Part shown: piece by piece, positions 1 through 64,000 of the stretch
How the letters are laid out: each line of letters opens with the position of its first letter
Numbering within the stretch: the stretch's first letter is position 1
Assembly: GCF_023705585.1 (NCBI RefSeq)
Contig: NZ_BOQE01000001.1
Coordinates: 273,642-337,641 of the forward strand
DNA: 64,000 bases
Source of the DNA: Collibacillus ludicampi
GTDB lineage: Bacteria > Bacillota > Bacilli > Tumebacillales > BOQE01
Reading direction: 5' to 3'
The notes under the pieces: generated by a model
What the model saw: only the letters and a program-made list of their open reading frames with translations
Told to the model about the DNA's origin: nothing
The model's database searches: none
Translations under genes and position numbers: made by a program

Positions 1-160
1 TTAACCGCTTTCTGTAGATCATGATTGGGCAATGAAGCTTTGAAGGTACTGATTAAGTTTAACGAAATATCATAATTTTCTGCAGGCGTTTGTCTGATTG
101 CCGTTAGCAAACCTTTTAACCTAACACGCTTCTTCGGCTCTTTTGCTACATTAACTGACC
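1..160 (-). other. Window edge, no supported gene
   Basis: One minus-strand frame stays open for about 50 codons and runs off the left edge. It has no ATG, GTG or TTG with a convincing ribosome binding site. It could be the 5' end of a gene, a decayed fragment or chance. It lies beyond the rpoD terminator, so it would not belong to the rpoD operon. Confidence 0.2.
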
Positions 161-162
161 AA

Positions 163-192
163 ATTAAAAAGCACCCGTATGCAAACGAGTGC
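163..192 (-). terminator. Terminator after rpoD
   Basis: On the minus strand an 8-bp stem (arms 185-192 and 171-178, loop of six) is followed by a T run. It lies just past the rpoD stop and fits the end of the dnaG-rpoD operon. Confidence 0.85.
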
Positions 193-208
193 TTCTTCCA
201 ACCAAGGT

Positions 209-1339
209 TTATTCGAGAAAATCCTTTAAGCGTTTGCTTCGGCTTGGATGCCGCAATTTACGCAACGCTTTTGCTTCAATTTGACGGATGCGTTCTCGTG
301 TCACACCAAAAACTTTACCTACTTCTTCAAGTGTACGTGTACGTCCGTCATCGAGGCCAAAACGGAGTCGAAGAACGTTCTCTTCACGTTCAGTTAACGT
401 ATCTAAAACATCTTCGAGTTGCTCTTTCAACAACTCGTAAGCGGCAGCATCCGCCGGTGCAAGCGCATCCTGATCTTCGATGAAGTCACCCAAATGGGAA
501 TCGTCTTCTTCGCCGATCGGTGTTTCAAGAGAAACTGGCTCTTGTGCGATTTTCATGATTTCCCTCACTTTATCGGGACTCATATCCATCTCGGCAGCAA
601 TTTCTTCCGGGGTAGGTTCACGCCCTAACTCTTGCAGGAGTTGACGCGAGATGCGAATCAATTTGTTAATGGTCTCCACCATGTGCACGGGAATCCGAAT
701 CGTACGAGCCTGATCGGCGATTGCACGCGTGATCGCTTGACGAATCCACCATGTGGCATACGTACTGAATTTATAGCCTTTCTGATAATCGAATTTCTCG
801 ACCGCTTTGATCAAACCCATGTTACCCTCTTGAATGAGATCAAGAAACAACATACCGCGTCCAACATACCGTTTCGCGATACTTACAACGAGACGAAGGT
901 TCGCTTCAGCCAAGCGTCGTTTCGCTTCCTCGTCGCCTTGCTCGATACGCTTCGCTAACTCGATCTCCTCTTCGGCAGAGAGAAGAGGTACGCGTCCGAT
1001 TTCTTTCAAGTACATGCGGACGGGGTCATTGATCTTAACGCCCGGTGGAACCGAAAGATCATCCAAATCAAAATCCTCATCGTCTTCGACATGTGGATGT
1101 GCGTCTTCATCGTCATCTTCGACGATATCCTCCGACTCATTCATGACTTCAATGCCCTGTTCAGACAGGTACTCAAAAAATTCATCGATTTGATCCGGGT
1201 CCTGGTCAAAAACAGAAAGTTTATCCATGATCTCATTATAAGTGAGAATTCCTCGTTTTTTTCCTGTTTCAATCAGCTCTTGTTTTACTTGCTCGATCGT
1301 CATTTCTTTCGTTTCTCCATCTTTCACTTTTTTTGCCAT
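209..1339 (-). CDS. rpoD: RNA polymerase primary sigma factor SigA (RpoD)
   Basis: This is the housekeeping sigma factor, which directs core RNA polymerase to -35/-10 promoters. The 376-residue product matches the usual length of Bacillus SigA. An N-terminal region 1.1 and an acidic linker (about residues 70-95, rich in D and E) precede region 1.2. Region 2 follows with the near-invariant stretch around [18 protein letters not shown] and [16 protein letters not shown], then region 3, then region 4 with the helix-turn-helix [19 protein letters not shown] near the C-terminus. A GGAGGGGGT ribosome binding site precedes the ATG. It lies 33 bp downstream of dnaG and is the last gene of the operon. 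The assignment is secure. Confidence 0.98.
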
Positions 1340-1372
1340 GCCGACCCCCTCCTTTCAAAAAGCATAAAAGAT

Positions 1373-3208
1373 CTATCGTAAGACTGCTCGCAACTGAAGT
1401 TGTTCCTGTTGCAAAGCGCGTAAAAGAGCATAATCTCCATTCCGCAAGGCTTCTTCCATTTCGCGTGGTATTTCTTTCAGTCGTTTTTCAAACGGATAAC
1501 GGCGAATACATTGAATGTATTCTTCCACCAATCCAGGTCGCATATCAAGATTTTCAGCTTCAACAACCAATTCTGATGCCAGCTGTATTAAGACCGGATC
1601 GTCCAATTGCGCGATAAACAACGCCGGATTTGGTTTCTCATTCTCACCATAAAAATGATACAAATGAATGGCAAGTGCAGCATGTTCATCCACAGAAAAT
1701 TCGTCGACAAGAGTCTCTTGAACTTGTCTAGCCGCCCCTTCATCGATTAACATATAACTTAGAAGCTTTCGTTCAGCTTCCAAATGTGCCGGGAGTGGCA
1801 ATTTGCTCTGTAAGGATTCCTTTACGACCTGTTTCCCATTATCTCTATTAGTATTCCACATTCTAGGTGGAATATCCCCGTTTTTCCGGGTTTTAAGGCT
1901 TTTTGTGGCGACTTCGACCTCCATACTAAGTGATTCAAGAGAAACATCGAATTCTCCTGCCAACTGACGCAAATATGATTCTCTTTCTACTGGGCTTTTT
2001 AATTCAGAAATGATACGGACGGCTTCCGTCAAGAAGCGAATCCGTCCCTCTTGTGTCGATAATTGGCTTTCTTCACGCAGTTTCTGTAGCTTGAAAGAAG
2101 TGACCGACATTGATCGGTCGCGAATCATGCGCTCGAAAGCTTCGTAACCATGTTTCCGTATGAATTCGTCGGGATCCAGTCCGTCAGGGAGAACGACTAC
2201 ACGTGCGCTTCCCCCTGTTTCTTTGATCACCTCTGAGCTCCTTAGAGCTGCGTTTTGACCTGCACGATCACCGTCATACACCATGACGATTTCTTCCGCG
2301 TTACGGTTCAAAAGCCGTGCTTGATCAGGTGTTAATGCCGTTCCCAGGGCTGCTACTACGTTTTCAACTCCAGCCTGATATGCTACAATTACATCCATAT
2401 AGCCTTCTAAAAGAACTGCCTGTTTTGTCTGACGTATCGCATTACGGGCACGATGAAAATTGTATAGATGACGTCCTTTATGAAACAGAACGGTTTCCGG
2501 GGTATTTAAATACTTGGGGTGCGATTCGTCCATCACCCTGCCGCCAAAGCCTACAACACGTCCTTGCGCGTCTTGAATCGGAAACATGACCCGATTGCGA
2601 AATTTATCATAGTAACGGCTCGGATCTGTCTGGCTTTTGGAGAGCAAGCCCGCTTCTTCCAAAAAATCTTCGGAAAAACCGCGTTTTGTTAGAAAACGAA
2701 GGAGTACATCCCAAGCGCTCGGTGCATAACCGAGCTGGAACCGTTCAATCGTGCCGGGAGTTAACCCTCTCCCTTTAAGATATTCAAGAGCTGGCTCTCC
2801 CACTTTCGTATTCATCAAAATATGATGATAATATTTAGCAGCCAGGTCATTCGCCGCGAACAGCTTCTTTCGCCGTACCGCTTCTTCAGACTCTTCATCC
2901 ACCACTTCCTCGTACGGGATATGGATGCCGGCTCGCCCCGCGAAATGTGTGACTGCTTCTACAAAGGAAACATTCTCAATTAACATATAAAATGAAAACA
3001 CATTTCCACCAACGCCGCAGCCAAAGCAATGGAAAATCTGTTTATCCGGTGACACAGAAAACGAAGGAGTTTTTTCCGAGTGAAAGGGACACAGCCCAAC
3101 AAATGATCGCCCCGTTCGTTTTAATGAAACATATTCGGAAACAACATCAACGATGTCAAAGTGCTGGCGAACGTTCTCGATCACCTCATCCGGAATTCTT
3201 CTCCACAT
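1373..3208 (-). CDS. dnaG: DNA primase DnaG
   Basis: This is the replicative primase, which makes RNA primers at the fork and binds DnaB through its C-terminal domain. The 611-residue product has a CHC2 zinc finger (Cys40, His43, Cys61, Cys64), a TOPRIM core with EGYMD and DGDRAG, and a helicase-binding C-terminus. The frame is open 22 codons further upstream, but I chose the ATG at 3208 because AAAGGTGAT lies just before it and MWRRIPDEVI matches the normal DnaG N-terminus. It is followed by rpoD, as in the macromolecular-synthesis operon. The third member of that operon in many bacteria, rpsU, is 16 kb away here, as in Bacillus. Confidence 0.97.
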   Translation of the reverse strand: MWRRIPDEVIENVRQHFDIVDVVSEYVSLKRTGRSFVGLCPFHSEKTPSFSVSPDKQIFHCFGCGVGGNVFSFYMLIENVSFVEAVTHFAGRAGIHIPYEEVVDEESEEAVRRKKLFAANDLAAKYYHHILMNTKVGEPALEYLKGRGLTPGTIERFQLGYAPSAWDVLLRFLTKRGFSEDFLEEAGLLSKSQTDPSRYYDKFRNRVMFPIQDAQGRVVGFGGRVMDESHPKYLNTPETVLFHKGRHLYNFHRARNAIRQTKQAVLLEGYMDVIVAYQAGVENVVAALGTALTPDQARLLNRNAEEIVMVYDGDRAGQNAALRSSEVIKETGGSARVVVLPDGLDPDEFIRKHGYEAFERMIRDRSMSVTSFKLQKLREESQLSTQEGRIRFLTEAVRIISELKSPVERESYLRQLAGEFDVSLESLSMEVEVATKSLKTRKNGDIPPRMWNTNRDNGKQVVKESLQSKLPLPAHLEAERKLLSYMLIDEGAARQVQETLVDEFSVDEHAALAIHLYHFYGENEKPNPALFIAQLDDPVLIQLASELVVEAENLDMRPGLVEEYIQCIRRYPFEKRLKEIPREMEEALRNGDYALLRALQQEQLQLRAVLR

Positions 3209-3335
3209 CCCGACATCACCTTTCTTATGTGAAGTCAGAGCGTTGAGTAATCTTAATTCGCCAATGCATTTCAATCTCCTTCTCGCACGTTAAATTATTT
3301 TCTAATCAACTTTTTGCAAATAAATTGACATTGAT

Positions 3336-3364
3336 GTATTCTACAAACAGGAACAAAATCCTTC
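3336..3364 (-). promoter_or_regulatory. Candidate sigma-H promoter of dnaG-rpoD
   Basis: On the minus strand GAAGGATTT (3356-3364) and GTAGAATAC (3336-3344) are separated by 11 bases. This fits the Bacillus sigma-H pattern RnAGGAwWW / RnnGAATww. A sigma-H promoter is known in the sigA operon of B. subtilis. The match is seen in the sequence; its use is inferred. The rest of the interval 3209-3550 is AT-rich leader in which I see no gene. Confidence 0.5.
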
Positions 3365-3550
3365 TCCTTCAAAAAAACTTATGACCTCGTTTGACGAAAA
3401 TCGACAAACTTCCCGAAAAAGGAAGCGTTATGTCCTCAGTATTGCCGACATTCGTGTACATTCAATCCGATAACGTTAGAATCCATGAAGACGCATCATC
3501 TTATTTGTACGCACTTCTTTGGAAAAAATCCCTTGATTTTATGATTTACA

Positions 3551-3578
3551 AAAAAAGCCTCGATTTCTAAATCGAGGC
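3551..3578 (-). terminator. Terminator after ppdK
   Basis: On the minus strand a perfect 10-bp stem (3569-3578 with 3557-3566, two-base loop) is followed by a T run. It sits 16 bp past the ppdK stop and separates ppdK from the dnaG promoter region. Confidence 0.9.
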
Positions 3579-3593
3579 CGTAAATACCATTCT

Positions 3594-6236
3594 TTACCCA
3601 TGCAGGATTGTCGCCTGTGCCGCTGCCAAACGGGCCAAAGGTACGCGAAATGGAGAACACGAAACATAGTCGAGACCGATTTGATAGCAACATTCTATGG
3701 AGCTTTTTTCTCCACCGTGTTCTCCGCAAATCCCCAGCTTGATATCCGATTTAACCGCTCTCCCTAATTCGGTAGCCATCTGAATCAATTTCCCAACTCC
3801 ATGGCGGTCGAGCACTTCAAACGGGTTATCCGGTAAAATCTTGTGTTGCACATACTTATGCAGAAATTTCCCTTCCGCATCATCCCTTGAGAAGCCATAG
3901 GTCGTTTGTGTCAAATCGTTCGTTCCGAAGGAAAAGAAATCGGCCTCGGCAGCAATTTCATCAGCCGTAAGCGCAGCCCTGGGAATCTCGATCATCGTGC
4001 CGATGGGGCATACGACGGGATGGCCTGTTTCTTCCCTAACCTGTGCTGCCACTTGTAGAACAAGATCACGCATGGCCTTTAACTCATTCACATGGCCTAC
4101 CAGCGGAATCATCACTTCGGGACGAACATCCAAACCTTCCTGTTGTAATTTCACCGTCGCTTGAAAAATTGCCTTGACTTGCATCGCATAGATTTCCGGA
4201 AAAGTCATTCCCAATCTGCATCCACGATGGCCCAGCATCGGATTGAATTCCTGAAGGGCACGAACTTTACGTAACAAGTTCTCCTTCTGCCTGATCGTTC
4301 TGGGATCCTCACCCGACAGCCTCATCTGTGTCAACTCTACGATCAAACTTTCCATATTCGGCAGGAATTCATGTAGCGGCGGATCCAGAAGGCGAATCGT
4401 AACGGGAAGCCCCTCCATCTCCCTCAAAATCCCTTCAAAATCCCGCTGTTGCATCGGCAAAAGTTTCTCCAATGCTTCCGTACGTTCTTCTTCCGTTTCC
4501 GCTAAAATCATCTCCTGAACAATGGGAACGCGCTCAGGCTCCATGAACATATGTTCCGTTCGGCATAAGCCGATACCTTGCGCACCGAAGGCACGCGCTT
4601 TGGCCGCATCTTCCGGATTGTCTGCGTTGGCGCGCACCTCCATCTTCCGAACCTCGTCCGCCCATGTAAGCAACTGCTGAAATTCAGCAGACAGCTCCGG
4701 ATCGATAAGCGGGACAGCTCCGCGTAACACGCGTCCCGTTCCCCCATCGATCGAGATGAGATCCCCTTCATGAATGGTTTCTTCTCTTATCGTACATTCT
4801 TTTTTCCGCAGATCAATTCTGATCATTTCGCATCCGCAAATACAAGGTTTTCCCATTCCTCTCGCCACGACGGCCGCATGGGAGGTCATTCCTCCGCGAG
4901 ATGTGATAATTCCCTGAGCAGCCAATATCCCGTGGATATCTTCCGGCGTCGTTTCCGGTCTTACAAGGATTACACGCTTTCCTTCAGAAGCCCATCGTTC
5001 AGCCGTGTCTGCATCGAAGACCACGTGACCGGAAGCCGCCCCCGGAGAAGCTGGCAGTCCTTTCGCGAGTACGTCGAGCTTTGCAGCGGGATCGATGCGC
5101 CGGTGTAACAATTGATCCAATGAATGGGGATCAATGCGCATGATCGCTTCTTCTTTGTTAATAATCTGTTCCTTGACCAGATCGACCGCAATTTTGACAG
5201 CGGCATGCGCCGTACGTTTTCCGTTTCTCGTCTGTAAAATGAAAAGCCGCCCGCGTTCTACAGTAAACTCAATATCCTGCATATCCTTGTAATGCTTCTC
5301 CAGCAATTCGGCAATCTTTGTAAACTGACTATAAATGTCTGGCATCCTCTCGCGCAAAGCATGTATCGGTTGTGGCGTGCGAATACCGGCCACTACATCC
5401 TCTCCCTGCGCCCGAACGAGAAACTCACCGAACAATTCCTTTTCTCCCGTCGAAGGATTACGCGTGAAAGCAACCCCTGTCCCTGAGTCATCCCCCATAT
5501 TGCCAAAGACCATCATCTGGACATTAACGGCGGTGCCTAAATCATCCGGAATCTTATGAATGCGGCGATAAACTATCGCCCGCTGGTTGTTCCAAGATTG
5601 AAAAACCGCCTGGATCGCACGCATCAGTTGTTCGCGGGGATCCTGCGGAAAATCTGCACGCGTGTGCTTTTTGACCAAAGCTTTGTAGGCCTGAATAACC
5701 TCTTTCCAATGTTCCTCCCGTAACTCGGGATCCTGCGTAAACCCGTAGTGTTCTTTCACTTCATCAAGAATGTGCTCAAAGTGGAAATGATCGATCCCGA
5801 GAACCACACTTCCAAACATTTGAAGAAAACGACGATAACAGTCATAAGCAAAACGAGGGTTAGCTGTCAACGACGCGAGACCTTCCACCGTCTCGTCATT
5901 TAATCCGAGATTGAGGACTGTATCCATCATCCCCGGCATGGAATAGACCGAGCCTGAACGAACCGAGACTAACAAAGGGTTTTGTACAGAACCGAGCTTC
6001 TTGCCGGTACGACGTTCAAGTTCCGCAAGCCCCTGCTCGATTTGCTCCTTCATCGTGTTTGTAAGCGTACGACCTGCCCGGTAATATTCGTTACATGCAG
6101 TCGTCGTTACGGTAAAGCCTGGAGGGACAGGCAGCCCGGCCCGCGTCATCTCTGCCAGGTTTGCCCCTTTCCCGCCCAGAATATTTTTCATATCCGCACG
6201 ACCCTCTTCGAAAAGATAGACATATTTTGTGGTCAT
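3594..6236 (-). CDS. ppdK: Pyruvate, phosphate dikinase
   Basis: PPDK interconverts pyruvate, ATP and phosphate with PEP, AMP and pyrophosphate in the cytosol. At 880 residues it has the normal length. The N-terminal ATP-grasp domain begins with GGKGANLAEM. The swivelling phospho-His domain carries GGMTSHAAVVARG, in which His is the phosphocarrier and the Thr two residues before it is the known regulatory phosphosite. The C-terminal TIM barrel ends with the catalytic GICGEHGG cysteine loop. The start overlaps the ppsR stop in TGATG, so the two are translationally coupled. In B. subtilis this slot between yqfL and dnaG has no ppdK. The order ccpN-ppsR-ppdK suggests control of the pyruvate/PEP node. 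Confidence 0.97.
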   Translation of the reverse strand: MTTKYVYLFEEGRADMKNILGGKGANLAEMTRAGLPVPPGFTVTTTACNEYYRAGRTLTNTMKEQIEQGLAELERRTGKKLGSVQNPLLVSVRSGSVYSMPGMMDTVLNLGLNDETVEGLASLTANPRFAYDCYRRFLQMFGSVVLGIDHFHFEHILDEVKEHYGFTQDPELREEHWKEVIQAYKALVKKHTRADFPQDPREQLMRAIQAVFQSWNNQRAIVYRRIHKIPDDLGTAVNVQMMVFGNMGDDSGTGVAFTRNPSTGEKELFGEFLVRAQGEDVVAGIRTPQPIHALRERMPDIYSQFTKIAELLEKHYKDMQDIEFTVERGRLFILQTRNGKRTAHAAVKIAVDLVKEQIINKEEAIMRIDPHSLDQLLHRRIDPAAKLDVLAKGLPASPGAASGHVVFDADTAERWASEGKRVILVRPETTPEDIHGILAAQGIITSRGGMTSHAAVVARGMGKPCICGCEMIRIDLRKKECTIREETIHEGDLISIDGGTGRVLRGAVPLIDPELSAEFQQLLTWADEVRKMEVRANADNPEDAAKARAFGAQGIGLCRTEHMFMEPERVPIVQEMILAETEEERTEALEKLLPMQQRDFEGILREMEGLPVTIRLLDPPLHEFLPNMESLIVELTQMRLSGEDPRTIRQKENLLRKVRALQEFNPMLGHRGCRLGMTFPEIYAMQVKAIFQATVKLQQEGLDVRPEVMIPLVGHVNELKAMRDLVLQVAAQVREETGHPVVCPIGTMIEIPRAALTADEIAAEADFFSFGTNDLTQTTYGFSRDDAEGKFLHKYVQHKILPDNPFEVLDRHGVGKLIQMATELGRAVKSDIKLGICGEHGGEKSSIECCYQIGLDYVSCSPFRVPLARLAAAQATILHG

Positions 6237-7051
6237 CAGCCTCGTCCCCCACGTTTAATGAGATCCATGACGATATTTGCCGTTTCTTCCACCGCTTTAT
6301 TCGATACATCAATGACCGCACATCCGAGTTTCCGGTGCACCTTGTCGGCAAAATCGAGTTCGTACAAGATACGGTCAAATGCGGCGTAATTTGCCTGTGC
6401 GCGCAATCCCAGAGATTTCAAACGTTCTGTACGAATTAAATTGAGTTCATTCGGCGAAATGGTTAAACCGATCACCTTTTTTGAAGATACTTGAAATAAT
6501 TCGTCAGGCGGTTCTACCTCTGGTACAAGAGGAACATTTGCTACTTTCAAGCGTTTATGAGCCAGATACATGGAAAGCGGTGTCTTCGATGTACGCGAAA
6601 CGCCCACCAGAACGACATCCGCTCGCAAGATTCCCCTCGGGTCTCTCCCGTCATCGTACTTCACCGCGAATTCGATGGCTTCCACCCGTCTAAAATATTC
6701 ATCGTCCAACTGATGCAAGAGTCCCGGACGAAGTTTTGGTTCCATCTTATAGACCTCATGAAACGCGTCCATCATGGGACCCAAGATATCGACAGCACGA
6801 ACACTCTGGCGTGCCGCCTCTTCAATCAAAAACTTCCGCAGATCGGGGAGAACGAGGGTAAACGCAATCATACTTTGATTTTCCTGTGCGGCCGTCACTA
6901 CCTCAGCGATCGCTTCCTTATCATCCACATAAGAAATTCGCCGGATTTCCACACGACCACCGTCGAATTGGCTGGCGGCTGCACGTACAACAAATTCTGC
7001 TGTTTCTCCCACGGAGTCTGACACCACGTAGACGATGGGTATATCTTTCAC
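6236..7051 (-). CDS. ppsR: PPDK/PEP synthase regulatory protein (DUF299)
   Basis: This is a bifunctional regulator of the DUF299 family. It phosphorylates, with ADP, and dephosphorylates, with phosphate, the regulatory threonine of PPDK or PEP synthase. The 271-residue product has the family P-loop [15 protein letters not shown] near residue 150 and the N-terminal [11 protein letters not shown] signature. The target is encoded immediately downstream with a one-base overlap, and the target threonine is present there, so the partner is clear. The B. subtilis orthologue is yqfL, which also follows ccpN. Confidence 0.95.
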
Positions 7052-7071
7052 TCGCTTCCAAACCTCCTGTT

Positions 7072-7722
7072 CTACACATCTCGATTCGAACCGAGTTCCA
7101 CGAAGATGCGTGCGATTGTCGTTTTCGTAAAGCGCCCGATTACTTCATATTGTTTCTTGGCGGCATCGATCACTTTGATCACAGGCATTGAGTCGATTTG
7201 GTAATCGATTAATTTTTTCGCCGCATCATAGACCGTTTCATCCGGTTCAACCGTCACGATATTCGGCATACGCGTCATCGCCAGTGAAACAGGGACCTCA
7301 TGCATGTTTTGGTTGCCGATCGCCACTTTCAATACATCTTTACGGGAGAGCGTTCCGGCAAGGATCCCGTGTTCCTTTACTACATAGAGGTTTCCTACGT
7401 CTTCAAGAAACATCGTCACAACGGCATCATAAACGGATGTACTTTCTTCAACCACTACGGGGACTGATTTATAATCACGAACAAGCATCTTACGCAACTG
7501 GTCACCAAAAATTTCGCCTGGTTTCTTGCCTACATAAAAATAACCGACACGAGGACGCGCTTCCAGGAAACCGGCCATCGTTAAAATCGTTAGATCCGGA
7601 CGTAATGTCGCACGTGTCAGATTCAGCTTCTCTGCAATCTGTTCACCTGTGATGGGACCCTCTTTGCGAACAATATCCAAAATTTGTTCCTGACGAGCTG
7701 TGAGTTCGATGGTTTTCACCAC
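7072..7722 (-). CDS. ccpN: CcpN-like transcriptional repressor, HTH plus two CBS domains
   Basis: CcpN represses gluconeogenic genes such as gapB and pckA in B. subtilis, sensing nucleotides or metabolites through its CBS pair. The 216-residue product has an N-terminal winged helix (about residues 5-60, with [20 protein letters not shown]) and two CBS motifs in the remainder. The start is a GTG at 7722 or the adjacent GTG at 7719; homologous N-termini favour the latter. The gene is 20 bp upstream of ppsR. PEP production from pyruvate by ppdK in the same operon makes autoregulation plausible, but I did not identify an operator. Confidence 0.93.
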
Positions 7723-7811
7723 CTTACTTGAAATGTGTTATACTTTTTTGAATGATCTCCTCTATAGTATAGTATATTATACATGCAATACCGCAACAAT
7801 TTTGTTCCGAA

Positions 7812-7840
7812 TTGAATGTGGACATCGGACACGTTACAAT
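7812..7840 (+). promoter_or_regulatory. Sigma-A promoter of lgt
   Basis: TTGAAT (7812-7817) and TACAAT (7835-7840) are separated by exactly 17 bases and lie 35 bp upstream of the lgt start. The divergent ccpN promoter must lie in the TATA-rich stretch near 7755-7785. Confidence 0.65.
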
Positions 7841-7874
7841 ATACACGACCCGACATAAGGAGGCAGGATTCACC

Positions 7875-8672
7875 ATGCACGTGATTCTTTTTCACATAGG
7901 CTCATTTGAAGTGCGATCCTACGGTGTGGTCGTGGCACTCTCTATCCTTCTCGGTCTCGGAGTTGCCACCTACTTCGCTCGCCAAGCGGGTAGGTACGTG
8001 GATCACGTATCGGGGATGGCCATTTACGCGGTGATCGGTGCTATTCTCGGGGCTCGCGTATGGCAAGTGCTTTTTTTCGACTGGAGTTATTATTCCGAAC
8101 ACCTCTCGGAAATTTTCATGATCTGGAATGGCGGCATGTCCATTCAAGGCGGTTTGGTCGGCGGGTTTGTCGGCGGCGCTCTATACACTTGGCGATACAA
8201 GATTCCATTTTGGGACTTCGCGGATATCGTTTCCCCGGGCATTATCCTCGGGCAAAGCGTCGGACGTATCGCTTGCCTTTTAAACGGTGACGCGTTCGGC
8301 AGCCCGACAGGAGGCAATTTTGGGCTTGTGTATCCACCGGGCACATTCGCCTATGACACATATCAATCACAGCCCCTTTGGCCCGCGGAAGTGTGGGAGG
8401 GACAATGGGATGTTGTCGTTTTTGCTTTGCTTCTGATTCTCAAACAGCGTTCATGGCCGACGGGATACATATTTCTCTTTTACAATATTCTCTATTCAAC
8501 AGGTAGATTGTTACTCGAATTCCTGCGTGGCGACACCCCGCGCTTCGCGGGGCTGACCGCCGCACAATGGACGAGCCTCGCTGTGATCGCGCTCTCGTTC
8601 ATACTTCTCATCTATCTGCGCATGAGACCCGCTCGCCGCGGGGAACAGTCTCAAGAGCCGCTCTCTTCATAA
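7875..8672 (+). CDS. lgt: Prolipoprotein diacylglyceryl transferase
   Basis: Lgt transfers diacylglycerol from phosphatidylglycerol to the lipobox cysteine of prolipoproteins at the cytoplasmic membrane. The 265-residue product is a polytopic membrane protein with the family signature in the variant GRIACLLNGDAFGSPT. I chose the ATG at 7875 because AAGGAGG (7857-7863) precedes it; the open frame extends 21 codons further with no support. It is the only plus-strand gene in the first 19 kb. In B. subtilis lgt lies elsewhere next to hprK, so this location is a local rearrangement. Confidence 0.95.
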   Translation: MHVILFHIGSFEVRSYGVVVALSILLGLGVATYFARQAGRYVDHVSGMAIYAVIGAILGARVWQVLFFDWSYYSEHLSEIFMIWNGGMSIQGGLVGGFVGGALYTWRYKIPFWDFADIVSPGIILGQSVGRIACLLNGDAFGSPTGGNFGLVYPPGTFAYDTYQSQPLWPAEVWEGQWDVVVFALLLILKQRSWPTGYIFLFYNILYSTGRLLLEFLRGDTPRFAGLTAAQWTSLAVIALSFILLIYLRMRPARRGEQSQEPLSS

Positions 8673-8679
8673 ATGGACC

Positions 8680-8710
8680 GGGGGTACAACCAGGAATCTG
8701 GTGTACCCCC
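8680..8710. terminator. Hairpin between convergent lgt and glyS
   Basis: An 8-bp stem GGGGGTAC/GTACCCCC (8680-8687 and 8703-8710) with an inner CCAG/CTGG pairing lies between the two convergent stop codons. There is no good T tract on either side, so it is only a probable bidirectional terminator. Confidence 0.45.
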
Positions 8711-8771
8711 GTTATAGTTGTTCAAAAAGTACGTGAACCATGGCGGGCGCATTTCTATTTTGAACACACTT

Positions 8772-10154
8772 TTAAAATTTCATTTTTTCCTCAATATATC
8801 CCTTTACCCGTTCGATCGGCATGCGCACTTGTTCCATTGAATCGCGGTCACGCACGGTGACTTGACCATCTGTCTCCGAATCAAAGTCATATGTGATACA
8901 GAAAGGAGTACCGATTTCGTCTTGCCGGCGATATCGCTTACCGATCGAACCTGTCTCGTCAAAGTCACACATGAAGTGTTTCGCCAATTGTTCGTGGATC
9001 TTGCTTGCCGCATCCGACAATTTTTTCGAAAGAGGCAAGACGGCTGCCTTAAACGGAGCCAACGCCGGATGGAAATGAAGCACGGTCCGTTTGTCTCCCT
9101 CTCCAAGATCCTGTTCTTCATAAGCATCAATCAAGAATGCAAGAGTCACACGATCAGCGCCAAGCGAAGGTTCGATACAGTAAGGGATATATTTCTCATT
9201 GGTCACCGGATCGGTATAATGGAAATCTTCTCCGGAGAATTCCATATGGCGTTTCAAATCGAAGTCGGTGCGATCGGCAACGCCCCAAAGCTCTCCCCAA
9301 CCAAATGGAAATTTGTATTCAAAATCGGTCGTAGCATTTGAATAATGAGAAAGCTCTTCCTTTGAGTGATCACGCAAGCGGATATTTTCCGGTTTCATCC
9401 CCAAGTTGATAAGCCATTGATAACAGAAATCACGCCAATACTGGAACCATTCCAAATCCTCCCCTGGCTTGCAGAAGAATTCCAATTCCATTTGTTCAAA
9501 TTCACGAGTGCGGAAAGTAAAATTGCCGGGTGTGATCTCATTACGGAAAGATTTCCCGATTTGGCCGATCCCAAAAGGTATTTTTTTGCGCATGGTACGC
9601 TGGACGTTCTTAAAGTTTACAAAAATCCCCTGTGCCGTTTCCGGGCGGAGGAAAATTTCATTCACTGAGGATTCAGTAACGCCTTGGAATGTTTTAAACA
9701 TAAGATTGAATTGACGAATATCCGTGAAATCTTTTGAACCGCAGTCAGGGCAAGCGACATCATGCTCTTTGATTAACTCCTGCATTTGTTCAAACGAAAG
9801 CCCGTCAACAACCATCTCGATCCCTTTTGCTGCAAGCGCTTCTTCGATCAATTTATCGGCGCGATGTCTCGCTTTGCACTGCTTGCAATCGATCATCGGG
9901 TCATTGAAATTTCCCACGTGACCGGATGCGACCCAGACTTGCCGATTCATGAGTATGGCTGCGTCAAGACCCACGTTATAAGGAGATTCCTGAATGAATT
10001 TTTTCCACCATGCTTTTTTCACATTGTTTTTCAATTCGACGCCAAGAGGTCCGTAATCCCATGTATTCGCTAGACCTCCGTAGATTTCCGAACCTGGGAA
10101 AATAAATCCCCGATGTTTCGCCAACGCTACGATCTGTTCCATACTTACACTCAC
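8772..10154 (-). CDS. glyS: Glycyl-tRNA synthetase, single-chain dimeric type
   Basis: This enzyme charges tRNA-Gly. The roughly 460-residue product is the homodimeric class II type, with [16 protein letters not shown] near the N-terminus, motif 2 around FRNEITP, motif 3 as [14 protein letters not shown], and a C-terminal anticodon-binding domain. It is not the alpha2-beta2 GlyQ/GlyS enzyme of B. subtilis, yet it occupies the same slot after recO and before ccpN. The GTG at 10154 is preferred because AAGGAG lies nine bases before it; a TTG at 10160 and an ATG at 10142 are alternatives. The leader holds a large fold-back repeat and no T-box. Confidence 0.95.
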
Positions 10155-10197
10155 AGTCAATCGCTCCTTCTATGTATGCCCATCCAGATGATGAATG

Positions 10198-10539
10198 TAG
10201 CCACCCATGCCACGTGGGCGGCGCCATCAGAGGATTAAAAGTTTCTTGTGCTGGAAGAGAGATTTAAGCTGCCTAATACAACGGAGTATCTTTTGTGTGG
10301 GTTGTATCGCTTTGCAGCGCAGAGGTGAGTTGAAGGTCGTTCCGCTTCCTTTATACCGTTAAGAGGCTTATGCTTTGCGCGTAATAGCGACCTTGGAGGT
10401 CGTCTTGCAACATTTGTTTATTATTCCATGCAAGACGACCTCCACGGAGCATGAGCGCAAAGCATATGCCTCAATGACAACCTTCATCGAACCCAAGCGC
10501 AAAGCGATACACCCACACAAGCACTCATTTTCAAGATAG
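10198..10539. repeat. Fold-back repeat element, copy R1
   Basis: This intergenic element of about 340 bp lies between recO and glyS. It shares its whole layout with R2 (21055-21353): a 5' segment containing CATCAGAGGAT, an outer inverted repeat (10283-10315 with 10497-10526), an inner GCTTATGCTTTGCGC/GCGCAAAGCATATGC pair, a perfect 15-bp central stem (10395-10409 with 10439-10453), and a common 3' end TCAAGATAG. The two arms can fold into one long imperfect hairpin. It encodes no credible protein. Small open frames inside it are not conserved with R2. Confidence 0.85.
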
Positions 10540-10587
10540 CATAGCAAACGAATGAATCTGGTGTCAATGTTGTCCTGCATCCGCCGC

Positions 10588-11349
10588 TTAAAGTTTATAA
10601 CGATCCATTTGTTCAAGAAAATGGCGTGACTTCAGTGTCACGCCTGTATACTCGTCATAATACTGGCGTATCACGCTGGCCAGTTGCCGTTTCACCTCAT
10701 CCTGCACGGATATTGTCCCTATACGGCTGATATCTATCATTTGGAACAGCCGCATCAATTTAAAAACGGCAGGTTTCATCCAAATGGCTTGCGGATCGGC
10801 ATCATGACAAGATTCACATAAAGGTCCTGCTAGGCGGATCGAAAAGCGAACGGCTAGACTTATTTCTTTCCTGCAATGGGTACAGTGCAGGAGATCCGGT
10901 TCGATCCCCGCCACGCGCAACATCTTTATCTCGAAAATGCGGATTAAGATTTCTGCGTCTTTACCTGCTGCTATCTGGTGCAACATGTTTAAAACGAGAA
11001 AAAAGAGTCCTTGCGAGGGCTCTCTTTCCTCAACGAAACGCTCAGTCAATTCCATCACATAAGCGGTATATGCCGTTTTGTATAAATCTTCGCGAATCGA
11101 CCGGAAGGATTCAATCACTTCCGCTTGGGATGCACGTAACATTCCTTTGCCGCCGCCATACAAAATCCAATGTCCATGGGTGAAAGGTTGGGAAGCTGCT
11201 GTGAGGCGGCTCTGTGGCTTCTTTGCTCCGCCTGCCATTACGGACAATTTGCCGAAATCTCTTGTCAACAATGTGACGATTTTATTCGTTTCCCCGTAAT
11301 CGATCCCTCTCAAGACGATCGCTTCTGTCTTATACACCGCATTCTCCAT
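10588..11349 (-). CDS. recO: DNA repair protein RecO
   Basis: RecO acts with RecR to load RecA on SSB-coated single-stranded DNA. The 253-residue product has the N-terminal OB fold (KTEAIVLRGIDYGETNKIVTL), a helical middle and a zinc site CTHC followed later by CESC. It lies 10 bp downstream of yqzL, as in Bacillus, with GGAG just before the ATG. Confidence 0.95.
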   Translation of the reverse strand: MENAVYKTEAIVLRGIDYGETNKIVTLLTRDFGKLSVMAGGAKKPQSRLTAASQPFTHGHWILYGGGKGMLRASQAEVIESFRSIREDLYKTAYTAYVMELTERFVEEREPSQGLFFLVLNMLHQIAAGKDAEILIRIFEIKMLRVAGIEPDLLHCTHCRKEISLAVRFSIRLAGPLCESCHDADPQAIWMKPAVFKLMRLFQMIDISRIGTISVQDEVKRQLASVIRQYYDEYTGVTLKSRHFLEQMDRYKL

Positions 11350-11359
11350 CTCCTGCAGA

Positions 11360-11509
11360 TCATTCTTGCGTCGTTACCAATGTGCTATCGAAGGTTTCCG
11401 CTCCCTCTTCATGTTCAACTTGTCGTTCCATAGCCTCGTGCTCTTTATACAGAAGGTAAGCATCGATCGATCCTGTTGCAGTAAAAAAACGCCATGAAAA
11501 ATCCCGCAT
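11360..11509 (-). CDS. yqzL: YqzL family small protein
   Basis: This 49-residue protein lies between era and recO, the same place as yqzL in Bacillus. Its N-terminus MRDFSWRFFTATGSIDAYLL matches the family pattern M-x-x-F-x-W...TG-x-x-D-x-YLL. The ATG at 11509 is favoured over the in-frame ATG at 11518, because AAAGGATGA would then sit at proper spacing. The family has no assigned function. The 157 bp between this gene and era hold no other gene. Confidence 0.8.
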   Translation of the reverse strand: MRDFSWRFFTATGSIDAYLLYKEHEAMERQVEHEEGAETFDSTLVTTQE

Positions 11510-11676
11510 GTCGCTCATCCTTTCCGTAGAAGAGTGAGGTACTCTCTTGTACTTCTATCATTTCAAACTCTTCTTTCTTATATACTATGGAAAAGATGGC
11601 AAACATGCTCCCGTCACTCATGCCAGTGCTTCAGGAGATGCTCAGCCCTAATTGTCCCTTTTTAACCCGTCTGATT

Positions 11677-12982
<1,306 letters not shown>

Positions 12983-13016
12983 TCATTCGCCGAAAATCTA
13001 TAGGTAAAACGGGACC

Positions 13017-13496
13017 TCAGCGATGGCGAGCCTTCTTGATCGCGAGGTATCCGAATGTAAGCACGAAACAAATTCCTAAATACAAAAATGACAAAACGAT
13101 TGCGTAGGATTCCAAATGATGAAAGTTACGCAATCGCAGTGGAAACAGTTTGTCATAGAAGACCAATATCCCTACGACAACAGCGTGAAGCGCCGTCAAT
13201 AAAACAGCGGCCGCGGCGACATCCTTGGCGATCTTCGCCAAGCGATGATAGCGGACAACCATGAGATCAACGACAGCCTCAATCGCCGTGTTGATCAATT
13301 CTGCCGCAATGACAAGCACAATCGCAAAAAAGAGCAGGATCATCTCTATCTTGGTTACGTCCAACAAGAGTGCTAGAATCATGACGAGAAGGGTAATACC
13401 TAAATGAATACGCATGTTTCGTTGCGTGAGAATCGCATAGGTCATGCCTTCGATCGCATATCCTATGCTCGCCAAAATCTGTTTCCAAACACGCAA
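13017..13496 (-). CDS. dgkA: Undecaprenol/diacylglycerol kinase
   Basis: This membrane kinase of the DgkA family phosphorylates undecaprenol in Gram-positives to feed the lipid carrier pool. The family motif AAELINTAIEAVVDL and KDVAAAAVLL are present. Start is a TTG at 13496 after GAGAGG. The product has 159 residues, longer than the roughly 120 of Bacillus, because a fourth hydrophobic helix (about residues 127-150) and a basic tail follow the usual three. It lies 6 bp downstream of ybeY. Confidence 0.92.
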   Translation of the reverse strand: MRVWKQILASIGYAIEGMTYAILTQRNMRIHLGITLLVMILALLLDVTKIEMILLFFAIVLVIAAELINTAIEAVVDLMVVRYHRLAKIAKDVAAAAVLLTALHAVVVGILVFYDKLFPLRLRNFHHLESYAIVLSFLYLGICFVLTFGYLAIKKARHR

Positions 13497-13502
13497 GAGG
13501 GA

Positions 13503-14009
13503 TCATCCTCTCGTAAGTCCGATCTGTTCCAAGATCGCTCTTTGCCTCGAAAACATTTCCTTTTCGTCTTCTTCGTTCATGTGATCATAACCGAGCAGAT
13601 GGAGAAAACCGTGTATCGCCAAGAACGCCAATTCACGCTCAAGCGAATGCCCGTACTCTTCCGCCTGCCTGATGGCGGTTGGCAGAGAGATCACAATATC
13701 CCCTAACGGCTGTTCTTCAATTTCGTCTTCCAGATCGTCATATACGATGTCCGGTTCATCTTCAATGGATTCGTTCATCGCAAATGAAAGGACATCTGTT
13801 GACGCATCCTTGTTACGATAGGTGCGGTTCAATTCCCGGATCGTTTCGTCATCGACGATCGTGACCGCGACATCAACCGTTTCACAACCTTCATAACTCG
13901 CTGCCGCCATAATCGCTTTGGTTAGCAAATCGTCTACATCAACCGGCAGATCCATTTCAACTTCTTGAATCACTTCCACTGAAACGTCCACTTTCATTCC
14001 CCATTTCAC
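13503..14009 (-). CDS. ybeY: Endoribonuclease YbeY
   Basis: YbeY is a zinc endonuclease of 16S rRNA 3' maturation and ribosome quality control. The 168-residue product has the zinc motif [11 protein letters not shown] near the C-terminus. An acidic insert (about residues 83-100, rich in D and E) sits before the catalytic part. The start overlaps the pgpH stop by four bases. An internal ATG at codon 5 is an alternative start. Confidence 0.95.
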
Positions 14010-16102
14010 GATTGCTTAGGCGGATCGGGATATTCGATCCGCGAATGATAGATCCCGTTCAATGTCCTCATAAAAGATTCGGCCAATGTATCCAAGTCTT
14101 TTAAGGTAATGTCACATTCATCCAATTGCCCGTCATTCAAACGGTCTTTGATAATTTTGCGTATCACTGCTTCAATGCGGTTGGGATTGGGACGGCTCAT
14201 CGCCCGCACGGCCGCTTCTACCGCATCACATAACATCACGATTGCGGCCTCTTTGGTTTGAGGCTTCGGTCCGGGATAGCGGAAATCGTCCACTTGCACA
14301 GTACCGCTCTTATCCTGTTCCCGCGCTTTATTATAAAAATACCAGAGAACCGTCGTCCCGTGATGCTGTTCGCATATATCGCGAATCGGTTTTGGCAATC
14401 GGTAATGCTCCTGCATCTCCAATCCATCCCGCACATGCGAAGTGATAATCAAGTGAGAGAGACTGGGAGCAATCTTATCATGCGGGTTTTCTTTTGACAT
14501 CTGATTTTCGATAAAAAATACGGGACGCTTCGATTTACCCACATCATGAAAATAAGCCCCGACACGACATAACAACGGATTGGCACCGATCTGTTCCGCC
14601 GCCGTTTCCGCCAAATTGCCAACGATCAAACTATGATGGTACGTCCCGGGGGCTTCCATCAGTAACTTACGTAATAACGGATGGTTCGGATTCGATAACT
14701 CTAGCAAACTCACCGGTGTTAAAAGTCCAAAGATGCTCTCCAAAAACGGCAAAATGCCGATTGTTAGTATTGCCGACAATAAGCCATTGACCAAGCCGAA
14801 CAGGAGTGCCTGAAAGAAACCTCGCCACCCCATATCCGTACTCGAGAGTAAGGCTTGTACAGTGGCGATCGCCAAGAGATTGACACCTGCAACCAAGAAA
14901 CCGGCACGCATGATGACCAACCGGTGTTTGACTTTCGCCACCGCAAAAACACCCGTCAATGCGGAAACAAGACCAACGAATAAAAATTGAAACCTGTAAT
15001 CGAAAGCGAGCCCGGTGAGGACTGTGAATACGATCGCACAAACGACACCTAATGGCGCATCAAACAAAATAGTCACAAGCATCGTGCCAAAAGCCAGCGG
15101 AGCCAAGTAGCCGATCGACGTTTCGTTCAGGGAAGACGCCAAGCCCACCGTCTTAATGCTCGATGTTGTAAGCAATATGATGATCGCTAGCAATAAGAGC
15201 AAGTTGTTATCGGACGCCACTTTCGAGCCTACCCGCTGCAGATACACTTCGATGATAGCTAGCGTAAACAAAAGAATGCCCAATAGACCGAAATATATGC
15301 GATAATTTAAAGATTCGGAGAGTAATTTCAGGTCTGCCAATCGCGAAAGTGTATCTTCCGTTATTACCTGACCTCGCTTGACGATCAACTCGCCTTTATT
15401 GATGCGCACCTCCGGTACTTCTCGCATCGCTTTATCGCGCATCTGTTCCGTTGCTCTTTGATCATACAACATATTCGGTTGCAATACCTGAAGAACCACA
15501 GCCTGTATGACCAATCGCGCATCTTTGCTCAAATCCAAAGGGACAAGCATCTGACTCAACGTATCTTTGGCGCCGGCCATCGCTTCTTGGTCAAATTCCT
15601 TGCCGAGAAACTGTTGGATAATCCGGTTCGTTTCGTTGTGTAAAACGGATATCTGGTCGGGAGGAATTCCCAACATTTTCTCGTAAACGTCATTTGACAG
15701 ATTGGGTAACTGACCCTCTTTTTTCAAAATCTCGATTTTCTGGCTGACAGTCTTATCTTTGTCACCGACGACCTGTTCTAATGCGCCGTATAAACGATCG
15801 GCGCTTTTTAACGCCTTGTCTTCGACGGTCGGATCCAAATAATATTGTTTCGGTACTTTCCTGGCCGCTTCTTCTCGAGCCAACTCCGTCTGTTTCTGGT
15901 CAATCGCATCCGTTGGAGCCTTGATATCGCTCAGAGCAATATCACCTACACGGTAATCGTATTGTGTAGGTGTCACATTCCCTAAAAACAGTACGTAAAG
16001 CAAGACAAGCAGACAGCCGTAAATCGTTGCGCGTATCCATTTACTTTGGCCTAACTTTGGGGTAAACGACATTTGCCGCAATCGCTTCAGACTTTGAATC
16101 AT
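14006..16102 (-). CDS. pgpH: 7TM-HD cyclic-di-AMP phosphodiesterase PgpH (YqfF)
   Basis: This membrane phosphodiesterase degrades cyclic-di-AMP. The 698-residue product has an N-terminal membrane helix (about 27-45), a large extracellular 7TMR-HDED domain, seven membrane helices (about 265-470) and a cytosolic HD domain with [13 protein letters not shown] and YFHDVGK. Length and architecture are normal. AAGGAG precedes the ATG. It lies between phoH and ybeY as in Bacillus. Confidence 0.95.
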
Positions 16103-16145
16103 ATGATTTCGACTCCTTAATCCCCCTCGTCATGCTAACCAAAAA

Positions 16146-17135
16146 CTATTCGGCTCGTTGTAAAGCATCATCTGTCTGATACGCTGTTATAATCCTTTGT
16201 ACCAAATGATGGCGCACGACATCTTGCTCTTTGAGATGGATAAACGCAATTTCGTCGATCGAGTGTAAAATTCTCGCTGCATCATTTAATCCGGAACGCT
16301 TCCCGCGAGGCAAATCGATCTGTGTTACATCACCTGTGATCACCATTTTCGAGCCAAACCCCAAACGCGTAAGGAACATCTTCATTTGTTCCGGCGTTGT
16401 ATTTTGTGCTTCATCCAAAATGACAAACGAATCTTCGAGTGTACGCCCGCGCATATATGCGAGCGGAGCAATCTCAATGATCCCGCGTTCCAGGGAACGC
16501 TGCACGTTTTCACTTCCGAAAACATCATAGAGTGCATCATACAAGGGACGCAAATACGGATCGACTTTCTCTTGAAGATCCCCTGGGAGAAATCCCAAGT
16601 TCTCACCCGCTTCCACTGCTGGACGGGTCAAAACGATCTTCTTCACCTGGCCTTTGCGTAAGGCGCTGACCGCCATGACTACAGCCAAGTAGGTTTTACC
16701 GGTTCCGGCAGGCCCGATGCCGAAAACGATATCGTGTTTGCGGATTGCTTGAATATATTCACGTTGCCCCAACGTTTTGATCTTGATAGGCTTCCCCTTA
16801 AAATTAGTTCCAATTTCCTCCGTAAATAATTCAAGCAGCTCTTCTGCCGAGCCTTGCTTCGCCATAGTGATCGCATACGTAACCTCGCGTTCGCTAATCT
16901 TCTGTCCTTTTCGTACCAATTGCACCAAGACGGACAAGAGGCTTTTCAACACGTCGATTTCTTCCGCCCCACCCGTCATGGTGAGCTCGGTTCCGCGTGC
17001 TAAAAACTTGGCCTGAAAGCTCGCCTCTATTCGCTTTAAATGGGTATCTTGAGGTCCGAATAATAGGGCAGCTTCTTGATTATCTCGCAACGAGATTTTA
17101 TATGTCACTAATTCTTTATCCAACAGAAGATCCAT
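16146..17135 (-). CDS. phoH: PhoH family ATPase
   Basis: This is a cytosolic PhoH-like P-loop ATPase, presumed to be an RNA-linked NTPase. The 329-residue product has Walker A GPAGTGKTYLA, Walker B FVILDEAQN, and the sensor segment KMVITGDVTQIDLP. AAGGGG abuts the ATG at 17135, so a slightly later start such as the TTG at codon 5 is possible. It lies 18 bp after yqfD and upstream of pgpH. Confidence 0.95.
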   Translation of the reverse strand: MDLLLDKELVTYKISLRDNQEAALLFGPQDTHLKRIEASFQAKFLARGTELTMTGGAEEIDVLKSLLSVLVQLVRKGQKISEREVTYAITMAKQGSAEELLELFTEEIGTNFKGKPIKIKTLGQREYIQAIRKHDIVFGIGPAGTGKTYLAVVMAVSALRKGQVKKIVLTRPAVEAGENLGFLPGDLQEKVDPYLRPLYDALYDVFGSENVQRSLERGIIEIAPLAYMRGRTLEDSFVILDEAQNTTPEQMKMFLTRLGFGSKMVITGDVTQIDLPRGKRSGLNDAARILHSIDEIAFIHLKEQDVVRHHLVQRIITAYQTDDALQRAE

Positions 17136-17153
17136 CCCCTTCTCTCACGGCTT

Positions 17154-18362
17154 CTACGTCTGATTCTGCGATTGTTCTGCGGGCGTTTGTTGATAGGTTT
17201 GAGGTTTTCCAATATCTTCAACAACATCTGTCCATACTTTTACGTATAGCTTACCATGCTCCAACTTCTCCTGTAAAATTTTTTGCGCAATCACACGCCC
17301 GTCTTTCCCCATTTTTGTCCCCACGTCTGCACGTGCAGTCTCGAGAGCTTTCTGACGTGCTTCTTCGCGCGTCAAGGTCACCGACTCCTCATGAACTTCC
17401 TTGATGTCCACCTTGCGCCATTTGATGGGTAAGGTAAAAGAACCGATTGTGAATGTTCGATCATCCTCACTTGCATTATACGCAGGATATGGCGGTTTGC
17501 CATACCCCCAAATTTGAATGGGGAAAGAACCTAATACAAGATAATCTTTGTTCACATGCTCACCCGTATATACCATACGCTTCGTTGAAAGGGGTATTAT
17601 TACATCCGAGGTATACCATACATCCGCTTCCACTTTTCCTTTAGCCGCTACATGCACCGTACCTCCACCGAGCGATCCGGAAATGAGCATATCTCCCGGA
17701 TTGACCAACTGACCGCGGGTAACTGTCGCTTTCCCTTTCGAGACGAAAATATCGCGGATCGTCCCTTTCTTCTTTGCCACAATATTCTGTGGATGATTCG
17801 GTTCCGGCTTAATTCCGGGCACTTTTTCAACGACTTGTATATGAACCTTTGTCCCATGAATACTCACACCGACCCAGGACAATTCGGGGACTTTGTCCAA
17901 AAGTTCGGCTTGCAAAATATCGGTATCGGGTAATCGCCCGAGCCATTGACCTCGATAAATGCCCACTTGTTTGGCAGCCGCCCGTATGGTTTCCGGGGAG
18001 AGTTTATTTGTACCTTCAATTTCTACATTCCAGACAATCGATGTGAGAAAATACAGACAGACTACAAATAAACCCGCACCGATCAGAAACGTTTTGCGAT
18101 GTGTCGCACGCTTGATATAGAAAGGCAGACCAATCCTCCGTCCAAAGCGAACCTTAGTACGGGTACGGCGAATATGAGGGAGCAGCTGCCAGAAATCTTG
18201 TCTGCGCATTTTGAACATGACACTGCCGTCTTTGTGATACCGGATTTCCCAAAGAAGAATATTCTCTCGCGTAGCCTGATTAATTAACTCAGGAATTCGG
18301 TTTCCGTATATTTGTACGATGATATACCCTTTAATGAAATCCCACAGCCATCTGCCGAGCAT
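17154..18362 (-). CDS. yqfD: Sporulation protein YqfD
   Basis: YqfD is a membrane protein needed for efficient sporulation in Bacillus, where it belongs to the sigma-E regulon. The 402-residue product has one hydrophobic helix (about residues 92-112), followed by a large domain that begins NVEIEGTNKLSPE, a POTRA-like start. The C-terminal tail is rich in Q, T and P. GGAGGGG precedes the ATG. It lies 14 bp downstream of yqfC. Confidence 0.92.
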   Translation of the reverse strand: MLGRWLWDFIKGYIIVQIYGNRIPELINQATRENILLWEIRYHKDGSVMFKMRRQDFWQLLPHIRRTRTKVRFGRRIGLPFYIKRATHRKTFLIGAGLFVVCLYFLTSIVWNVEIEGTNKLSPETIRAAAKQVGIYRGQWLGRLPDTDILQAELLDKVPELSWVGVSIHGTKVHIQVVEKVPGIKPEPNHPQNIVAKKKGTIRDIFVSKGKATVTRGQLVNPGDMLISGSLGGGTVHVAAKGKVEADVWYTSDVIIPLSTKRMVYTGEHVNKDYLVLGSFPIQIWGYGKPPYPAYNASEDDRTFTIGSFTLPIKWRKVDIKEVHEESVTLTREEARQKALETARADVGTKMGKDGRVIAQKILQEKLEHGKLYVKVWTDVVEDIGKPQTYQQTPAEQSQNQT

Positions 18363-18376
18363 CGAAGCAGCCCCTC

Positions 18377-18658
18377 CTAGTGTACATACTGAATTCCGTC
18401 AATTTCACCTTCGATCAGAATCTCTTTCGAAAAAATGGATTTCACGACCAAATGTTTGCCGAGTATGATCATTTCACCTTGGTTCAATGCTAGACGCAAA
18501 CGATGATCGGTGAATTCAACGATTCCTTTATGATTTTCCACGTATAGTTGCAAGCCACCGATAATCGTGATACGGGGGAGGTCCAATATCGCATCTTTGG
18601 GTATTTCCATGAGATTGGCAACCGCTTGGCGTAGCCGGCGACTGAGCGATGTCCGCAC
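18377..18658 (-). CDS. yqfC: Sporulation protein YqfC
   Basis: This is a small YabP/YqfC family sporulation protein of 93 residues, with LPRITIIGGLQLYVENHKGI as the recognisable core. I chose the GTG at 18658 because GGAGGGGG lies seven bases upstream. The open frame continues 76 codons further, but that extension has no family similarity and crosses the ribosome binding site. It begins the yqfC-yqfD pair. Confidence 0.9.
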   Translation of the reverse strand: MRTSLSRRLRQAVANLMEIPKDAILDLPRITIIGGLQLYVENHKGIVEFTDHRLRLALNQGEMIILGKHLVVKSIFSKEILIEGEIDGIQYVH

Positions 18659-18772
18659 AGCATTTCCCCCTCCTTCCTCTTCTATGACGATATGCCAGTT
18701 ACGTAGTAGGTAGTACCTTTTGTTTGGGCATCCGAACTTCGGAAACGACTCATCTTCTGCGGGAGGGTGCGT

Positions 18773-18949
18773 ATGCTTGAAGAAAAAAGAACTCGGTATG
18801 AAAAACAGTACGATCTTACGAAAATTTTGCAGGTGGTCTACGCAAAAGGAGATACTGGAGAGAGAATGAAGATTATCGGAAACCATGAGGTTGATAATTC
18901 CGATAACTGCTCAGAGAGGCCGATGAAGAGAGGAAATTCACTGAAATAG
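18773..18949 (+). CDS. Possible small charged protein
   Basis: A 58-codon open frame starts at ATG 18773 with GGGAGGG at good spacing. The product is highly charged (MLEEKRTRYEKQYD at the start) and resembles no family I know. It is divergent from yqfC in the 363-bp interval 18659-19021, which otherwise holds only the yqeY terminator. It may be chance. Confidence 0.28.
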   Translation: MLEEKRTRYEKQYDLTKILQVVYAKGDTGERMKIIGNHEVDNSDNCSERPMKRGNSLK

Positions 18950-18970
18950 AAAACCATCGCTCGTCAAGTA

Positions 18971-19005
18971 AAAAGCCATGTGCAGCTCTCTGGCAACACA
19001 TGGCT
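18971..19005 (-). terminator. Terminator after rpsU-yqeY
   Basis: On the minus strand a 9-bp stem AGCCATGTG/CACATGGCT (18997-19005 with 18974-18982) is followed by TTTTACTT. It ends the rpsU-yqeY transcript and separates it from yqfC. Confidence 0.8.
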
Positions 19006-19021
19006 ACATAGATATTATCCT

Positions 19022-19465
19022 TTATTGAAGGTGCTGCTGAACGAGTTGATTCACTACCTTACCGTCAGCGCGCCCCTTTACTTTGGGCATCAACACAGAC
19101 ATGACTTTACCCATATCCGCTTTCGACGAAGCACCCGTCTCCTGGATCGCTTGTCGTACAAGTTCGGTTAATTCATCTTCAGATAATTGTTTAGGAAGAT
19201 AATCCATCAGTACGTCGATTTCCTGCTTGACAGCTTCGACCAGATCAACACGACCAGCACTTTCGAACGCTTGGAGGGAATCACGCCGCTGCTTGAGTTC
19301 GCGATTCAAAATAGCAAGCACTTCGTCTTCAGACAAGGTCTTCTGTTGGTCAATCTCAGCATTCTTAATCGCCGTACGCACCATGCGGATTGTGGACAAG
19401 CGGATCTTATCCTTGTCCTTCATCGCCTGCTTCATATCTGCATCTAAGCGAGCCCTCAGATCCAC
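19022..19465 (-). CDS. yqeY: GatB/YqeY domain protein
   Basis: This 147-residue protein consists of the YqeY domain, which resembles the tRNA-binding tail of GatB. Its function is not settled. Start is a GTG with GGAGGCAG before it. It lies 16 bp downstream of rpsU, as in most Bacilli. Confidence 0.93.
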   Translation of the reverse strand: MDLRARLDADMKQAMKDKDKIRLSTIRMVRTAIKNAEIDQQKTLSEDEVLAILNRELKQRRDSLQAFESAGRVDLVEAVKQEIDVLMDYLPKQLSEDELTELVRQAIQETGASSKADMGKVMSVLMPKVKGRADGKVVNQLVQQHLQ

Positions 19466-19481
19466 AAAACTGCCTCCTTAA

Positions 19482-19658
19482 TTAGTACTTTCTCTTCTTG
19501 CGAGCAGCTTCTGACTTCTTCTTACGGGCGACGCTCGGTTTTTCGTAGTGCTTGCGCTTCCTCAACTCGGCGAGAATGCCGTCTTTTGCGGTGGCACGCT
19601 TGAATCTACGAAGTGCGCTGTCCAAAGACTCATTCTTGCGAACCTTGATCTCAGACAC
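19482..19658 (-). CDS. rpsU: 30S ribosomal protein S21
   Basis: S21 is a 58-residue basic protein of the small subunit, ending in a lysine/arginine-rich tail ([16 protein letters not shown]). I chose the GTG at 19658 behind GGAGGGAGGG because its N-terminus [20 protein letters not shown] is the family one. The frame is open 16 codons further without support. Confidence 0.97.
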
Positions 19659-19881
19659 CTGATTTCCCTCCCTCCGCCAAACAACATCCAACAAACAGCA
19701 AGTCAAATTTCATCAAAAGACATTATACGCGACAAATTCAAACGATGTCAACCTGATGCAAGGAAAGGAAAGGAATCGGGAGGAATCCACGATGCAACTT
19801 CTATATCAAAATATATGAACTTTGGTTGCGAAAAAGTCTCGCAGTTTTTATGATGGAAGAAAAAACAAGGAGGACGCAACG

Positions 19882-21054
19882 ATGAAACTTCCCATTCGAA
19901 CATTGATGGGCCCTGGCCCTCTGGATGTTCATCCCCGCGTATTGGCTGCCATGAGCCAACCCCTTCTCGGCCATTTGGATCCCGTCTTTCTGGACATGAT
20001 GAATCGCATGATGGACAAATTGCGTTACGTCTTTGAGACGAAAAACGAACTGACGTTAGCCATGTCGGGCACGGGTAGTGCTGGTATGGAAACTGTATTT
20101 GTCAATCTGGTTGAGCCGGGAGACAAGGTGATCGTCGGTGTCAACGGACTCTTTGGTACACGTATGGCGGACGTGGCTTCCCGTTTGGGAGCAGAAGTAA
20201 TCCCGATTGAACAGGAATGGGGACTCCCGATCGCACCTGAACAAATTGAACGAGCTCTTACCCAGAACCCTGATACAAAATTCGTTGCACTGGTTCACGC
20301 GGAAACTTCGACGGGCGTGTGGCAACCATTAGACGAAATCGCTCAAGTGGTGAACAAGTTCGATGCTCTGCTCATCGTTGATGCGGTCACAAGTCTTGCG
20401 GGTATTCCCGTTCAAGTGGACAAGCACAAAATCGACGCTTGTTATTCAGGGACTCAGAAGTGTGTAGGAGCGCCTCCCGGACTTGCGCCTGTGACGTTAT
20501 CCCCTAAGGCATTTGATGTGCTTAAACAGAGAAAAAGCAAGGTTCCCAATTGGTATCTCGATTTGACGATGATCGCAAACTATTGGGGACAAGAACGCTT
20601 CTATCATCATACGGCACCGATTTCCATGATTTATGCCCTCTTTGAAGCGTTGACTTTAATTGAAGAAGAAGGACTGTCAAATGTATATGCACGTCACCTT
20701 CTGAACGGAAGAGCTTTACAAGCAGGACTGCAGGCGATGGGGTTGGAAATGGTCGTGAAGGAAGAACGTTATCGCCTTCCTCAATTAACGGCTGTCCGCA
20801 TTCCTGATGGAATTCAAGATACGCAAGTCCGCGGTCTCTTGCTTGAACGTTACGGCATTGAGATCGGCGGCGGATTGGGGCCGTTTAAAGGAAAGGTTTG
20901 GCGGATCGGACTCATGGGATATTCGTCCAGCCGTAAAAATGTGCTTCTGTTCCTCGCCGCATTGGAGGACATCTTGAACGAATTAGGATATACAAAAAAT
21001 CGAAACCTAGCGGTTGAAGTAGCCTCAAAATTCTACGCGTCCGCAATTTCTTGA
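19882..21054 (+). CDS. Class V aminotransferase, alanine-glyoxylate/serine-pyruvate type
   Basis: This is a PLP-dependent fold type I aminotransferase. The 390-residue product starts MKLPIRTLMGPGPLDVHPRV, typical of the SPT/AGT subgroup that transaminates glyoxylate with serine, alanine or ureidoglycine (PucG). The PLP lysine is in YSGTQKCVGAPPG. AAGGAGG (19867-19873) precedes the ATG. No purine-catabolism or photorespiration gene is adjacent, so the amino donor cannot be chosen from context. Repeat R2 begins directly after its stop codon. Confidence 0.88.
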   Translation: MKLPIRTLMGPGPLDVHPRVLAAMSQPLLGHLDPVFLDMMNRMMDKLRYVFETKNELTLAMSGTGSAGMETVFVNLVEPGDKVIVGVNGLFGTRMADVASRLGAEVIPIEQEWGLPIAPEQIERALTQNPDTKFVALVHAETSTGVWQPLDEIAQVVNKFDALLIVDAVTSLAGIPVQVDKHKIDACYSGTQKCVGAPPGLAPVTLSPKAFDVLKQRKSKVPNWYLDLTMIANYWGQERFYHHTAPISMIYALFEALTLIEEEGLSNVYARHLLNGRALQAGLQAMGLEMVVKEERYRLPQLTAVRIPDGIQDTQVRGLLLERYGIEIGGGLGPFKGKVWRIGLMGYSSSRKNVLLFLAALEDILNELGYTKNRNLAVEVASKFYASAIS

Positions 21055-21353
21055 TAGCCCACCTCGCCACAGGCGGCATCATCAGAGGATGAAAAGTATT
21101 TTGAGTGGAAGAGAAGTTTGAGTTTGCCACAAGCAACAGAGTGGCTTTTGGGTGGATGGTATCGCTTTGCAGCGCAGAGGTGAGTTGAAGGTCGTTCCGC
21201 TTCCTTTAAACCGTTGAGAGGGCATATGCTTTGCGCGTAATAGCGACTTTGAAGGTCGTCTCGCAACATTTGATGATGATTCCATGCGAGACGACCTTCT
21301 CCGAACCCAAGCGCAAAGCGATACATCCACCCAAGCACTCATTTTCAAGATAG
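21055..21353. repeat. Fold-back repeat element, copy R2
   Basis: This element of about 300 bp begins right at the aminotransferase stop codon and ends 38 bp before the next gene. The outer inverted repeat is 21139-21170 with 21311-21340; the perfect 15-bp central stem is 21251-21265 with 21285-21299. Its 5' and 3' boundary sequences match R1. Where R2 differs from R1 in one arm, the opposite arm usually carries the matching change, so pairing is kept. Confidence 0.85.
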
Positions 21354-21391
21354 ACCCTCTGAATTTCGATATTACAAAATGGATGTGTTGA

Positions 21392-22576
21392 ATGATGGCA
21401 AAAATCGAATTGATCGCGACGGCTCCTATGGGGCTGGAAGCGATTGTTGCGCGTGAAGTGCGTGAACTCGGTTATGATGATGTATCTGTCGATAACGGAA
21501 AAGTGACGTTCATCGGCGATGAAGCTGCGATCTGCCGCGCCAATCTCTGGCTACGAACAGCCGACCGCGTACTTGTGAAGATGGGAGAATTTCGTGCGAC
21601 AACGTTCGAAGAACTGTTTGAGCAGACGAAAGCACTTCCCTGGCCGGATTGGCTTCCGGAAGATGCGGAATTTCCCGTAAACGGAAAATCGCACAAGTCA
21701 CAACTTTCAAGTGTCCCCGCCTGTCAGGGAATCGTGAAAAAAGCGATCGTTGAGAAAATGAAGCAACGTTATCGACACGAATGGTTTCAAGAAACGGGAC
21801 CCCGCTATACCATTGAAGTATCCTTATTAAAAGACATTGCGACACTTACAATCGATACAAGCGGTCCCGGTCTACACAAACGGGGATACCGAAAATTGGC
21901 CGCTGCGGCACCGCTCAAAGAAACACTGGCTGCCGCAATGATTCTCTTAAGCCGCTGGCGACCTGACCGACCTCTTGTTGACCCCTTCTGCGGTTCCGGA
22001 ACCATTCCGATTGAAGCAGCCTTGATCGGCCGTAACATCGCGCCGGGACTTGAACGGGAATTTGCCGCGGAAAAGTGGCCTATCCTGTCGCATAAACTTT
22101 GGCAACAATGCCGCCAGGAAGCATATGACCTCGCCAAGCGCACTCTGCCATTAGAAATTATCGGATCGGACATCGACGAGCAAGTCCTTTCATTAGCCCG
22201 CCATTCTGCCAAGTGTGCAGGACTAAGCCATGTCGTTCAATTTGCCAACTTGCCGGCAAACCGTATGAAAGCGGAAGGCGAATACGGATGCATCATCACA
22301 AACCCACCGTACGGAGAACGGTTGGGAGAAAAGACGGAAGTGGAAACCATTTATCGCGAGCTGGGCCAATTCTGCCGCAAGCTAGAAACATGGTCATTTT
22401 TTATCTTGACATCCCATTTCTATTTTGAACAATTATTCGGACGACGCGCCGATAAAAAAAGAAAACTATACAACGGGCGGATCGAATGCAATCTTTATCA
22501 ATTTTTCGGACCGCTCCCCCCACGTTCACAGCAGATGAGTTTGCAACAAATGAAAGAAGAAACGGCAGAAGGATAA
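21392..22576 (+). CDS. THUMP-domain RNA methyltransferase (YpsC/RlmL-like)
   Basis: This is a SAM-dependent N2-guanine methyltransferase-like protein, probably acting on 23S rRNA. The 394-residue product has an N-terminal THUMP domain (to about 155), SAM motif I around VDPFCGSGTIPIEAALIGRN and catalytic motif IV NPPYGERLG. It matches the single-domain YpsC form rather than the fused E. coli RlmL. The ribosome binding site is weak. Its leader is repeat R2. It converges on the rocR-like gene. Confidence 0.9.
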   Translation: MMAKIELIATAPMGLEAIVAREVRELGYDDVSVDNGKVTFIGDEAAICRANLWLRTADRVLVKMGEFRATTFEELFEQTKALPWPDWLPEDAEFPVNGKSHKSQLSSVPACQGIVKKAIVEKMKQRYRHEWFQETGPRYTIEVSLLKDIATLTIDTSGPGLHKRGYRKLAAAAPLKETLAAAMILLSRWRPDRPLVDPFCGSGTIPIEAALIGRNIAPGLEREFAAEKWPILSHKLWQQCRQEAYDLAKRTLPLEIIGSDIDEQVLSLARHSAKCAGLSHVVQFANLPANRMKAEGEYGCIITNPPYGERLGEKTEVETIYRELGQFCRKLETWSFFILTSHFYFEQLFGRRADKKRKLYNGRIECNLYQFFGPLPPRSQQMSLQQMKEETAEG

Positions 22577-22584
22577 ATCATCAT

Positions 22585-22649
22585 GCGGGAACCCATTTGC
22601 ACTCGAACACCGGCAAACTTTCACCTTTCGAACGCAAAGAGGTTCCCGC
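22585..22649. terminator. Possible hairpin between convergent genes
   Basis: A perfect 9-bp pairing GCGGGAACC/GGTTCCCGC (22585-22593, 22641-22649) encloses a 47-base loop in the short gap between two convergent genes. There is no T tract, so terminator function is uncertain. Confidence 0.3.
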
Positions 22650-22665
22650 CGCAAACTTATCACTA

Positions 22666-24108
22666 CTATCGCGGAATCCCGTATTTCTTCAGTTTATATT
22701 GCAGCAATTGCCTGCTAATTCCAAGTAACCGGGCCGCTCCTGAAATATTTCCGTGAGTGGACTGAAGTGCCTCGACGATTCGTTCACGTTCGTTTTCACG
22801 CGATAACAGCGAACCGCTATCAAACATATCCTCTACGACCTTTTCGTTTTCGCTAGGATTCTCATCATTCTTTTTGATCTCTTTTTCCAATTGGACACGA
22901 AAATAGGGAGCCAGGTGTTCCATTTTCAGTTGGCGTTCCCTTTGTACCATGTTCAATGCCCCTTCGATCACATGTTCCAACTGACGAACGTTTCCAGGCC
23001 AGGAGTAACGCATAAAAGCATCGAGCAACTCATCGGAAATCTCCCTTACATCAGTGCCTACCCGTTTGTTGCAGGTATGAAGAAACGCTTGAACCAATTC
23101 CGGGATATCTTCTTTTCGCTCGCGCAATGGTGGAATGTGAATGCATACCACTCCTAAACGATAATACAGGTCTTCTCTTAACAGCCCCTTTTTAACCGCC
23201 TGTATCGGATCAATGTTGATCGTTGCGATCACGCGGACATCGACATCGGTCGCCTGTGTCGCTCCGATCCTTTGGATTTGCCCTTCTTGCAAAACGCGCA
23301 ATAGTTTGGCTTGTACAGCAACGTTCATCGTGTGAATCTCATCGAGGAGCAATGTCCCGCCGCGCGCTTGTTCAAAAATTCCAGGCCTGTCGATCGCACC
23401 TGTAAAGCTCCCTTTTTTTGTACCAAAGAGAATCCCTTCCATAAGCGATTCCGGTATGGCGGAACAGTTTTGTGCAATGAAGGGGAATCCTGCTCTCGCA
23501 CTCGCATTATGTATGCTTTGTGCGACCATTTCTTTTCCTGTTCCCGTTTCCCCGTAGATTAAAATGGTCGAATGACTTCTGGCGGCTCTTTTTGCATACT
23601 CAATCGCTTCCTGAAATGCAGGGCTTCTGCCGATGATCATGTCAAATGTAAAACGCGTGTTATTGGAATCGCTTTTTCCTCGTGAAGGCAACCCGTACGC
23701 TTTGCTGTTCTGTATCATCTGATCGGTTAGTCTTTTCACTTCGCTGATATCCTGTGCTAACTCAAGGGCACCGATCAATTCGTTTTCAAGATAAATAGGA
23801 TATGTGCGATTGACGGTCGTGATCTCTTTGCCTTTGACGGTAAAGTATGTTTGTCTCTGCTCTCCAACAGGCCGCCCTGTCTGTATGGCCTTGAGCAATG
23901 TACTCGTTTCAGCCGTTAATGAAGGAAGAACCTCACGTATATCTTTGTGTAAGACTTCTTCAATTGTGAGACCCTCAAGTTCAGACATTTTTTTATTGTA
24001 AAGAAGCGTTTTACCCGATGTATCAATCACGTGAATACCTTCGTCCAACAAATCGAGGACAGCTTCATAACATTTCATCATCTGTTCGAGTCTACTTCTT
24101 TCTTTCAT
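22666..24108 (-). CDS. rocR: Sigma-54-dependent activator, RocR-like (PAS, AAA+, Fis HTH)
   Basis: The 480-residue product is an enhancer-binding activator of sigma-54 RNA polymerase. An N-terminal PAS domain (about 14-120, with GIHVIDTSGKTLLYN) is followed by the AAA+ domain with Walker A GETGTGKE, the sigma-54 contact loop as GSFTGA rather than GAFTGA, and GGTLLLDEIH. A C-terminal Fis helix-turn-helix (ISGAARLLGISRQLLQYKL) ends the protein. I chose the ATG at 24108 behind GAGGGGG. An open frame continues 94 codons upstream into repeat R3 but has no PAS-like sequence. It diverges from rocD, whose promoter has a -24/-12 element, so it very likely activates arginine/ornithine catabolism. Confidence 0.88.
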   Translation of the reverse strand: MKERSRLEQMMKCYEAVLDLLDEGIHVIDTSGKTLLYNKKMSELEGLTIEEVLHKDIREVLPSLTAETSTLLKAIQTGRPVGEQRQTYFTVKGKEITTVNRTYPIYLENELIGALELAQDISEVKRLTDQMIQNSKAYGLPSRGKSDSNNTRFTFDMIIGRSPAFQEAIEYAKRAARSHSTILIYGETGTGKEMVAQSIHNASARAGFPFIAQNCSAIPESLMEGILFGTKKGSFTGAIDRPGIFEQARGGTLLLDEIHTMNVAVQAKLLRVLQEGQIQRIGATQATDVDVRVIATINIDPIQAVKKGLLREDLYYRLGVVCIHIPPLRERKEDIPELVQAFLHTCNKRVGTDVREISDELLDAFMRYSWPGNVRQLEHVIEGALNMVQRERQLKMEHLAPYFRVQLEKEIKKNDENPSENEKVVEDMFDSGSLLSRENERERIVEALQSTHGNISGAARLLGISRQLLQYKLKKYGIPR

Positions 24109-24147
24109 AAATACGGCTTCCCCCTCTGCCCTCCATTCTAACATATC

Positions 24148-24184
24148 TGCAAAAACGCACACTTTTTTGCGCCTGCTTTTTGCA
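24148..24184. promoter_or_regulatory. Candidate enhancer site for the RocR-like activator
   Basis: TGCAAAAA (24148-24155) and TTTTTGCA (24177-24184) form a perfect inverted repeat. A further TTTTTTGCGC lies between them. The site lies upstream of the activator gene and about 400 bp from the rocD promoter, a plausible distance for an enhancer shared by both. The assignment is inference from position and symmetry. Confidence 0.35.
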
Positions 24185-24216
24185 CTCCTTTGCGGTAAAA
24201 GCCCATAAGAAGGTTT

Positions 24217-24545
24217 AGTGCTTGGGCGGGTGTATCGCTTAGTGCTTGGGTTCAATGAAGGTCGTCTACGTGCATATACTTTGCGCTCATGCTCCGTGAA
24301 GGTCGTCATTGCGGGCATATGCTTGGCGTTCATGCTCCGTGGAGGTCGTCTCGCTCGGAATATTTTTAGTTGTTGCGAGACGACCTCCAAAGTCGCTGTT
24401 TCACGCCAAGCATATGCCCCTTAAACGTTCCAAAGGAAGCGAGACGACCTTCAAAGTCGCTATTACGCGCAATGCATATACCCTTTTACATTCGAAAGGA
24501 AGTGAGACGAACTCCAAAGTCGCTTTCTCACGCAAAGCATCACGT
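24217..24545. repeat. Fold-back repeat element, expanded copy R3
   Basis: This copy lacks the outer flanks of R1 and R2 but has more arm modules. Two modules lie on the left (each with GCATATGC- or GCATATAC-type and GGTCGTC segments) and three on the right in inverted orientation. The central stem is 24341-24354 with 24375-24388. The adjoining module pair 24315-24328 with 24404-24417 shares the private variant GCATATGCTTGGCG on both arms. It fills most of the 580-bp gap between the rocR-like gene and rocD. Confidence 0.85.
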
Positions 24546-24581
24546 CCTATTCGAGTGGATGTTATATAGAGAAAAGTTATA

Positions 24582-24597
24582 TGGCATGAATTTTGCA
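24582..24597 (+). promoter_or_regulatory. Sigma-54 (-24/-12) promoter of rocD
   Basis: TGGCATGAATTTTGCA has the invariant GG (24583-24584) and GC (24595-24596) separated by ten bases, as sigma-54 requires. It lies 93 bp upstream of the rocD ATG and opposite a sigma-54 activator gene. Confidence 0.85.
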
Positions 24598-24689
24598 TAT
24601 AATGATTTTTGATTGTTTCGCATAGAAACAAGGCGTAAAAGCCACCATGCAAACAGACGACAAATACATACATTTTGGGAGTGATACTC

Positions 24690-25880
24690 ATGAAAACACA
24701 AGAACTGATCACCCTGACGGAAACATACGGTGCACATAATTATCATCCGCTTCCTATTGTCATTTCGAAAGCGGAAGGTGTTTGGGTGGAAGACCCGGAA
24801 GGAAAGAAATATATGGATATGCTGAGTGCATATTCGGCAGTAAATCAAGGGCACCGTCATCCCAAGATCATTCGTGCTTTAAAAGAACAGGCTGACCGCG
24901 TCACACTTACATCGCGAGCTTTTCACAATGACCAACTGGGACCGTTTTATAAGAAACTCTGTGAAATCACTGGAAAGAATATGATTCTGCCAATGAACAC
25001 GGGAGCCGAAGCGGTGGAAACCGCAGTGAAAGCTGTTCGCCGTTGGGCGTATGAAGTGAAAAAAGTTCCCGAAAATCAGGCGGAGATCATCGTATGTAGC
25101 GGGAATTTCCACGGTCGAACACTTACCGTTATTTCCTTCTCCTCCGAGCCGGAATACAAACGTGGTTTCGGACCTTTTACACCCGGTTTCAAAATCGTCC
25201 CCTATGGTGACATCGAAGCATTGCGTGAGGCCATTACACCGAACACGGCTGCATTTCTCATCGAGCCGATTCAAGGGGAGGCCGGCATCATTATTCCGCC
25301 AAAAGGCTATCTGCGGGATGCTTATGAGCTCTGCAAACAAAATGACGTTCTCTTTGTCGCTGACGAGATTCAGACGGGATTCGGCAGAACCGGAAAAATG
25401 TTCGCCTGTGATTGGGAAGATGTGAAACCGGATGTCTATGTTCTGGGAAAAGCACTGGGCGGTGGCGTCATGCCAATCTCAGCGGTAGCGGCCGACAAGA
25501 GTGTTTTGAGTGTTTTCGATCCCGGTTCCCATGGCTCTACTTTCGGCGGAAATCCGCTGGCATGCGCTTGCGCAATTGCTGCACTCGAGGTCGTTGAAGA
25601 AGAAAATCTCGTGCAAAGGTCATTGGAATTGGGTGAGTATTTCCTGGAAAATCTTCAAAAGATCAAAAATCCTGTGATCAAAGAAATCCGTGGCAGGGGC
25701 CTCTTCATTGGTGTTGAACTAACAACGAACGCTCGCCCCTATTGTGAAAAGTTGAAAGAGGATGGGCTCCTCTGTAAAGAAACACATGAGAACGTGATCC
25801 GTTTTGCTCCTCCGCTTATCATCTCAAAAGAACAGTTGGATTGGGCAATCGACCGGATTACGAAGGTCTTCTCTGCATAA
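24690..25880 (+). CDS. rocD: Ornithine aminotransferase
   Basis: It converts ornithine and 2-oxoglutarate to glutamate semialdehyde and glutamate in arginine catabolism. The 396-residue class III PLP enzyme has the PLP lysine in [16 protein letters not shown] and phosphate-binding [13 protein letters not shown]. The ATG at 24690 follows GGGAGTGA; five codons of open frame upstream are ignored. It is transcribed from a sigma-54 promoter, probably under the divergent RocR-like protein. No rocA, rocF or permease gene is adjacent. Confidence 0.95.
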
Positions 25881-25984
25881 TCAATTCAGTAAGAGGGGCG
25901 GCTCGGCCCCGTCTTTTCACACCTTCGTATGTACCTTTACGGATAAGCGGTTCATGTTGCAAACCCATGCCGAGCGCTCGAATA

Positions 25985-26020
25985 GAAAGAAAAACACCCG
26001 AACCCGGGTGTTTTTCTTTC
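25985..26020. terminator. Bidirectional terminator after rocD
   Basis: A perfect 16-bp stem (25985-26000 with 26005-26020, loop AACC) has A and T runs in its arms, so it can end transcription from rocD and from the opposite small gene. Confidence 0.92.
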
Positions 26021-26038
26021 CAAATTCTAATATTCAAA

Positions 26039-26146
26039 TTAAAAATGATGGCTATGTTCCTCATAGTTCCTGGCTGATTTGTAAGCGAACCATAAGACAA
26101 CCAAAGTAGATACAGCCATGACGGACATTAACACAAAGTAACCCAT
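26039..26146 (-). CDS. Small single-helix membrane protein, 35 residues
   Basis: The product begins MGYFVLMSVMAVSTLVVLW, so nearly the whole N-terminal half is one membrane helix. A basic and acidic tail ending in HSHHF follows. AAGGAG lies seven bases before the ATG, and a TATAAT lies in the 84-bp gap upstream, so it probably has its own promoter. The shared terminator at 25985-26020 follows its stop. Size and shape resemble oxidase-associated or stress small membrane proteins, but I do not recognise the family. Confidence 0.65.
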   Translation of the reverse strand: MGYFVLMSVMAVSTLVVLWFAYKSARNYEEHSHHF

Positions 26147-26230
26147 CTTTCTCTCTCCTTGTCTCAATATCAATGACTTGAATACATTATACAACAGAGT
26201 TATTCGCTTGTTTTTGATCGTTTTATGAAT

Positions 26231-28017
26231 CTATTTACTAAATTGCTTTCGGTACAGTTCCGCATAGAGCCCATTGTTGGCTAGCAGTTCATGATGAGTT
26301 CCCTGTTCAACGACACGCCCGTCAGCAATCACAAAAATCTGATCGGCAGAGAGGATCGTCGACAAACGATGGGCAATGACGATCGAAGTTCTCTCTTTCA
26401 TCAATTCATCCAATGCGGCTTGCACTAACGACTCCGAGTGGGAATCGAGTGCGGAGGTCGCTTCATCGAGGATAAGGATCTTCGGATTCTTAAGGATCAC
26501 CCGCGCGATCGCAATCCTTTGTTTTTCCCCGCCGGAGAGCTTATATCCCCGTTCCCCCACGACCGTTTCATACCCTTCCGGCAAGCTCATGATCAATTCA
26601 TGAATCGATGCCGCTTTTGCGGCTGCGATCATCTCTTCTTCGGAAGCATGAGGATTTCCATATAAAAGGTTTTCCCGGATTGTTGCATGAAAGAGAAACG
26701 TCTCCTGTGTAACCAGACCGATATGATCGCTCAATGAACGCAACGATACATCACGCACATCATGTCCGTCGATCAACACACGTCCCTTTGACACGTCATA
26801 AAAGCGGGGAATCAAACCGGACAGTGTCGTTTTACCGGAACCGGAAGGTCCTACGAGAGCCACGACTTGCCCCGGCTCGATCGTCAAAGATATATCATGC
26901 AGGATCTCCCGTTCCTCCTGATAATGAAAACATACATGATCAAACACAATGTGTCCCTTAACGGAAGACAAGTGAACCGCGTCGGGCCGCTCCTCGACGT
27001 CTACAGGTATATCTAAATATTCAAAAAGGCGTTCAAAGAGTGCGATCGAACCTAATACATTCACTTGCACGTTCGTCAATGCGGATATAGGTCCATACAA
27101 TCGTGTCAACAAGGCGGTAAAGGCAACAACTGTCCCGAGAGACAGGTGATTCTGGATCACCGCCCAACCGCCGAATCCATAAATAATGGCGGGCCCAGCC
27201 GTCGAAATGATTCCGATAAACACAAAAACCAACGCCCGATCATCGATTGGCGAATTTGCAACTGCATCAATTGCCTGTTTAACTCAGCGAATCGTTTCGC
27301 TTCCCACTCATAGCGGCCAAACGCTTTCACCAGAATCGCGCCGCTTACTGACAAAGTTTCCTGCATGAGTGATGAGAGTTCGCCCATCTTCTCTTGCGTG
27401 GCTTTTTTCGCGTGAAAATTCAATCGCCCCACACGCTTCGTCGGAATGATGAAAACCGGAAGGATCAAGAGCGATAATGTTGCCAAGTAGGGATCCAATG
27501 CATACATCGTTGCTAACGTGCTTACAGCAATGATGAGATTGCTCAGGGAATTGGAAATCGTGTCGGTAACCACTGCCTGTAAGCCATTCACATCGTTATT
27601 GACTCGCGACATGATGTCCCCGGTCTTATTGTTTGTAAAAAATTGGATAGACATCCGGTGAAGATGACTATACATCTGATTCCGGATATCGAACATCACT
27701 CCCTGGCCGATTCGGGTATTTAAATAGGTCTGAACCACGCCGACCACTCCGCCACCGATCGCCGCGATCACCATGCCAATGATTAAAAGCAACAGATAAG
27801 CGGTCTTCTTCTGAGGGATCGCTATGTCGATGATTTGTTTGATCAAGACCGGCTGCAAAAGTCCCAATCCGGCAGATATCAGAATGCAGCCAACGGATAG
27901 AAACAAGAGCTTTCGATAGGGATAAAAATAACGGATGATGCGAAGGAGTGATTCCTTACGAATCGGCGTCTCTGTGGTTCGTTCTCCCCAATCATAAGTC
28001 GTAAACACACGATTCAT
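26231..28017 (-). pseudogene. ABC exporter half-transporter split by a one-base frameshift
   Basis: The first frame (28017 to about 27225) gives the transmembrane domain of a type IV ABC exporter (MNRVFTTYDWGERTTETP at the start, six helices). The second (from about 27232 to 26231) continues it with the last helices and a full ATPase: Walker A GPSGSGKTT, signature LSGGEKQRIAIARV and Walker B ILILDEATSALD. Adding one T to the T5 run (plus-strand A5 at 27224-27228) joins them into one protein of about 595 residues, reading GRWFFVFIGIISTAGPA. It could be a sequencing error, a real inactivation or a slippage site. The family is homodimeric or heterodimeric multidrug/lipid exporters; the substrate is unknown. 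Confidence 0.88.
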
Positions 28018-28095
28018 ATGTACAGAATTCCTTCCGAAAATAAGTGTATAGATTTTTATTTTACACCATTTTATGAAAAGGAGAATACGGTAACG

Positions 28096-28128
28096 AAAAA
28101 CAAGAGGCCCCTTGCAAGGAGCCCCTTG
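28096..28128 (-). terminator. Terminator after oppA
   Basis: On the minus strand CAAGGGGC...CCTCTTG folds into a stem with two mismatches (28101-28128), followed by TTTTT. It lies between the oppA stop and the ABC exporter gene. Confidence 0.8.
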
Positions 28129-28135
28129 AAAACGA

Positions 28136-29758
28136 TTATTCGACAGATGCCCATTTCAAATCCCATTCGGCACCGTACGGGAAGAATACCAGGTTCTTCA
28201 CATTCGGTCTTACCAGATAGGAATATGCACGGAAGTTGACAGGAGCGACAGGCATTTTTTCCGCCAGGATCTTTTCTGCTTCAACGAGTTCTTGGGTACG
28301 TTTAACCGGATCCGTTTCTTCTTTCGCTTTTTCGATCAGTTGATCGTATTGTGGATCCTTAAATTGGCTTTCATCGAAAGGAGAAGTAGATTCATGTAAG
28401 TCCATGAATGTCATCGGATCGTTGTAGTCGGCTCCCCAGTTGAATAATAACAAATCAAACTGGCGCTTATCGCCGCGGTCAAGGCGTAACTTATGCGGAA
28501 GCGGTTCAATCGTCACATCGATACCCAAGTTTTTCTTCCATTGTCCTTGGATGAATTCCATCGCCTTCTTGCCGTCTTCCGTATCATCCCCTGTCAGTTT
28601 GAGGTTCGGGAAGGAAGACAAACCGGCTTCTTTCAATCCTTCCTGCAATAACTCTTTCGCTTTCACCGGATCATATTTAGGCAATACGTCTCCGGCAATA
28701 TCGCGGAACTGTTTGCCGCCTGTTTCCTGTGTACCGTATGGAACAAAGCCGGTCGGCGGTTTACTGCCGTCATGGAAAACAGAATCCGACAATGCCGCTC
28801 GGTCGATCGACAAAGCTAGTGCCTTGCGAATCTTCTCATTTTTCAGTGCCGGAACCGCCTCGTTCATTTCTACATATGTAATATAGAGTTGCGGGACAAC
28901 TTGATAGTCGGGTTTGCCCTTCCAAAGATCCACTTGGTCTCGGGTGATACGTGCAACATCGATTTCTTTCGATTGATAGAGATTCGCCAGAGTATTATTG
29001 TCAGCGGCGATTTGCACTTGAACCTTGTCTAATTTCACATGGTCTTTGTCCCAATATTTATCGTTTTTCACGAGAGTCAGGCTTTGCTCGTGATCCCATT
29101 TTTCCAGCTTGAATGGCCCGTTGCTCAATACCTTATCCGCGTCCGCCCCGTACGTGTCCCCATATTTCTCAACAAATTCTTTCTTTTGCGGGAAGAAAGG
29201 CGGGAAAGAAAGCTGTGCGGTCATAAATGGAATCGGATGTTCCAAAGTAAATTGCAATGTTTTGTCATCGAGTGCTTTGACTTGTACTTGATCGGCAGTT
29301 CCTTTGCCCTCATTATAAGCTTGCCCGCCTTTAATCCATGCCAGCATGAACGAGTACTGGGATTTCGTCTTCGGGTCAAGCGTCCGTTTCCATGCATACT
29401 CGAAATCATGAGCGGTGATCGGAGAACCGTCAGACCAAGTAATATTATCCTTTAATTTGATCTTGTACGTTTTGCCGCCATTGGTGATCTCAGGCATGCC
29501 TGCCGCTAATGCGGGTTCCGGTTTTCCGTCCTTGTTCAGACGATATAGACCTTCATTGATCGCATTCAAAATATCGAAAGTGACGGCAGCATCCGCTTTT
29601 GCTGAATCCATGGCCTGCGGTTCCGCAAGCAAAGTCATTTTAAGGGTTCCTTTATCCCCACCGTTTGCAGAAGTTCCAGTACTCCCCCCACAACCGGTCG
29701 TCAGGCCGGTCAATACACTCGTTGTAACACCAAGTGCTATCCACTTGGATAATTTCAT
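28136..29758 (-). CDS. oppA: Oligopeptide ABC transporter substrate-binding lipoprotein
   Basis: The 540-residue product is an SBP_bac_5 family peptide-binding lipoprotein anchored outside the membrane. A signal peptide ends in LTTGC (lipid-modified Cys23 by my count). The mature part has the family features VTFDILNAINEGLYR and ITAHDFEYAWKRTLDPKT. AAGGAG precedes the ATG at 29758; a 22-codon upstream extension is ignored. No permease or ATPase gene is adjacent, so it is an orphan receptor here. Other roles of such orphans include pheromone or nickel-chelate binding. Confidence 0.9.
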   Translation of the reverse strand: MKLSKWIALGVTTSVLTGLTTGCGGSTGTSANGGDKGTLKMTLLAEPQAMDSAKADAAVTFDILNAINEGLYRLNKDGKPEPALAAGMPEITNGGKTYKIKLKDNITWSDGSPITAHDFEYAWKRTLDPKTKSQYSFMLAWIKGGQAYNEGKGTADQVQVKALDDKTLQFTLEHPIPFMTAQLSFPPFFPQKKEFVEKYGDTYGADADKVLSNGPFKLEKWDHEQSLTLVKNDKYWDKDHVKLDKVQVQIAADNNTLANLYQSKEIDVARITRDQVDLWKGKPDYQVVPQLYITYVEMNEAVPALKNEKIRKALALSIDRAALSDSVFHDGSKPPTGFVPYGTQETGGKQFRDIAGDVLPKYDPVKAKELLQEGLKEAGLSSFPNLKLTGDDTEDGKKAMEFIQGQWKKNLGIDVTIEPLPHKLRLDRGDKRQFDLLLFNWGADYNDPMTFMDLHESTSPFDESQFKDPQYDQLIEKAKEETDPVKRTQELVEAEKILAEKMPVAPVNFRAYSYLVRPNVKNLVFFPYGAEWDLKWASVE

Positions 29759-29952
29759 TATACCCACACTCCTTAACAATTCTAATTTTATAAATTGGTG
29801 CAACAATGTTGTAATATTCGTCACGAAAATGTAACATTCCTTCTTCGTACGAAAAAATTATTTACGCAAAATAATTTTTTTGTGTATGTTACAATAACAT
29901 CGATAACTAGCGGTTCTCGTTCGAACTTGTGCTCGCCATAGGAGGAAAGAAC

Positions 29953-31059
29953 ATGTTGATGGTCACACGGGATACTTCTTTGAGAAATATTGAGGAGAAA
30001 GTCATGCATGGTGAGCGCCTCTCGTTTGATGACGGCGTTCGCTTGTTGCGATCGCCCGACCTTTTGCAAATCGGCGCGTTGGCGGATATCGTTAGACGGC
30101 GCAAAAATGGGGACGCCGCTTACTTCATTTATAACACGCATTTGAATTACACAAACGTGTGTTACTTGGATTGCAAATTATGCGCATTCGGCATCAAACC
30201 CGACCAACCAAACGCATACACACTCTCTTTGGAACAGATTGAGCAAAAGTACATCGAGATGGCCCCCAAGGGATTCACGGAACTTCACATCGTTGGCGGT
30301 GTCAACGCGAAATTGCCATTTCATTACTATGAGGAAATGATGCGTTTGGCCAAAAAACACATGCCAAAGATCCACGTACAAGCATTTACCGCGGTAGAAA
30401 TCGATTATATCGCGCGAACGGCTAAAATGACCCCGGAGGAAGCGTTACACCGTCTCCATGCAGCTGGATTGGATTCGATTCTAGGAGGCGGAGCGGAAAT
30501 TTTTGATCCGGAGATTCGCAAAATTATCTCTGGTCATAAGACATCGGCCGATCGCTGGTTTCACATTCATGAAACGGCACACCGATTAGGAATCCGGACG
30601 AATGCTTCCATTTTGTACGGGCATATCGAAAAAGAAGAACACGTCATCGATCATCTCATTCGGTTACGCGAACTTCAGGATAAAACCGGCGGGTTCAGCG
30701 CCTTCTTCCCGTTCTCTTTCCATCCGGATAACACCGCGCTTGCAAGAGAATACAATATCAAGGAGACGACAACGGGCTGGTACGATCTGAAATTGTTGGC
30801 AGTCGCTCGCCTTATGCTCGATAACTTCGATCATATCCGCTCGTTTTGGATGATGATCGGCAATAAAATGGCGCAGGTTTCTCTCGCTTTTGGCGTCGAT
30901 GATCTGGACGGGACCGTGATGGAGGAACAGATCGTCCATGCTGCCGGTTCCGAATCCGCCCAATACACACCGAAAGACTCATTTATCCGTATGATCAAGG
31001 AAGCGGGAAGAGTCCCTGTCGAACGCGATACATTATATAACGTAATCCGTACCTATTAA
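29953..31059 (+). CDS. mqnE: Aminodeoxyfutalosine synthase
   Basis: MqnE is the radical SAM enzyme that joins 3-[(1-carboxyvinyl)oxy]benzoate and SAM in the futalosine route to menaquinone. The 368-residue product has the cluster motif CYLDCKLCAF and GFTELHIVGGVNAKLPF, typical of MqnE rather than MqnC. The ATG at 29953 follows AGGAGGA. It stands alone, so the other mqn genes must be elsewhere. Its presence argues for menaquinone synthesis by futalosine and not by the Men pathway of B. subtilis. Confidence 0.93.
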   Translation: MLMVTRDTSLRNIEEKVMHGERLSFDDGVRLLRSPDLLQIGALADIVRRRKNGDAAYFIYNTHLNYTNVCYLDCKLCAFGIKPDQPNAYTLSLEQIEQKYIEMAPKGFTELHIVGGVNAKLPFHYYEEMMRLAKKHMPKIHVQAFTAVEIDYIARTAKMTPEEALHRLHAAGLDSILGGGAEIFDPEIRKIISGHKTSADRWFHIHETAHRLGIRTNASILYGHIEKEEHVIDHLIRLRELQDKTGGFSAFFPFSFHPDNTALAREYNIKETTTGWYDLKLLAVARLMLDNFDHIRSFWMMIGNKMAQVSLAFGVDDLDGTVMEEQIVHAAGSESAQYTPKDSFIRMIKEAGRVPVERDTLYNVIRTY

Positions 31060-31080
31060 TTTGAAGAACGTTTTCACACG

Positions 31081-31108
31081 AGCACTCTGTTATTCAGGGT
31101 GCTTTTTT
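31081..31108 (+). terminator. Terminator after mqnE
   Basis: The 9-bp stem AGCACTCTG/CAGGGTGCT with a five-base loop is followed by six T residues, 21 bp past the mqnE stop. Confidence 0.88.
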
Positions 31109-31208
31109 AATTACGGAAAAACCCGGTTGGTTTGGCATCATTCGATGCGTGTTCCTGCGGATAAAAGGGAAACACTAATAACGCTTAAGTAGAAAGGAGG
31201 ATGAATAG

Positions 31209-31820
31209 GTGAAGAAATCTGTAGCACTCTCTTTATCTGTCCTTACGCTCTTCTCAGTCCTTTCCGCGGTAGGTTGTACTCCGGCAGCGCAAGATCGTGC
31301 TCGTACGCAAAACGTTCCCGTTCATCCGGCTCCGCCCGCACCGGCACCGCGTACAATGACACCTACGCCTGCGCCCGCACCGGCACCGCGTACGATGACA
31401 CCTGCGCCTGCACCAGCACCCGCTACCTATCGCTCCGCACCGGAAATCGCACGACGTGTGGCCTCCGTCCCCGGGGTCTCATCCGCTTCGGTACTCGTTT
31501 CTGGACGTACCGCATATGTAGCGGTGAATACGGGCACGTCGGGGGATCGAGCCCTAGACCGTACAGTTCCTCCTGGAACAGCGCCGGGTACCATCCGTAC
31601 GACCCCTAGAACTTGGGATGTCAGTGACCACTTAAAACAACGAATCACCGATGTCGTCAAACAAACCGATCCCAACATCACGACGGTATACGTCTCTGCA
31701 AACCCTGCCATCTATTCAAGGTTTGAGTCGTTTGCAAGAGATCTGGCAAGCGGACGTCCCATGACGGGTATGGCGGATCTTACCGACATGATCCGCAGGG
31801 TATGGCCAACAGCGAGATAA
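31209..31820 (+). CDS. YhcN/YlaJ-like sporulation lipoprotein
   Basis: The 203-residue product starts at a GTG after AAAGGAGGATG. A signal peptide ends in the lipobox LSAVGC. A low-complexity linker follows with two copies of a 13-residue unit built on APAPRTMTP. The C-terminal half (about 75-203, with IARRVASVPGVSSASVLVSGRTAYVAV cut here only by description) is the heavy-metal-associated-like fold of the YhcN/YlaJ family, found in the spore coat or inner membrane and linked to germination. It has its own terminator. Confidence 0.78.
   Translation: MKKSVALSLSVLTLFSVLSAVGCTPAAQDRARTQNVPVHPAPPAPAPRTMTPTPAPAPAPRTMTPAPAPAPATYRSAPEIARRVASVPGVSSASVLVSGRTAYVAVNTGTSGDRALDRTVPPGTAPGTIRTTPRTWDVSDHLKQRITDVVKQTDPNITTVYVSANPAIYSRFESFARDLASGRPMTGMADLTDMIRRVWPTAR
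31334..31411 (+). repeat. 39-bp tandem repeat inside the lipoprotein gene
   Basis: Two near-identical 39-bp units encode 13 residues each (APAPRTMTP plus a TPAP/APAP variation). The repeat is in frame and can change linker length by whole units. Confidence 0.8.
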
Positions 31821-31837
31821 CAGAAATGACCATCCTT

Positions 31838-31861
31838 GGCTCTCCTTGAGAGCCTTTTTTT
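31838..31861 (+). terminator. Terminator after the lipoprotein gene
   Basis: GGCTCTC/GAGAGCC forms a 7-bp stem with a three-base loop, followed by seven T residues. Confidence 0.88.
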
Positions 31862-31997
31862 ATTTTCTCCAATCGTCGACAGTGCCGTCATTCTTGAATC
31901 TGATAAAAGCTGTACACCAACTATTTTTAATATTGCAATTGAATCTTAGAAAAGATTGTGAAATGATTGGAGATAATACATAGTGGAGGAGGAAACG

Positions 31998-32390
31998 ATG
32001 AGAAAATATTTAGTTGCTTTATTGATTAAAATACTTCGTTTCACATTCAATCTCGGTTTCTTCATCGGAATGGTTTTTCACGAGCCTCCATCCTTGGTTT
32101 TTATATTGATTATTGGATTGTCTATTTTTACCTTTCTGATTGGAGAACTGTGGATTTTACGTACATTCGGGAATTCAATCGCTCTATTTTCAGATTTTTT
32201 ATTTCTTATCAGCGGATTATTTATCATTCATAGCGCCATGGGCGTAAAGATTCAATTCGGTCATGGATTCTTGTTTTTTTTAATTACGATTGCTCTCACA
32301 ATAGAGGAATTTGTGTATCATAATTACGTTCAACGAAAGGTGTTTGGAAAAAACATCCCATCGATTATAGACCGGATTAATAGTTTATAG
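31998..32390 (+). CDS. DUF2512 (YndM-like) membrane protein
   Basis: The 130-residue product has four hydrophobic helices. It matches the YndM pattern in ALLIK at the N-terminus, IGELWILRTFGN after the second helix and a following SDF. Members occur in spore formers; their function is not known. The ATG at 31998 follows GGAGGAGG; five upstream in-frame codons overlap that site and are excluded. Confidence 0.75.
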   Translation: MRKYLVALLIKILRFTFNLGFFIGMVFHEPPSLVFILIIGLSIFTFLIGELWILRTFGNSIALFSDFLFLISGLFIIHSAMGVKIQFGHGFLFFLITIALTIEEFVYHNYVQRKVFGKNIPSIIDRINSL

Positions 32391-32446
32391 CTCATCTAAC
32401 CCGCATTATGATATAATTTAATGATCAAATGTGAGGAGGTTATATT

Positions 32447-32887
32447 TTGAAAAGAGGAAGCATTGAATTGGAAAATGGAAACAAGTTGATCATCGAGTTC
32501 TATCCTGAACATGCTCCTGGAACGGTTGAAAATTTCGAGAAACTAGCCAACTCCGGATTCTATAACGGATTAACTTTTCACAGAGTCATTCCAGGATTCG
32601 TCGTTCAAGGTGGCTGCCCGATAGGTAATGGCACAGGTGGGCCAGGTTACACAATTAAGTGTGAAACAAAAGGCAACCCGGTTATTCATGAACGCGGTGT
32701 ATTATCTATGGCGCACGCTGGTAAAGATACTGGCGGTTCTCAGTTTTTTATTGTTCTTGATCGTAGGACAACATCTCATCTTGATGGTGTTCATACAACA
32801 TTCGGCAAAGTTGTTGAAGGGTTAGAATACATTGACCAAATAAAGCAAGGCGACAAAATGAAAGAAGTAAAAGTTTGGGATGAATAA
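32447..32887 (+). CDS. ppiB: Peptidyl-prolyl cis-trans isomerase, cyclophilin type
   Basis: This cytosolic cyclophilin catalyses proline isomerisation. The 146-residue product has [14 protein letters not shown] and [17 protein letters not shown], which form the active site and cyclosporin pocket. Start is a TTG with GAGGAGG eight bases before. Length matches Bacillus PpiB. Nothing adjacent is functionally linked. Confidence 0.92.
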
Positions 32888-32961
32888 ACCAACGACTCCC
32901 AACTGCATCTAAACAGGCACCACACCGTCTTCATATCGATCATATCAGGCATGGAGACTCA

Positions 32962-33366
32962 ATGAAAAAATTGCGCGTTGTGAGTGAATAGGGTCGCGGA
33001 AATACGCAAAGGACTTGTTTATCATACGTCTTACGTGTATGATCATACAGGGAAACGTATCGCCTCTTACTCGAATCCCCATCTGTTTCGCATCATGGAC
33101 GAAGATCTGTATCTTGCGACAGGCGAACATATCTGGCGATTCTTCGGACATATGATGATCATCGATCCCTGGGGAGAAATCCTGTTGGAAGCGAGAGAAG
33201 AGGAAGGCATGTAGGCATCTTTCAAAAAACGATCGATTTGGATATGGTCACGTCTGTTCGCGAAAGGATTCCGGTCTTTGAAGACCGGCGGCCCGAAACA
33301 TATGAAAGATTAGCGCTCGGTCGCATGGCGGCTGGCGTTTTTTTTGCGTTGTTTCGGGTACAATGA
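32962..33366 (+). pseudogene. Decayed carbon-nitrogen hydrolase (nitrilase superfamily)
   Basis: Fragments of an omega-amidase/YafV-like hydrolase occur in order. A start after GGAG reads MKKLRVV then stops. A middle part has YDHTGKRIASYSNPHLF and FGHMMIIDPWGEILLEA. A C-terminal part in another frame has VRERIPVFEDRRPETYERL and ends at 33366. The segment carrying the catalytic Cys is deleted, and the usual Lys of YSKxHLF is Asn, so the gene is dead. Loss is by several lesions, unlike the single-base breaks elsewhere in the window. Confidence 0.75.
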
Positions 33367-33394
33367 AAATGATCATCAGAGAGGAGGAGACGGG

Positions 33395-33577
33395 TTGAAA
33401 TTTTATGTTGATGAAATGGGCGTCAAGCACGTTCAGATCCTGGCAAAAGAACTCGGTATCGCTCCATCATATAAAACGGGCGGTGTCCGCATTCGTAAGA
33501 ACAAAGCGCGTCTCGTGCGCGATATCAAACAGACATTACGCAGAAGGATCAAACATCGTCAGAAAGCGAACGCATAG
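33395..33577 (+). CDS. Small basic protein of unknown function
   Basis: The 60-residue product starts at TTG 33395 behind GAGGAGGAG. Its first part (VKHVQILAKELGIAPSYKTG) looks like a SAP/Rho-N-type helix-extended-loop-helix, and the tail is arginine/lysine-rich, so nucleic-acid binding is a reasonable guess. A strong terminator follows. Longer versions starting upstream lack a ribosome binding site. Confidence 0.65.
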   Translation: MKFYVDEMGVKHVQILAKELGIAPSYKTGGVRIRKNKARLVRDIKQTLRRRIKHRQKANA

Positions 33578-33626
33578 TTCACGTTACATATTCCTGTGAT
33601 GAAATCATTTTTCGGTATCATAGAGA

Positions 33627-33661
33627 GAAGGCTGTCCTTTCGAGGACAGCCTTCTTTTTTT
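33627..33661 (+). terminator. Strong terminator
   Basis: An 11-bp perfect stem (33627-33637 with 33644-33654) is followed by seven T residues, 50 bp after the small basic gene. Confidence 0.92.
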
Positions 33662-33794
33662 GAGGGATTGGGTATGTTTGCCCTAAATTACATGCCTCAA
33701 GGACATTCATCCATACGATTCACATTCCATCTGCATTAGATATAGCATCTCGAGCGAAATCAGCTTGATGAAATAGATAAGGGGAGGTTTTCTT

Positions 33795-33911
33795 ATGTAC
33801 GGAGTTTTCGGAGGATATACTCGTTGGGCAGTTGTTTTTCTCATTATCTTTGTCTTGTTCTTCTTGCTCGTTCCCGGGCTTGGAGCTGTAGCGCCGGCCG
33901 CTAAATGCTAA
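33795..33911 (+). CDS. YjcZ-like small sporulation membrane peptide
   Basis: This 38-residue peptide starts MYGVFGGYTRWAVVFLIIFV. A short Gly/Tyr-containing head is followed by one membrane helix and an AVAPAAKC tail. GGGGAGG lies eight bases before the ATG. The layout resembles the YjcZ/SscA family of tiny spore proteins, but the tail differs, so the family call is tentative. It has its own terminator. Confidence 0.6.
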   Translation: MYGVFGGYTRWAVVFLIIFVLFFLLVPGLGAVAPAAKC

Positions 33912-33917
33912 TAGATA

Positions 33918-33954
33918 AGTCTCCTGCCAGGATTTGAGGCAGGAGACTGCTTTT
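33918..33954 (+). terminator. Terminator after the YjcZ-like gene
   Basis: A perfect 11-bp stem AGTCTCCTGCC/GGCAGGAGACT is followed by GCTTTTG, 6 bp past the stop codon. Confidence 0.85.
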
Positions 33955-33968
33955 GTAATTCGTTTAAA

Positions 33969-34136
33969 TTAGAGAAGATTATGCCATTCTTTATTTCGCG
34001 CGATATCTTCGTAACATTCTGAACATAATTGTCCTGCTTGATCGATGTAGTTCTCTCTCATGTAAGAGGGAATATTCTCTGAGACATGAGTATCTTTCCC
34101 ACACAGAACACATAATTCCCCATTCGTTTTCATCAT
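33969..34136 (-). CDS. Small protein with two CxxC zinc knuckles
   Basis: The 55-residue product has CVLCGKD near the N-terminus and CSECYED near the C-terminus, which can bind one zinc ion in a treble-clef or rubredoxin-like knuckle. GGGGAG precedes the ATG at 34136. I do not recognise the family. Its stop lies 20 bp from the opposite gene's terminator. Confidence 0.6.
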   Translation of the reverse strand: MMKTNGELCVLCGKDTHVSENIPSYMRENYIDQAGQLCSECYEDIARNKEWHNLL

Positions 34137-34253
34137 CCATCTCTCCCCTAAAAATATTGTTTTTATTATACCTACGGTGTTTCCAAAAAACAAGTGTAAT
34201 ATTCGGAATTTTTGTTAAAGAGGAAAGATATTCTATTTATTCGTTTTTGATAG

Positions 34254-34282
34254 AAAAAAATCGGATCTACACGTAGATCCGA
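34254..34282 (-). terminator. Terminator after the proline/tyrosine-rich gene
   Basis: A perfect 10-bp stem TCGGATCTAC/GTAGATCCGA with a two-base loop, read on the minus strand, is followed by a run of seven T residues. Confidence 0.9.
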
Positions 34283-34298
34283 CACTTCACACAGAGAC

Positions 34299-34682
34299 TC
34301 AAATCCAAAAGGGTGGACGATACACAAACGGTCCGTAGTACGATCCTGGATACGGGTAATACGGGGGTCTCGGATACGGATAATAGGGAGGACTTGGATA
34401 GGGGACTGGAAGCGGAATTGGCAATGGTAACGGAATCGGAATCTGCCTGTATCCAGTGTCCGCATAGGCCGGTTGATACGTACCACGGTAAGGAAAGTTA
34501 AAGTAATTCCAAGGAACTTGGTAGACCTGCGGATACGATTGCCCGCTCATGGAGGAGAACGGCGGTGCGTATGGTGCCGGATAACTGCCGAGATGCGGAA
34601 CCGTTTGCTCCGTAAAGTGACTCGGACTATCCGGAAGGGTTGAACTATCTCTTTCTATTTCCTCTCTTGGTTCATAATCCAT
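34299..34682 (-). CDS. Proline/tyrosine-rich protein, spore-coat-like
   Basis: The 127-residue product has an acidic head (MDYEPREEIERDSS) and a C-terminal half of P and Y repeats such as PSPPYYPYPRPPYYPYPG. Such composition is common in spore coat or exosporium proteins of Bacilli, where Tyr can be cross-linked; this role is inferred from composition only. AAGGAG precedes the ATG and a terminator follows. Confidence 0.65.
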   Translation of the reverse strand: MDYEPREEIERDSSTLPDSPSHFTEQTVPHLGSYPAPYAPPFSSMSGQSYPQVYQVPWNYFNFPYRGTYQPAYADTGYRQIPIPLPLPIPLPVPYPSPPYYPYPRPPYYPYPGSYYGPFVYRPPFWI

Positions 34683-34769
34683 AGAAGCAAGACTCCTTCC
34701 CTGGCGAAATTCCCATTCTTTCGGAATAGGCTCATCACCAGCTTATGGGGAATCCGCTTGACGTGTGAC

Positions 34770-35285
34770 TCAAGTCTGTTCAGCCAGGATCATATCTACT
34801 GCATGCCCGAGATCGGAGACAACGTAATCCGCCTGTGAAGGCCCTTTACCGATCAATATTGTCTTGGTTCCTGCTTTGAGCCCCGCTTCGATATCAGTCT
34901 CACGATCCCCAACCATAAAACTATGCTCAACATCGATCCCATACCGTTTGGCCAAATCTATGATCATCGTTGGGTTCGGTTTTCGACAAGCACATCCTTC
35001 ATGCGGTCGATGTGGACAATAAACAATCTCATCGATGACCGCACCTTCGCGTGCCAATTCTTCCTTCATTTTTTGATGAATCGCTTGCAAATTCTCTTCC
35101 GTCATATATCCAAGACCGACGCCCCCTTGATTGGTGACGACAAAGACGCGAAAGTTCGCATCACGCAATCGTTTCAATGCTTTTCCCGCACCTGGAAATA
35201 GAATGAGATCATCAGGCGTATTCACATAACGGATATGGTCATTGATGACACCATCACGGTCAAGAAAAACGGCACGCTGTTTCAT
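34770..35285 (-). CDS. gmhB: D-glycero-D-manno-heptose-1,7-bisphosphate 7-phosphatase-like HAD protein
   Basis: The 171-residue HAD phosphatase has the nucleophile motif FLDRDGVIN, the second motif VVTNQGG, a zinc site CPHRPHEGCACRKP and the acidic motif MVGDRETDIEAGLKAG. These are GmhB features. No other heptose genes are nearby, so the substrate in this organism may be another sugar bisphosphate or histidinol phosphate. It is separated from dat by a terminator. Confidence 0.88.
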   Translation of the reverse strand: MKQRAVFLDRDGVINDHIRYVNTPDDLILFPGAGKALKRLRDANFRVFVVTNQGGVGLGYMTEENLQAIHQKMKEELAREGAVIDEIVYCPHRPHEGCACRKPNPTMIIDLAKRYGIDVEHSFMVGDRETDIEAGLKAGTKTILIGKGPSQADYVVSDLGHAVDMILAEQT

Positions 35286-35473
35286 ACTTTACCCACTCCC
35301 CTTTGAACAGATTCACAACTTACCATGCAAATCATTTTACGTCTGTTAAACAGAATCTCGTGCCTCAATGGTTAAGCGACTGTACATTCGGTAGACTTCT
35401 GGCTTTCACTTTCAAGATTCCCTGTAGTAGGAGTTTCCTTGCAAAGGCAAAGGCGATCAAGGAAACAATAAGC

Positions 35474-35508
35474 AACGCCAATATCTGTCACCGACAGATA
35501 TTGGCGTT
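35474..35508 (-). terminator. Terminator after dat
   Basis: A perfect 16-bp stem (35493-35508 with 35474-35489, loop of three) lies 5 bp past the dat stop. The T tract is poor (GCTTATTGTTTC), but the stem is very stable. The remaining 35286-35473 holds the gmhB leader and no gene. Confidence 0.75.
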
Positions 35509-35513
35509 ACGGT

Positions 35514-36347
35514 TTAGAGACTCCTTGTCAGCTGCGAAAACGCATCTTGCAAGCGACGGGTAACACAACCCGGCTTACCTTCCCCGATCGTGCGCCCCTC
35601 TACTTTGACGTAAGGAGTGATTTCCGCCATCGTTCCGGTCAGGAATAACTCATCAGCAGCTAGAAGTTCTTCTCTTGTGAACGGCTTCTCTTCCACTGGG
35701 ATTTGCAATTCATGCGCCAGTTCGATGACTACCTGGCGTGTGATTCCCGGAAGAATCAAGTTGCCGTTCGGATGAGTATAAAGCGTACCGTTTTTTACAA
35801 TAAAGATGTTGGAAGACGTTGCCTCTGTTACGATTTCACCACGATGAAAAATGGCATCATCCGCTCCTTGCGATAATGCTTCTCCTTTTGCCAAACAATT
35901 GATGAGCAGACCCACCGTCTTAATGTTGCACATGAACCAACGAGTGTCTTCATAAAAAATCGCTTTTCCTCCGGATTCCTGTAAACTCGTATCAAGGTTT
36001 GACAATCCTTTTACATAAGCAACGACGGTAGGAGTCAATCCTTGCGGCAGTCCGTGTACTCTCTGTGCCGCACCGCGAGAGATTTGAAGATAGAGACTTC
36101 CTTGATCTGTCTTGTTGCGTTCCAGCAATTCCCTACAAACGATTTCAAGAGAGTCGACGTCTACATCGATTCTCAGAGCAGACAATGACTGTTTCAAGCG
36201 CTGCAAATGACGATCCAGGTAAAAATAACGTCCGTTATAAATACGAACGACTTCGTAGACCGCATCAGCAAATACAAACCCGCGGTCGAGAATAGAAATC
36301 GTGGCTTCGTTGTCATTCAGCCATTGACCGTTTACATAAACGAGCAT
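35514..36347 (-). CDS. dat: D-amino-acid aminotransferase
   Basis: Dat makes D-glutamate from D-alanine and 2-oxoglutarate for peptidoglycan. The 277-residue fold type IV PLP enzyme has the lysine in WFMCNIKTVGLLINCLAKG and EATSSNIFIVKNGTLYTHP on the cofactor-binding side. The ATG at 36347 follows AAAGGATG. A branched-chain aminotransferase role is less likely because of the D-AAT-type N-terminus. It follows the DUF309 gene by 30 bp. Confidence 0.9.
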   Translation of the reverse strand: MLVYVNGQWLNDNEATISILDRGFVFADAVYEVVRIYNGRYFYLDRHLQRLKQSLSALRIDVDVDSLEIVCRELLERNKTDQGSLYLQISRGAAQRVHGLPQGLTPTVVAYVKGLSNLDTSLQESGGKAIFYEDTRWFMCNIKTVGLLINCLAKGEALSQGADDAIFHRGEIVTEATSSNIFIVKNGTLYTHPNGNLILPGITRQVVIELAHELQIPVEEKPFTREELLAADELFLTGTMAEITPYVKVEGRTIGEGKPGCVTRRLQDAFSQLTRSL

Positions 36348-36377
36348 GCGATCACATCCTTTCAAATGACCAAAAAG

Positions 36378-36806
36378 TTACGACTCTTCTTCAGGAAGTG
36401 GAACAGGCATCCATGTATGTAGCGATTGTTCTAATTCCGGATCCACCAAATGCAAAAGGGGAGCCATCGTTACGATGTCCGTCTCTGTGACTCGTGATTT
36501 CTCTCGGACTCGCTCGTAGAAACTTTCCGTATCGATGACCAACTTTCCTATATCGACTCCCTCCCACACGGGGCGATACCCACGAAGATAGTTCAAGCCT
36601 CTCAACTGCATGATTCGTGAGCCTTCGAAATTTCCGCATCCCAGATGATAGAAACTTATGGCGATCTGGATGAGTCCCTTGAGGCAATCGGGACGTCCAG
36701 AATTGAGCCACAAATATTCCCCATGTTCATGACATTCAAAAAAATCTCTCTCTACGTTGAAGTAAAAAAGAAAATTGAACCAGTAAGGCGAATATTGACT
36801 ATACAT
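36378..36806 (-). CDS. DUF309 protein
   Basis: The 142-residue product has the DUF309 signature NFLFYFNVERDFFECHEHGE followed by YLWL, and a helical bundle. The family's biochemistry is unknown. The ATG at 36806 is chosen because the signature starts shortly after it; its ribosome binding site is weak. It probably forms a transcript with dat. Confidence 0.78.
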   Translation of the reverse strand: MYSQYSPYWFNFLFYFNVERDFFECHEHGEYLWLNSGRPDCLKGLIQIAISFYHLGCGNFEGSRIMQLRGLNYLRGYRPVWEGVDIGKLVIDTESFYERVREKSRVTETDIVTMAPLLHLVDPELEQSLHTWMPVPLPEEES

Positions 36807-36851
36807 GATTTCATCATACCATACAATCCTTCGAGTGTGGAATGAATGAGA

Positions 36852-36883
36852 GAAAAGAAAGCAGGTGCTTTCTCGCACCTGCT
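36852..36883 (-). terminator. Terminator after yedF
   Basis: A perfect 9-bp stem AGCAGGTGC/GCACCTGCT (36875-36883 with 36860-36868) is followed on the minus strand by TTCTTTTCTC. It ends the yedE-yedF transcript, which supports yedF being a real terminal gene. Confidence 0.85.
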
Positions 36884-36904
36884 CATACGATTTGAACACG
36901 CTCT

Positions 36905-37147
36905 TTATTTTGGAACACGGATATAAAAATATAAATCTTGTCCTCTTCTTTCCGGTTCCTGAATGAGCTCATACCCATGCTTCACCACTTCTTCCGGAAC
37001 ACTGCGGAACGATTGAGGACAATCTGCAATCACTTGCAGAACCTGTCCTGCCTTCATATCCTGTAGCGCCTCCAGCGCATACATGACAGGATACGGTCAG
37101 GGTTCCCCGCGTATGTCCAATATGAAATCAATTTTGATCTGATCCAT
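36905..37147 (-). CDS. yedF: TusA/YedF-family protein with in-frame TGA (candidate selenocysteine)
   Basis: Reading from ATG 37147 (GAGGTGAT eight bases before) gives 80 codons. The product is a complete TusA/SirA fold protein: FILDIRGEP, then TGA at 37097-37099, then PYPVMYALEALQDMKAG, VLQVIADCPQSFRSVPE and a YFYIRVPK end. In the family this position is the cysteine of CPxP, the catalytic sulfur or selenium carrier, so the TGA replaces exactly that residue. A stem-loop with bacterial SECIS features follows at once. The gene is 15 bp downstream of yedE and 21 bp upstream of a terminator. Alternatives are a nonsense mutation or a sequencing error; restart at the ATG five codons later would lose the motif. 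Confidence 0.8.
37057..37093 (-). promoter_or_regulatory. SECIS-like stem-loop downstream of the TGA
   Basis: On the minus strand, starting 3 bases after the TGA, TATCC pairs with GGATA, then TGTA with TACA and GCGC with GCGC. One five-base bulge and one single T bulge are on the 5' side, and the apical loop is TGGAG. The loop begins 22 bases after the TGA and has G at its second position. Both fit the published bacterial SECIS pattern (loop 16-37 bases away, G among its first two bases), as I recall it. Confidence 0.65.
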
Positions 37148-37162
37148 CACCATCACCTCACG

Positions 37163-38398
37163 CTATTGGCCCAATTTCTGCGGGACGAACTTCTCTCCCT
37201 TGACTTGCAATCCTTTACCAAAACGGTAATGTTTTTCCCACCAGGAGGAAAAGAGATACCATACAATCAGGAGCGCAAGCGTACCTATAAGCGCTTGAGG
37301 AGCTCCCCATTCAGTGATCAAGTTAATCGCAGGCCATCCTTTCACCAGTGCCGTGTAAATTCCAAGATGATCCCACGCATAAGCGAGAAGAGTAGCCCCT
37401 ACGATATTCCCTAAGCCAACCATCCAGAAATGGACTTGCCCTTCCATCGCCCGGTACATCATTCCTGTTTCACATCCACCGGCCATAACTATACCAAGAC
37501 CGAAGAGCAGTCCACCGATCAATGTGCTCGGAGCAGCGACTTTTATCAACGCGTGAGCTCCGCTTTGTATGAAAATGAATGTCAAAACGACACTCAACAT
37601 CATCCCGACGGCCAATGCTTTTGTCATAACCGCACGTCCGGTTAACCAAAGATCACGAAAGGCTGAAGTAAAACAAATTTGACCTCTTTCAATAAAGATC
37701 CCAAAACAAGCCCCGAATAATCCGGCTATTGCGAGAAGAGATTTTCCTTTAACGATGTATGAGACCAAAATTACCAGATAGATCATTGCGATGAGAATAC
37801 CTAAGTACGTTTGATAACGGGGGGATTTTTCCTTTGTTTGATCATTCATTGCGCTCATGCGTACGCGTTGAAGATTCGGTTTTCCCCGCCACCAGGAGGT
37901 ATTCACGACTTTCACGCCTAGATAGGTTCCAACCGCCGTAGCCACCATGAAAATCCATGCATGAAAGGAAAACTGCGGTACACCTGTGAAGAAAGCGGCA
38001 AGATTGCATCCCAATGCGAGACGTGCTCCGAAGCCAGCAATAATCCCACCGATGAAACCTTGAATGAGACGACGTTTTTGCCTGGGAACACGGATCTTAA
38101 AGCTATTGCTAAGCAATACGGTGATCATGGCACCGACCAGCATTCCAATCACAATCCAGCCATCGGTGCGATCAAGTGGTGTTCCCTGCATCTTGATCAT
38201 TTGAAAATAAGCCCATTGGGAAACATCGACATGAAAAAGCTGTAAGAGATGACCGCCTAACCGCGTAAATTCGCCTGTCACTGCCCAAACCGTTCCCGTG
38301 ATTCCGAAGAACAGTGCACTGAAGATTCCTGCTAAACCTATCGCAACGTAAGGGTTCCAATACTCGCGAAATACTTTGGTCATGATCCATCGGAACAT
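37163..38398 (-). CDS. yedE: YedE/YeeE family transporter, putative selenium transporter
   Basis: The 411-residue membrane protein has about ten hydrophobic helices and two copies of the YeeE/YedE repeat, with GFGARLALGCNLAAFFTG and VMAGGCETGMMYRAMEGQ, each with a conserved membrane cysteine. Family members move thiosulfate-type or selenium compounds. YedE beside a TusA-like YedF has been linked to selenium use by comparative genomics. The ATG at 38398 follows GGGAGGGAGG. It forms an operon with yedF. The TGA in yedF favours the selenium reading over sulfur. Confidence 0.88.
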   Translation of the reverse strand: MFRWIMTKVFREYWNPYVAIGLAGIFSALFFGITGTVWAVTGEFTRLGGHLLQLFHVDVSQWAYFQMIKMQGTPLDRTDGWIVIGMLVGAMITVLLSNSFKIRVPRQKRRLIQGFIGGIIAGFGARLALGCNLAAFFTGVPQFSFHAWIFMVATAVGTYLGVKVVNTSWWRGKPNLQRVRMSAMNDQTKEKSPRYQTYLGILIAMIYLVILVSYIVKGKSLLAIAGLFGACFGIFIERGQICFTSAFRDLWLTGRAVMTKALAVGMMLSVVLTFIFIQSGAHALIKVAAPSTLIGGLLFGLGIVMAGGCETGMMYRAMEGQVHFWMVGLGNIVGATLLAYAWDHLGIYTALVKGWPAINLITEWGAPQALIGTLALLIVWYLFSSWWEKHYRFGKGLQVKGEKFVPQKLGQ

Positions 38399-38552
38399 TG
38401 TGTAACCTCCCTCCCGTCTGTACGATTCAAATAGATGCATAAGGATTAGTTGTTATACATGATATAAAAATATTTCATCGAAGTAAATACAGATAACCTC
38501 GAGAATCCACGGGAGAAATCGTTCTTAAACATCCCCCATGCAATATCCCATG

Positions 38553-38582
38553 AAAAAAGGCGCAACAGTTACATGTCGCACC
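38553..38582 (-). terminator. Terminator after the C39-like gene
   Basis: GGTGCGACA/TGTTGCGCC (38574-38582 with 38559-38567) forms a 9-bp stem with two G-U pairs on the minus strand, followed by six T residues. Confidence 0.75.
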
Positions 38583-38596
38583 TCATAAAAATACGA

Positions 38597-39478
38597 TCAA
38601 TTAAATGAAACAGCTTGTTGTCCCAGTTGTTCCCAAGATGATTCAAATTGGGCCCGATTCACCGCCTTTGCAGCCGTCCCATCCAATGGATCATTAACAA
38701 AAATCTGATCATTATTAAAGCCAACAATTAAAACCACATGTTCGTTTAATGTCGCATGTACCGGACCGTTGGGACCCTGCCATGTCACCCACGAAGAGGT
38801 CGGTGCAAAATTGACAGTTGTCCAAGCGATAACGGGTTTACCCGAAGCCACCTGATTGAGGATTTGCTCAAAAGAACGCCCCGTCAAATCTATCGCTTTT
38901 CCAGGGAGGATTTGATCTAATAATTTAAATACAGGACTGTGGTATACTCCGTAACCAACATGATTACCGGTGATATCTCCAACAAAGCCGATATTTGGAT
39001 CTCCCCAAGAAGCAATGGATCCATCACTGTCTAGAACTTCTGGCGTTGGATCCTTTGGAATTTCGTTTGCCAATGTCATTTTATCTACCGATTGACCAGC
39101 TGCGTCCAATAGCATAGACAAACTCGTCATCTCGCAACCGTTATAGAGTTCTGGATTTTGTGATTGGGCGGCTACATGAAGGAGAACAGATTGATTCAAA
39201 TGATTCGCTGGTTGGTTCAAGATATTGTTTTGTCCCACTGTATGCTGATTTTGAATAGGAGCGTTTTCGTGCGATTGTGAAAGTATTTTTGAACTTTCTG
39301 TTGTCTGACTGACTTGTTTCTGTTGTTGTTTTTTCTGTAGAATATTGGCATCTATGGTATGCACAATGGAATCGACTCGTTTTGTTAATGGAGTTTGACC
39401 GCTCGGCGTGTACTTTGCGTACGCATAATTTGAAAAGAAGATTGCTAGTGTTATCACTGCACCAATCTTCCATTTCAT
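38597..39478 (-). CDS. Secreted C39-like peptidase (YvpB-like)
   Basis: The 293-residue product has a signal peptide (MKWKIGAVITLAIFFSNYAYA) and a Q/N-rich linker (about 48-95). The papain-like C39_2 domain has Cys115 in NGCEMTSLSMLL, His247 in LNEHVVLIVGF and Asn261/Asp262 in FVNDP. All catalytic positions are present, so it is likely an active extracellular or cell-wall cysteine peptidase. It is monocistronic with its own terminator. AGGAGG precedes the ATG and is part of a 13-bp inverted repeat. Confidence 0.85.
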   Translation of the reverse strand: MKWKIGAVITLAIFFSNYAYAKYTPSGQTPLTKRVDSIVHTIDANILQKKQQQKQVSQTTESSKILSQSHENAPIQNQHTVGQNNILNQPANHLNQSVLLHVAAQSQNPELYNGCEMTSLSMLLDAAGQSVDKMTLANEIPKDPTPEVLDSDGSIASWGDPNIGFVGDITGNHVGYGVYHSPVFKLLDQILPGKAIDLTGRSFEQILNQVASGKPVIAWTTVNFAPTSSWVTWQGPNGPVHATLNEHVVLIVGFNNDQIFVNDPLDGTAAKAVNRAQFESSWEQLGQQAVSFN

Positions 39479-39480
39479 CG

Positions 39481-39571
39481 ATGTACCTCCTATTTAACTG
39501 GAACGTCAAAAATTTCCTTGATTGTTCTCGCATTCATGTTTACATAACAAGTTTTATTATAGGAGGTACAT
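39481..39571 (-). promoter_or_regulatory. 13-bp inverted repeat covering the Shine-Dalgarno of the C39-like gene
   Basis: ATGTACCTCCTAT (39481-39493) and ATAGGAGGTACAT (39559-39571) are perfectly complementary, 65 bases apart. In the mRNA the upstream copy can pair with the whole ribosome binding site of the peptidase gene. If transcription starts upstream of it, translation would be blocked. A TATAAT-like box overlaps the distal copy, so the repeat might instead be an operator pair. Confidence 0.5.
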
Positions 39572-39582
39572 GTGGAATAATT

Positions 39583-40677
39583 TTAGAAATCGTGTGAGAA
39601 TATATGAAGAAACGATCGAATCGGTTCACTGATTTTTTCACATTCCAATACGCCCGCGAGATGCCCGTTCGGTGATTCCAATTCGTAATAAAAAGCGTTC
39701 TTTCCTAATTTTCGTAATCGCTCCACCAAATCACGGCTTTCCTCCGGTGGAAACAGAAGATCTGTACTGCACGGAATGGCCAAAACATCCGCCTGGATAC
39801 GGGAGAGAGCCTGCTCGTACGAACCATACCCATATTCCAGATTATAAAGTTGGCATGCTCTGCTGATATAGGCCCAGTGCAACGGCTCAATATAACGAAT
39901 GCGTTCTTCCACAAGCGCATCCATCTCTTTATGAAAGGAAAAAGGTTGCTCCTTTCCATTCGCTGAAGGAGTTGTAACGGGATACCCCCACTCCCGTTTA
40001 GCAAATTCAACGCAGCGTGCTTGAATCGTCATCGCTTTGACCGCTACCCTCAAACCGGACATTTCATAACCAAAAATCGCGTCGATGCCTACTTGTAACG
40101 GCATAACAGATGTGAAGGAAGGCGTCCGCCCGCCACTGATGACAACCACAACTTTTTGTACGTCTTGCGGATAATCGACCGCCCATTGAAGTGCTTGCAT
40201 GCCCCCCATCGAGGGGCCCGCTACACAATACAAGCGTTCGATTCCCAAAGCATGCAACAACCTTCTCTGCAAACGTACAAAATCTCGGATTGTCACTTGT
40301 GGAAAAGATAGCCCGTACTTTTCTCCAGTCATGGGATTAACAGAAGCCGGACCGGTTGTATACACATTCGGGTTTTTCGCGTTCACGTTGCAAATGACAT
40401 CGGAACAGATGACGAAGAAACGATCGGTATCGAACGCTTTTTGCGGACCGATCAAAGCGTCCCACCACCCTTGCTCTTCTTGCCCATGGAATACGGCCGA
40501 TCCATTACCCCAACTAGCCGCGTGACTCGTCGCACTGAAAAAGTGACAAATCAAAATCGCATTTGAGCGGTCTTCATTTAATGTTCCATAAGTCTCGTAA
40601 CCGATTTCCACGGGCAAGGTTACACCCGCATCAAAAGTAAAGTCTGTAACAGAAAATTTTCTCTTCTCTACATTCAT
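39583..40677 (-). CDS. metX: Homoserine O-acetyltransferase family protein
   Basis: MetX acetylates homoserine for methionine synthesis. The 364-residue alpha/beta-hydrolase has the nucleophile elbow AGPSMGGMQALQWA, an Asp in CSTDLLFPPEES and a late His in PNGHLAGVLE. The usual GHDAFL around the His is replaced by GHLAG, so it belongs to a divergent branch that could use another acyl-CoA or alcohol. The ATG at 40677 follows GAGGGG. metY is 3.4 kb away on the same strand, which supports the methionine role. Confidence 0.85.
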   Translation of the reverse strand: MNVEKRKFSVTDFTFDAGVTLPVEIGYETYGTLNEDRSNAILICHFFSATSHAASWGNGSAVFHGQEEQGWWDALIGPQKAFDTDRFFVICSDVICNVNAKNPNVYTTGPASVNPMTGEKYGLSFPQVTIRDFVRLQRRLLHALGIERLYCVAGPSMGGMQALQWAVDYPQDVQKVVVVISGGRTPSFTSVMPLQVGIDAIFGYEMSGLRVAVKAMTIQARCVEFAKREWGYPVTTPSANGKEQPFSFHKEMDALVEERIRYIEPLHWAYISRACQLYNLEYGYGSYEQALSRIQADVLAIPCSTDLLFPPEESRDLVERLRKLGKNAFYYELESPNGHLAGVLECEKISEPIRSFLHIFSHDF

Positions 40678-40815
40678 GACGTTCGCCCCTCTTTTGACGA
40701 TTGATCTAACGTGAATGATCCGTTCATAAATCAGCCGATCGATTCTTTTAAAAATTCTCTCTACCATCCCTTTTTACCTTCTAGCGATCCTAGAAGGCGA
40801 ACCCTCTTCTCCATT

Positions 40816-40850
40816 AAAAAGCAGGAGGAACAGACATCGTTCCTGTTCCT
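40816..40850 (-). terminator. Terminator after fabG-like gene
   Basis: AGGAACAG/CTGTTCCT (40843-40850 with 40826-40833) forms an 8-bp stem on the minus strand, followed by CCTGCTTTTT. A second small hairpin, CCTTCTAG/CTAGAAGG near 40778-40798, lies in the metX leader. Confidence 0.75.
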
Positions 40851-40893
40851 CTGTTCAAACCTATATTCCTATTTACCCCTCTTGCGGTCTTCC

Positions 40894-41634
40894 CTAGAAT
40901 ACCAGTCCCCCGTCCACGCTTAATACGGCTCCGTTGATGAAGCTCGCTTCATCGGAGGCAAGGAACAGATAGGCGTTAGCGATATCAGAAGGCTGGCCCA
41001 GGCGCCGTAAGGGGGTTCGTTCTTTCATCAATTCGAGTATCTTCTCCGGCACTTTGTCTGTCATTCCTGTTACAATGAATCCCGGGGCAACCGCATTCAC
41101 CCGGATTCCTTTGGGCCCAAGTTCCTTAGCCCAGGTTTTCGTCATGCCGATCACACCGGCCTTGGCGGCTGCATAGTTTGTTTGCCCAACGTTCCCATAC
41201 AGCCCAACAACAGATGCGGCATTCAGAATCACACCACTTCCCCGATCGATCATCTCTTTTGCCACCACATGCGTACAATAGAAAACGCCGCTTAAATTAA
41301 TCGCAATCACTCTCTCCCACTGTTCTGCTTCCATTTTGACAAGAAAACCGTCGCGCGTAATCCCTGCGTTATTGATTAAAACATCGATCTGTGTAAACCG
41401 TTCCCGTGTCACATCCACCATCTTCTGTACATCATGGAGTTGACTCACATCCGCTTTGACAAATTCCGCCTCTGCCCCTTGGTTTCGCAATTCTTCTCGT
41501 GTAGAGATGCCGCTTGTTTCATCAAAATCGGCGATCATCACTTTCGCACCGTTTTTTGAGAAAAGAAGCGCCGTCTCTTTGCCAATCCCATTAGCCCCTC
41601 CAGTAATGAGCACCACTTTATCTTTGAACCGCAT
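40894..41634 (-). CDS. Short-chain dehydrogenase, FabG-like
   Basis: The 246-residue SDR has the NAD(P) motif TGGANGIGKE, the NNAG motif and the catalytic Tyr-Lys in NYAAAKAG with Ser in NAASVVG. It ends SVDGGLVF. It resembles 3-oxoacyl-ACP reductase or acetoacetyl-CoA reductase. It stands alone with its own terminator, not in a fatty-acid operon, so the substrate is open. GGAGGTG precedes the ATG. Confidence 0.85.
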   Translation of the reverse strand: MRFKDKVVLITGGANGIGKETALLFSKNGAKVMIADFDETSGISTREELRNQGAEAEFVKADVSQLHDVQKMVDVTRERFTQIDVLINNAGITRDGFLVKMEAEQWERVIAINLSGVFYCTHVVAKEMIDRGSGVILNAASVVGLYGNVGQTNYAAAKAGVIGMTKTWAKELGPKGIRVNAVAPGFIVTGMTDKVPEKILELMKERTPLRRLGQPSDIANAYLFLASDEASFINGAVLSVDGGLVF

Positions 41635-41742
41635 GATGCCACCTCCGTGTTCGAAAATTTAATCTATTCCAATATATATGCAACAATATCCCCTGAGAAG
41701 TTTTCCAATATAATAGGGTTTCATACGATGGGGTTCAAAATG

Positions 41743-41774
41743 CAAAAAAAATCCATACGCAAAACGTATGGATT
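41743..41774 (-). terminator. Terminator after the symporter gene
   Basis: A perfect 10-bp stem AATCCATACG/CGTATGGATT (41765-41774 with 41750-41759), read on the minus strand, is followed by a run of T residues. Confidence 0.9.
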
Positions 41775-41821
41775 GTCATCACCTTCGTATTCGACTTACA
41801 TCGAAAAAACGATCGATGCGC

Positions 41822-43338
41822 CTAACCGATTCTCTTGATTCCTGTATTCGCTTGAACGAATATTTCCGTAAACTTCTCTTCATCTTCCTTTCTTGCTGCT
41901 GCGCTCAAAACTGTCCCCAAGTAACAAGCAAGAAAACCAAGTGGAACAGACACGATAGCAGGGCTCTTCAGCGGGAAGATCGCATGGGCAGGCATCACAT
42001 TGGGACTGATCAAGATCAATCCGACTGAGCCCAACAGTCCTACAAGCATACCAGTTACTGCACCGGTCGTATTAAATGTTCTCCAAAAAATGGTCAACAC
42101 GATCACCGGAAGGTTGGCACTGGCAGCCACACAGAACGCCAAAGCGACTAAATACGAAACATTAAAGTTTTTCGCTCCCAGAGCAAGAATGATCGAGAAA
42201 ATAGAGATACCGACGGATGCCCAACGTGCCGCTTTCATCTGTTCGCTTTCACTCGCTTTTCCTTGACGCAGTACATTCGAATAGAAGTCGTGTGCGAAGG
42301 CGCTAGCCGCGGATATCACGAGTCCGGCAACAACGGCGAGAATCGTCGCAAAAGCAACCGCGGATATGAAAGCAAGAAAAATATTCCCCCCCAAATATTC
42401 TGCCAATTGAGGTGCGGCAAGATTGCCTGCCGCATTCGCCTTTTTGATCGTGTCTTGCCCAAGGAAATATGCGGCACCATACCCCAGAATCGGAGTCATC
42501 AAATAGAATATCCCGATGATCCATGTAGCAATAATGATCGATTTGCGAGCCGTTTGCGCATTGGGAACCGAGAGGAAGCGAATCAGAATGTGAGGCAATC
42601 CCGCTGTTCCAAGTACCAACGCAAGATTCAGGGAAATGACATCCAAACCTGCTTGAATCGTCGTCGGCGGGGGCGGTGTGACCGCTTTGTCTCCAATCTT
42701 AAGAGCAACCTGATTAAACATTTCGACTACATTAAAGTGGAAGTGAGCGAGAACCATCAGGGAAAGGGCAATGGTACCTCCCATGAGCAAAACAGCCTTG
42801 ACGATCTGAACCCAAGTGGTAGCCAACATCCCGCCTGCGACAACATAGATCGTCATCAAGATACCGATGATGATAATCGATGTAGAATAGTCCAGTCCCA
42901 ACAATAACTTGATGATAGCACCAGCACCGACTAACTGCGCGATCATGTAAAACGTGCTGATCGCCAGTGTATTTAACGCGGCAACGGAACGGATCGCCTT
43001 GGCATTAAAGCGAGCTGCAATCATATCCGCCATCGTATACTTCCCAAGATTGCGCAACGGTTCGGCAACGATCAGGAGAACCACCAGATAAGCTACCAAA
43101 TAGCCGATCGAATAGAAGAATCCGGAAAAACCGTTCAGCGCAATGGCCCCGCGATTCCAAGAAACGATGCGGCAGACATGTAATCCCCTGGAATGGCCAA
43201 TCCGTTTTGCCAACCGGTGATACTGCCCCCCGCCACATAAAATTCGCTGGTTGAATGATTCCGTCGTGCCGCCCAATAGGTGATCAAGAGTGTGAGTACG
43301 ATAATTCCGACAAAGAAAATAAATGCGGTCGTATTCAT
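41822..43338 (-). pseudogene. Sodium/solute symporter (ActP/MctP-like) with a one-base frameshift
   Basis: The start (ATG 43338, [19 protein letters not shown]) continues to [14 protein letters not shown]. The frame then ends, and the protein resumes in another frame with [18 protein letters not shown]. Adding one G to the G4 run (plus-strand C4 at 43147-43150) restores one product of about 505 residues with 13 membrane helices of the SSS family, the acetate/monocarboxylate branch. Its start overlaps the DUF485 gene by four bases, as in yjcH-actP. The break may be real or a sequencing error. The rest of the frame is intact and shows no decay. Confidence 0.88.
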
Positions 43339-43715
43339 TGAACTTTCTCCCCCTTTTGCGCGGCTTCCCGCTTCACCCTCTCGGAGAGTTCATCAAACTG
43401 ATTCGCCTTTTTCATATAGAGATGACTGAGTCCCCACGTCATTATGAACTGCGCAAACGCGTACAAATACGCCCAATTGATCGCGCCAATCGCCTTTTTG
43501 TTCAGTACAGTCGTAAAAGCGGTTAGAATCGGAAGAACGAAATAGAATACCATAAAGAAGATCATTGCAGGAATAATGAAAGCTCGTTTTTTCCGAATGA
43601 GTTCCTGAAATGCTGAAGAGTGAACGATTCGCTCCCATTCACCCGTTGACGCCGGACGGATGTTCTCTGAATCAGGGATGGAAGCGTTTACGCCAGTGTG
43701 AAGATTCGTTTTCAT
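43335..43715 (-). CDS. DUF485 membrane protein, symporter partner
   Basis: The 126-residue product has two hydrophobic helices (about 45-67 and 80-100) and a charged tail. This is the DUF485/YjcH architecture, which regularly precedes ActP-type symporters. The 4-bp overlap with the symporter start implies coupling. The upstream gap 43716-43972 is AT-rich, presumably the promoter, and contains no gene I can support. Confidence 0.85.
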
Positions 43716-43972
43716 GATCCTCCCCCTTTGAACTTTTTTAAATTAATCATAATTGTGAAGATTCAAATATATAGACCGATACTCACCTCCACTCCCGAAC
43801 ACTTTTCTTGAAAATGATTCCTAAGACCTAGACGTAAATCATTTTATCATAATATTTTCATATATTGCAGATTATTTTTCTATTACAGAGTATTTTTTCT
43901 AATCCGATTTCATTTAAAATGCTTCTGTACCTTCATTCAGGGGTGAGGAAGTCTCTGCGAGGCGATATTAAC

Positions 43973-44003
43973 AAATAAGCTCGCCGCCTATTTGACGACG
44001 AGC
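43973..44003 (-). terminator. Terminator after metY
   Basis: GCTCGTCGTC/GGCGGCGAGC (43994-44003 with 43979-43988) gives a 10-bp stem with two G-U pairs and a five-base loop on the minus strand, followed by TTATTTG. It lies 83 bp past the metY stop. Confidence 0.65.
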
Positions 44004-44086
44004 CTTCTTGCAATCTTCTCCCATCATTCCCGAAAGATCGATCATACACGTATAATCAAAGCGACTCTTCACAGTGAATGTACGCA

Positions 44087-45394
<1,308 letters not shown>

Positions 45395-45432
45395 TTAAAA
45401 AATAAATCAATCAATTTTCAACGATTGAATAT

Positions 45433-45462
45433 ACCATATCATTCCTATCGAATAACCGTCAA
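45433..45462 (-). promoter_or_regulatory. Probable sigma-A promoter of metY
   Basis: On the minus strand TTGACG (45457-45462) and TATGGT (45433-45438) are 18 bases apart, 60 bp upstream of the start. Confidence 0.5.
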
Positions 45463-45604
45463 TATATTTTTGCTTGTATCCTTGAGTGGGACAACGCCCA
45501 ATTCCATCGAATCTCTACTACGGGATCTCTACTATCAGAATGAATGAATTTATTCTCGTGATTTTCATCTTCTTCGTTCCACCATCAGGATAATAAAAAG
45601 AAAA

Positions 45605-45659
45605 GGACTCAACCACTAACTGAATGAAAGTCATCAATAAGACTACATCGGTTGAGTCC
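45605..45659 (-). terminator. Terminator after nrdJ
   Basis: A perfect 10-bp stem GGACTCAACC/GGTTGAGTCC (45650-45659 with 45605-45614), read on the minus strand, encloses a loop with its own small AGTC/GACT pairing and is followed by TTTTCTTTTT. Confidence 0.8.
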
Positions 45660-45763
45660 AATTCCATCTAACTTTATATGAATATATTTTCCGCAGATTC
45701 TGAAGCAATCCGGCTATTTATGAACTTACAGGAAACCTCCTGTGCTTATCTACAATCATACCA

Positions 45764-48700
45764 CTAACACTTGCTATACCCGCATGCCTCACATTCGTTG
45801 CATCCGCCCTGGCGGATCAATGTGTGCTGATGACAACGCGGGCATAGATCCTTGCCTACGTTGAACTCCCGCAGACTGGGCCGTTCTTGAAGGGATTCCT
45901 CCGTACAACTTGCCAATTCCTTCGATGACATGAAACGCAACGGGAATGTCTCCGAGTGTTCGATCAGGGATTTGGCGATTGCGTCTGGGACAGAAGTGAT
46001 GCGCCGATCCCCGAAACCTACGGAGTTCGCCCCTCCGATTCCTGAGAAGTGTTGTACGAGCACCGCTTCTTTATTTGGATTCTGTGAGTCCATCAGGTAG
46101 AGGGTAATCGCCCGGCCAAGCGCTTCGTTCGCTGCGTAAACATCCGAACCGGCTTTCCCTATGTTGACAAAAATTTCACGCGCCAGATGATCATCCGGAT
46201 CATCATTGATGGTGATATAGGCGGTGCCAAGAGGAGTTTCCTTTTTGTACGTCGCACCGTATAACACGTCCGGACGCTTCTTCTTCTTGTAAACGGAACA
46301 GCCGCATGTTGTTCCCGATTTCATCTCCTGAGTATCTGCCTGTTGCGCTTCCGTTTGTTCTTCGGGCTCCTTTTCTATTTTCTCTTTCAAAGAAAGCACT
46401 TGTTCCGAACGGGAGCCGTCGCGGTAAATCGTTACACCTTTGCAGCCAAGCTCATAAGCGAGATCGTACAAACGCTTGGTATCTTCTACCGTATAGGAGT
46501 TTGGCGCATTACATGTCTTGGAAATCGAACTGTCGATCCATTTTTGTAAAGCCGCTTGGACACGCACATGCTCTTCCGGTGTCAGATCCATCGCCGTCAC
46601 GAAATAAGGCGGCAACGTGTCGCGTGTGACACCCTCGTGTGTGCGGATATAGTCATCTACAATTTTTGCATTTTCTTCAAACATACCTAAACGTGAATTG
46701 CGAAAATACGACCATGCATAGTATGGCTCGCAACCCGTGGAACACCCGATCATCGTTCCGGTCGTTCCCGTCGGAGCGATCGTCATCGTTGTCACGTTTC
46801 GTACTCCATACTTCCTGATCGCTTCCACCACATGCGGCTTTTCCTGAGCCATGTGTTTCATATAGCCGGATTGCAGGAAGAGATCAGCGTCAAATTTTGG
46901 GAATGGACCATTTTCCTTCGCCAATTCTACCGATTCGAGATAACACCATTCGGCCATCAATCCCATCAGCACATCGATCAGCTTTGTCGATTCTTCACTT
47001 CCGTAACGAATCCCGCAATACAGCAGCAAATCATGCAAGCCCATGATCCCGAGACCGACGCGGCGCTCCGACAGTTGATTTTGCCGGTTTTCTTCGAAAG
47101 GATAGAAGGTCGCATCGATGACAGCATCTTGAAAACGCAAGCCGATGCGGGTAATCCGCTCCAATTCCTCCCATTTAATATGATGGAGCAGAAACTCTGT
47201 CTTCTCGTCATTGAAATGTTTTCTCAGTTGCTCACGAATATACGCTTCCTTTTCCGGATCTGCGAATGAAACTTGCTCACCACAATCCTCGAAACCGACG
47301 GCAAATTTGGAGAGAACGACCGCCCCCAGATTGCAGATGCCGTAAGCCGGCAGTCCTTGCTCACCACATGGGTTCGTCGCAATAATCGGATTGAAATAGT
47401 GAGAGTTGGACATCGCATTGTAGCGTCCAAGAAAGACCACTCCCGGTTCGGCAGACTTCCATGCCGAAACCATGATCTCATCCCACAGCTCCGTTGCCGA
47501 AAGCTTCTCGTATGTGACCAACTCGCGTCCGGAAGCTTCCCATGCATGGAAGTCCCCGTCGAAGTCGTACATCTCTTCAAGCGGCGGATAACCGAGTTCC
47601 CAATCTTCCCCTCGCTCTTTCGCACGCATAAATTCTTCGGAGATACCGACCGAAATATTCGCCCCCGTGATCACACCGTCGACTTGTTTACAGGTGATAA
47701 ATTTGCGCAGATCGGCGTGCTTATCATTCAATATCAGCATCAATGCACCGCGGCGGGATCCACCTTGCAATGTCAGTTGACATCCTACCGACATGATTTC
47801 GCCGACACCAACGGGACCAAACCCTTGACCGAATACCAGGTTCCCTTTGTCATAGAGGATTCCCCACGAATAAGCGCCGGAGCTGCGTCCATTGACACCG
47901 CGAACATAACTGTATCGCGGACGCAACGAGGACAATACGATAGAGACTTTCTTTCCTTCCAACATCTTCTCCCACATATCTCCGAGCGTACTCGCGATCG
48001 TACCGCGGCGATCCCCCGGGATCAGCGTAACGCCGACCAAGTCTTGTACGACCATCACGTCCGATTCAAGAATCTTCTCATAAAGCGTTTCTGCGGAGAT
48101 CGTTTCCCCGTACGTAACAGGTAGACCCTCTTCGATCCACTGTTGAATATTCCCGTTCCATTTTTCGTCATACCCCTCCGTCGTCGTGTCCGGGAAAACG
48201 AACGTCCAATCGGCACCTTCCTCTACGGCACGCAAAAATTCCGCATTGACACGTACCACTTTGGTGCTGTTTTCATACGTTTCCGCCAGAAAATCCAAGA
48301 TGTCGGCATGCCAAACATCCAACACCAGATGCAGCTCCGTTTTGCGGGATTTGTCAGTGACGGGAGTTATCGTTCCTTGTGGTGGGACTTCCGACAAATT
48401 CATTCCAACACCGCCCGAGCGCGCTTGGATCTCCAAAGTCTGCCCGAACGAAGTCGCGTAATCACGAGGTGTCGGTCCAACGTTGGGAATGACGAAGCAG
48501 TTATAACTCGTCGTCTGAATGCCCGTTCCGAGAGAAGCGTTGATGCGTCCTCCAGGAACGTAGCGCCATTTGCTTTGCAACTCATAGAAAAGCGTTTCCC
48601 AACGCTCCGGATCTTTCGTCACCGCTGCAGCGCCTTTCGCGATCCGTTTCCACATCTGTCTGGGTGACGTTTCTTTTAGGACATCGATATGGTCATATGA

Positions 48701-48952
48701 GAGTTCGATTTGGAACCCATCACGCAGTTCCACCGTCGCCAGCCGTTCTTCCGGTTGTAATGCCACAACCCTTGCCAGTTCGTGATACGCGCGTTTCTTA
48801 TCGATCACGGCAACGACCAGACTGCCCACTTGTAAAGTTTCTTTTTGCGTATCTTTTAACAGATAGCGATCTGCTACGATTCTCTCACCCGTCGTTGAGA
48901 GATAATCTTCCTCCGTAAATGGGAGCATACTCGTTTGTATGCTTTGTGTCAT
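45764..48952 (-). CDS. nrdJ: Adenosylcobalamin-dependent ribonucleotide reductase, class II
   Basis: NrdJ reduces ribonucleotides with a B12-derived radical and needs no oxygen. The 1062-residue product has the redox cysteine in VGCQLTLQGGSRRGAL and the active-site motif ATNPCGEQGLPAYGICNLG with the thiyl Cys. It has the long class II C-terminal region, ending in a cysteine-rich zinc tail with CPRCHQH and CNECEACGYSKC. nrdR lies 12 bp upstream in the same operon, so the gene is repressed by NrdR. A B12 supply is implied. No class I subunits are seen here. Confidence 0.96.
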   Translation of the reverse strand: MTQSIQTSMLPFTEEDYLSTTGERIVADRYLLKDTQKETLQVGSLVVAVIDKKRAYHELARVVALQPEERLATVELRDGFQIELSYDHIDVLKETSPRQMWKRIAKGAAAVTKDPERWETLFYELQSKWRYVPGGRINASLGTGIQTTSYNCFVIPNVGPTPRDYATSFGQTLEIQARSGGVGMNLSEVPPQGTITPVTDKSRKTELHLVLDVWHADILDFLAETYENSTKVVRVNAEFLRAVEEGADWTFVFPDTTTEGYDEKWNGNIQQWIEEGLPVTYGETISAETLYEKILESDVMVVQDLVGVTLIPGDRRGTIASTLGDMWEKMLEGKKVSIVLSSLRPRYSYVRGVNGRSSGAYSWGILYDKGNLVFGQGFGPVGVGEIMSVGCQLTLQGGSRRGALMLILNDKHADLRKFITCKQVDGVITGANISVGISEEFMRAKERGEDWELGYPPLEEMYDFDGDFHAWEASGRELVTYEKLSATELWDEIMVSAWKSAEPGVVFLGRYNAMSNSHYFNPIIATNPCGEQGLPAYGICNLGAVVLSKFAVGFEDCGEQVSFADPEKEAYIREQLRKHFNDEKTEFLLHHIKWEELERITRIGLRFQDAVIDATFYPFEENRQNQLSERRVGLGIMGLHDLLLYCGIRYGSEESTKLIDVLMGLMAEWCYLESVELAKENGPFPKFDADLFLQSGYMKHMAQEKPHVVEAIRKYGVRNVTTMTIAPTGTTGTMIGCSTGCEPYYAWSYFRNSRLGMFEENAKIVDDYIRTHEGVTRDTLPPYFVTAMDLTPEEHVRVQAALQKWIDSSISKTCNAPNSYTVEDTKRLYDLAYELGCKGVTIYRDGSRSEQVLSLKEKIEKEPEEQTEAQQADTQEMKSGTTCGCSVYKKKKRPDVLYGATYKKETPLGTAYITINDDPDDHLAREIFVNIGKAGSDVYAANEALGRAITLYLMDSQNPNKEAVLVQHFSGIGGANSVGFGDRRITSVPDAIAKSLIEHSETFPLRFMSSKELASCTEESLQERPSLREFNVGKDLCPRCHQHTLIRQGGCNECEACGYSKC

Positions 48953-48964
48953 ATGATTTACCTC

Positions 48965-49420
48965 CTAGTTTTTATTCAACAGCCCAAGGATCTCGTTTGC
49001 AAATGTCTCAACGTCTCTAAACTGACGATAGACGCTGGCGAACCGCACATAGGCGACACCATCCAACACACGCAATTTCTCCATCACTTTTTCTCCAATT
49101 CTTTCCGAAGAAATTTCCTTATCATATTCTGCTCGCAGTTCCCGCTCAACCTGATCGACGAGCGATTCGATTTGTTCAAGCGGGATCGGTCGTTTCTCAC
49201 ACGCTTTTAATACACCGCGCAACAGCTTTTCGCGCGAAAATTCATCCCGCCGTTTGTCTTTCTTGATCACCATCAGTGGAGCCATCTCCACTTTTTCGTA
49301 TGTGGTAAACCTTTTCATGCAGGCTTCACACTCGCGTCTGCGCCGAATCGTTGTATGGTCTTCACTCGCACGCGACTCGATCACACGCGAATGGGGATGT
49401 TGACAAAAGGGACAGCGCAC
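48965..49420 (-). CDS. nrdR: Transcriptional repressor NrdR
   Basis: NrdR represses ribonucleotide reductase genes when dATP is high. The 151-residue product has the zinc ribbon CPFCQH...CEAC at residues 3-34 and an ATP-cone (about 49-139). It is co-transcribed with nrdJ, and tandem NrdR boxes lie in its own promoter, so it is autoregulated. In Bacillus nrdR usually sits near dnaB/dnaI, so this pairing is a different arrangement. Confidence 0.96.
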   Translation of the reverse strand: MRCPFCQHPHSRVIESRASEDHTTIRRRRECEACMKRFTTYEKVEMAPLMVIKKDKRRDEFSREKLLRGVLKACEKRPIPLEQIESLVDQVERELRAEYDKEISSERIGEKVMEKLRVLDGVAYVRFASVYRQFRDVETFANEILGLLNKN

Positions 49421-49485
49421 GACACATCCCTCCTGTTTCTATTGTTCGGACAATACGAAAGATTGAATATGTACGTACATCCACA

Positions 49486-49548
49486 ACACTATATATAGCG
49501 CTTATTATGTGTACTTCGAAATTATAACACTAGATCTAGGAAGGTCAA
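49486..49548 (-). promoter_or_regulatory. nrdR-nrdJ promoter with two NrdR boxes
   Basis: On the minus strand TTGACC (49543-49548) and TATAAT (49521-49526) form a promoter. The 16-bp spacer between them (49527-49542) is itself an NrdR box, and a second box, ACACTATATATAGCGC on the plus strand, lies at 49486-49501. Both fit acaCwAtATaTwGtgt. Their starts are 41 bp apart, close to four helical turns. Repressor binding would cover the promoter. Confidence 0.85.
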
Positions 49549-49739
49549 GGATTGATTTTCCTATAAAAATCAAGTGAAAGAAGGAGCAAAGGGCTGGCAG
49601 TATCAAGCTAATCGTCGTCTATTCGGACAAGCAAGTGTTGGCTCTGCTTGCCATATAAAAATCCCTTTATGACGGGAAAACGCATTATACTGTCGAAAAA
49701 TATTTTTTCACAATACAAAGCATCAATCATAGCGCATGA

Positions 49740-49763
49740 AAAATACCGCCCCTTTAAGGGCGG
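49740..49763 (-). terminator. Terminator after the HAD phosphatase gene
   Basis: CCGCCC/GGGCGG (49746-49751, 49758-49763), read on the minus strand, is followed by TATTTTTC. The remaining 49549-49739 holds no gene I can support. Confidence 0.75.
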
Positions 49764-49819
49764 CGTTCACTCACGAGGTTGTGCAATAACACCGGGAAAC
49801 ATGGCTGTGAATACGTTCT

Positions 49820-50626
49820 TCAAGCGTTCTCGCAGCAACGAACGAGTTCAGCGAGATCATTCACAACGAAAGAAGGTTTTCCCTCCGCGTCGCAAATATC
49901 TTCCCGTTTTGAGTATCCTGTCAGTACGAGGATCGAACGAATACCCGCATGGACTCCGGCTAGAATATCCGTTTCCAGGTTATCACCGATCACAACAGTG
50001 TTCTCCTTCACCGTGCCGATTTTTTTCATCCCGTATTCGATCATGCGCGCCTCCGGTTTGCCGATCCATATCGGGTCTTTTCCAGCCGCGATACTTACAG
50101 CCCTCGCCAAAGAACCCGCACCAGGGGCTAAACCGGTTTCTGTCGGCAACCGCTTGTCCGGGTTTGTCCCGATAAAGACCGCACCTTTTTGGATCGCGTC
50201 ACATGCGCGCTTCATTTTTTCATATGTAAATTGGCGATCGATGCCGACGACAACATACTCGCCCTCTTCTTCGACAAGACGGCAACCGATCTCTTCGAGC
50301 GCCGTCCTCAGCCCTTCTTCACCAATCATGTGGACAGTCGGTGAATGATCGCAATGTTCTTGAATAAACATGGCGGTCGCTTGGCTGGATGTTAATACAT
50401 GATCCGGGGTTGCAGGTATGCCCATACTTATCAACGTCTCGGCAACCTGTTCGGGACGTTTGGAAGAATTGTTGGTCACGAACAAATAACGTTTGTGATT
50501 TCGCTCCAACCATTCGACAAACTCTTTCGCGTAAGGAAGCGGTTCTTTTCCTCGATACATCGTTCCATCCAAGTCGATCAGAAATCCCTCAATCGCCTGT
50601 AACCAATGGTCTTGTTGACCGCTCAT
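49820..50626 (-). CDS. HAD-IIA sugar-phosphate phosphatase (NagD/AraL-like)
   Basis: The 268-residue product has the nucleophile motif GFLIDLDGTMYRG, VTNNSSKRPE and IGDNLETDILAGVHAG, with the C2 cap typical of NagD, AraL and p-nitrophenyl phosphatase. Substrates in this family are broad, from sugar phosphates to PLP. The ATG at 50626 follows GGGAGGTG; 25 upstream codons are excluded. It is monocistronic and diverges from the MBL gene. Confidence 0.88.
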   Translation of the reverse strand: MSGQQDHWLQAIEGFLIDLDGTMYRGKEPLPYAKEFVEWLERNHKRYLFVTNNSSKRPEQVAETLISMGIPATPDHVLTSSQATAMFIQEHCDHSPTVHMIGEEGLRTALEEIGCRLVEEEGEYVVVGIDRQFTYEKMKRACDAIQKGAVFIGTNPDKRLPTETGLAPGAGSLARAVSIAAGKDPIWIGKPEARMIEYGMKKIGTVKENTVVIGDNLETDILAGVHAGIRSILVLTGYSKREDICDAEGKPSFVVNDLAELVRCCENA

Positions 50627-50874
50627 GGCTGACACCTCCCGTCCCTTGATTATAATACAGGATTTTAACAAATGTTCATAAACCGGAAATGGCTGTGTCA
50701 ACCTATGAACACAAAGATCATGATAAGTACTTTGTCATGAAGAGAGGGTGGGTTTTTGCCCTTATTTACACCTCGCAGAAAAGCATCAGTCAACCAAGAG
50801 CCACTCCCGCCTGTTATGAGACATCTCATTTTGTTATAATATGTATATCTGATCGATCGGAAGGGGGCTCTTTC

Positions 50875-51726
50875 ATGCAAGAGAGTCGTTATGTTCATCG
50901 ATTGACCGTCAGCAGCCCCACTCTCTTACCTGCGACAACCACCAATGTCTATGTAATCACGCATCACGGGGAAGCGATTATTATCGACGCGGGTTATGAA
51001 CAAGAGGATTCAACAAAAGAGATTATCAGCTATATAGAATCAATGGGCCAGCCGCAAGTCAAAGCGATCATCCTCACGCATTACCACCGCGATCACAGTC
51101 CTGGTGCCAAAGCGTTATCCGACCACTTTCAATGTCCAATATGGGCTCACGCGCAAGAGGTTGAAAACATCCACCGGGAGATCTCCCCTTACAAGGTGGA
51201 GAAAGCACTGACAGAAGGAGACAGGATTGAGATTGGTGGGGTGCCCATCTTCGTACTTCATACTCCGGGACATACGAAAGGACATATCAGCTTATGGATG
51301 GAAGAAGAAAAGATCCTATTCGTAGGCGATAATGCAGCCGGAGAAGGAAGTGTGTGGATCGGTCCGCCAGACGGCGATCTGACTCATTATCTTCAAAGTT
51401 TACAGCGTCTCAAATCGTTCCACGCTGAACGCTTGGCACCCGGACATGGTCACATGATTCACGATCCGGACGCCTGCATCGACTTTTTGATCACAAGACG
51501 GCTGGAGCGGGAGTCACAAATTCTGAAGCTGTTACAATCCTCTCCCCTGTCCGTTTCCCAATTGGTCGATCTGATCTACAGAGACCAGATTCACCCAAGC
51601 GTGCGCTGGGCGGCAGAACGGACGATAGAAGGGCACATAATGAAATTGCTAAACGAAAGGCGCGTCCAAATCGCAAGTGCCGATCGAACGCCAAAATATG
51701 CCCTTTCTTCTTCGTTGACAACATAG
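50875..51726 (+). CDS. Metallo-beta-lactamase-fold hydrolase, LACTB2-like
   Basis: The 283-residue product has the metal motif THYHRDHSPGA, then HTPGHTKGHISLW and APGHGHMIHDPD. A C-terminal winged-helix-like tail (about 205-283) is typical of LACTB2-type RNases and related thioesterases. An extended -10 TGTTATAAT (50832-50840) and GGAAGGGGG precede the ATG at 50875. Substrate is unknown. Confidence 0.85.
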   Translation: MQESRYVHRLTVSSPTLLPATTTNVYVITHHGEAIIIDAGYEQEDSTKEIISYIESMGQPQVKAIILTHYHRDHSPGAKALSDHFQCPIWAHAQEVENIHREISPYKVEKALTEGDRIEIGGVPIFVLHTPGHTKGHISLWMEEEKILFVGDNAAGEGSVWIGPPDGDLTHYLQSLQRLKSFHAERLAPGHGHMIHDPDACIDFLITRRLERESQILKLLQSSPLSVSQLVDLIYRDQIHPSVRWAAERTIEGHIMKLLNERRVQIASADRTPKYALSSSLTT

Positions 51727-51799
51727 CTTTCCGATTTGTACAATACCTGTGACAGCACTTCTAATTAACAAATAACGGTAATCTATAGGAAAGGGGCGG

Positions 51800-52111
51800 A
51801 TGGTTTTGTCAGCCGTAATCGCGAGAATCAATAAGTTTGAGATCTTCCTGTTGTCCGTCGTTGCCGCGTTGGCTTTGGTCAGCACGATGTACGGAGCCTT
51901 TCGTTTTAACAACGATGAAATCAATGTTGCATTAAGTGCCGTACAGCCGTCCACGAACGAACCTATACATCTTGTTTCCGTAGATAAAAATCATACGTAT
52001 TTCGTAGCAGACGGAACAAGCGTTTGGAAAGTACAATTAACGAACGAGAATGGGAATTGGGTTCCACAAAGCGTTGAGAAAACCGGAACCGTTGTCTCAG
52101 AAGGAAAATAA
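51800..52111 (+). CDS. Hypothetical membrane-anchored protein
   Basis: The 103-residue product has one N-terminal membrane helix (about 14-35) and a small soluble domain outside, with YFVADGTSVWKVQLTNENGN. I do not recognise the family. GGAAAGGGG lies before the ATG; a TTG two codons later is an alternative. A strong terminator follows. Confidence 0.65.
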   Translation: MVLSAVIARINKFEIFLLSVVAALALVSTMYGAFRFNNDEINVALSAVQPSTNEPIHLVSVDKNHTYFVADGTSVWKVQLTNENGNWVPQSVEKTGTVVSEGK

Positions 52112-52130
52112 GCTTTTGAACGACATGATT

Positions 52131-52173
52131 GAAAGCCCGCAAACCGTTATCACGGACGGTTATGTGGGCTTTC
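52131..52173. terminator. Bidirectional terminator
   Basis: GAAAGCCC/GGGCTTTC (52131-52138, 52166-52173) with an inner AACCGT/ACGGTT pairing lies between two convergent genes. Confidence 0.8.
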
Positions 52174-52180
52174 TCGCATG

Positions 52181-52870
52181 TCAGTTCCATAGCGGAATAT
52201 TCTTTCGCGTGTACTTCAACGCCTCATCGACAGTCCTGAACCGGGAAAGGTAGCGCAAGCTGTCGAGTGTTGGCGGTGCCATCTTCATGAGACCTTGTGC
52301 ATACGCCTGCAAGGCTTCTTGCGGTGTCAACCACATCCCCTCTATCACCTCGCGCTCGTTCACCTTCGGCACCTTGCTGCGCGGTATGCGAGCCATAAAA
52401 AAACGCGTTTCAAAGCGGCGATTGGTCGGATTTTTAGGAGTGACACGACAACCTACATAAAGGAGAACGTCAACTTCCAATGTCCATCCATTTCGAATCA
52501 CCCATTCATGGAACGATTCCGCCCCTTGAATGATCCTGTTGCGTACATCTTCGTACATCATGTCTTCGACCCATTCCCCATGGGAATCGCGCGCCAAAAG
52601 AACCCCGATTTCTTCGTAACATTCGCGAATCGCCGCGACCCTATGAGCCAAGAATTGATCCTCTATCGTGCATGCTTTCGTGCAACGAGAAGCGATTGAC
52701 TTACCAAAGTCTTGTGGTTCCAAAGCACCTCCCGGATACACATAGTACCCGGGCAAAAACGTCATCGTCTCGGGGCGCTTCGTAACGAATACCTCGCAAG
52801 GCCCTCCTTCTTGTCTGTCACGCATTAAGATCAAAGTCGACGCTTGGCGAATCTCCTGCTCATTTTCCAT
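52181..52870 (-). CDS. Nudix hydrolase, NUDT19/CoA-diphosphatase-like
   Basis: The 229-residue product has a Nudix box split by an insert: PGGALEPQD, then after about 28 residues AAIRECYEEIGVLL. Such an insertion is typical of the NUDT19/RP2p-type subgroup, some of which cleave CoA derivatives. Substrate here is not predictable. Confidence 0.82.
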   Translation of the reverse strand: MENEQEIRQASTLILMRDRQEGGPCEVFVTKRPETMTFLPGYYVYPGGALEPQDFGKSIASRCTKACTIEDQFLAHRVAAIRECYEEIGVLLARDSHGEWVEDMMYEDVRNRIIQGAESFHEWVIRNGWTLEVDVLLYVGCRVTPKNPTNRRFETRFFMARIPRSKVPKVNEREVIEGMWLTPQEALQAYAQGLMKMAPPTLDSLRYLSRFRTVDEALKYTRKNIPLWN

Positions 52871-53010
52871 ACCCGATCACTTCCCTTACCTGCCATTTTT
52901 ATGGAGTATGCCAGATGTACGGATATACGTTTCAAGATTACATGAATAACGAGAAAAACTTCCGCTCAAAATAGTTCTGTCTATATTTACTAGCAGAGGT
53001 GAAAGTTCTT

Positions 53011-53685
53011 ATGGGAAGTCGACGATGGGGGATGGTTGTATCGATCGGGCTTTGGACCCTTTCGGCTTTCACTCTCCCTGCCGGAGCGGCGACTCCGGAA
53101 ACTCGGTCTGCTCCCGGACAAACGAACACCGCGGGGGCAGACTTCATCCAATATTCCGTTTCACCGGATGATACCCTATGGGATATCGCCAATCGCTATC
53201 ACACAACGGTGGAACGCTTGCTCTCCCTCAATCCGAATGTTCGCCCCGATCAATTGAAAATCGGAAGCCATCTGGTCATTCCGCGTTTGCACGATGAAGC
53301 GAAACCTGTGATGGCTGAACAAGGGAAAGTGATCATCACAGCATCAGGCGAACGATTTCGCGTTCGCCACGTCCTCAATTGTAAACTGACTGCGTATACA
53401 TCCGGGTATGAATCAACCGGCAAAAGGCCAGGGGATCCCGGATATGGTATCACGTCCTCAGGACGTGTGGCAACGATCGGAAGAACGATCGCAGTTGATC
53501 CCGAAGTGATCTCGATCGGCAGTAAGGTTTATATCGAAGGACTTGGAATCCGTTACGCGGAAGATACGGGCGGTGCCATAAAAGGACATCATATCGATGT
53601 TTATGTGGGAGATGGCGGTGCCGTCAAACAAGCGCTCGAGTTCGGCGTCAAACAAGATGTTCCCGTCTTTATATTAGAAGACTGA
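53011..53685 (+). CDS. Secreted LysM and 3D-domain protein
   Basis: The 224-residue product has a signal peptide ending about LPAGAA. One LysM domain follows (YSVSPDDTLWDIANRYHTTVERL to IGSHLVIP, described in two parts), then a 3D domain with its three Asp residues in AVDPEVISIG, EDTGG and GHHIDVYVGD. It resembles YocH/YabE-type wall enzymes, which act as lytic transglycosylases. GAGGTG precedes the ATG at 53011. Confidence 0.88.
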   Translation: MGSRRWGMVVSIGLWTLSAFTLPAGAATPETRSAPGQTNTAGADFIQYSVSPDDTLWDIANRYHTTVERLLSLNPNVRPDQLKIGSHLVIPRLHDEAKPVMAEQGKVIITASGERFRVRHVLNCKLTAYTSGYESTGKRPGDPGYGITSSGRVATIGRTIAVDPEVISIGSKVYIEGLGIRYAEDTGGAIKGHHIDVYVGDGGAVKQALEFGVKQDVPVFILED

Positions 53686-53689
53686 CACA

Positions 53690-53712
53690 GGGAGAGACAA
53701 CCTCTCCCTTTT
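53690..53712 (+). terminator. Terminator after the 3D-domain gene
   Basis: GGGAGAG/CTCTCCC (53690-53696, 53702-53708) with a five-base loop is followed by TTTTGCC, directly after the stop codon. Confidence 0.8.
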
Positions 53713-53717
53713 GCCTT

Positions 53718-54152
53718 TTAAGATATGCCAACATATGTATAGACGGAATCCCGGTATTGATCAAAATCACCGCTGTGTTTTCTCACCATTTCGTAGAGCT
53801 CATCAGGCACGATCTTTTGATACTCGTGTACAAGGATACGACGGTAACGGACAGCTTCGAGGAAGTGGGAGGCAAAATCTTTCGCGATGACTTCCTCTTC
53901 TGCCAAAATTTGCACAATATCTTCATATGAACTGGGATCTCTCATGATCAACGTATCAATCAGCAGATTTCCGACATCCGTAACGCACTCCATAGCGATA
54001 TGCAACGAGCGTTCTGCCGCTAATTGCAACAGTGGATCGGTCAGAAAGCGTTCTCGCCCTTCGTTTGTCAAACGTTTTAAATTCTCCGCATAACGCTCCA
54101 TGACCGTGAAGATCTTCTTGATTTCCTCTTTATGTGCTGCAGTGATGAACAT
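53718..54152 (-). CDS. HEPN/HepT-like protein (DUF86, YutE-type)
   Basis: The 144-residue helical protein carries the HEPN motif RxxxxH as RRILVHEY near residue 110. HepT toxins cleave or modify RNA and pair with a nucleotidyltransferase MntA. No such partner is adjacent, as with the stand-alone YutE of Bacillus. I prefer the ATG at 54152, at good distance from AAGGAG, over that at 54158. Confidence 0.75.
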   Translation of the reverse strand: MFITAAHKEEIKKIFTVMERYAENLKRLTNEGRERFLTDPLLQLAAERSLHIAMECVTDVGNLLIDTLIMRDPSSYEDIVQILAEEEVIAKDFASHFLEAVRYRRILVHEYQKIVPDELYEMVRKHSGDFDQYRDSVYTYVGIS

Positions 54153-54222
54153 GTACATACTCTCCTTTTTGGTAATCGTTTAAGAAATATGCATCCCTTT
54201 TGTAACAATTTCGTTCTTCTCG

Positions 54223-54340
54223 TTGACCATCTCTGTTTATGATGGTAGACTGAACATGAATCGTAGGTCAATGACTGGTGACCGCCGTTTTTCCCTATTT
54301 TTAACTATTCTTGGGATAGACGGTGGTTTTTATTTTTATA
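54223..54340 (+). promoter_or_regulatory. tenI promoter and leader with a terminator-like hairpin
   Basis: TTGACC (54223-54228) and TAGACT (54246-54251), 17 bases apart, form a promoter. The leader then has GGTCA...TGACC pairing just upstream of, and overlapping, a long hairpin ACCGCCG/CGGTGGT (54281-54287, 54321-54327). TTTTATTTTT follows, 17 bases before the tenI start. The layout suggests transcription attenuation. It does not match the TPP riboswitch. Confidence 0.55.
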
Positions 54341-54356
54341 AAAGGCAGGTATTCAT

Positions 54357-55037
54357 ATGAAAGGTAAAAACCGTTTTCAATTACATATAATCACAGATGG
54401 TCTTAAACAAGCCAATGAACTGATTCCTATTGTATCCGCAGCAGCCAAGGGAGGGGCCGATTATATTCAGCTTCGTTACAAGTCTGCTCCCGCCCTCGAC
54501 CTCTATACACTCGGAAAAGTGATTCAACCTGTGATCAAAGAAGAACAGACGGGACTTCTGATCAATGACCGAGTCGATGTCGCACAAGCGCTCGAAGCCA
54601 ACGGGGTTCATCTCGCGGCCAAGAGTTTGCCCGTTCGTCCGGTACGGTCGATCGTAGGGAGTGAGATGTTGATCGGATGCTCGGTTCACTCCATAGAAGA
54701 AGCCATCGAAGCGGAAAAACAGGGAGCAAGTTATATCACGTACGGTCACATTTTTCCGACAAATTCAAAACCGGGACTCCCTCCGCGCGGTATCGACTCA
54801 CTGAAACAAGTGATCGACGCGGTCTCCATACCTGTTCTGGCCATCGGTGGAATTACAAATGAAAATATCGATCAGGTGCTCGCTACCGGGGTTGCGGGCA
54901 TCGCCGTCATCGGAGCCGTGATGTCACAGGATAACCCGTTTGAAGCGGCCCGTATTCTGCGACAGCGGATGGATGAAAGCCCGTTCGTCCCGAAGCACGC
55001 ACTTCCTTCACCGTTCATGAACCCTTCCATGCCGTGA
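54357..55037 (+). CDS. tenI: Thiazole tautomerase TenI / thiamine-phosphate synthase family
   Basis: The 226-residue TIM-barrel protein has YIQLRYKSAP, LLINDRVDVA, GVHLAAKSLP and GHIFPTNSKPGLPPRG. The GLPPRG end and the adjacency to thiO favour TenI, which aromatises the thiazole phosphate, over ThiE. It carries a roughly 20-residue proline-rich C-terminal extension. It is probably co-transcribed with thiO 78 bp downstream. Confidence 0.85.
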   Translation: MKGKNRFQLHIITDGLKQANELIPIVSAAAKGGADYIQLRYKSAPALDLYTLGKVIQPVIKEEQTGLLINDRVDVAQALEANGVHLAAKSLPVRPVRSIVGSEMLIGCSVHSIEEAIEAEKQGASYITYGHIFPTNSKPGLPPRGIDSLKQVIDAVSIPVLAIGGITNENIDQVLATGVAGIAVIGAVMSQDNPFEAARILRQRMDESPFVPKHALPSPFMNPSMP

Positions 55038-55115
55038 GAGGAACCGACAGATGAGTGAGTCGTACACGTACAGATATTCTGGACGGAAAAAAGATTGGGA
55101 GAGGAGATGTTTCTC

Positions 55116-56276
55116 ATGAATTCGAGAGCAGATGTCATCATCATCGGCGGGGGCGTGATCGGTAGCGCGATCGCCTATTTTCTCGCGAAAGAAGGGGTGA
55201 AACCGCTCGTCATCGAAAAAAGAAAAGCGGGACAAGCAACTTGTGCAGCCGGCGGTATGCTCGGTGCACAAGTCGAGATGAGCGAGCCGGGGCCGCTTTT
55301 CGACCTCGCGGTAAAGAGCCGCTCCTTGTTTTCACAGATACAAGAAGAACTCTATGAGATCTCTAAAGTGGATATCGAGTTGAACCGTACAGGCATGTTG
55401 CGAATCGCTGTATCTGAAGAAGACCGCAATGAACTTCTCGGACGCATCCCTTGGCAAACGAAAGCCGGATATCGAGCCATATGGTTGGAAGACAAAGATT
55501 TACGCCAGGAATGCGGAGATTTCATATCTTCTACATACGGGGCCCTTTTCCTTCCGGATGATTATCAAGTGCGCAGCCCCCGGTACTTACGGGCTCTCAT
55601 AGAGGCAGCCGTCGTTTTAGGAGCCACTTTTGTTGAGGAAACGGAGGTCATCGGTTTTGTTTGCGAAGGAGAACGGATCTGCGGTGTCAAGACGTTAAAC
55701 GGCGAATATTACGCGGATCAAGTCGTGATTGCTACAGGCGCATGGAGCGGTCTCCTCGCTTCCTATCTCGGGATTGAGATTCCCGTGTATCCGCAAAAAG
55801 GACAATCGATTTTCGTTGACACGACACCACATGTGTCCGAGTACACCATTTACACACATGGGACTTACATCATACCTAAAGCCAACGGACAAACCTATAT
55901 CGGGGCAACCGCCGAAAAAGCCGGTTTTGATTCACGTCCTACTTTGCAAAATATCGAGCGTTTGACAACATCGGCCACCCGATTGATGCCTGCTCTCTCC
56001 CGGAGTTTCTTTGCAGGTACCATTACAGGGTTTCGCCCGGCGTCACATGACGGTCTTCCCTATATCGGAAGACTCCCTCAGTATGAAGGGCTGTATGCAG
56101 CAACCGGCCACTGGAGAAATGGTATTCTTTTATCCGCAATCACCGGTCAGTCCATGGCTGAACTTCTACTCAACCGAGCGACTTCCATCTCGCTCGCACC
56201 GTTCTCTCCGGAGCGATTGTTCCATACCAAAGATACACCGGTTGTTTCCGACTCGGTCAGTAACTCGATCAGATAA
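55116..56276 (+). CDS. thiO: Glycine oxidase ThiO
   Basis: ThiO is an FAD enzyme that oxidises glycine to iminoacetate for the thiazole part of thiamine. The 386-residue product has the dinucleotide motif IIIGGGVIGSAIAYFLA and the DAO-type end GFRPASHDGLPYIG and GHWRNGILLS. I chose the ATG at 55116 behind AGAGGAG. Unlike B. subtilis, thiS and thiG do not follow; the locus ends with a terminator. Confidence 0.92.
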   Translation: MNSRADVIIIGGGVIGSAIAYFLAKEGVKPLVIEKRKAGQATCAAGGMLGAQVEMSEPGPLFDLAVKSRSLFSQIQEELYEISKVDIELNRTGMLRIAVSEEDRNELLGRIPWQTKAGYRAIWLEDKDLRQECGDFISSTYGALFLPDDYQVRSPRYLRALIEAAVVLGATFVEETEVIGFVCEGERICGVKTLNGEYYADQVVIATGAWSGLLASYLGIEIPVYPQKGQSIFVDTTPHVSEYTIYTHGTYIIPKANGQTYIGATAEKAGFDSRPTLQNIERLTTSATRLMPALSRSFFAGTITGFRPASHDGLPYIGRLPQYEGLYAATGHWRNGILLSAITGQSMAELLLNRATSISLAPFSPERLFHTKDTPVVSDSVSNSIR

Positions 56277-56328
56277 ATAACAATTCCGGCCTCCTCCTTT
56301 TTAAAAGATGAACGATCTCTTGTGAACA

Positions 56329-56371
56329 GCGTATCGAAGCCCGTAGATACACGGGTATCGATACGCTTTTT
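56329..56371 (+). terminator. Terminator after thiO
   Basis: A perfect 9-bp stem GCGTATCGA/TCGATACGC with an inner CCCGT/ACGGG is followed by five T residues. The rest of 56277-56597 holds the GntR promoter (TATAAT at 56504-56509) and no gene. Confidence 0.88.
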
Positions 56372-56597
56372 CGTAGGTTCCTAATCATAACGGTAAGCCC
56401 GAATTCCGGTTCGGAGATGTTTTGGAAGAACCGTTCCCCTTGTTGCGAAAAACTTTTTTGTCAAATCGCGAATTTTAACCTTTTCCCTTTTTAATGAGTC
56501 GAGTATAATAGGTACTGACGATTTTGATCAATGGATTAGTCCAGTTTGGATCTCCACAATCCATTGTGGACCTGTCTCTGTAGGGGGTGAGGGTAGC

Positions 56598-57560
56598 ATG
56601 CCCTTTCCGATCGTACGCAAGAACGGCATTCCTTTGTATATTCAAGTGAAAGAAGCGGTGCTTGCCGAGATCAAGAACGGTCGATGGAAAACTGGAGATA
56701 AACTCCCCACTGAGCGGGAATTGTCTGAGAAGCTTAAAGTCAGCCGGAATACAGTGAGCCAAGCATATCAAGAATTGGAAGCCGAAGGTGTACTCATGTC
56801 TGTGCAAGGCAGAGGCACATTCGTCTGCGACCGTGATGATGCTGTGCGCATTGAAAACCGGAAAGACCTTCTCATGAAAATCATCGATGTAGCGATGGAA
56901 GAAGGGCTTCAACTTGGTTTTTCCATTGAAGAGTTTGTCGAACTTACCAATCTGCGCGCACGCCAAAAGATGGAACTCCTGAATCAAGTAAGGGTTTGTT
57001 TTATCGAATGCAACCGCGAACAAGTGGAATATTTCGCTAAGCGGTTGGAATTTGGTTCAGGAATCAGTATCACTCCGATCGTTCTGGATGATCTGCGCGA
57101 CAATATGGATCAGTTTCTTCCTATTCTCACAGCGGCTGATCTCTTGATCACCACTTTCTTTCATTACGAAGAAGTGAAAGAGCTGTTGGGACAGCGGAAG
57201 AATGTGCTTGCAATCGCTCTGGATCCGCAAATGGAAACGATCGTTCGGATTGCGCGAATTCCTGCAGGCAAACGAGTCGGATTGGTCTGCCGCTCCGACA
57301 ATTTCGCGTCAAAAGTTTTACTGGCTTTGAAAACGGCTGGTCTCGACGGAATGGACATCAAAGTGAGCCATGAGTCCGATCCTGACAGACTGCGTGAGTT
57401 TGTAGCCAATCTGGACGTCATCATCGTTTCGCCGGGAAGACGCCGTGAAGTCGAAGCGTTCGCTACCCGCCGCCACGACATCATTGAATTCGTCTTTACA
57501 CCAGATGTGGCTTCCATTAATTTGTTGCGCGCGGCTTTAATTGATATTCGGCGACAATAA
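56598..57560 (+). CDS. GntR-family regulator with a distinctive C-terminal domain
   Basis: The 320-residue product has a GntR winged helix (about 10-76, with IKNGRWKTGDKLPTERELSE and VSRNTVSQAYQELEAEGVL). The C-terminal 220 residues are not the usual FCD, UTRA or aminotransferase domain. They look like an alpha/beta periplasmic-binding-protein-like fold (strand-rich segments such as KRVGLVCRS and LDVIIVSPG). It lies 86 bp upstream of korA on the same strand, so it probably regulates korAB. Confidence 0.8.
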   Translation: MPFPIVRKNGIPLYIQVKEAVLAEIKNGRWKTGDKLPTERELSEKLKVSRNTVSQAYQELEAEGVLMSVQGRGTFVCDRDDAVRIENRKDLLMKIIDVAMEEGLQLGFSIEEFVELTNLRARQKMELLNQVRVCFIECNREQVEYFAKRLEFGSGISITPIVLDDLRDNMDQFLPILTAADLLITTFFHYEEVKELLGQRKNVLAIALDPQMETIVRIARIPAGKRVGLVCRSDNFASKVLLALKTAGLDGMDIKVSHESDPDRLREFVANLDVIIVSPGRRREVEAFATRRHDIIEFVFTPDVASINLLRAALIDIRRQ

Positions 57561-57646
57561 TGGAAGTATATATTCTGGGTATCATTTTATGTAAAAAGGC
57601 ATGTAACAGCCTGAGCAGTATCAGTAGACAAGAGGAGATGACTAGG

Positions 57647-59377
57647 ATGTTGGATCAACTTTCTTGGAAAGTTGGGGGTCAGCAAGGTGAAGGTATCGAT
57701 TCAACAGGTAATACCTTCGCGATTGCATTGAACAGACAAGGATATTACATCTACGGGTATCGTCACTTTTCTTCCCGTATCAAAGGCGGTCATACGAACT
57801 ACAAAATTCGTGTCAGCACAAAACAACGTTTGGCAAGTGCCGATCAGCTCGACATGCTGCTCGCCTTCGATCAGGAAACGATCGATTTCAACGCGCATGA
57901 GTTGCGTGAGGGCGGCATTATCATCGCCGATTCCAAATTCAACCCTGTTGTGCCGGAAGGTAAGAACATCCGTTTCTATAGTGTTCCATTCACAAAGTTA
58001 GCCGAGGAAGCCGGTTCATCCATTATGAAGAACATGGTTGCTCTCGGTGCTTCTGCATGCATTTTGGGGTTGACCCCGGAACTGTTCGAAAGCATTATCT
58101 CTGATCGCTTCTCGCGTAAAGGCCAGAAAGTGGTCGAGCAAAATATGGAAGCTGTACGTAAAGGCTTCAATTTTATCCAACAGGAAGGCGGCGCAATCGA
58201 GGAATTCCGTCTTGAAAAAGGTGACGGAAAAAAACGATTGTTCATGATGGGTAACGATGCATTAGCGCTCGGGGCGTTGGCTGCCGGTTCCCGTATCATG
58301 CCAGCATATCCGATCACTCCGGCTTCAGACGTCATGGAATATCTCATTAAAAAGTTCCCGAAAGTCGGTGGCCATGTTATTCAAACGGAAGATGAAATCG
58401 CTGCCATCACAATGACCATCGGTGCCAACTTCGCGGGTGTCCGCGCTCATACGGCTACATCCGGTCCTGGACTCTCTTTGATGATGGAAGCGATTGGCTT
58501 GGCGGGGATGACAGAAACGCCTGTTGTCATTATGGATACACAGCGTGGCGGTCCTTCCACAGGTTTGCCGACCAAACATGAGCATTCCGACTTCCTGGCT
58601 GCACTGTTCGGTACACACGGTGAAATTCCGAAAATCGTACTGGCTCCTGCAACCGCTGAAGAATGTTTCTATTTCACGATTGACGCGTTTAACTATGCGG
58701 AACAATATCAATGTCCTGTGATCGTTATGACCGACTTGGCGCTTTCAATGGCTGATCAGAGCGTTGAGCCGTTTGACTATGATCGCATCAAAATTGACCG
58801 CGGTAAGCTGGCTACAGAAGAAGAACTTGCTGCAGTTGCGCAAGGCGAACTGTTCAAACGCTATAAGTTTACGGAAGACGGAATTTCACCTCGCGTGTTC
58901 CCGGGGCAAAAAGGCGGTATTCACCACGTCACCGGTGTTGAACACAACGAAGTGGGACGCCCGAGTGAAGATGCAGCGAACCGTACGAAAATGATGGATA
59001 AGCGTTTGGGTAAATTAAAAGGTGTCAAATTGTCGAATGCCGTCAGCTATACGGGTCCGGAACAAGCGGATTTACTCGTCATCGGTATCGGCTCAACCAT
59101 AGGCGTCATTGATGAAGCGGTCGAAAGGCTCACGGCAGAAGGCAAACGAGTGGCTCATGCTCACGTTCGCGTTCTCTCACCGTTCCCGACCGAGGAACTG
59201 CAAAACTATGTAAATCACGCAAAACAAGTACTCGTTGTCGAAAATAATGCGACCGGCCAATTGAAACACCTCATGCAGATGTTCGGAGTGAAAGGTGAAT
59301 TCAAGTCATTACTCAAATACGACGGTAACCCGTATCTCCCATTCGAAGTGTACAACCATTGCAAGGAGCTGGTGTAA
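57647..59377 (+). CDS. korA: 2-oxoacid:ferredoxin oxidoreductase, alpha subunit (gamma-alpha fusion)
   Basis: With KorB it oxidatively decarboxylates 2-oxoglutarate or another 2-oxoacid to the acyl-CoA, reducing ferredoxin. The 576-residue product has the gamma domain first (1-185, GGQQGEGIDSTGNTFA) and then the alpha domain with MPAYPITPASDVMEYL and HTATSGPGLSLM. The ATG at 57647 follows GAGGAGATG. It runs into korB with a two-base gap. The fused form is common in aerobic Bacilli and actinobacteria. Confidence 0.94.
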   Translation: MLDQLSWKVGGQQGEGIDSTGNTFAIALNRQGYYIYGYRHFSSRIKGGHTNYKIRVSTKQRLASADQLDMLLAFDQETIDFNAHELREGGIIIADSKFNPVVPEGKNIRFYSVPFTKLAEEAGSSIMKNMVALGASACILGLTPELFESIISDRFSRKGQKVVEQNMEAVRKGFNFIQQEGGAIEEFRLEKGDGKKRLFMMGNDALALGALAAGSRIMPAYPITPASDVMEYLIKKFPKVGGHVIQTEDEIAAITMTIGANFAGVRAHTATSGPGLSLMMEAIGLAGMTETPVVIMDTQRGGPSTGLPTKHEHSDFLAALFGTHGEIPKIVLAPATAEECFYFTIDAFNYAEQYQCPVIVMTDLALSMADQSVEPFDYDRIKIDRGKLATEEELAAVAQGELFKRYKFTEDGISPRVFPGQKGGIHHVTGVEHNEVGRPSEDAANRTKMMDKRLGKLKGVKLSNAVSYTGPEQADLLVIGIGSTIGVIDEAVERLTAEGKRVAHAHVRVLSPFPTEELQNYVNHAKQVLVVENNATGQLKHLMQMFGVKGEFKSLLKYDGNPYLPFEVYNHCKELV

Positions 59378-59379
59378 AG

Positions 59380-60243
59380 ATGGCTACAGTAAAAGATTTT
59401 CGTAACAATGTTCGTCCTAACTGGTGCCCGGGTTGTGGTGACTTCTCCGTACAAGCGGCCATTCAACGTGCACTTGCGGAACTCGGCAAAGAGCCCCACG
59501 AGGTTGCAGTCATTTCCGGTATCGGTTGCTCCGGCCGTATCTCCGGTTATATCAACTCTTATGGAATGCACTCGATTCACGGACGTGCACTTCCTGTCGC
59601 TCAGGGCGTAAAGCTCGCCAATCGCGATTTGACAGTGATTGCTGCAGGCGGTGACGGTGACGGCTTTGGTATCGGTTTGAACCACTTCATGCATGCGGTT
59701 CGCCGTAACATGGATATCACCTACATCGTTATGGATAACCAAATCTACGGTTTAACGAAAGGGCAAACTTCACCAACTTCGGCACACGGATTCAAGAACA
59801 AAACAACACCGGAAGGTAACATCGAACACTCTCTGACACCAGCTTCTGTAGCTCTCGGTGCCGGGATTACGTTCCTTGCACAAGGCTTCTCGAGCGATAT
59901 CAACCAACTCGTGCGTCTCGTGAAAGAAGCCATTCAGCATAAAGGATTCTCTTTGTTAAATGTGTTCTCACCCTGTGTCACATACAACAAGTTGAATACG
60001 TACGACTGGTATAAAGAACACATCGTCAACCTCGACAACGTGGAAGGATATGATCCGACCAACCGTGCAGGCGCGATGGCAAAAGTCGTAGAAACAAACG
60101 GTTTGTGCACGGGCGTCATTTATAAAGAAGAGAAACCGGCTTACGAAGATCTGATTCCTGGTTACAAAGAAACTCCTCTTGTTCATCAAGATCTCACACT
60201 GGATCGTGACTTATTCGAAAAAGCTTTGGCCGAATTTGCGTAA
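59380..60243 (+). CDS. korB: 2-oxoacid:ferredoxin oxidoreductase, beta subunit
   Basis: This is the TPP-binding subunit of the KorAB complex. The 287-residue product has WCPGCGDFS near the N-terminus, GIGCSGRISGY, and the TPP-Mg motif GDGDGFGIGLNHFMHA ending in DNQIYGLTKGQTSPTS. AAGGAG lies within the end of korA. A strong terminator follows. The electron acceptor ferredoxin is not encoded nearby. Confidence 0.95.
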   Translation: MATVKDFRNNVRPNWCPGCGDFSVQAAIQRALAELGKEPHEVAVISGIGCSGRISGYINSYGMHSIHGRALPVAQGVKLANRDLTVIAAGGDGDGFGIGLNHFMHAVRRNMDITYIVMDNQIYGLTKGQTSPTSAHGFKNKTTPEGNIEHSLTPASVALGAGITFLAQGFSSDINQLVRLVKEAIQHKGFSLLNVFSPCVTYNKLNTYDWYKEHIVNLDNVEGYDPTNRAGAMAKVVETNGLCTGVIYKEEKPAYEDLIPGYKETPLVHQDLTLDRDLFEKALAEFA

Positions 60244-60251
60244 ACGGCAAA

Positions 60252-60286
60252 AACCCGTTTCCTTCAGGAAACGGGTTCATTTTTTG
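60252..60286. terminator. Terminator between korB and the converging gene
   Basis: A perfect 11-bp stem (60252-60262 with 60267-60277, loop TTCA) is followed by CATTTTTT on the plus strand. It serves korB and perhaps the convergent gene. Confidence 0.92.
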
Positions 60287-60291
60287 AGCAG

Positions 60292-61380
60292 TCAGCTCGT
60301 TTTTCCTCTAGCTTCCACCCGCCAGACCTCTGCTGATTGTCCCTCCCGTATCACATACACTTGATCCGTAAGATTGACCACAGGACAAGCGTGATTCGGG
60401 ATAATCTCAACCACGTCTCCTATAGAAAGCGGACAATCATCGGGTACTTTTACAACCGCATGCTCTTCCGAAAGACGCTCGATCACACAATCCGGATAGC
60501 CGACGATTCTTCCATAGCCGCTAACCCCTTCCACACCATGCGCTCCGCGGTCGAGTGCCAATGTTTTCGCACCGCTATCCAACACCAGTACATTTTTGTT
60601 CGGGCGACTGACAACACGAGCCCATACTCTTAGTGCGCAATCCTCTTCAGTAGCTACCCCAAGCCGGACCTGTGTCATGTCATGGAATACATAATTTCCC
60701 GGACGGATCTCTGTTACGCCCGTGACAGCACCGCTGATACGCACGGTTGGGGTCGAACCGACTGAAATCTCTTGTACTGCAATTCCTTCTTTACGCAAAA
60801 TTTCAGCTGTTTCTATGAGGCAATCGGCTTCTCCCTGACCGATTCGTTGCAAATCTCGCGCATCTTTTGCCGCGTACGCATGACCTGCATGCGTGAGTAA
60901 TCCCAGAAATTGAAGACCCGGCAAAGATACCACGTGACGAACCAATTGTGCGGCTTCTTCCCCCGGCTGTACTCCGCAGCGGTGTAAGCCACTATCGATT
61001 TTTACATAGACGGGGAGACGCATTCTCTCACGTAAGAAAGCATCGGATAACGCTTTTGCTCCCTCGAAAGAATCTACCAAAGTAGAGACACGAACGGTAC
61101 GCGCGAGAGCCAGCAAACGTTCAACCTTTTCATTGCCGATGAGCGGATAGGCGATGAGAATATCATCACACCCGTGTGCAGCCATCACTTCCGCTTCTCC
61201 GATCTTGGCTACTGTAATCCCGGCTGCTCCGCGCTCCAACTGCATCTTCGCGATTTGCGGCATTTTGTGCGTCTTTCCATGCGGGCGCAGGCGAACACGG
61301 TACGCCCGCGCAAACGCCGCCATTCTGTCAAGATTCCTGATCATTTTCTCATAATGTACCACCACGAGAGGGGTGTCCAT
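60292..61380 (-). CDS. D-threonine aldolase / D-serine dehydratase-like PLP enzyme
   Basis: The 362-residue fold type III enzyme has the PLP lysine in RPHGKTHKMPQIA and the late metal site HACPVVNLTD (His and Cys). Both are features of low-specificity D-threonine aldolase and D-serine dehydratase. It would cleave D-3-hydroxyamino acids. It is the last gene of a probable midA-mutT operon. Substrate preference cannot be set from sequence. Confidence 0.85.
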   Translation of the reverse strand: MDTPLVVVHYEKMIRNLDRMAAFARAYRVRLRPHGKTHKMPQIAKMQLERGAAGITVAKIGEAEVMAAHGCDDILIAYPLIGNEKVERLLALARTVRVSTLVDSFEGAKALSDAFLRERMRLPVYVKIDSGLHRCGVQPGEEAAQLVRHVVSLPGLQFLGLLTHAGHAYAAKDARDLQRIGQGEADCLIETAEILRKEGIAVQEISVGSTPTVRISGAVTGVTEIRPGNYVFHDMTQVRLGVATEEDCALRVWARVVSRPNKNVLVLDSGAKTLALDRGAHGVEGVSGYGRIVGYPDCVIERLSEEHAVVKVPDDCPLSIGDVVEIIPNHACPVVNLTDQVYVIREGQSAEVWRVEARGKTS

Positions 61381-61429
61381 CCTATCATTCCTTTCCTCTA
61401 TCGAACGTGTAGATGCGCAAATCGTTTTA

Positions 61430-61924
61430 CTAAAGATGAGTAAACGGATGTTGGATCCGACGTATATGGTTGATTACATAGAGGTACACGTCATCTTTCA
61501 TGATGGGCGAATACGTTTGATCGCTGCGGATGTCTTCAGGTGCGGGCCATTCTTTAAACAGTCGGACTTCGGTCGTTTCAAAACCGGAAGGGAGCATTTG
61601 CAGATGGGCCACCCTGGCGATATAGACAGACTTGATCAGATCTTTCTTCCCTTTTTCCCGTACCGTATACTGGGCAATCCATTCGATCGCATCCAATTCG
61701 GCCCCGGTTTCTTCATACGTCTCGCGAATCGCGGTACATATCGGCATTTCTCCGGGCTCCATCGTCCCGCCTGGAACCTCCCAACCTCTTTTCATATGTT
61801 TGGCCATCAAGAGTTGTCCCCTAAAAAACGGGAATATCAAAACATAGCTTGGATCTTTTGCGCGATCACGTTCAAAAGTGAGTGTGACGCGCCCCCCATA
61901 GGCACCGGAAAATTCATAGAGCAT
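61430..61924 (-). CDS. Nudix hydrolase, YtkD/MutT-like
   Basis: The 164-residue product has a full Nudix box GGTMEPGEMPICTAIRETYE followed by ETGA. The sequence around it (SYVLIFPFFRGQLLMAKH) resembles YtkD, an 8-oxo-dGTPase of Bacillus. AAGGAG lies about 14 bases before the ATG, a long spacing. It follows midA by 26 bp. Confidence 0.85.
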   Translation of the reverse strand: MLYEFSGAYGGRVTLTFERDRAKDPSYVLIFPFFRGQLLMAKHMKRGWEVPGGTMEPGEMPICTAIRETYEETGAELDAIEWIAQYTVREKGKKDLIKSVYIARVAHLQMLPSGFETTEVRLFKEWPAPEDIRSDQTYSPIMKDDVYLYVINHIRRIQHPFTHL

Positions 61925-61950
61925 CAGCTATTTCTTCTCTCCTTTTCATA

Positions 61951-63083
61951 CTACCATTTCGCTGTAAGTCCTTTTAATAGCGGTTTTTTCATATTCTTAT
62001 ACTGGATCAGTACTTTGACAGCATCTCCAAGCCCTTGCGGCAGAAAAAGAGATAGCATGCGTTGCAATTCAAAATCTGCTTGGAAATCGCGCAACGCCCG
62101 CTCCCCCAATTCCGCCGCTTTTTCTAGGAATCCGAGCCCTGCCAAAAGTTGGTCTGTGTCGTGATGCCCGCTGTTTGCAAGCCCACTTCTTCCCCTGTGC
62201 GCATCAAATATGTAAAATCAACATCTGCCGTAATATCCTGTTCCCCAATTTTTTCAAAGGGATTGTACTGTAATTTTTGGTGAAAATAACAGCGAATTCC
62301 CCCCTTGCTTACATACTTCAAGTAAACGTCCGGTTGCTCATCCCCATAATCAAATGTGATGATACAGCCGCGAGACAAGAGATTCGCCATCTCCCGCAAG
62401 ACTTCCCCCGTCCGCAGACTTACATCCAATCGATCCCCTTCAAGGAGTTGTTCTAACATACGAATATCCAGTATCTCCGCGAATCGTTCATCCGATATAG
62501 GGCCACTGACTTCCTTAAATGCATCCTCCATCCATGTAACATACCGTTCTACCAATTCTCCGTTTTCCATCATAAGCCGATGTACAGGCAATGCGTCGAA
62601 CAACTCATTGCTCACAATAACCCCCGTCAATTTTCCGTACTGAGGGATTTCGGAAAGCTTCCAATACCAATCCAACGATGCTTTCGTTTCCTTAAGCTGT
62701 TGCTTTTGCTGTTTCTGTAATACAGGGCTTTGCTCAACGATGATGTAGGTTAACGCTTCGCTAAACGACTCATCTTTTCGCCATTCCTGCAACATATCAC
62801 GAGCAAGTGTTCCATTCCCGGCTCCCATCTCAATGACGGTAAATTTCGTTGGACACCCCATTTGCTCCCAGATCTCTAGAATCTGGCGCGCAACACACTG
62901 ACCAAAGATCGGATGAACCATGGGAGCCGTATAAAAGTCTCCCCCTTCGCCAATGGTTATGGAGTCACGGTTGTAATAGCCGAACAGCGGGTGATACAAG
63001 ACCTCTTCCATAAACGATGCAAACGTGATGCGACCTCCCGCTTCGCGAATCTTCTGTTGGATCCGTGCAATCAGAGGGTTCAT
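61951..63083 (-). pseudogene. MidA-like SAM-dependent methyltransferase with a one-base frameshift
   Basis: MidA (DUF185/NDUFAF7 family) is a protein arginine methyltransferase-like enzyme. The first frame from ATG 63083 covers the core, with IEMGAGNGTLARDML and SNELFDALPVHRL, up to TTQTNF near 62148, then goes off frame and stops. The true end continues in another frame as LAGLGFLEKAAELGERAL to 61951. Adding one T to a T4 run (plus-strand A4 at 62144-62147) joins them into about 378 residues, the normal length. The rest is intact, so a sequencing error or very recent mutation is likely. Confidence 0.88.
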
Positions 63084-63269
63084 CAAGATCTCCTACCCTA
63101 TCCTGAAACATTTACTATATTTTATTGTAGCAAAAGTGCAGAGGAAATGCCCTTATTCGATGAAATCAATCGCCTGCCCTTTCCTGATGTTTCAATCCGA
63201 AACAAAGACTAGAAGGCCTTTTCTATCGCGTGTATAATGAGATAAGAACAATCATCTGGAGTGATGAGA

Positions 63270-63503
63270 ATGGGAAAAATCATCGACCACGAAAAATTGT
63301 TAGAAGCCATTCGGGGAAGATGTGATTTTTTGGAGGAATTAGAGTATATAGGTACTGATCAAGAAGGTCGCCCTCTGTTTACCGCCTTTGATGTTGTATA
63401 CAAACGAGAAATGGAGCTCCGTCTCAACGGTGATGCCCTTGAAGGCGACTACGGATACGGCGGATATAGTGTAATTGCGAAGATCTCTCTTGATTCGGAA
63501 TAA
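63270..63503 (+). CDS. Hypothetical acidic protein
   Basis: The 77-residue product (MGKIIDHEKLLEAIRGRCDF at the start) is acidic and has a Gly/Tyr-rich stretch GDYGYGGYS near the C-terminus. A TATAAT at 63233-63238 and GGAG eight bases before the ATG at 63270 support expression. I do not recognise the family. After its stop a GC-rich inverted repeat without a T tract may end the transcript. Confidence 0.6.
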   Translation: MGKIIDHEKLLEAIRGRCDFLEELEYIGTDQEGRPLFTAFDVVYKREMELRLNGDALEGDYGYGGYSVIAKISLDSE

Positions 63504-63753
63504 TCGAGGAGGAAGGGGCGACTAATCCCGCCCTCTCTCACCAACGAGCATGCGGTTCCGCATGAGTTCGGATCTCCAATGTTGACGAAGTTCAAAATAT
63601 CTTTGGGTTAAACTCTTGAGTCCTCGGGAAAGCCAATAGGCGATTCCGAGGGCTTTGTGTAAATGAGGAGTACATGTGGTTCGCCTTGCGCCTTTCCGGA
63701 CTGGTTGAGTCATGGAGAACTATTATCAAGTTAGACAGATTGAGGTGAAACGA

Positions 63754-64000
63754 TTGCGTCCGATTGTATTGGGTATTTCTGCATCTTTCTTTTTTGCAGT
63801 TACATTTATTTTGAATCGAGCGATGTCTTTATCGGGTGGTAGTTGGATTTGGAGCGCTTCGCTTCGTTATGTTTTTATGGTCCCTTTTCTTTTACTCATT
63901 GTAATAAGCAGGAAGAATTTACGTCCACTTTTGCAAGAAATGATAAATCATTCAGGTAAATGGCTCTTGTGGAGCTCGATAGGTTTTGGGTTATTCTATG
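63754..64000 (+). CDS. EamA/EmrE-type permease, 5' end only
   Basis: The visible 82 codons start at TTG 63754 after GAGGTGAAA and read LRPIVLGISASFFFAVTFIL, then SGGSWIWSASLRY and two more hydrophobic stretches. This matches the multidrug-resistance efflux branch of the drug/metabolite transporter superfamily. An in-frame ATG at 63712 lacks a ribosome binding site. The gene continues past the right edge. Confidence 0.78.
   Translation, partial: MRPIVLGISASFFFAVTFILNRAMSLSGGSWIWSASLRYVFMVPFLLLIVISRKNLRPLLQEMINHSGKWLLWSSIGFGLFY

Follow-up and report, generated by a model that had tools for sequence, protein, structure and literature searches.

Comparative genomics has tied YedE, YedF and SirA-like proteins to SelD and selenium metabolism (PMC5322559, PMC2432076), and the same reports link the two-domain YedF/SirA-like proteins to SelD, YedE and selenocysteine lyase. 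A STRING link of YedE with SirA-like proteins and selenocysteine lyase has also been described, and Lin et al. proposed that YedE exports selenium and that YedF has a redox function (PMC5322559). When transporter genes, yedE among them, were deleted in Methanococcus maripaludis, none could be tied unequivocally to any selenium species (PMC11097638). In the YeeE-YeeD system, the Cys of the CPxP motif of YeeD reacts with thiosulfate and may carry a persulfide, and the crystal structure places this residue close to the thiosulfate path of YeeE (PMC11073785). A 2026 review describes both the form of selenium used by SelD in cells and its delivery system as incompletely elucidated (PMC13188914).

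The locus analysed here lies in a 64-kb stretch of the genome of Collibacillus ludicampi, referred to below as the window. In an initial annotation, a TusA/YedF gene of 80 codons had been proposed at 36905..37147, with a lone in-frame TGA at the Cys of its CPxP motif and the rest of the protein intact, and this gene was confirmed by translation, by Pfam and by the NF008242 model. The span had been given in plus-strand numbering with the strand left unstated; its limits hold, but it is the minus strand that carries the gene, and a plus-strand frame over the same positions was rejected, as the span read in that direction contains no gene. The Shine-Dalgarno sequence, the 15-bp gap after yedE and the terminator 21 bp past the stop could all be read from the sequence as described there (Table 1). 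With TGA translated as U, the product has 80 residues, MDQIKIDFILDIRGEPUPYPV..., followed by TAA, and the context of the TGA is RGEP-TGA-PYP.

Table 1. Features of the yedF locus, in coordinates of the window.
Feature	Position	Strand	Remarks
yedF	37147 -> 36905	minus	80 codons plus TAA, single in-frame TGA; Pfam TusA, NF008242
Predicted selenocysteine codon TGA, codon 17	37099-37097	minus	Position of the Cys of CPxP
Predicted bacterial SECIS upper stem-loop GCGC-UGGAG-GCGC	37066..37078	minus	nt 19-31 past the TGA
Shine-Dalgarno sequence GAGGTG	37159-37154	minus	6 nt ahead of the ATG at 37147; read from sequence
Terminator-like hairpin, 9 bp, then T-rich tail	36860..36883	minus	Begins at 36883, 21 nt beyond the yedF stop; read from sequence
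yedE/fdhT, membrane protein gene directly upstream of yedF	37163..38440	minus	Stop ends at 37163, 15 nt from the yedF ATG; NF033796

The product matched the Pfam TusA domain (2.5e-19) and, with Sec written as Cys, scored 101.7 bits with the single-domain YedF model of NCBIfam, NF008242 (cut-off 79), which makes it a member of that family. Its scores were under the cut-offs of the two-domain YedF model TIGR03527 (22.3 bits, cut-off 110, 57 of 194 positions), of the TusA equivalog NF001423 (38.9 bits, cut-off 78) and of the TsuB/YeeD model NF041048 (27.1 bits, cut-off 147.5). The closest solved relative by sequence was 1JE3 (7.9e-17), which we take to be the YedF of E. coli and in which GEPCPYP occupies the corresponding position. 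The gene upstream was assigned to the selenium-type YedE, which is a predicted selenium transporter, by the NCBIfam model NF033796 YedE/FdhT (575.3 bits, cut-off 350), and thiosulfate transporter models gave no score above their cut-offs with it. Two further frames with a TusA domain were detected in the host genome, both of them without a stop, and no match to Rfam at its gathering threshold or by ARAGORN was obtained within the 64-kb window.

The host genome (4.09 Mb in 7 contigs, 99.87% complete) contains selA (618 bits), selB (391 bits) and selD (418 bits), all above the cut-offs, and also, outside the window, a tRNA-Sec of 67.8 bits. The tRNA-Sec model is unspecific when used alone, with matches in 14 of 14 control genomes and above the cut-off in five of them, and two other host loci scored barely above it; the locus called tRNA-SeC by ARAGORN, with anticodon tca, is the one of 67.8 bits. 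The selD gene of the host (L017, G000:C1:206557-207480, minus strand) adjoins selA and has an in-frame TGA of its own, in EKAGUGCKIGP, so that SelD is likely a second selenoprotein of this genome, as predicted from its sequence. Formate dehydrogenase was also considered for this place and was rejected as unsupported, its best match having an in-frame TAA. That match to the alpha subunit (L133, G000:C1:2391339-2393378, plus strand) scored 622.7 bits, under the cut-off of 666.25; its active-site residue, judged by the motif, is presumably Cys and not Sec, and the TAA marks either a broken gene or an error.

The distribution of the TGA was followed in a set of 61 genomes, 60 relatives plus the host, which is contained in a class sample of 398 genomes. 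A close orthologue was present in 11 of the 61, including the host, with 94-168 bits, and in each case the gene contains a single TGA, always at the same codon. In the class sample, at an orthologue threshold of E <= 1e-12, 30 orthologues were detected, of which 17 contain a single TGA and 13 are free of in-frame stops. Because the codon at the site is TGA in 17 of the 30 and TGT or TGC in the other 13, with no other codon in any of the 30, the presence of TGA at the Cys codon is, on this alignment, more than chance. By their codes, the 17 TGA genomes represent 11 genera in 10 families. All 17 have selA, compared to 3 of the 13 Cys genomes and 85 of the 398 class genomes overall; the hypergeometric probability of this association is 1e-12 if genomes are counted and 3e-5 if genera are (selA in 60 of 145 genera and in 11 of 11 TGA genera), the latter being the safer figure, as genomes are kin. 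The candidate selenocysteine of the initial annotation is thus supported, both by the presence in the genome of selA, selB, selD and the tRNA-Sec and by homologues that have Cys or TGA only.

In a phylum sample, also of 398 genomes, eight matches were obtained, the host with TGA and seven more that all have TGT or TGC, and no TGA form was found in that sample outside Bacilli. When one of these phylum Cys forms was taken as the centre of a further class search, four genomes were covered and two matches obtained, with no TGA. The search of sequence records with the pattern GEPUP[YF]P[VI]...L[DE]AL, in which TGA was demanded and third positions were left free, is a narrow one that would miss diverged Sec forms elsewhere, and it returned 55 named records, at least 9 of which repeat class genomes. 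Their titles are those of Bacillus-type genera (Neobacillus, Mesobacillus, Cytobacillus, Robertmurraya, Schinkia, Aneurinibacillus, Brevibacillus, Tumebacillus and others) or of Bacilli/Bacillota bins. In a single genome, a lone stop in an intact frame could look the same if the gene were decaying or the sequence wrong, but recurrence of this TGA in those records and across 11 genus codes of the class sample (17 genomes), together with purifying selection on both sides of it (see below), reduces a pseudogene or a sequencing error to a negligible probability. Sequencing error, in particular, is untenable, because other species share this TGA and, past it, a conserved hairpin.

In a tree of 89 rows, at least four changes between Sec and Cys are required, two of them forced by supported branches; the tree was built on 79 columns, leaves many forks unresolved and does not settle the direction of the changes. 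Both forms occur under one genus code, L052 with TGA and L054 with TGC, which were grouped with one more Cys row at 100/95. The protein is kept in L054, with only two of the four pairs of the hairpin.

A TGA could also be read through as an ordinary amino acid such as Trp, by a suppressor or near-cognate tRNA and with the hairpin acting as a readthrough element, and Trp does stand at the site in 6 of the 20 database relatives examined, of 84. However, selA is present in 17 of 17 TGA genomes, and the codon that alternates with TGA is TGT or TGC, never TGG, in 13 of 13 Cys forms of the class and 7 of 7 of the phylum. Furthermore, TGA is in ordinary use as a stop in the window, where it ends 9 of the 38 frames of at least 250 codons, and the Trp forms themselves are taken as gene calls made under a code in which TGA is Trp. 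Readthrough of this kind is therefore considered very improbable, and decoding as selenocysteine is preferred.

On the 3' side of the window TGA, the order is CCGTATCCTGTCATGTAT, then GCGC-TGGAG-GCGC. The published model of the bacterial SECIS (bSECIS), as given in the available text, has an apical loop of 3-9 nt on an upper stem of 4-16 bp, a G within the first two places of the loop and 16-37 nt from the UGA to the loop (PMC13188914). The window element agrees with this model, its loop starting at +23 with a G at +24 on a stem of four G-C pairs. The model is permissive: the window contains 2473 TGA triplets, both strands counted, of which 57% pass if G-U pairs are allowed, 20% with Watson-Crick pairs and 1.2% with four G-C pairs. 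The fold of the single sequence was modest (z -2.33, with 6 of 200 shuffles as good). A longer lower stem of the window copy, TATCCTG/CAGGATA, was not seen in the relatives read by eye and is not claimed, and no sequence common to the hairpins of yedF and of the host selD was seen by eye.

The hairpin was compared over 72 rows (17 from the class sample and 55 records, 9 of which repeat a class row), corresponding to 62 distinct 60-mers. Every one of the 62 distinct TGA forms retains the four pairs as well as a loop UGGA[U/G/A], the outer pair being G-C in 57 and A-U in 5, with joint change of its two sides, and all four pairs are found in 0 of the 13 Cys forms. One Cys form from a genome with selA (L068, in G217) retains three of the four pairs and the loop UGGAG, which is either a remnant of a former Sec version or a coincidence favoured by high GC.

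Inside the hairpin, Leu is encoded by CTG and the second Ala by GCG in each of the 62 distinct TGA forms, whereas CTG accounts for 20% of Leu codons and GCG for 21% of Ala codons in the yedE genes alongside. By yedE codon frequencies GCG-CTG-GCG would be expected at 1.2 of 70 loci, and it was observed in 66 of the 72 rows, the remaining six having ACG-CTG-GCG. Substitution rates were calculated over 60 distinct genes, 69 of the 72 rows having enough DNA. For pS, the 12 codons preceding the TGA gave 0.80, the next five past it 0.66, the six hairpin codons 0.16 and the remainder of the gene 0.81; pN/pS was 0.195 ahead of the TGA and 0.200 downstream of the hairpin. Therefore, the frame appears to be translated across the TGA, and the hairpin to be selected as RNA.

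These values also bear on whether the true product might be a short C-terminal protein starting past the TGA, as in the databases, where fragments of 45-66 aa are indeed deposited, some of them under the name 'sulfurtransferase TusA family protein'. Such a product would not account for the 12 codons ahead of the TGA, which are under the same protein selection as the rest (0.195 vs 0.200) and encode a sequence like LDIRGEP in the orthologues, and it would leave the conservation of the hairpin without a role, so it is regarded as most unlikely. An ordinary stop, decay and a sequencing error are excluded, on comparison of the sequences, because of the split between TGA and Cys, the co-occurrence with selA and the conservation of the hairpin in TGA forms only. 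The TGA of yedF is thus predicted, with near certainty, to be read as selenocysteine. The reading as a whole, in which the TGA at the CPxP Cys would be decoded as Sec by means of the hairpin and this small TusA-like carrier likely takes up selenium, is given a probability of about 0.85.

Regarding the neighbourhood, yedE was found upstream on the same strand at 90 of 92 loci, a count in which some organisms enter twice, and the two loci without it hold only 76 and 1 nt of upstream sequence. At L025/L111 and at L094, the yedE beside the TGA yedF was detected as two separate tblastn matches, a split that suggests a frameshift or an indel. An in-frame TGA is also present in selD in 18 of the 28 yedF genomes that have this gene, divided into 15 of 16 with a TGA yedF and 3 of 12 with a Cys yedF; the exception among the former, G284, has a selD without TGA. 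The two yedF genomes without a selD match are G054 (TGA form, in 280 contigs) and G162 (Cys form).

Because of this context of YedE and SelD and of what is described for YeeE-YeeD, a role of YedF in selenium delivery seems likely by analogy, and the odds that delivery is what the protein does are put at about even. A serious alternative, with a chance somewhat under one half, is that Sec is inserted into a YedF with another task, such as handling sulfane sulfur, detoxifying excess selenium or reactive sulfur, or maturing formate dehydrogenase. Redox and detoxification roles were in fact proposed by Lin et al., who cite FdhU in Campylobacter (PMC5322559), and sulfur is carried by relatives of TusA (PMC11073785). 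Moreover, 10 of the 13 Cys forms belong to genomes without selA, although selD was found in 9 of these 10. Against such tasks, the neighbour is recognised by the model for selenium-type YedE but passes no cut-off of the models for thiosulfate transporters, and selD is present in 28 of the 30 yedF genomes.

In the proposed mechanism, SelB would bind the GCGC-UGGAN-GCGC hairpin and bring Sec-tRNA-Sec to the UGA. As in YeeE-YeeD, YedE would carry a species of selenium, or of sulfur, to the face of the membrane, where Sec17 would accept it as a perselenide- or selenosulfide-like adduct. YedF would then hand the selenium to SelD, itself a predicted selenoprotein here, and SelD would make selenophosphate for SelA; such a supply line would need its own product to run. 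That Sec17 may take selenium at YedE and pass it to SelD is proposed because of the analogy with YeeE-YeeD and of the links to SelD from comparative genomics. More speculatively, Sec-containing YedF could be the missing dedicated selenium carrier, selenium passing from YedE to the Sec of YedF and from there directly to the Sec of SelD, in a relay made by the same pathway that it supplies, which would act as a self-amplifying switch governing how Bacilli use selenium.

The statement in the initial annotation that SirA-like proteins are among the known or proposed Sec-containing families was not borne out by the catalogues of 2022 and 2026, as far as their available text goes (PMC9312934, PMC13188914). 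The accessible part of the 2026 catalogue, of 119 prokaryotic selenoprotein families, has no TusA/SirA/YedF or PF01206 entry, nor was any mention of SirA, TusA, YedF, pfam01206, COG0425 or PF01206 found in that text (PMC13188914), and the 2022 table, in the part available, has no TusA/SirA/YedF selenoprotein (PMC9312934). Both tables list SelD, YedE, DsrE-like and rhodanese selenoproteins. No report of a TusA/SirA/YedF protein with Sec was found among the paper listings and the mostly openly available main texts searched, passages of deep-Sep included (PMC12013277). Sec-containing YedF thus seems to be a selenoprotein family not yet described, one that derives from a Cys protein already known.

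The gene had also been expected to escape annotation pipelines altogether, which is not the case: a 50-aa C-terminal fragment identical to the product over its length (P0021, 100%) is present in the protein collection. The 84 relatives collected there are mostly complete Cys forms or fragments of 45-66 aa that lack the N-terminal part, besides forms in which Trp stands at the site. Among the fragments, P0023 from Aneurinibacillus terranovensis has 59 aa and is named 'sulfurtransferase TusA family protein'. Trp occupies the Sec position, as GEPWPYP, in P0002, P0004, P0006, P0007, P0008 and P0012, which are probably gene calls in which TGA was read as Trp. A Sec-aware YedF model could correct this annotation.

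A YedF with a predicted Sec at its reactive site, encoded beside yedE in genomes where selD is nearly always present, is a concrete candidate for the question of how SelD is supplied. If the prediction is true, a likely selenium-supply protein would itself contain selenium. The natural Cys and Sec versions, found even within one genus code (L054 and L052), provide a ready comparison.

Among the known systems, the single-domain YedF (NF008242; 1JE3 as relative) is like the window protein in length, TusA domain, GEPxPYP motif and score above the cut-off, and differs from it in having Cys where the window yedF has the TGA of the predicted Sec; the hairpin behind the TGA is a feature of the window gene. 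The two-domain YedF/SirA-like proteins (TIGR03527), for which Zhang (2008) and Lin (2015) described a link with SelD, share the SirA-like domain with CPxP, whereas their C-terminal DsrE-like domain is absent from the 80 aa of the window protein. In YeeE-YeeD (TsuA-TsuB), which serves thiosulfate uptake, a Sulf_transp membrane protein is paired with a small TusA-like partner that has a reactive CPxP, and the same pairing is found in the window. However, the window pair scores far below the cut-offs for TsuA and TsuB/YeeD and its residue is a predicted Sec; the likeness is one of working only. Finally, the Sec forms of SelD and of YeeE/YedE differ from the window YedF in fold and motif (UxxK, GUxSG), but they are likewise proteins of selenium metabolism or transport that have Sec in some prokaryotes (PMC13188914), as is predicted here for YedF.
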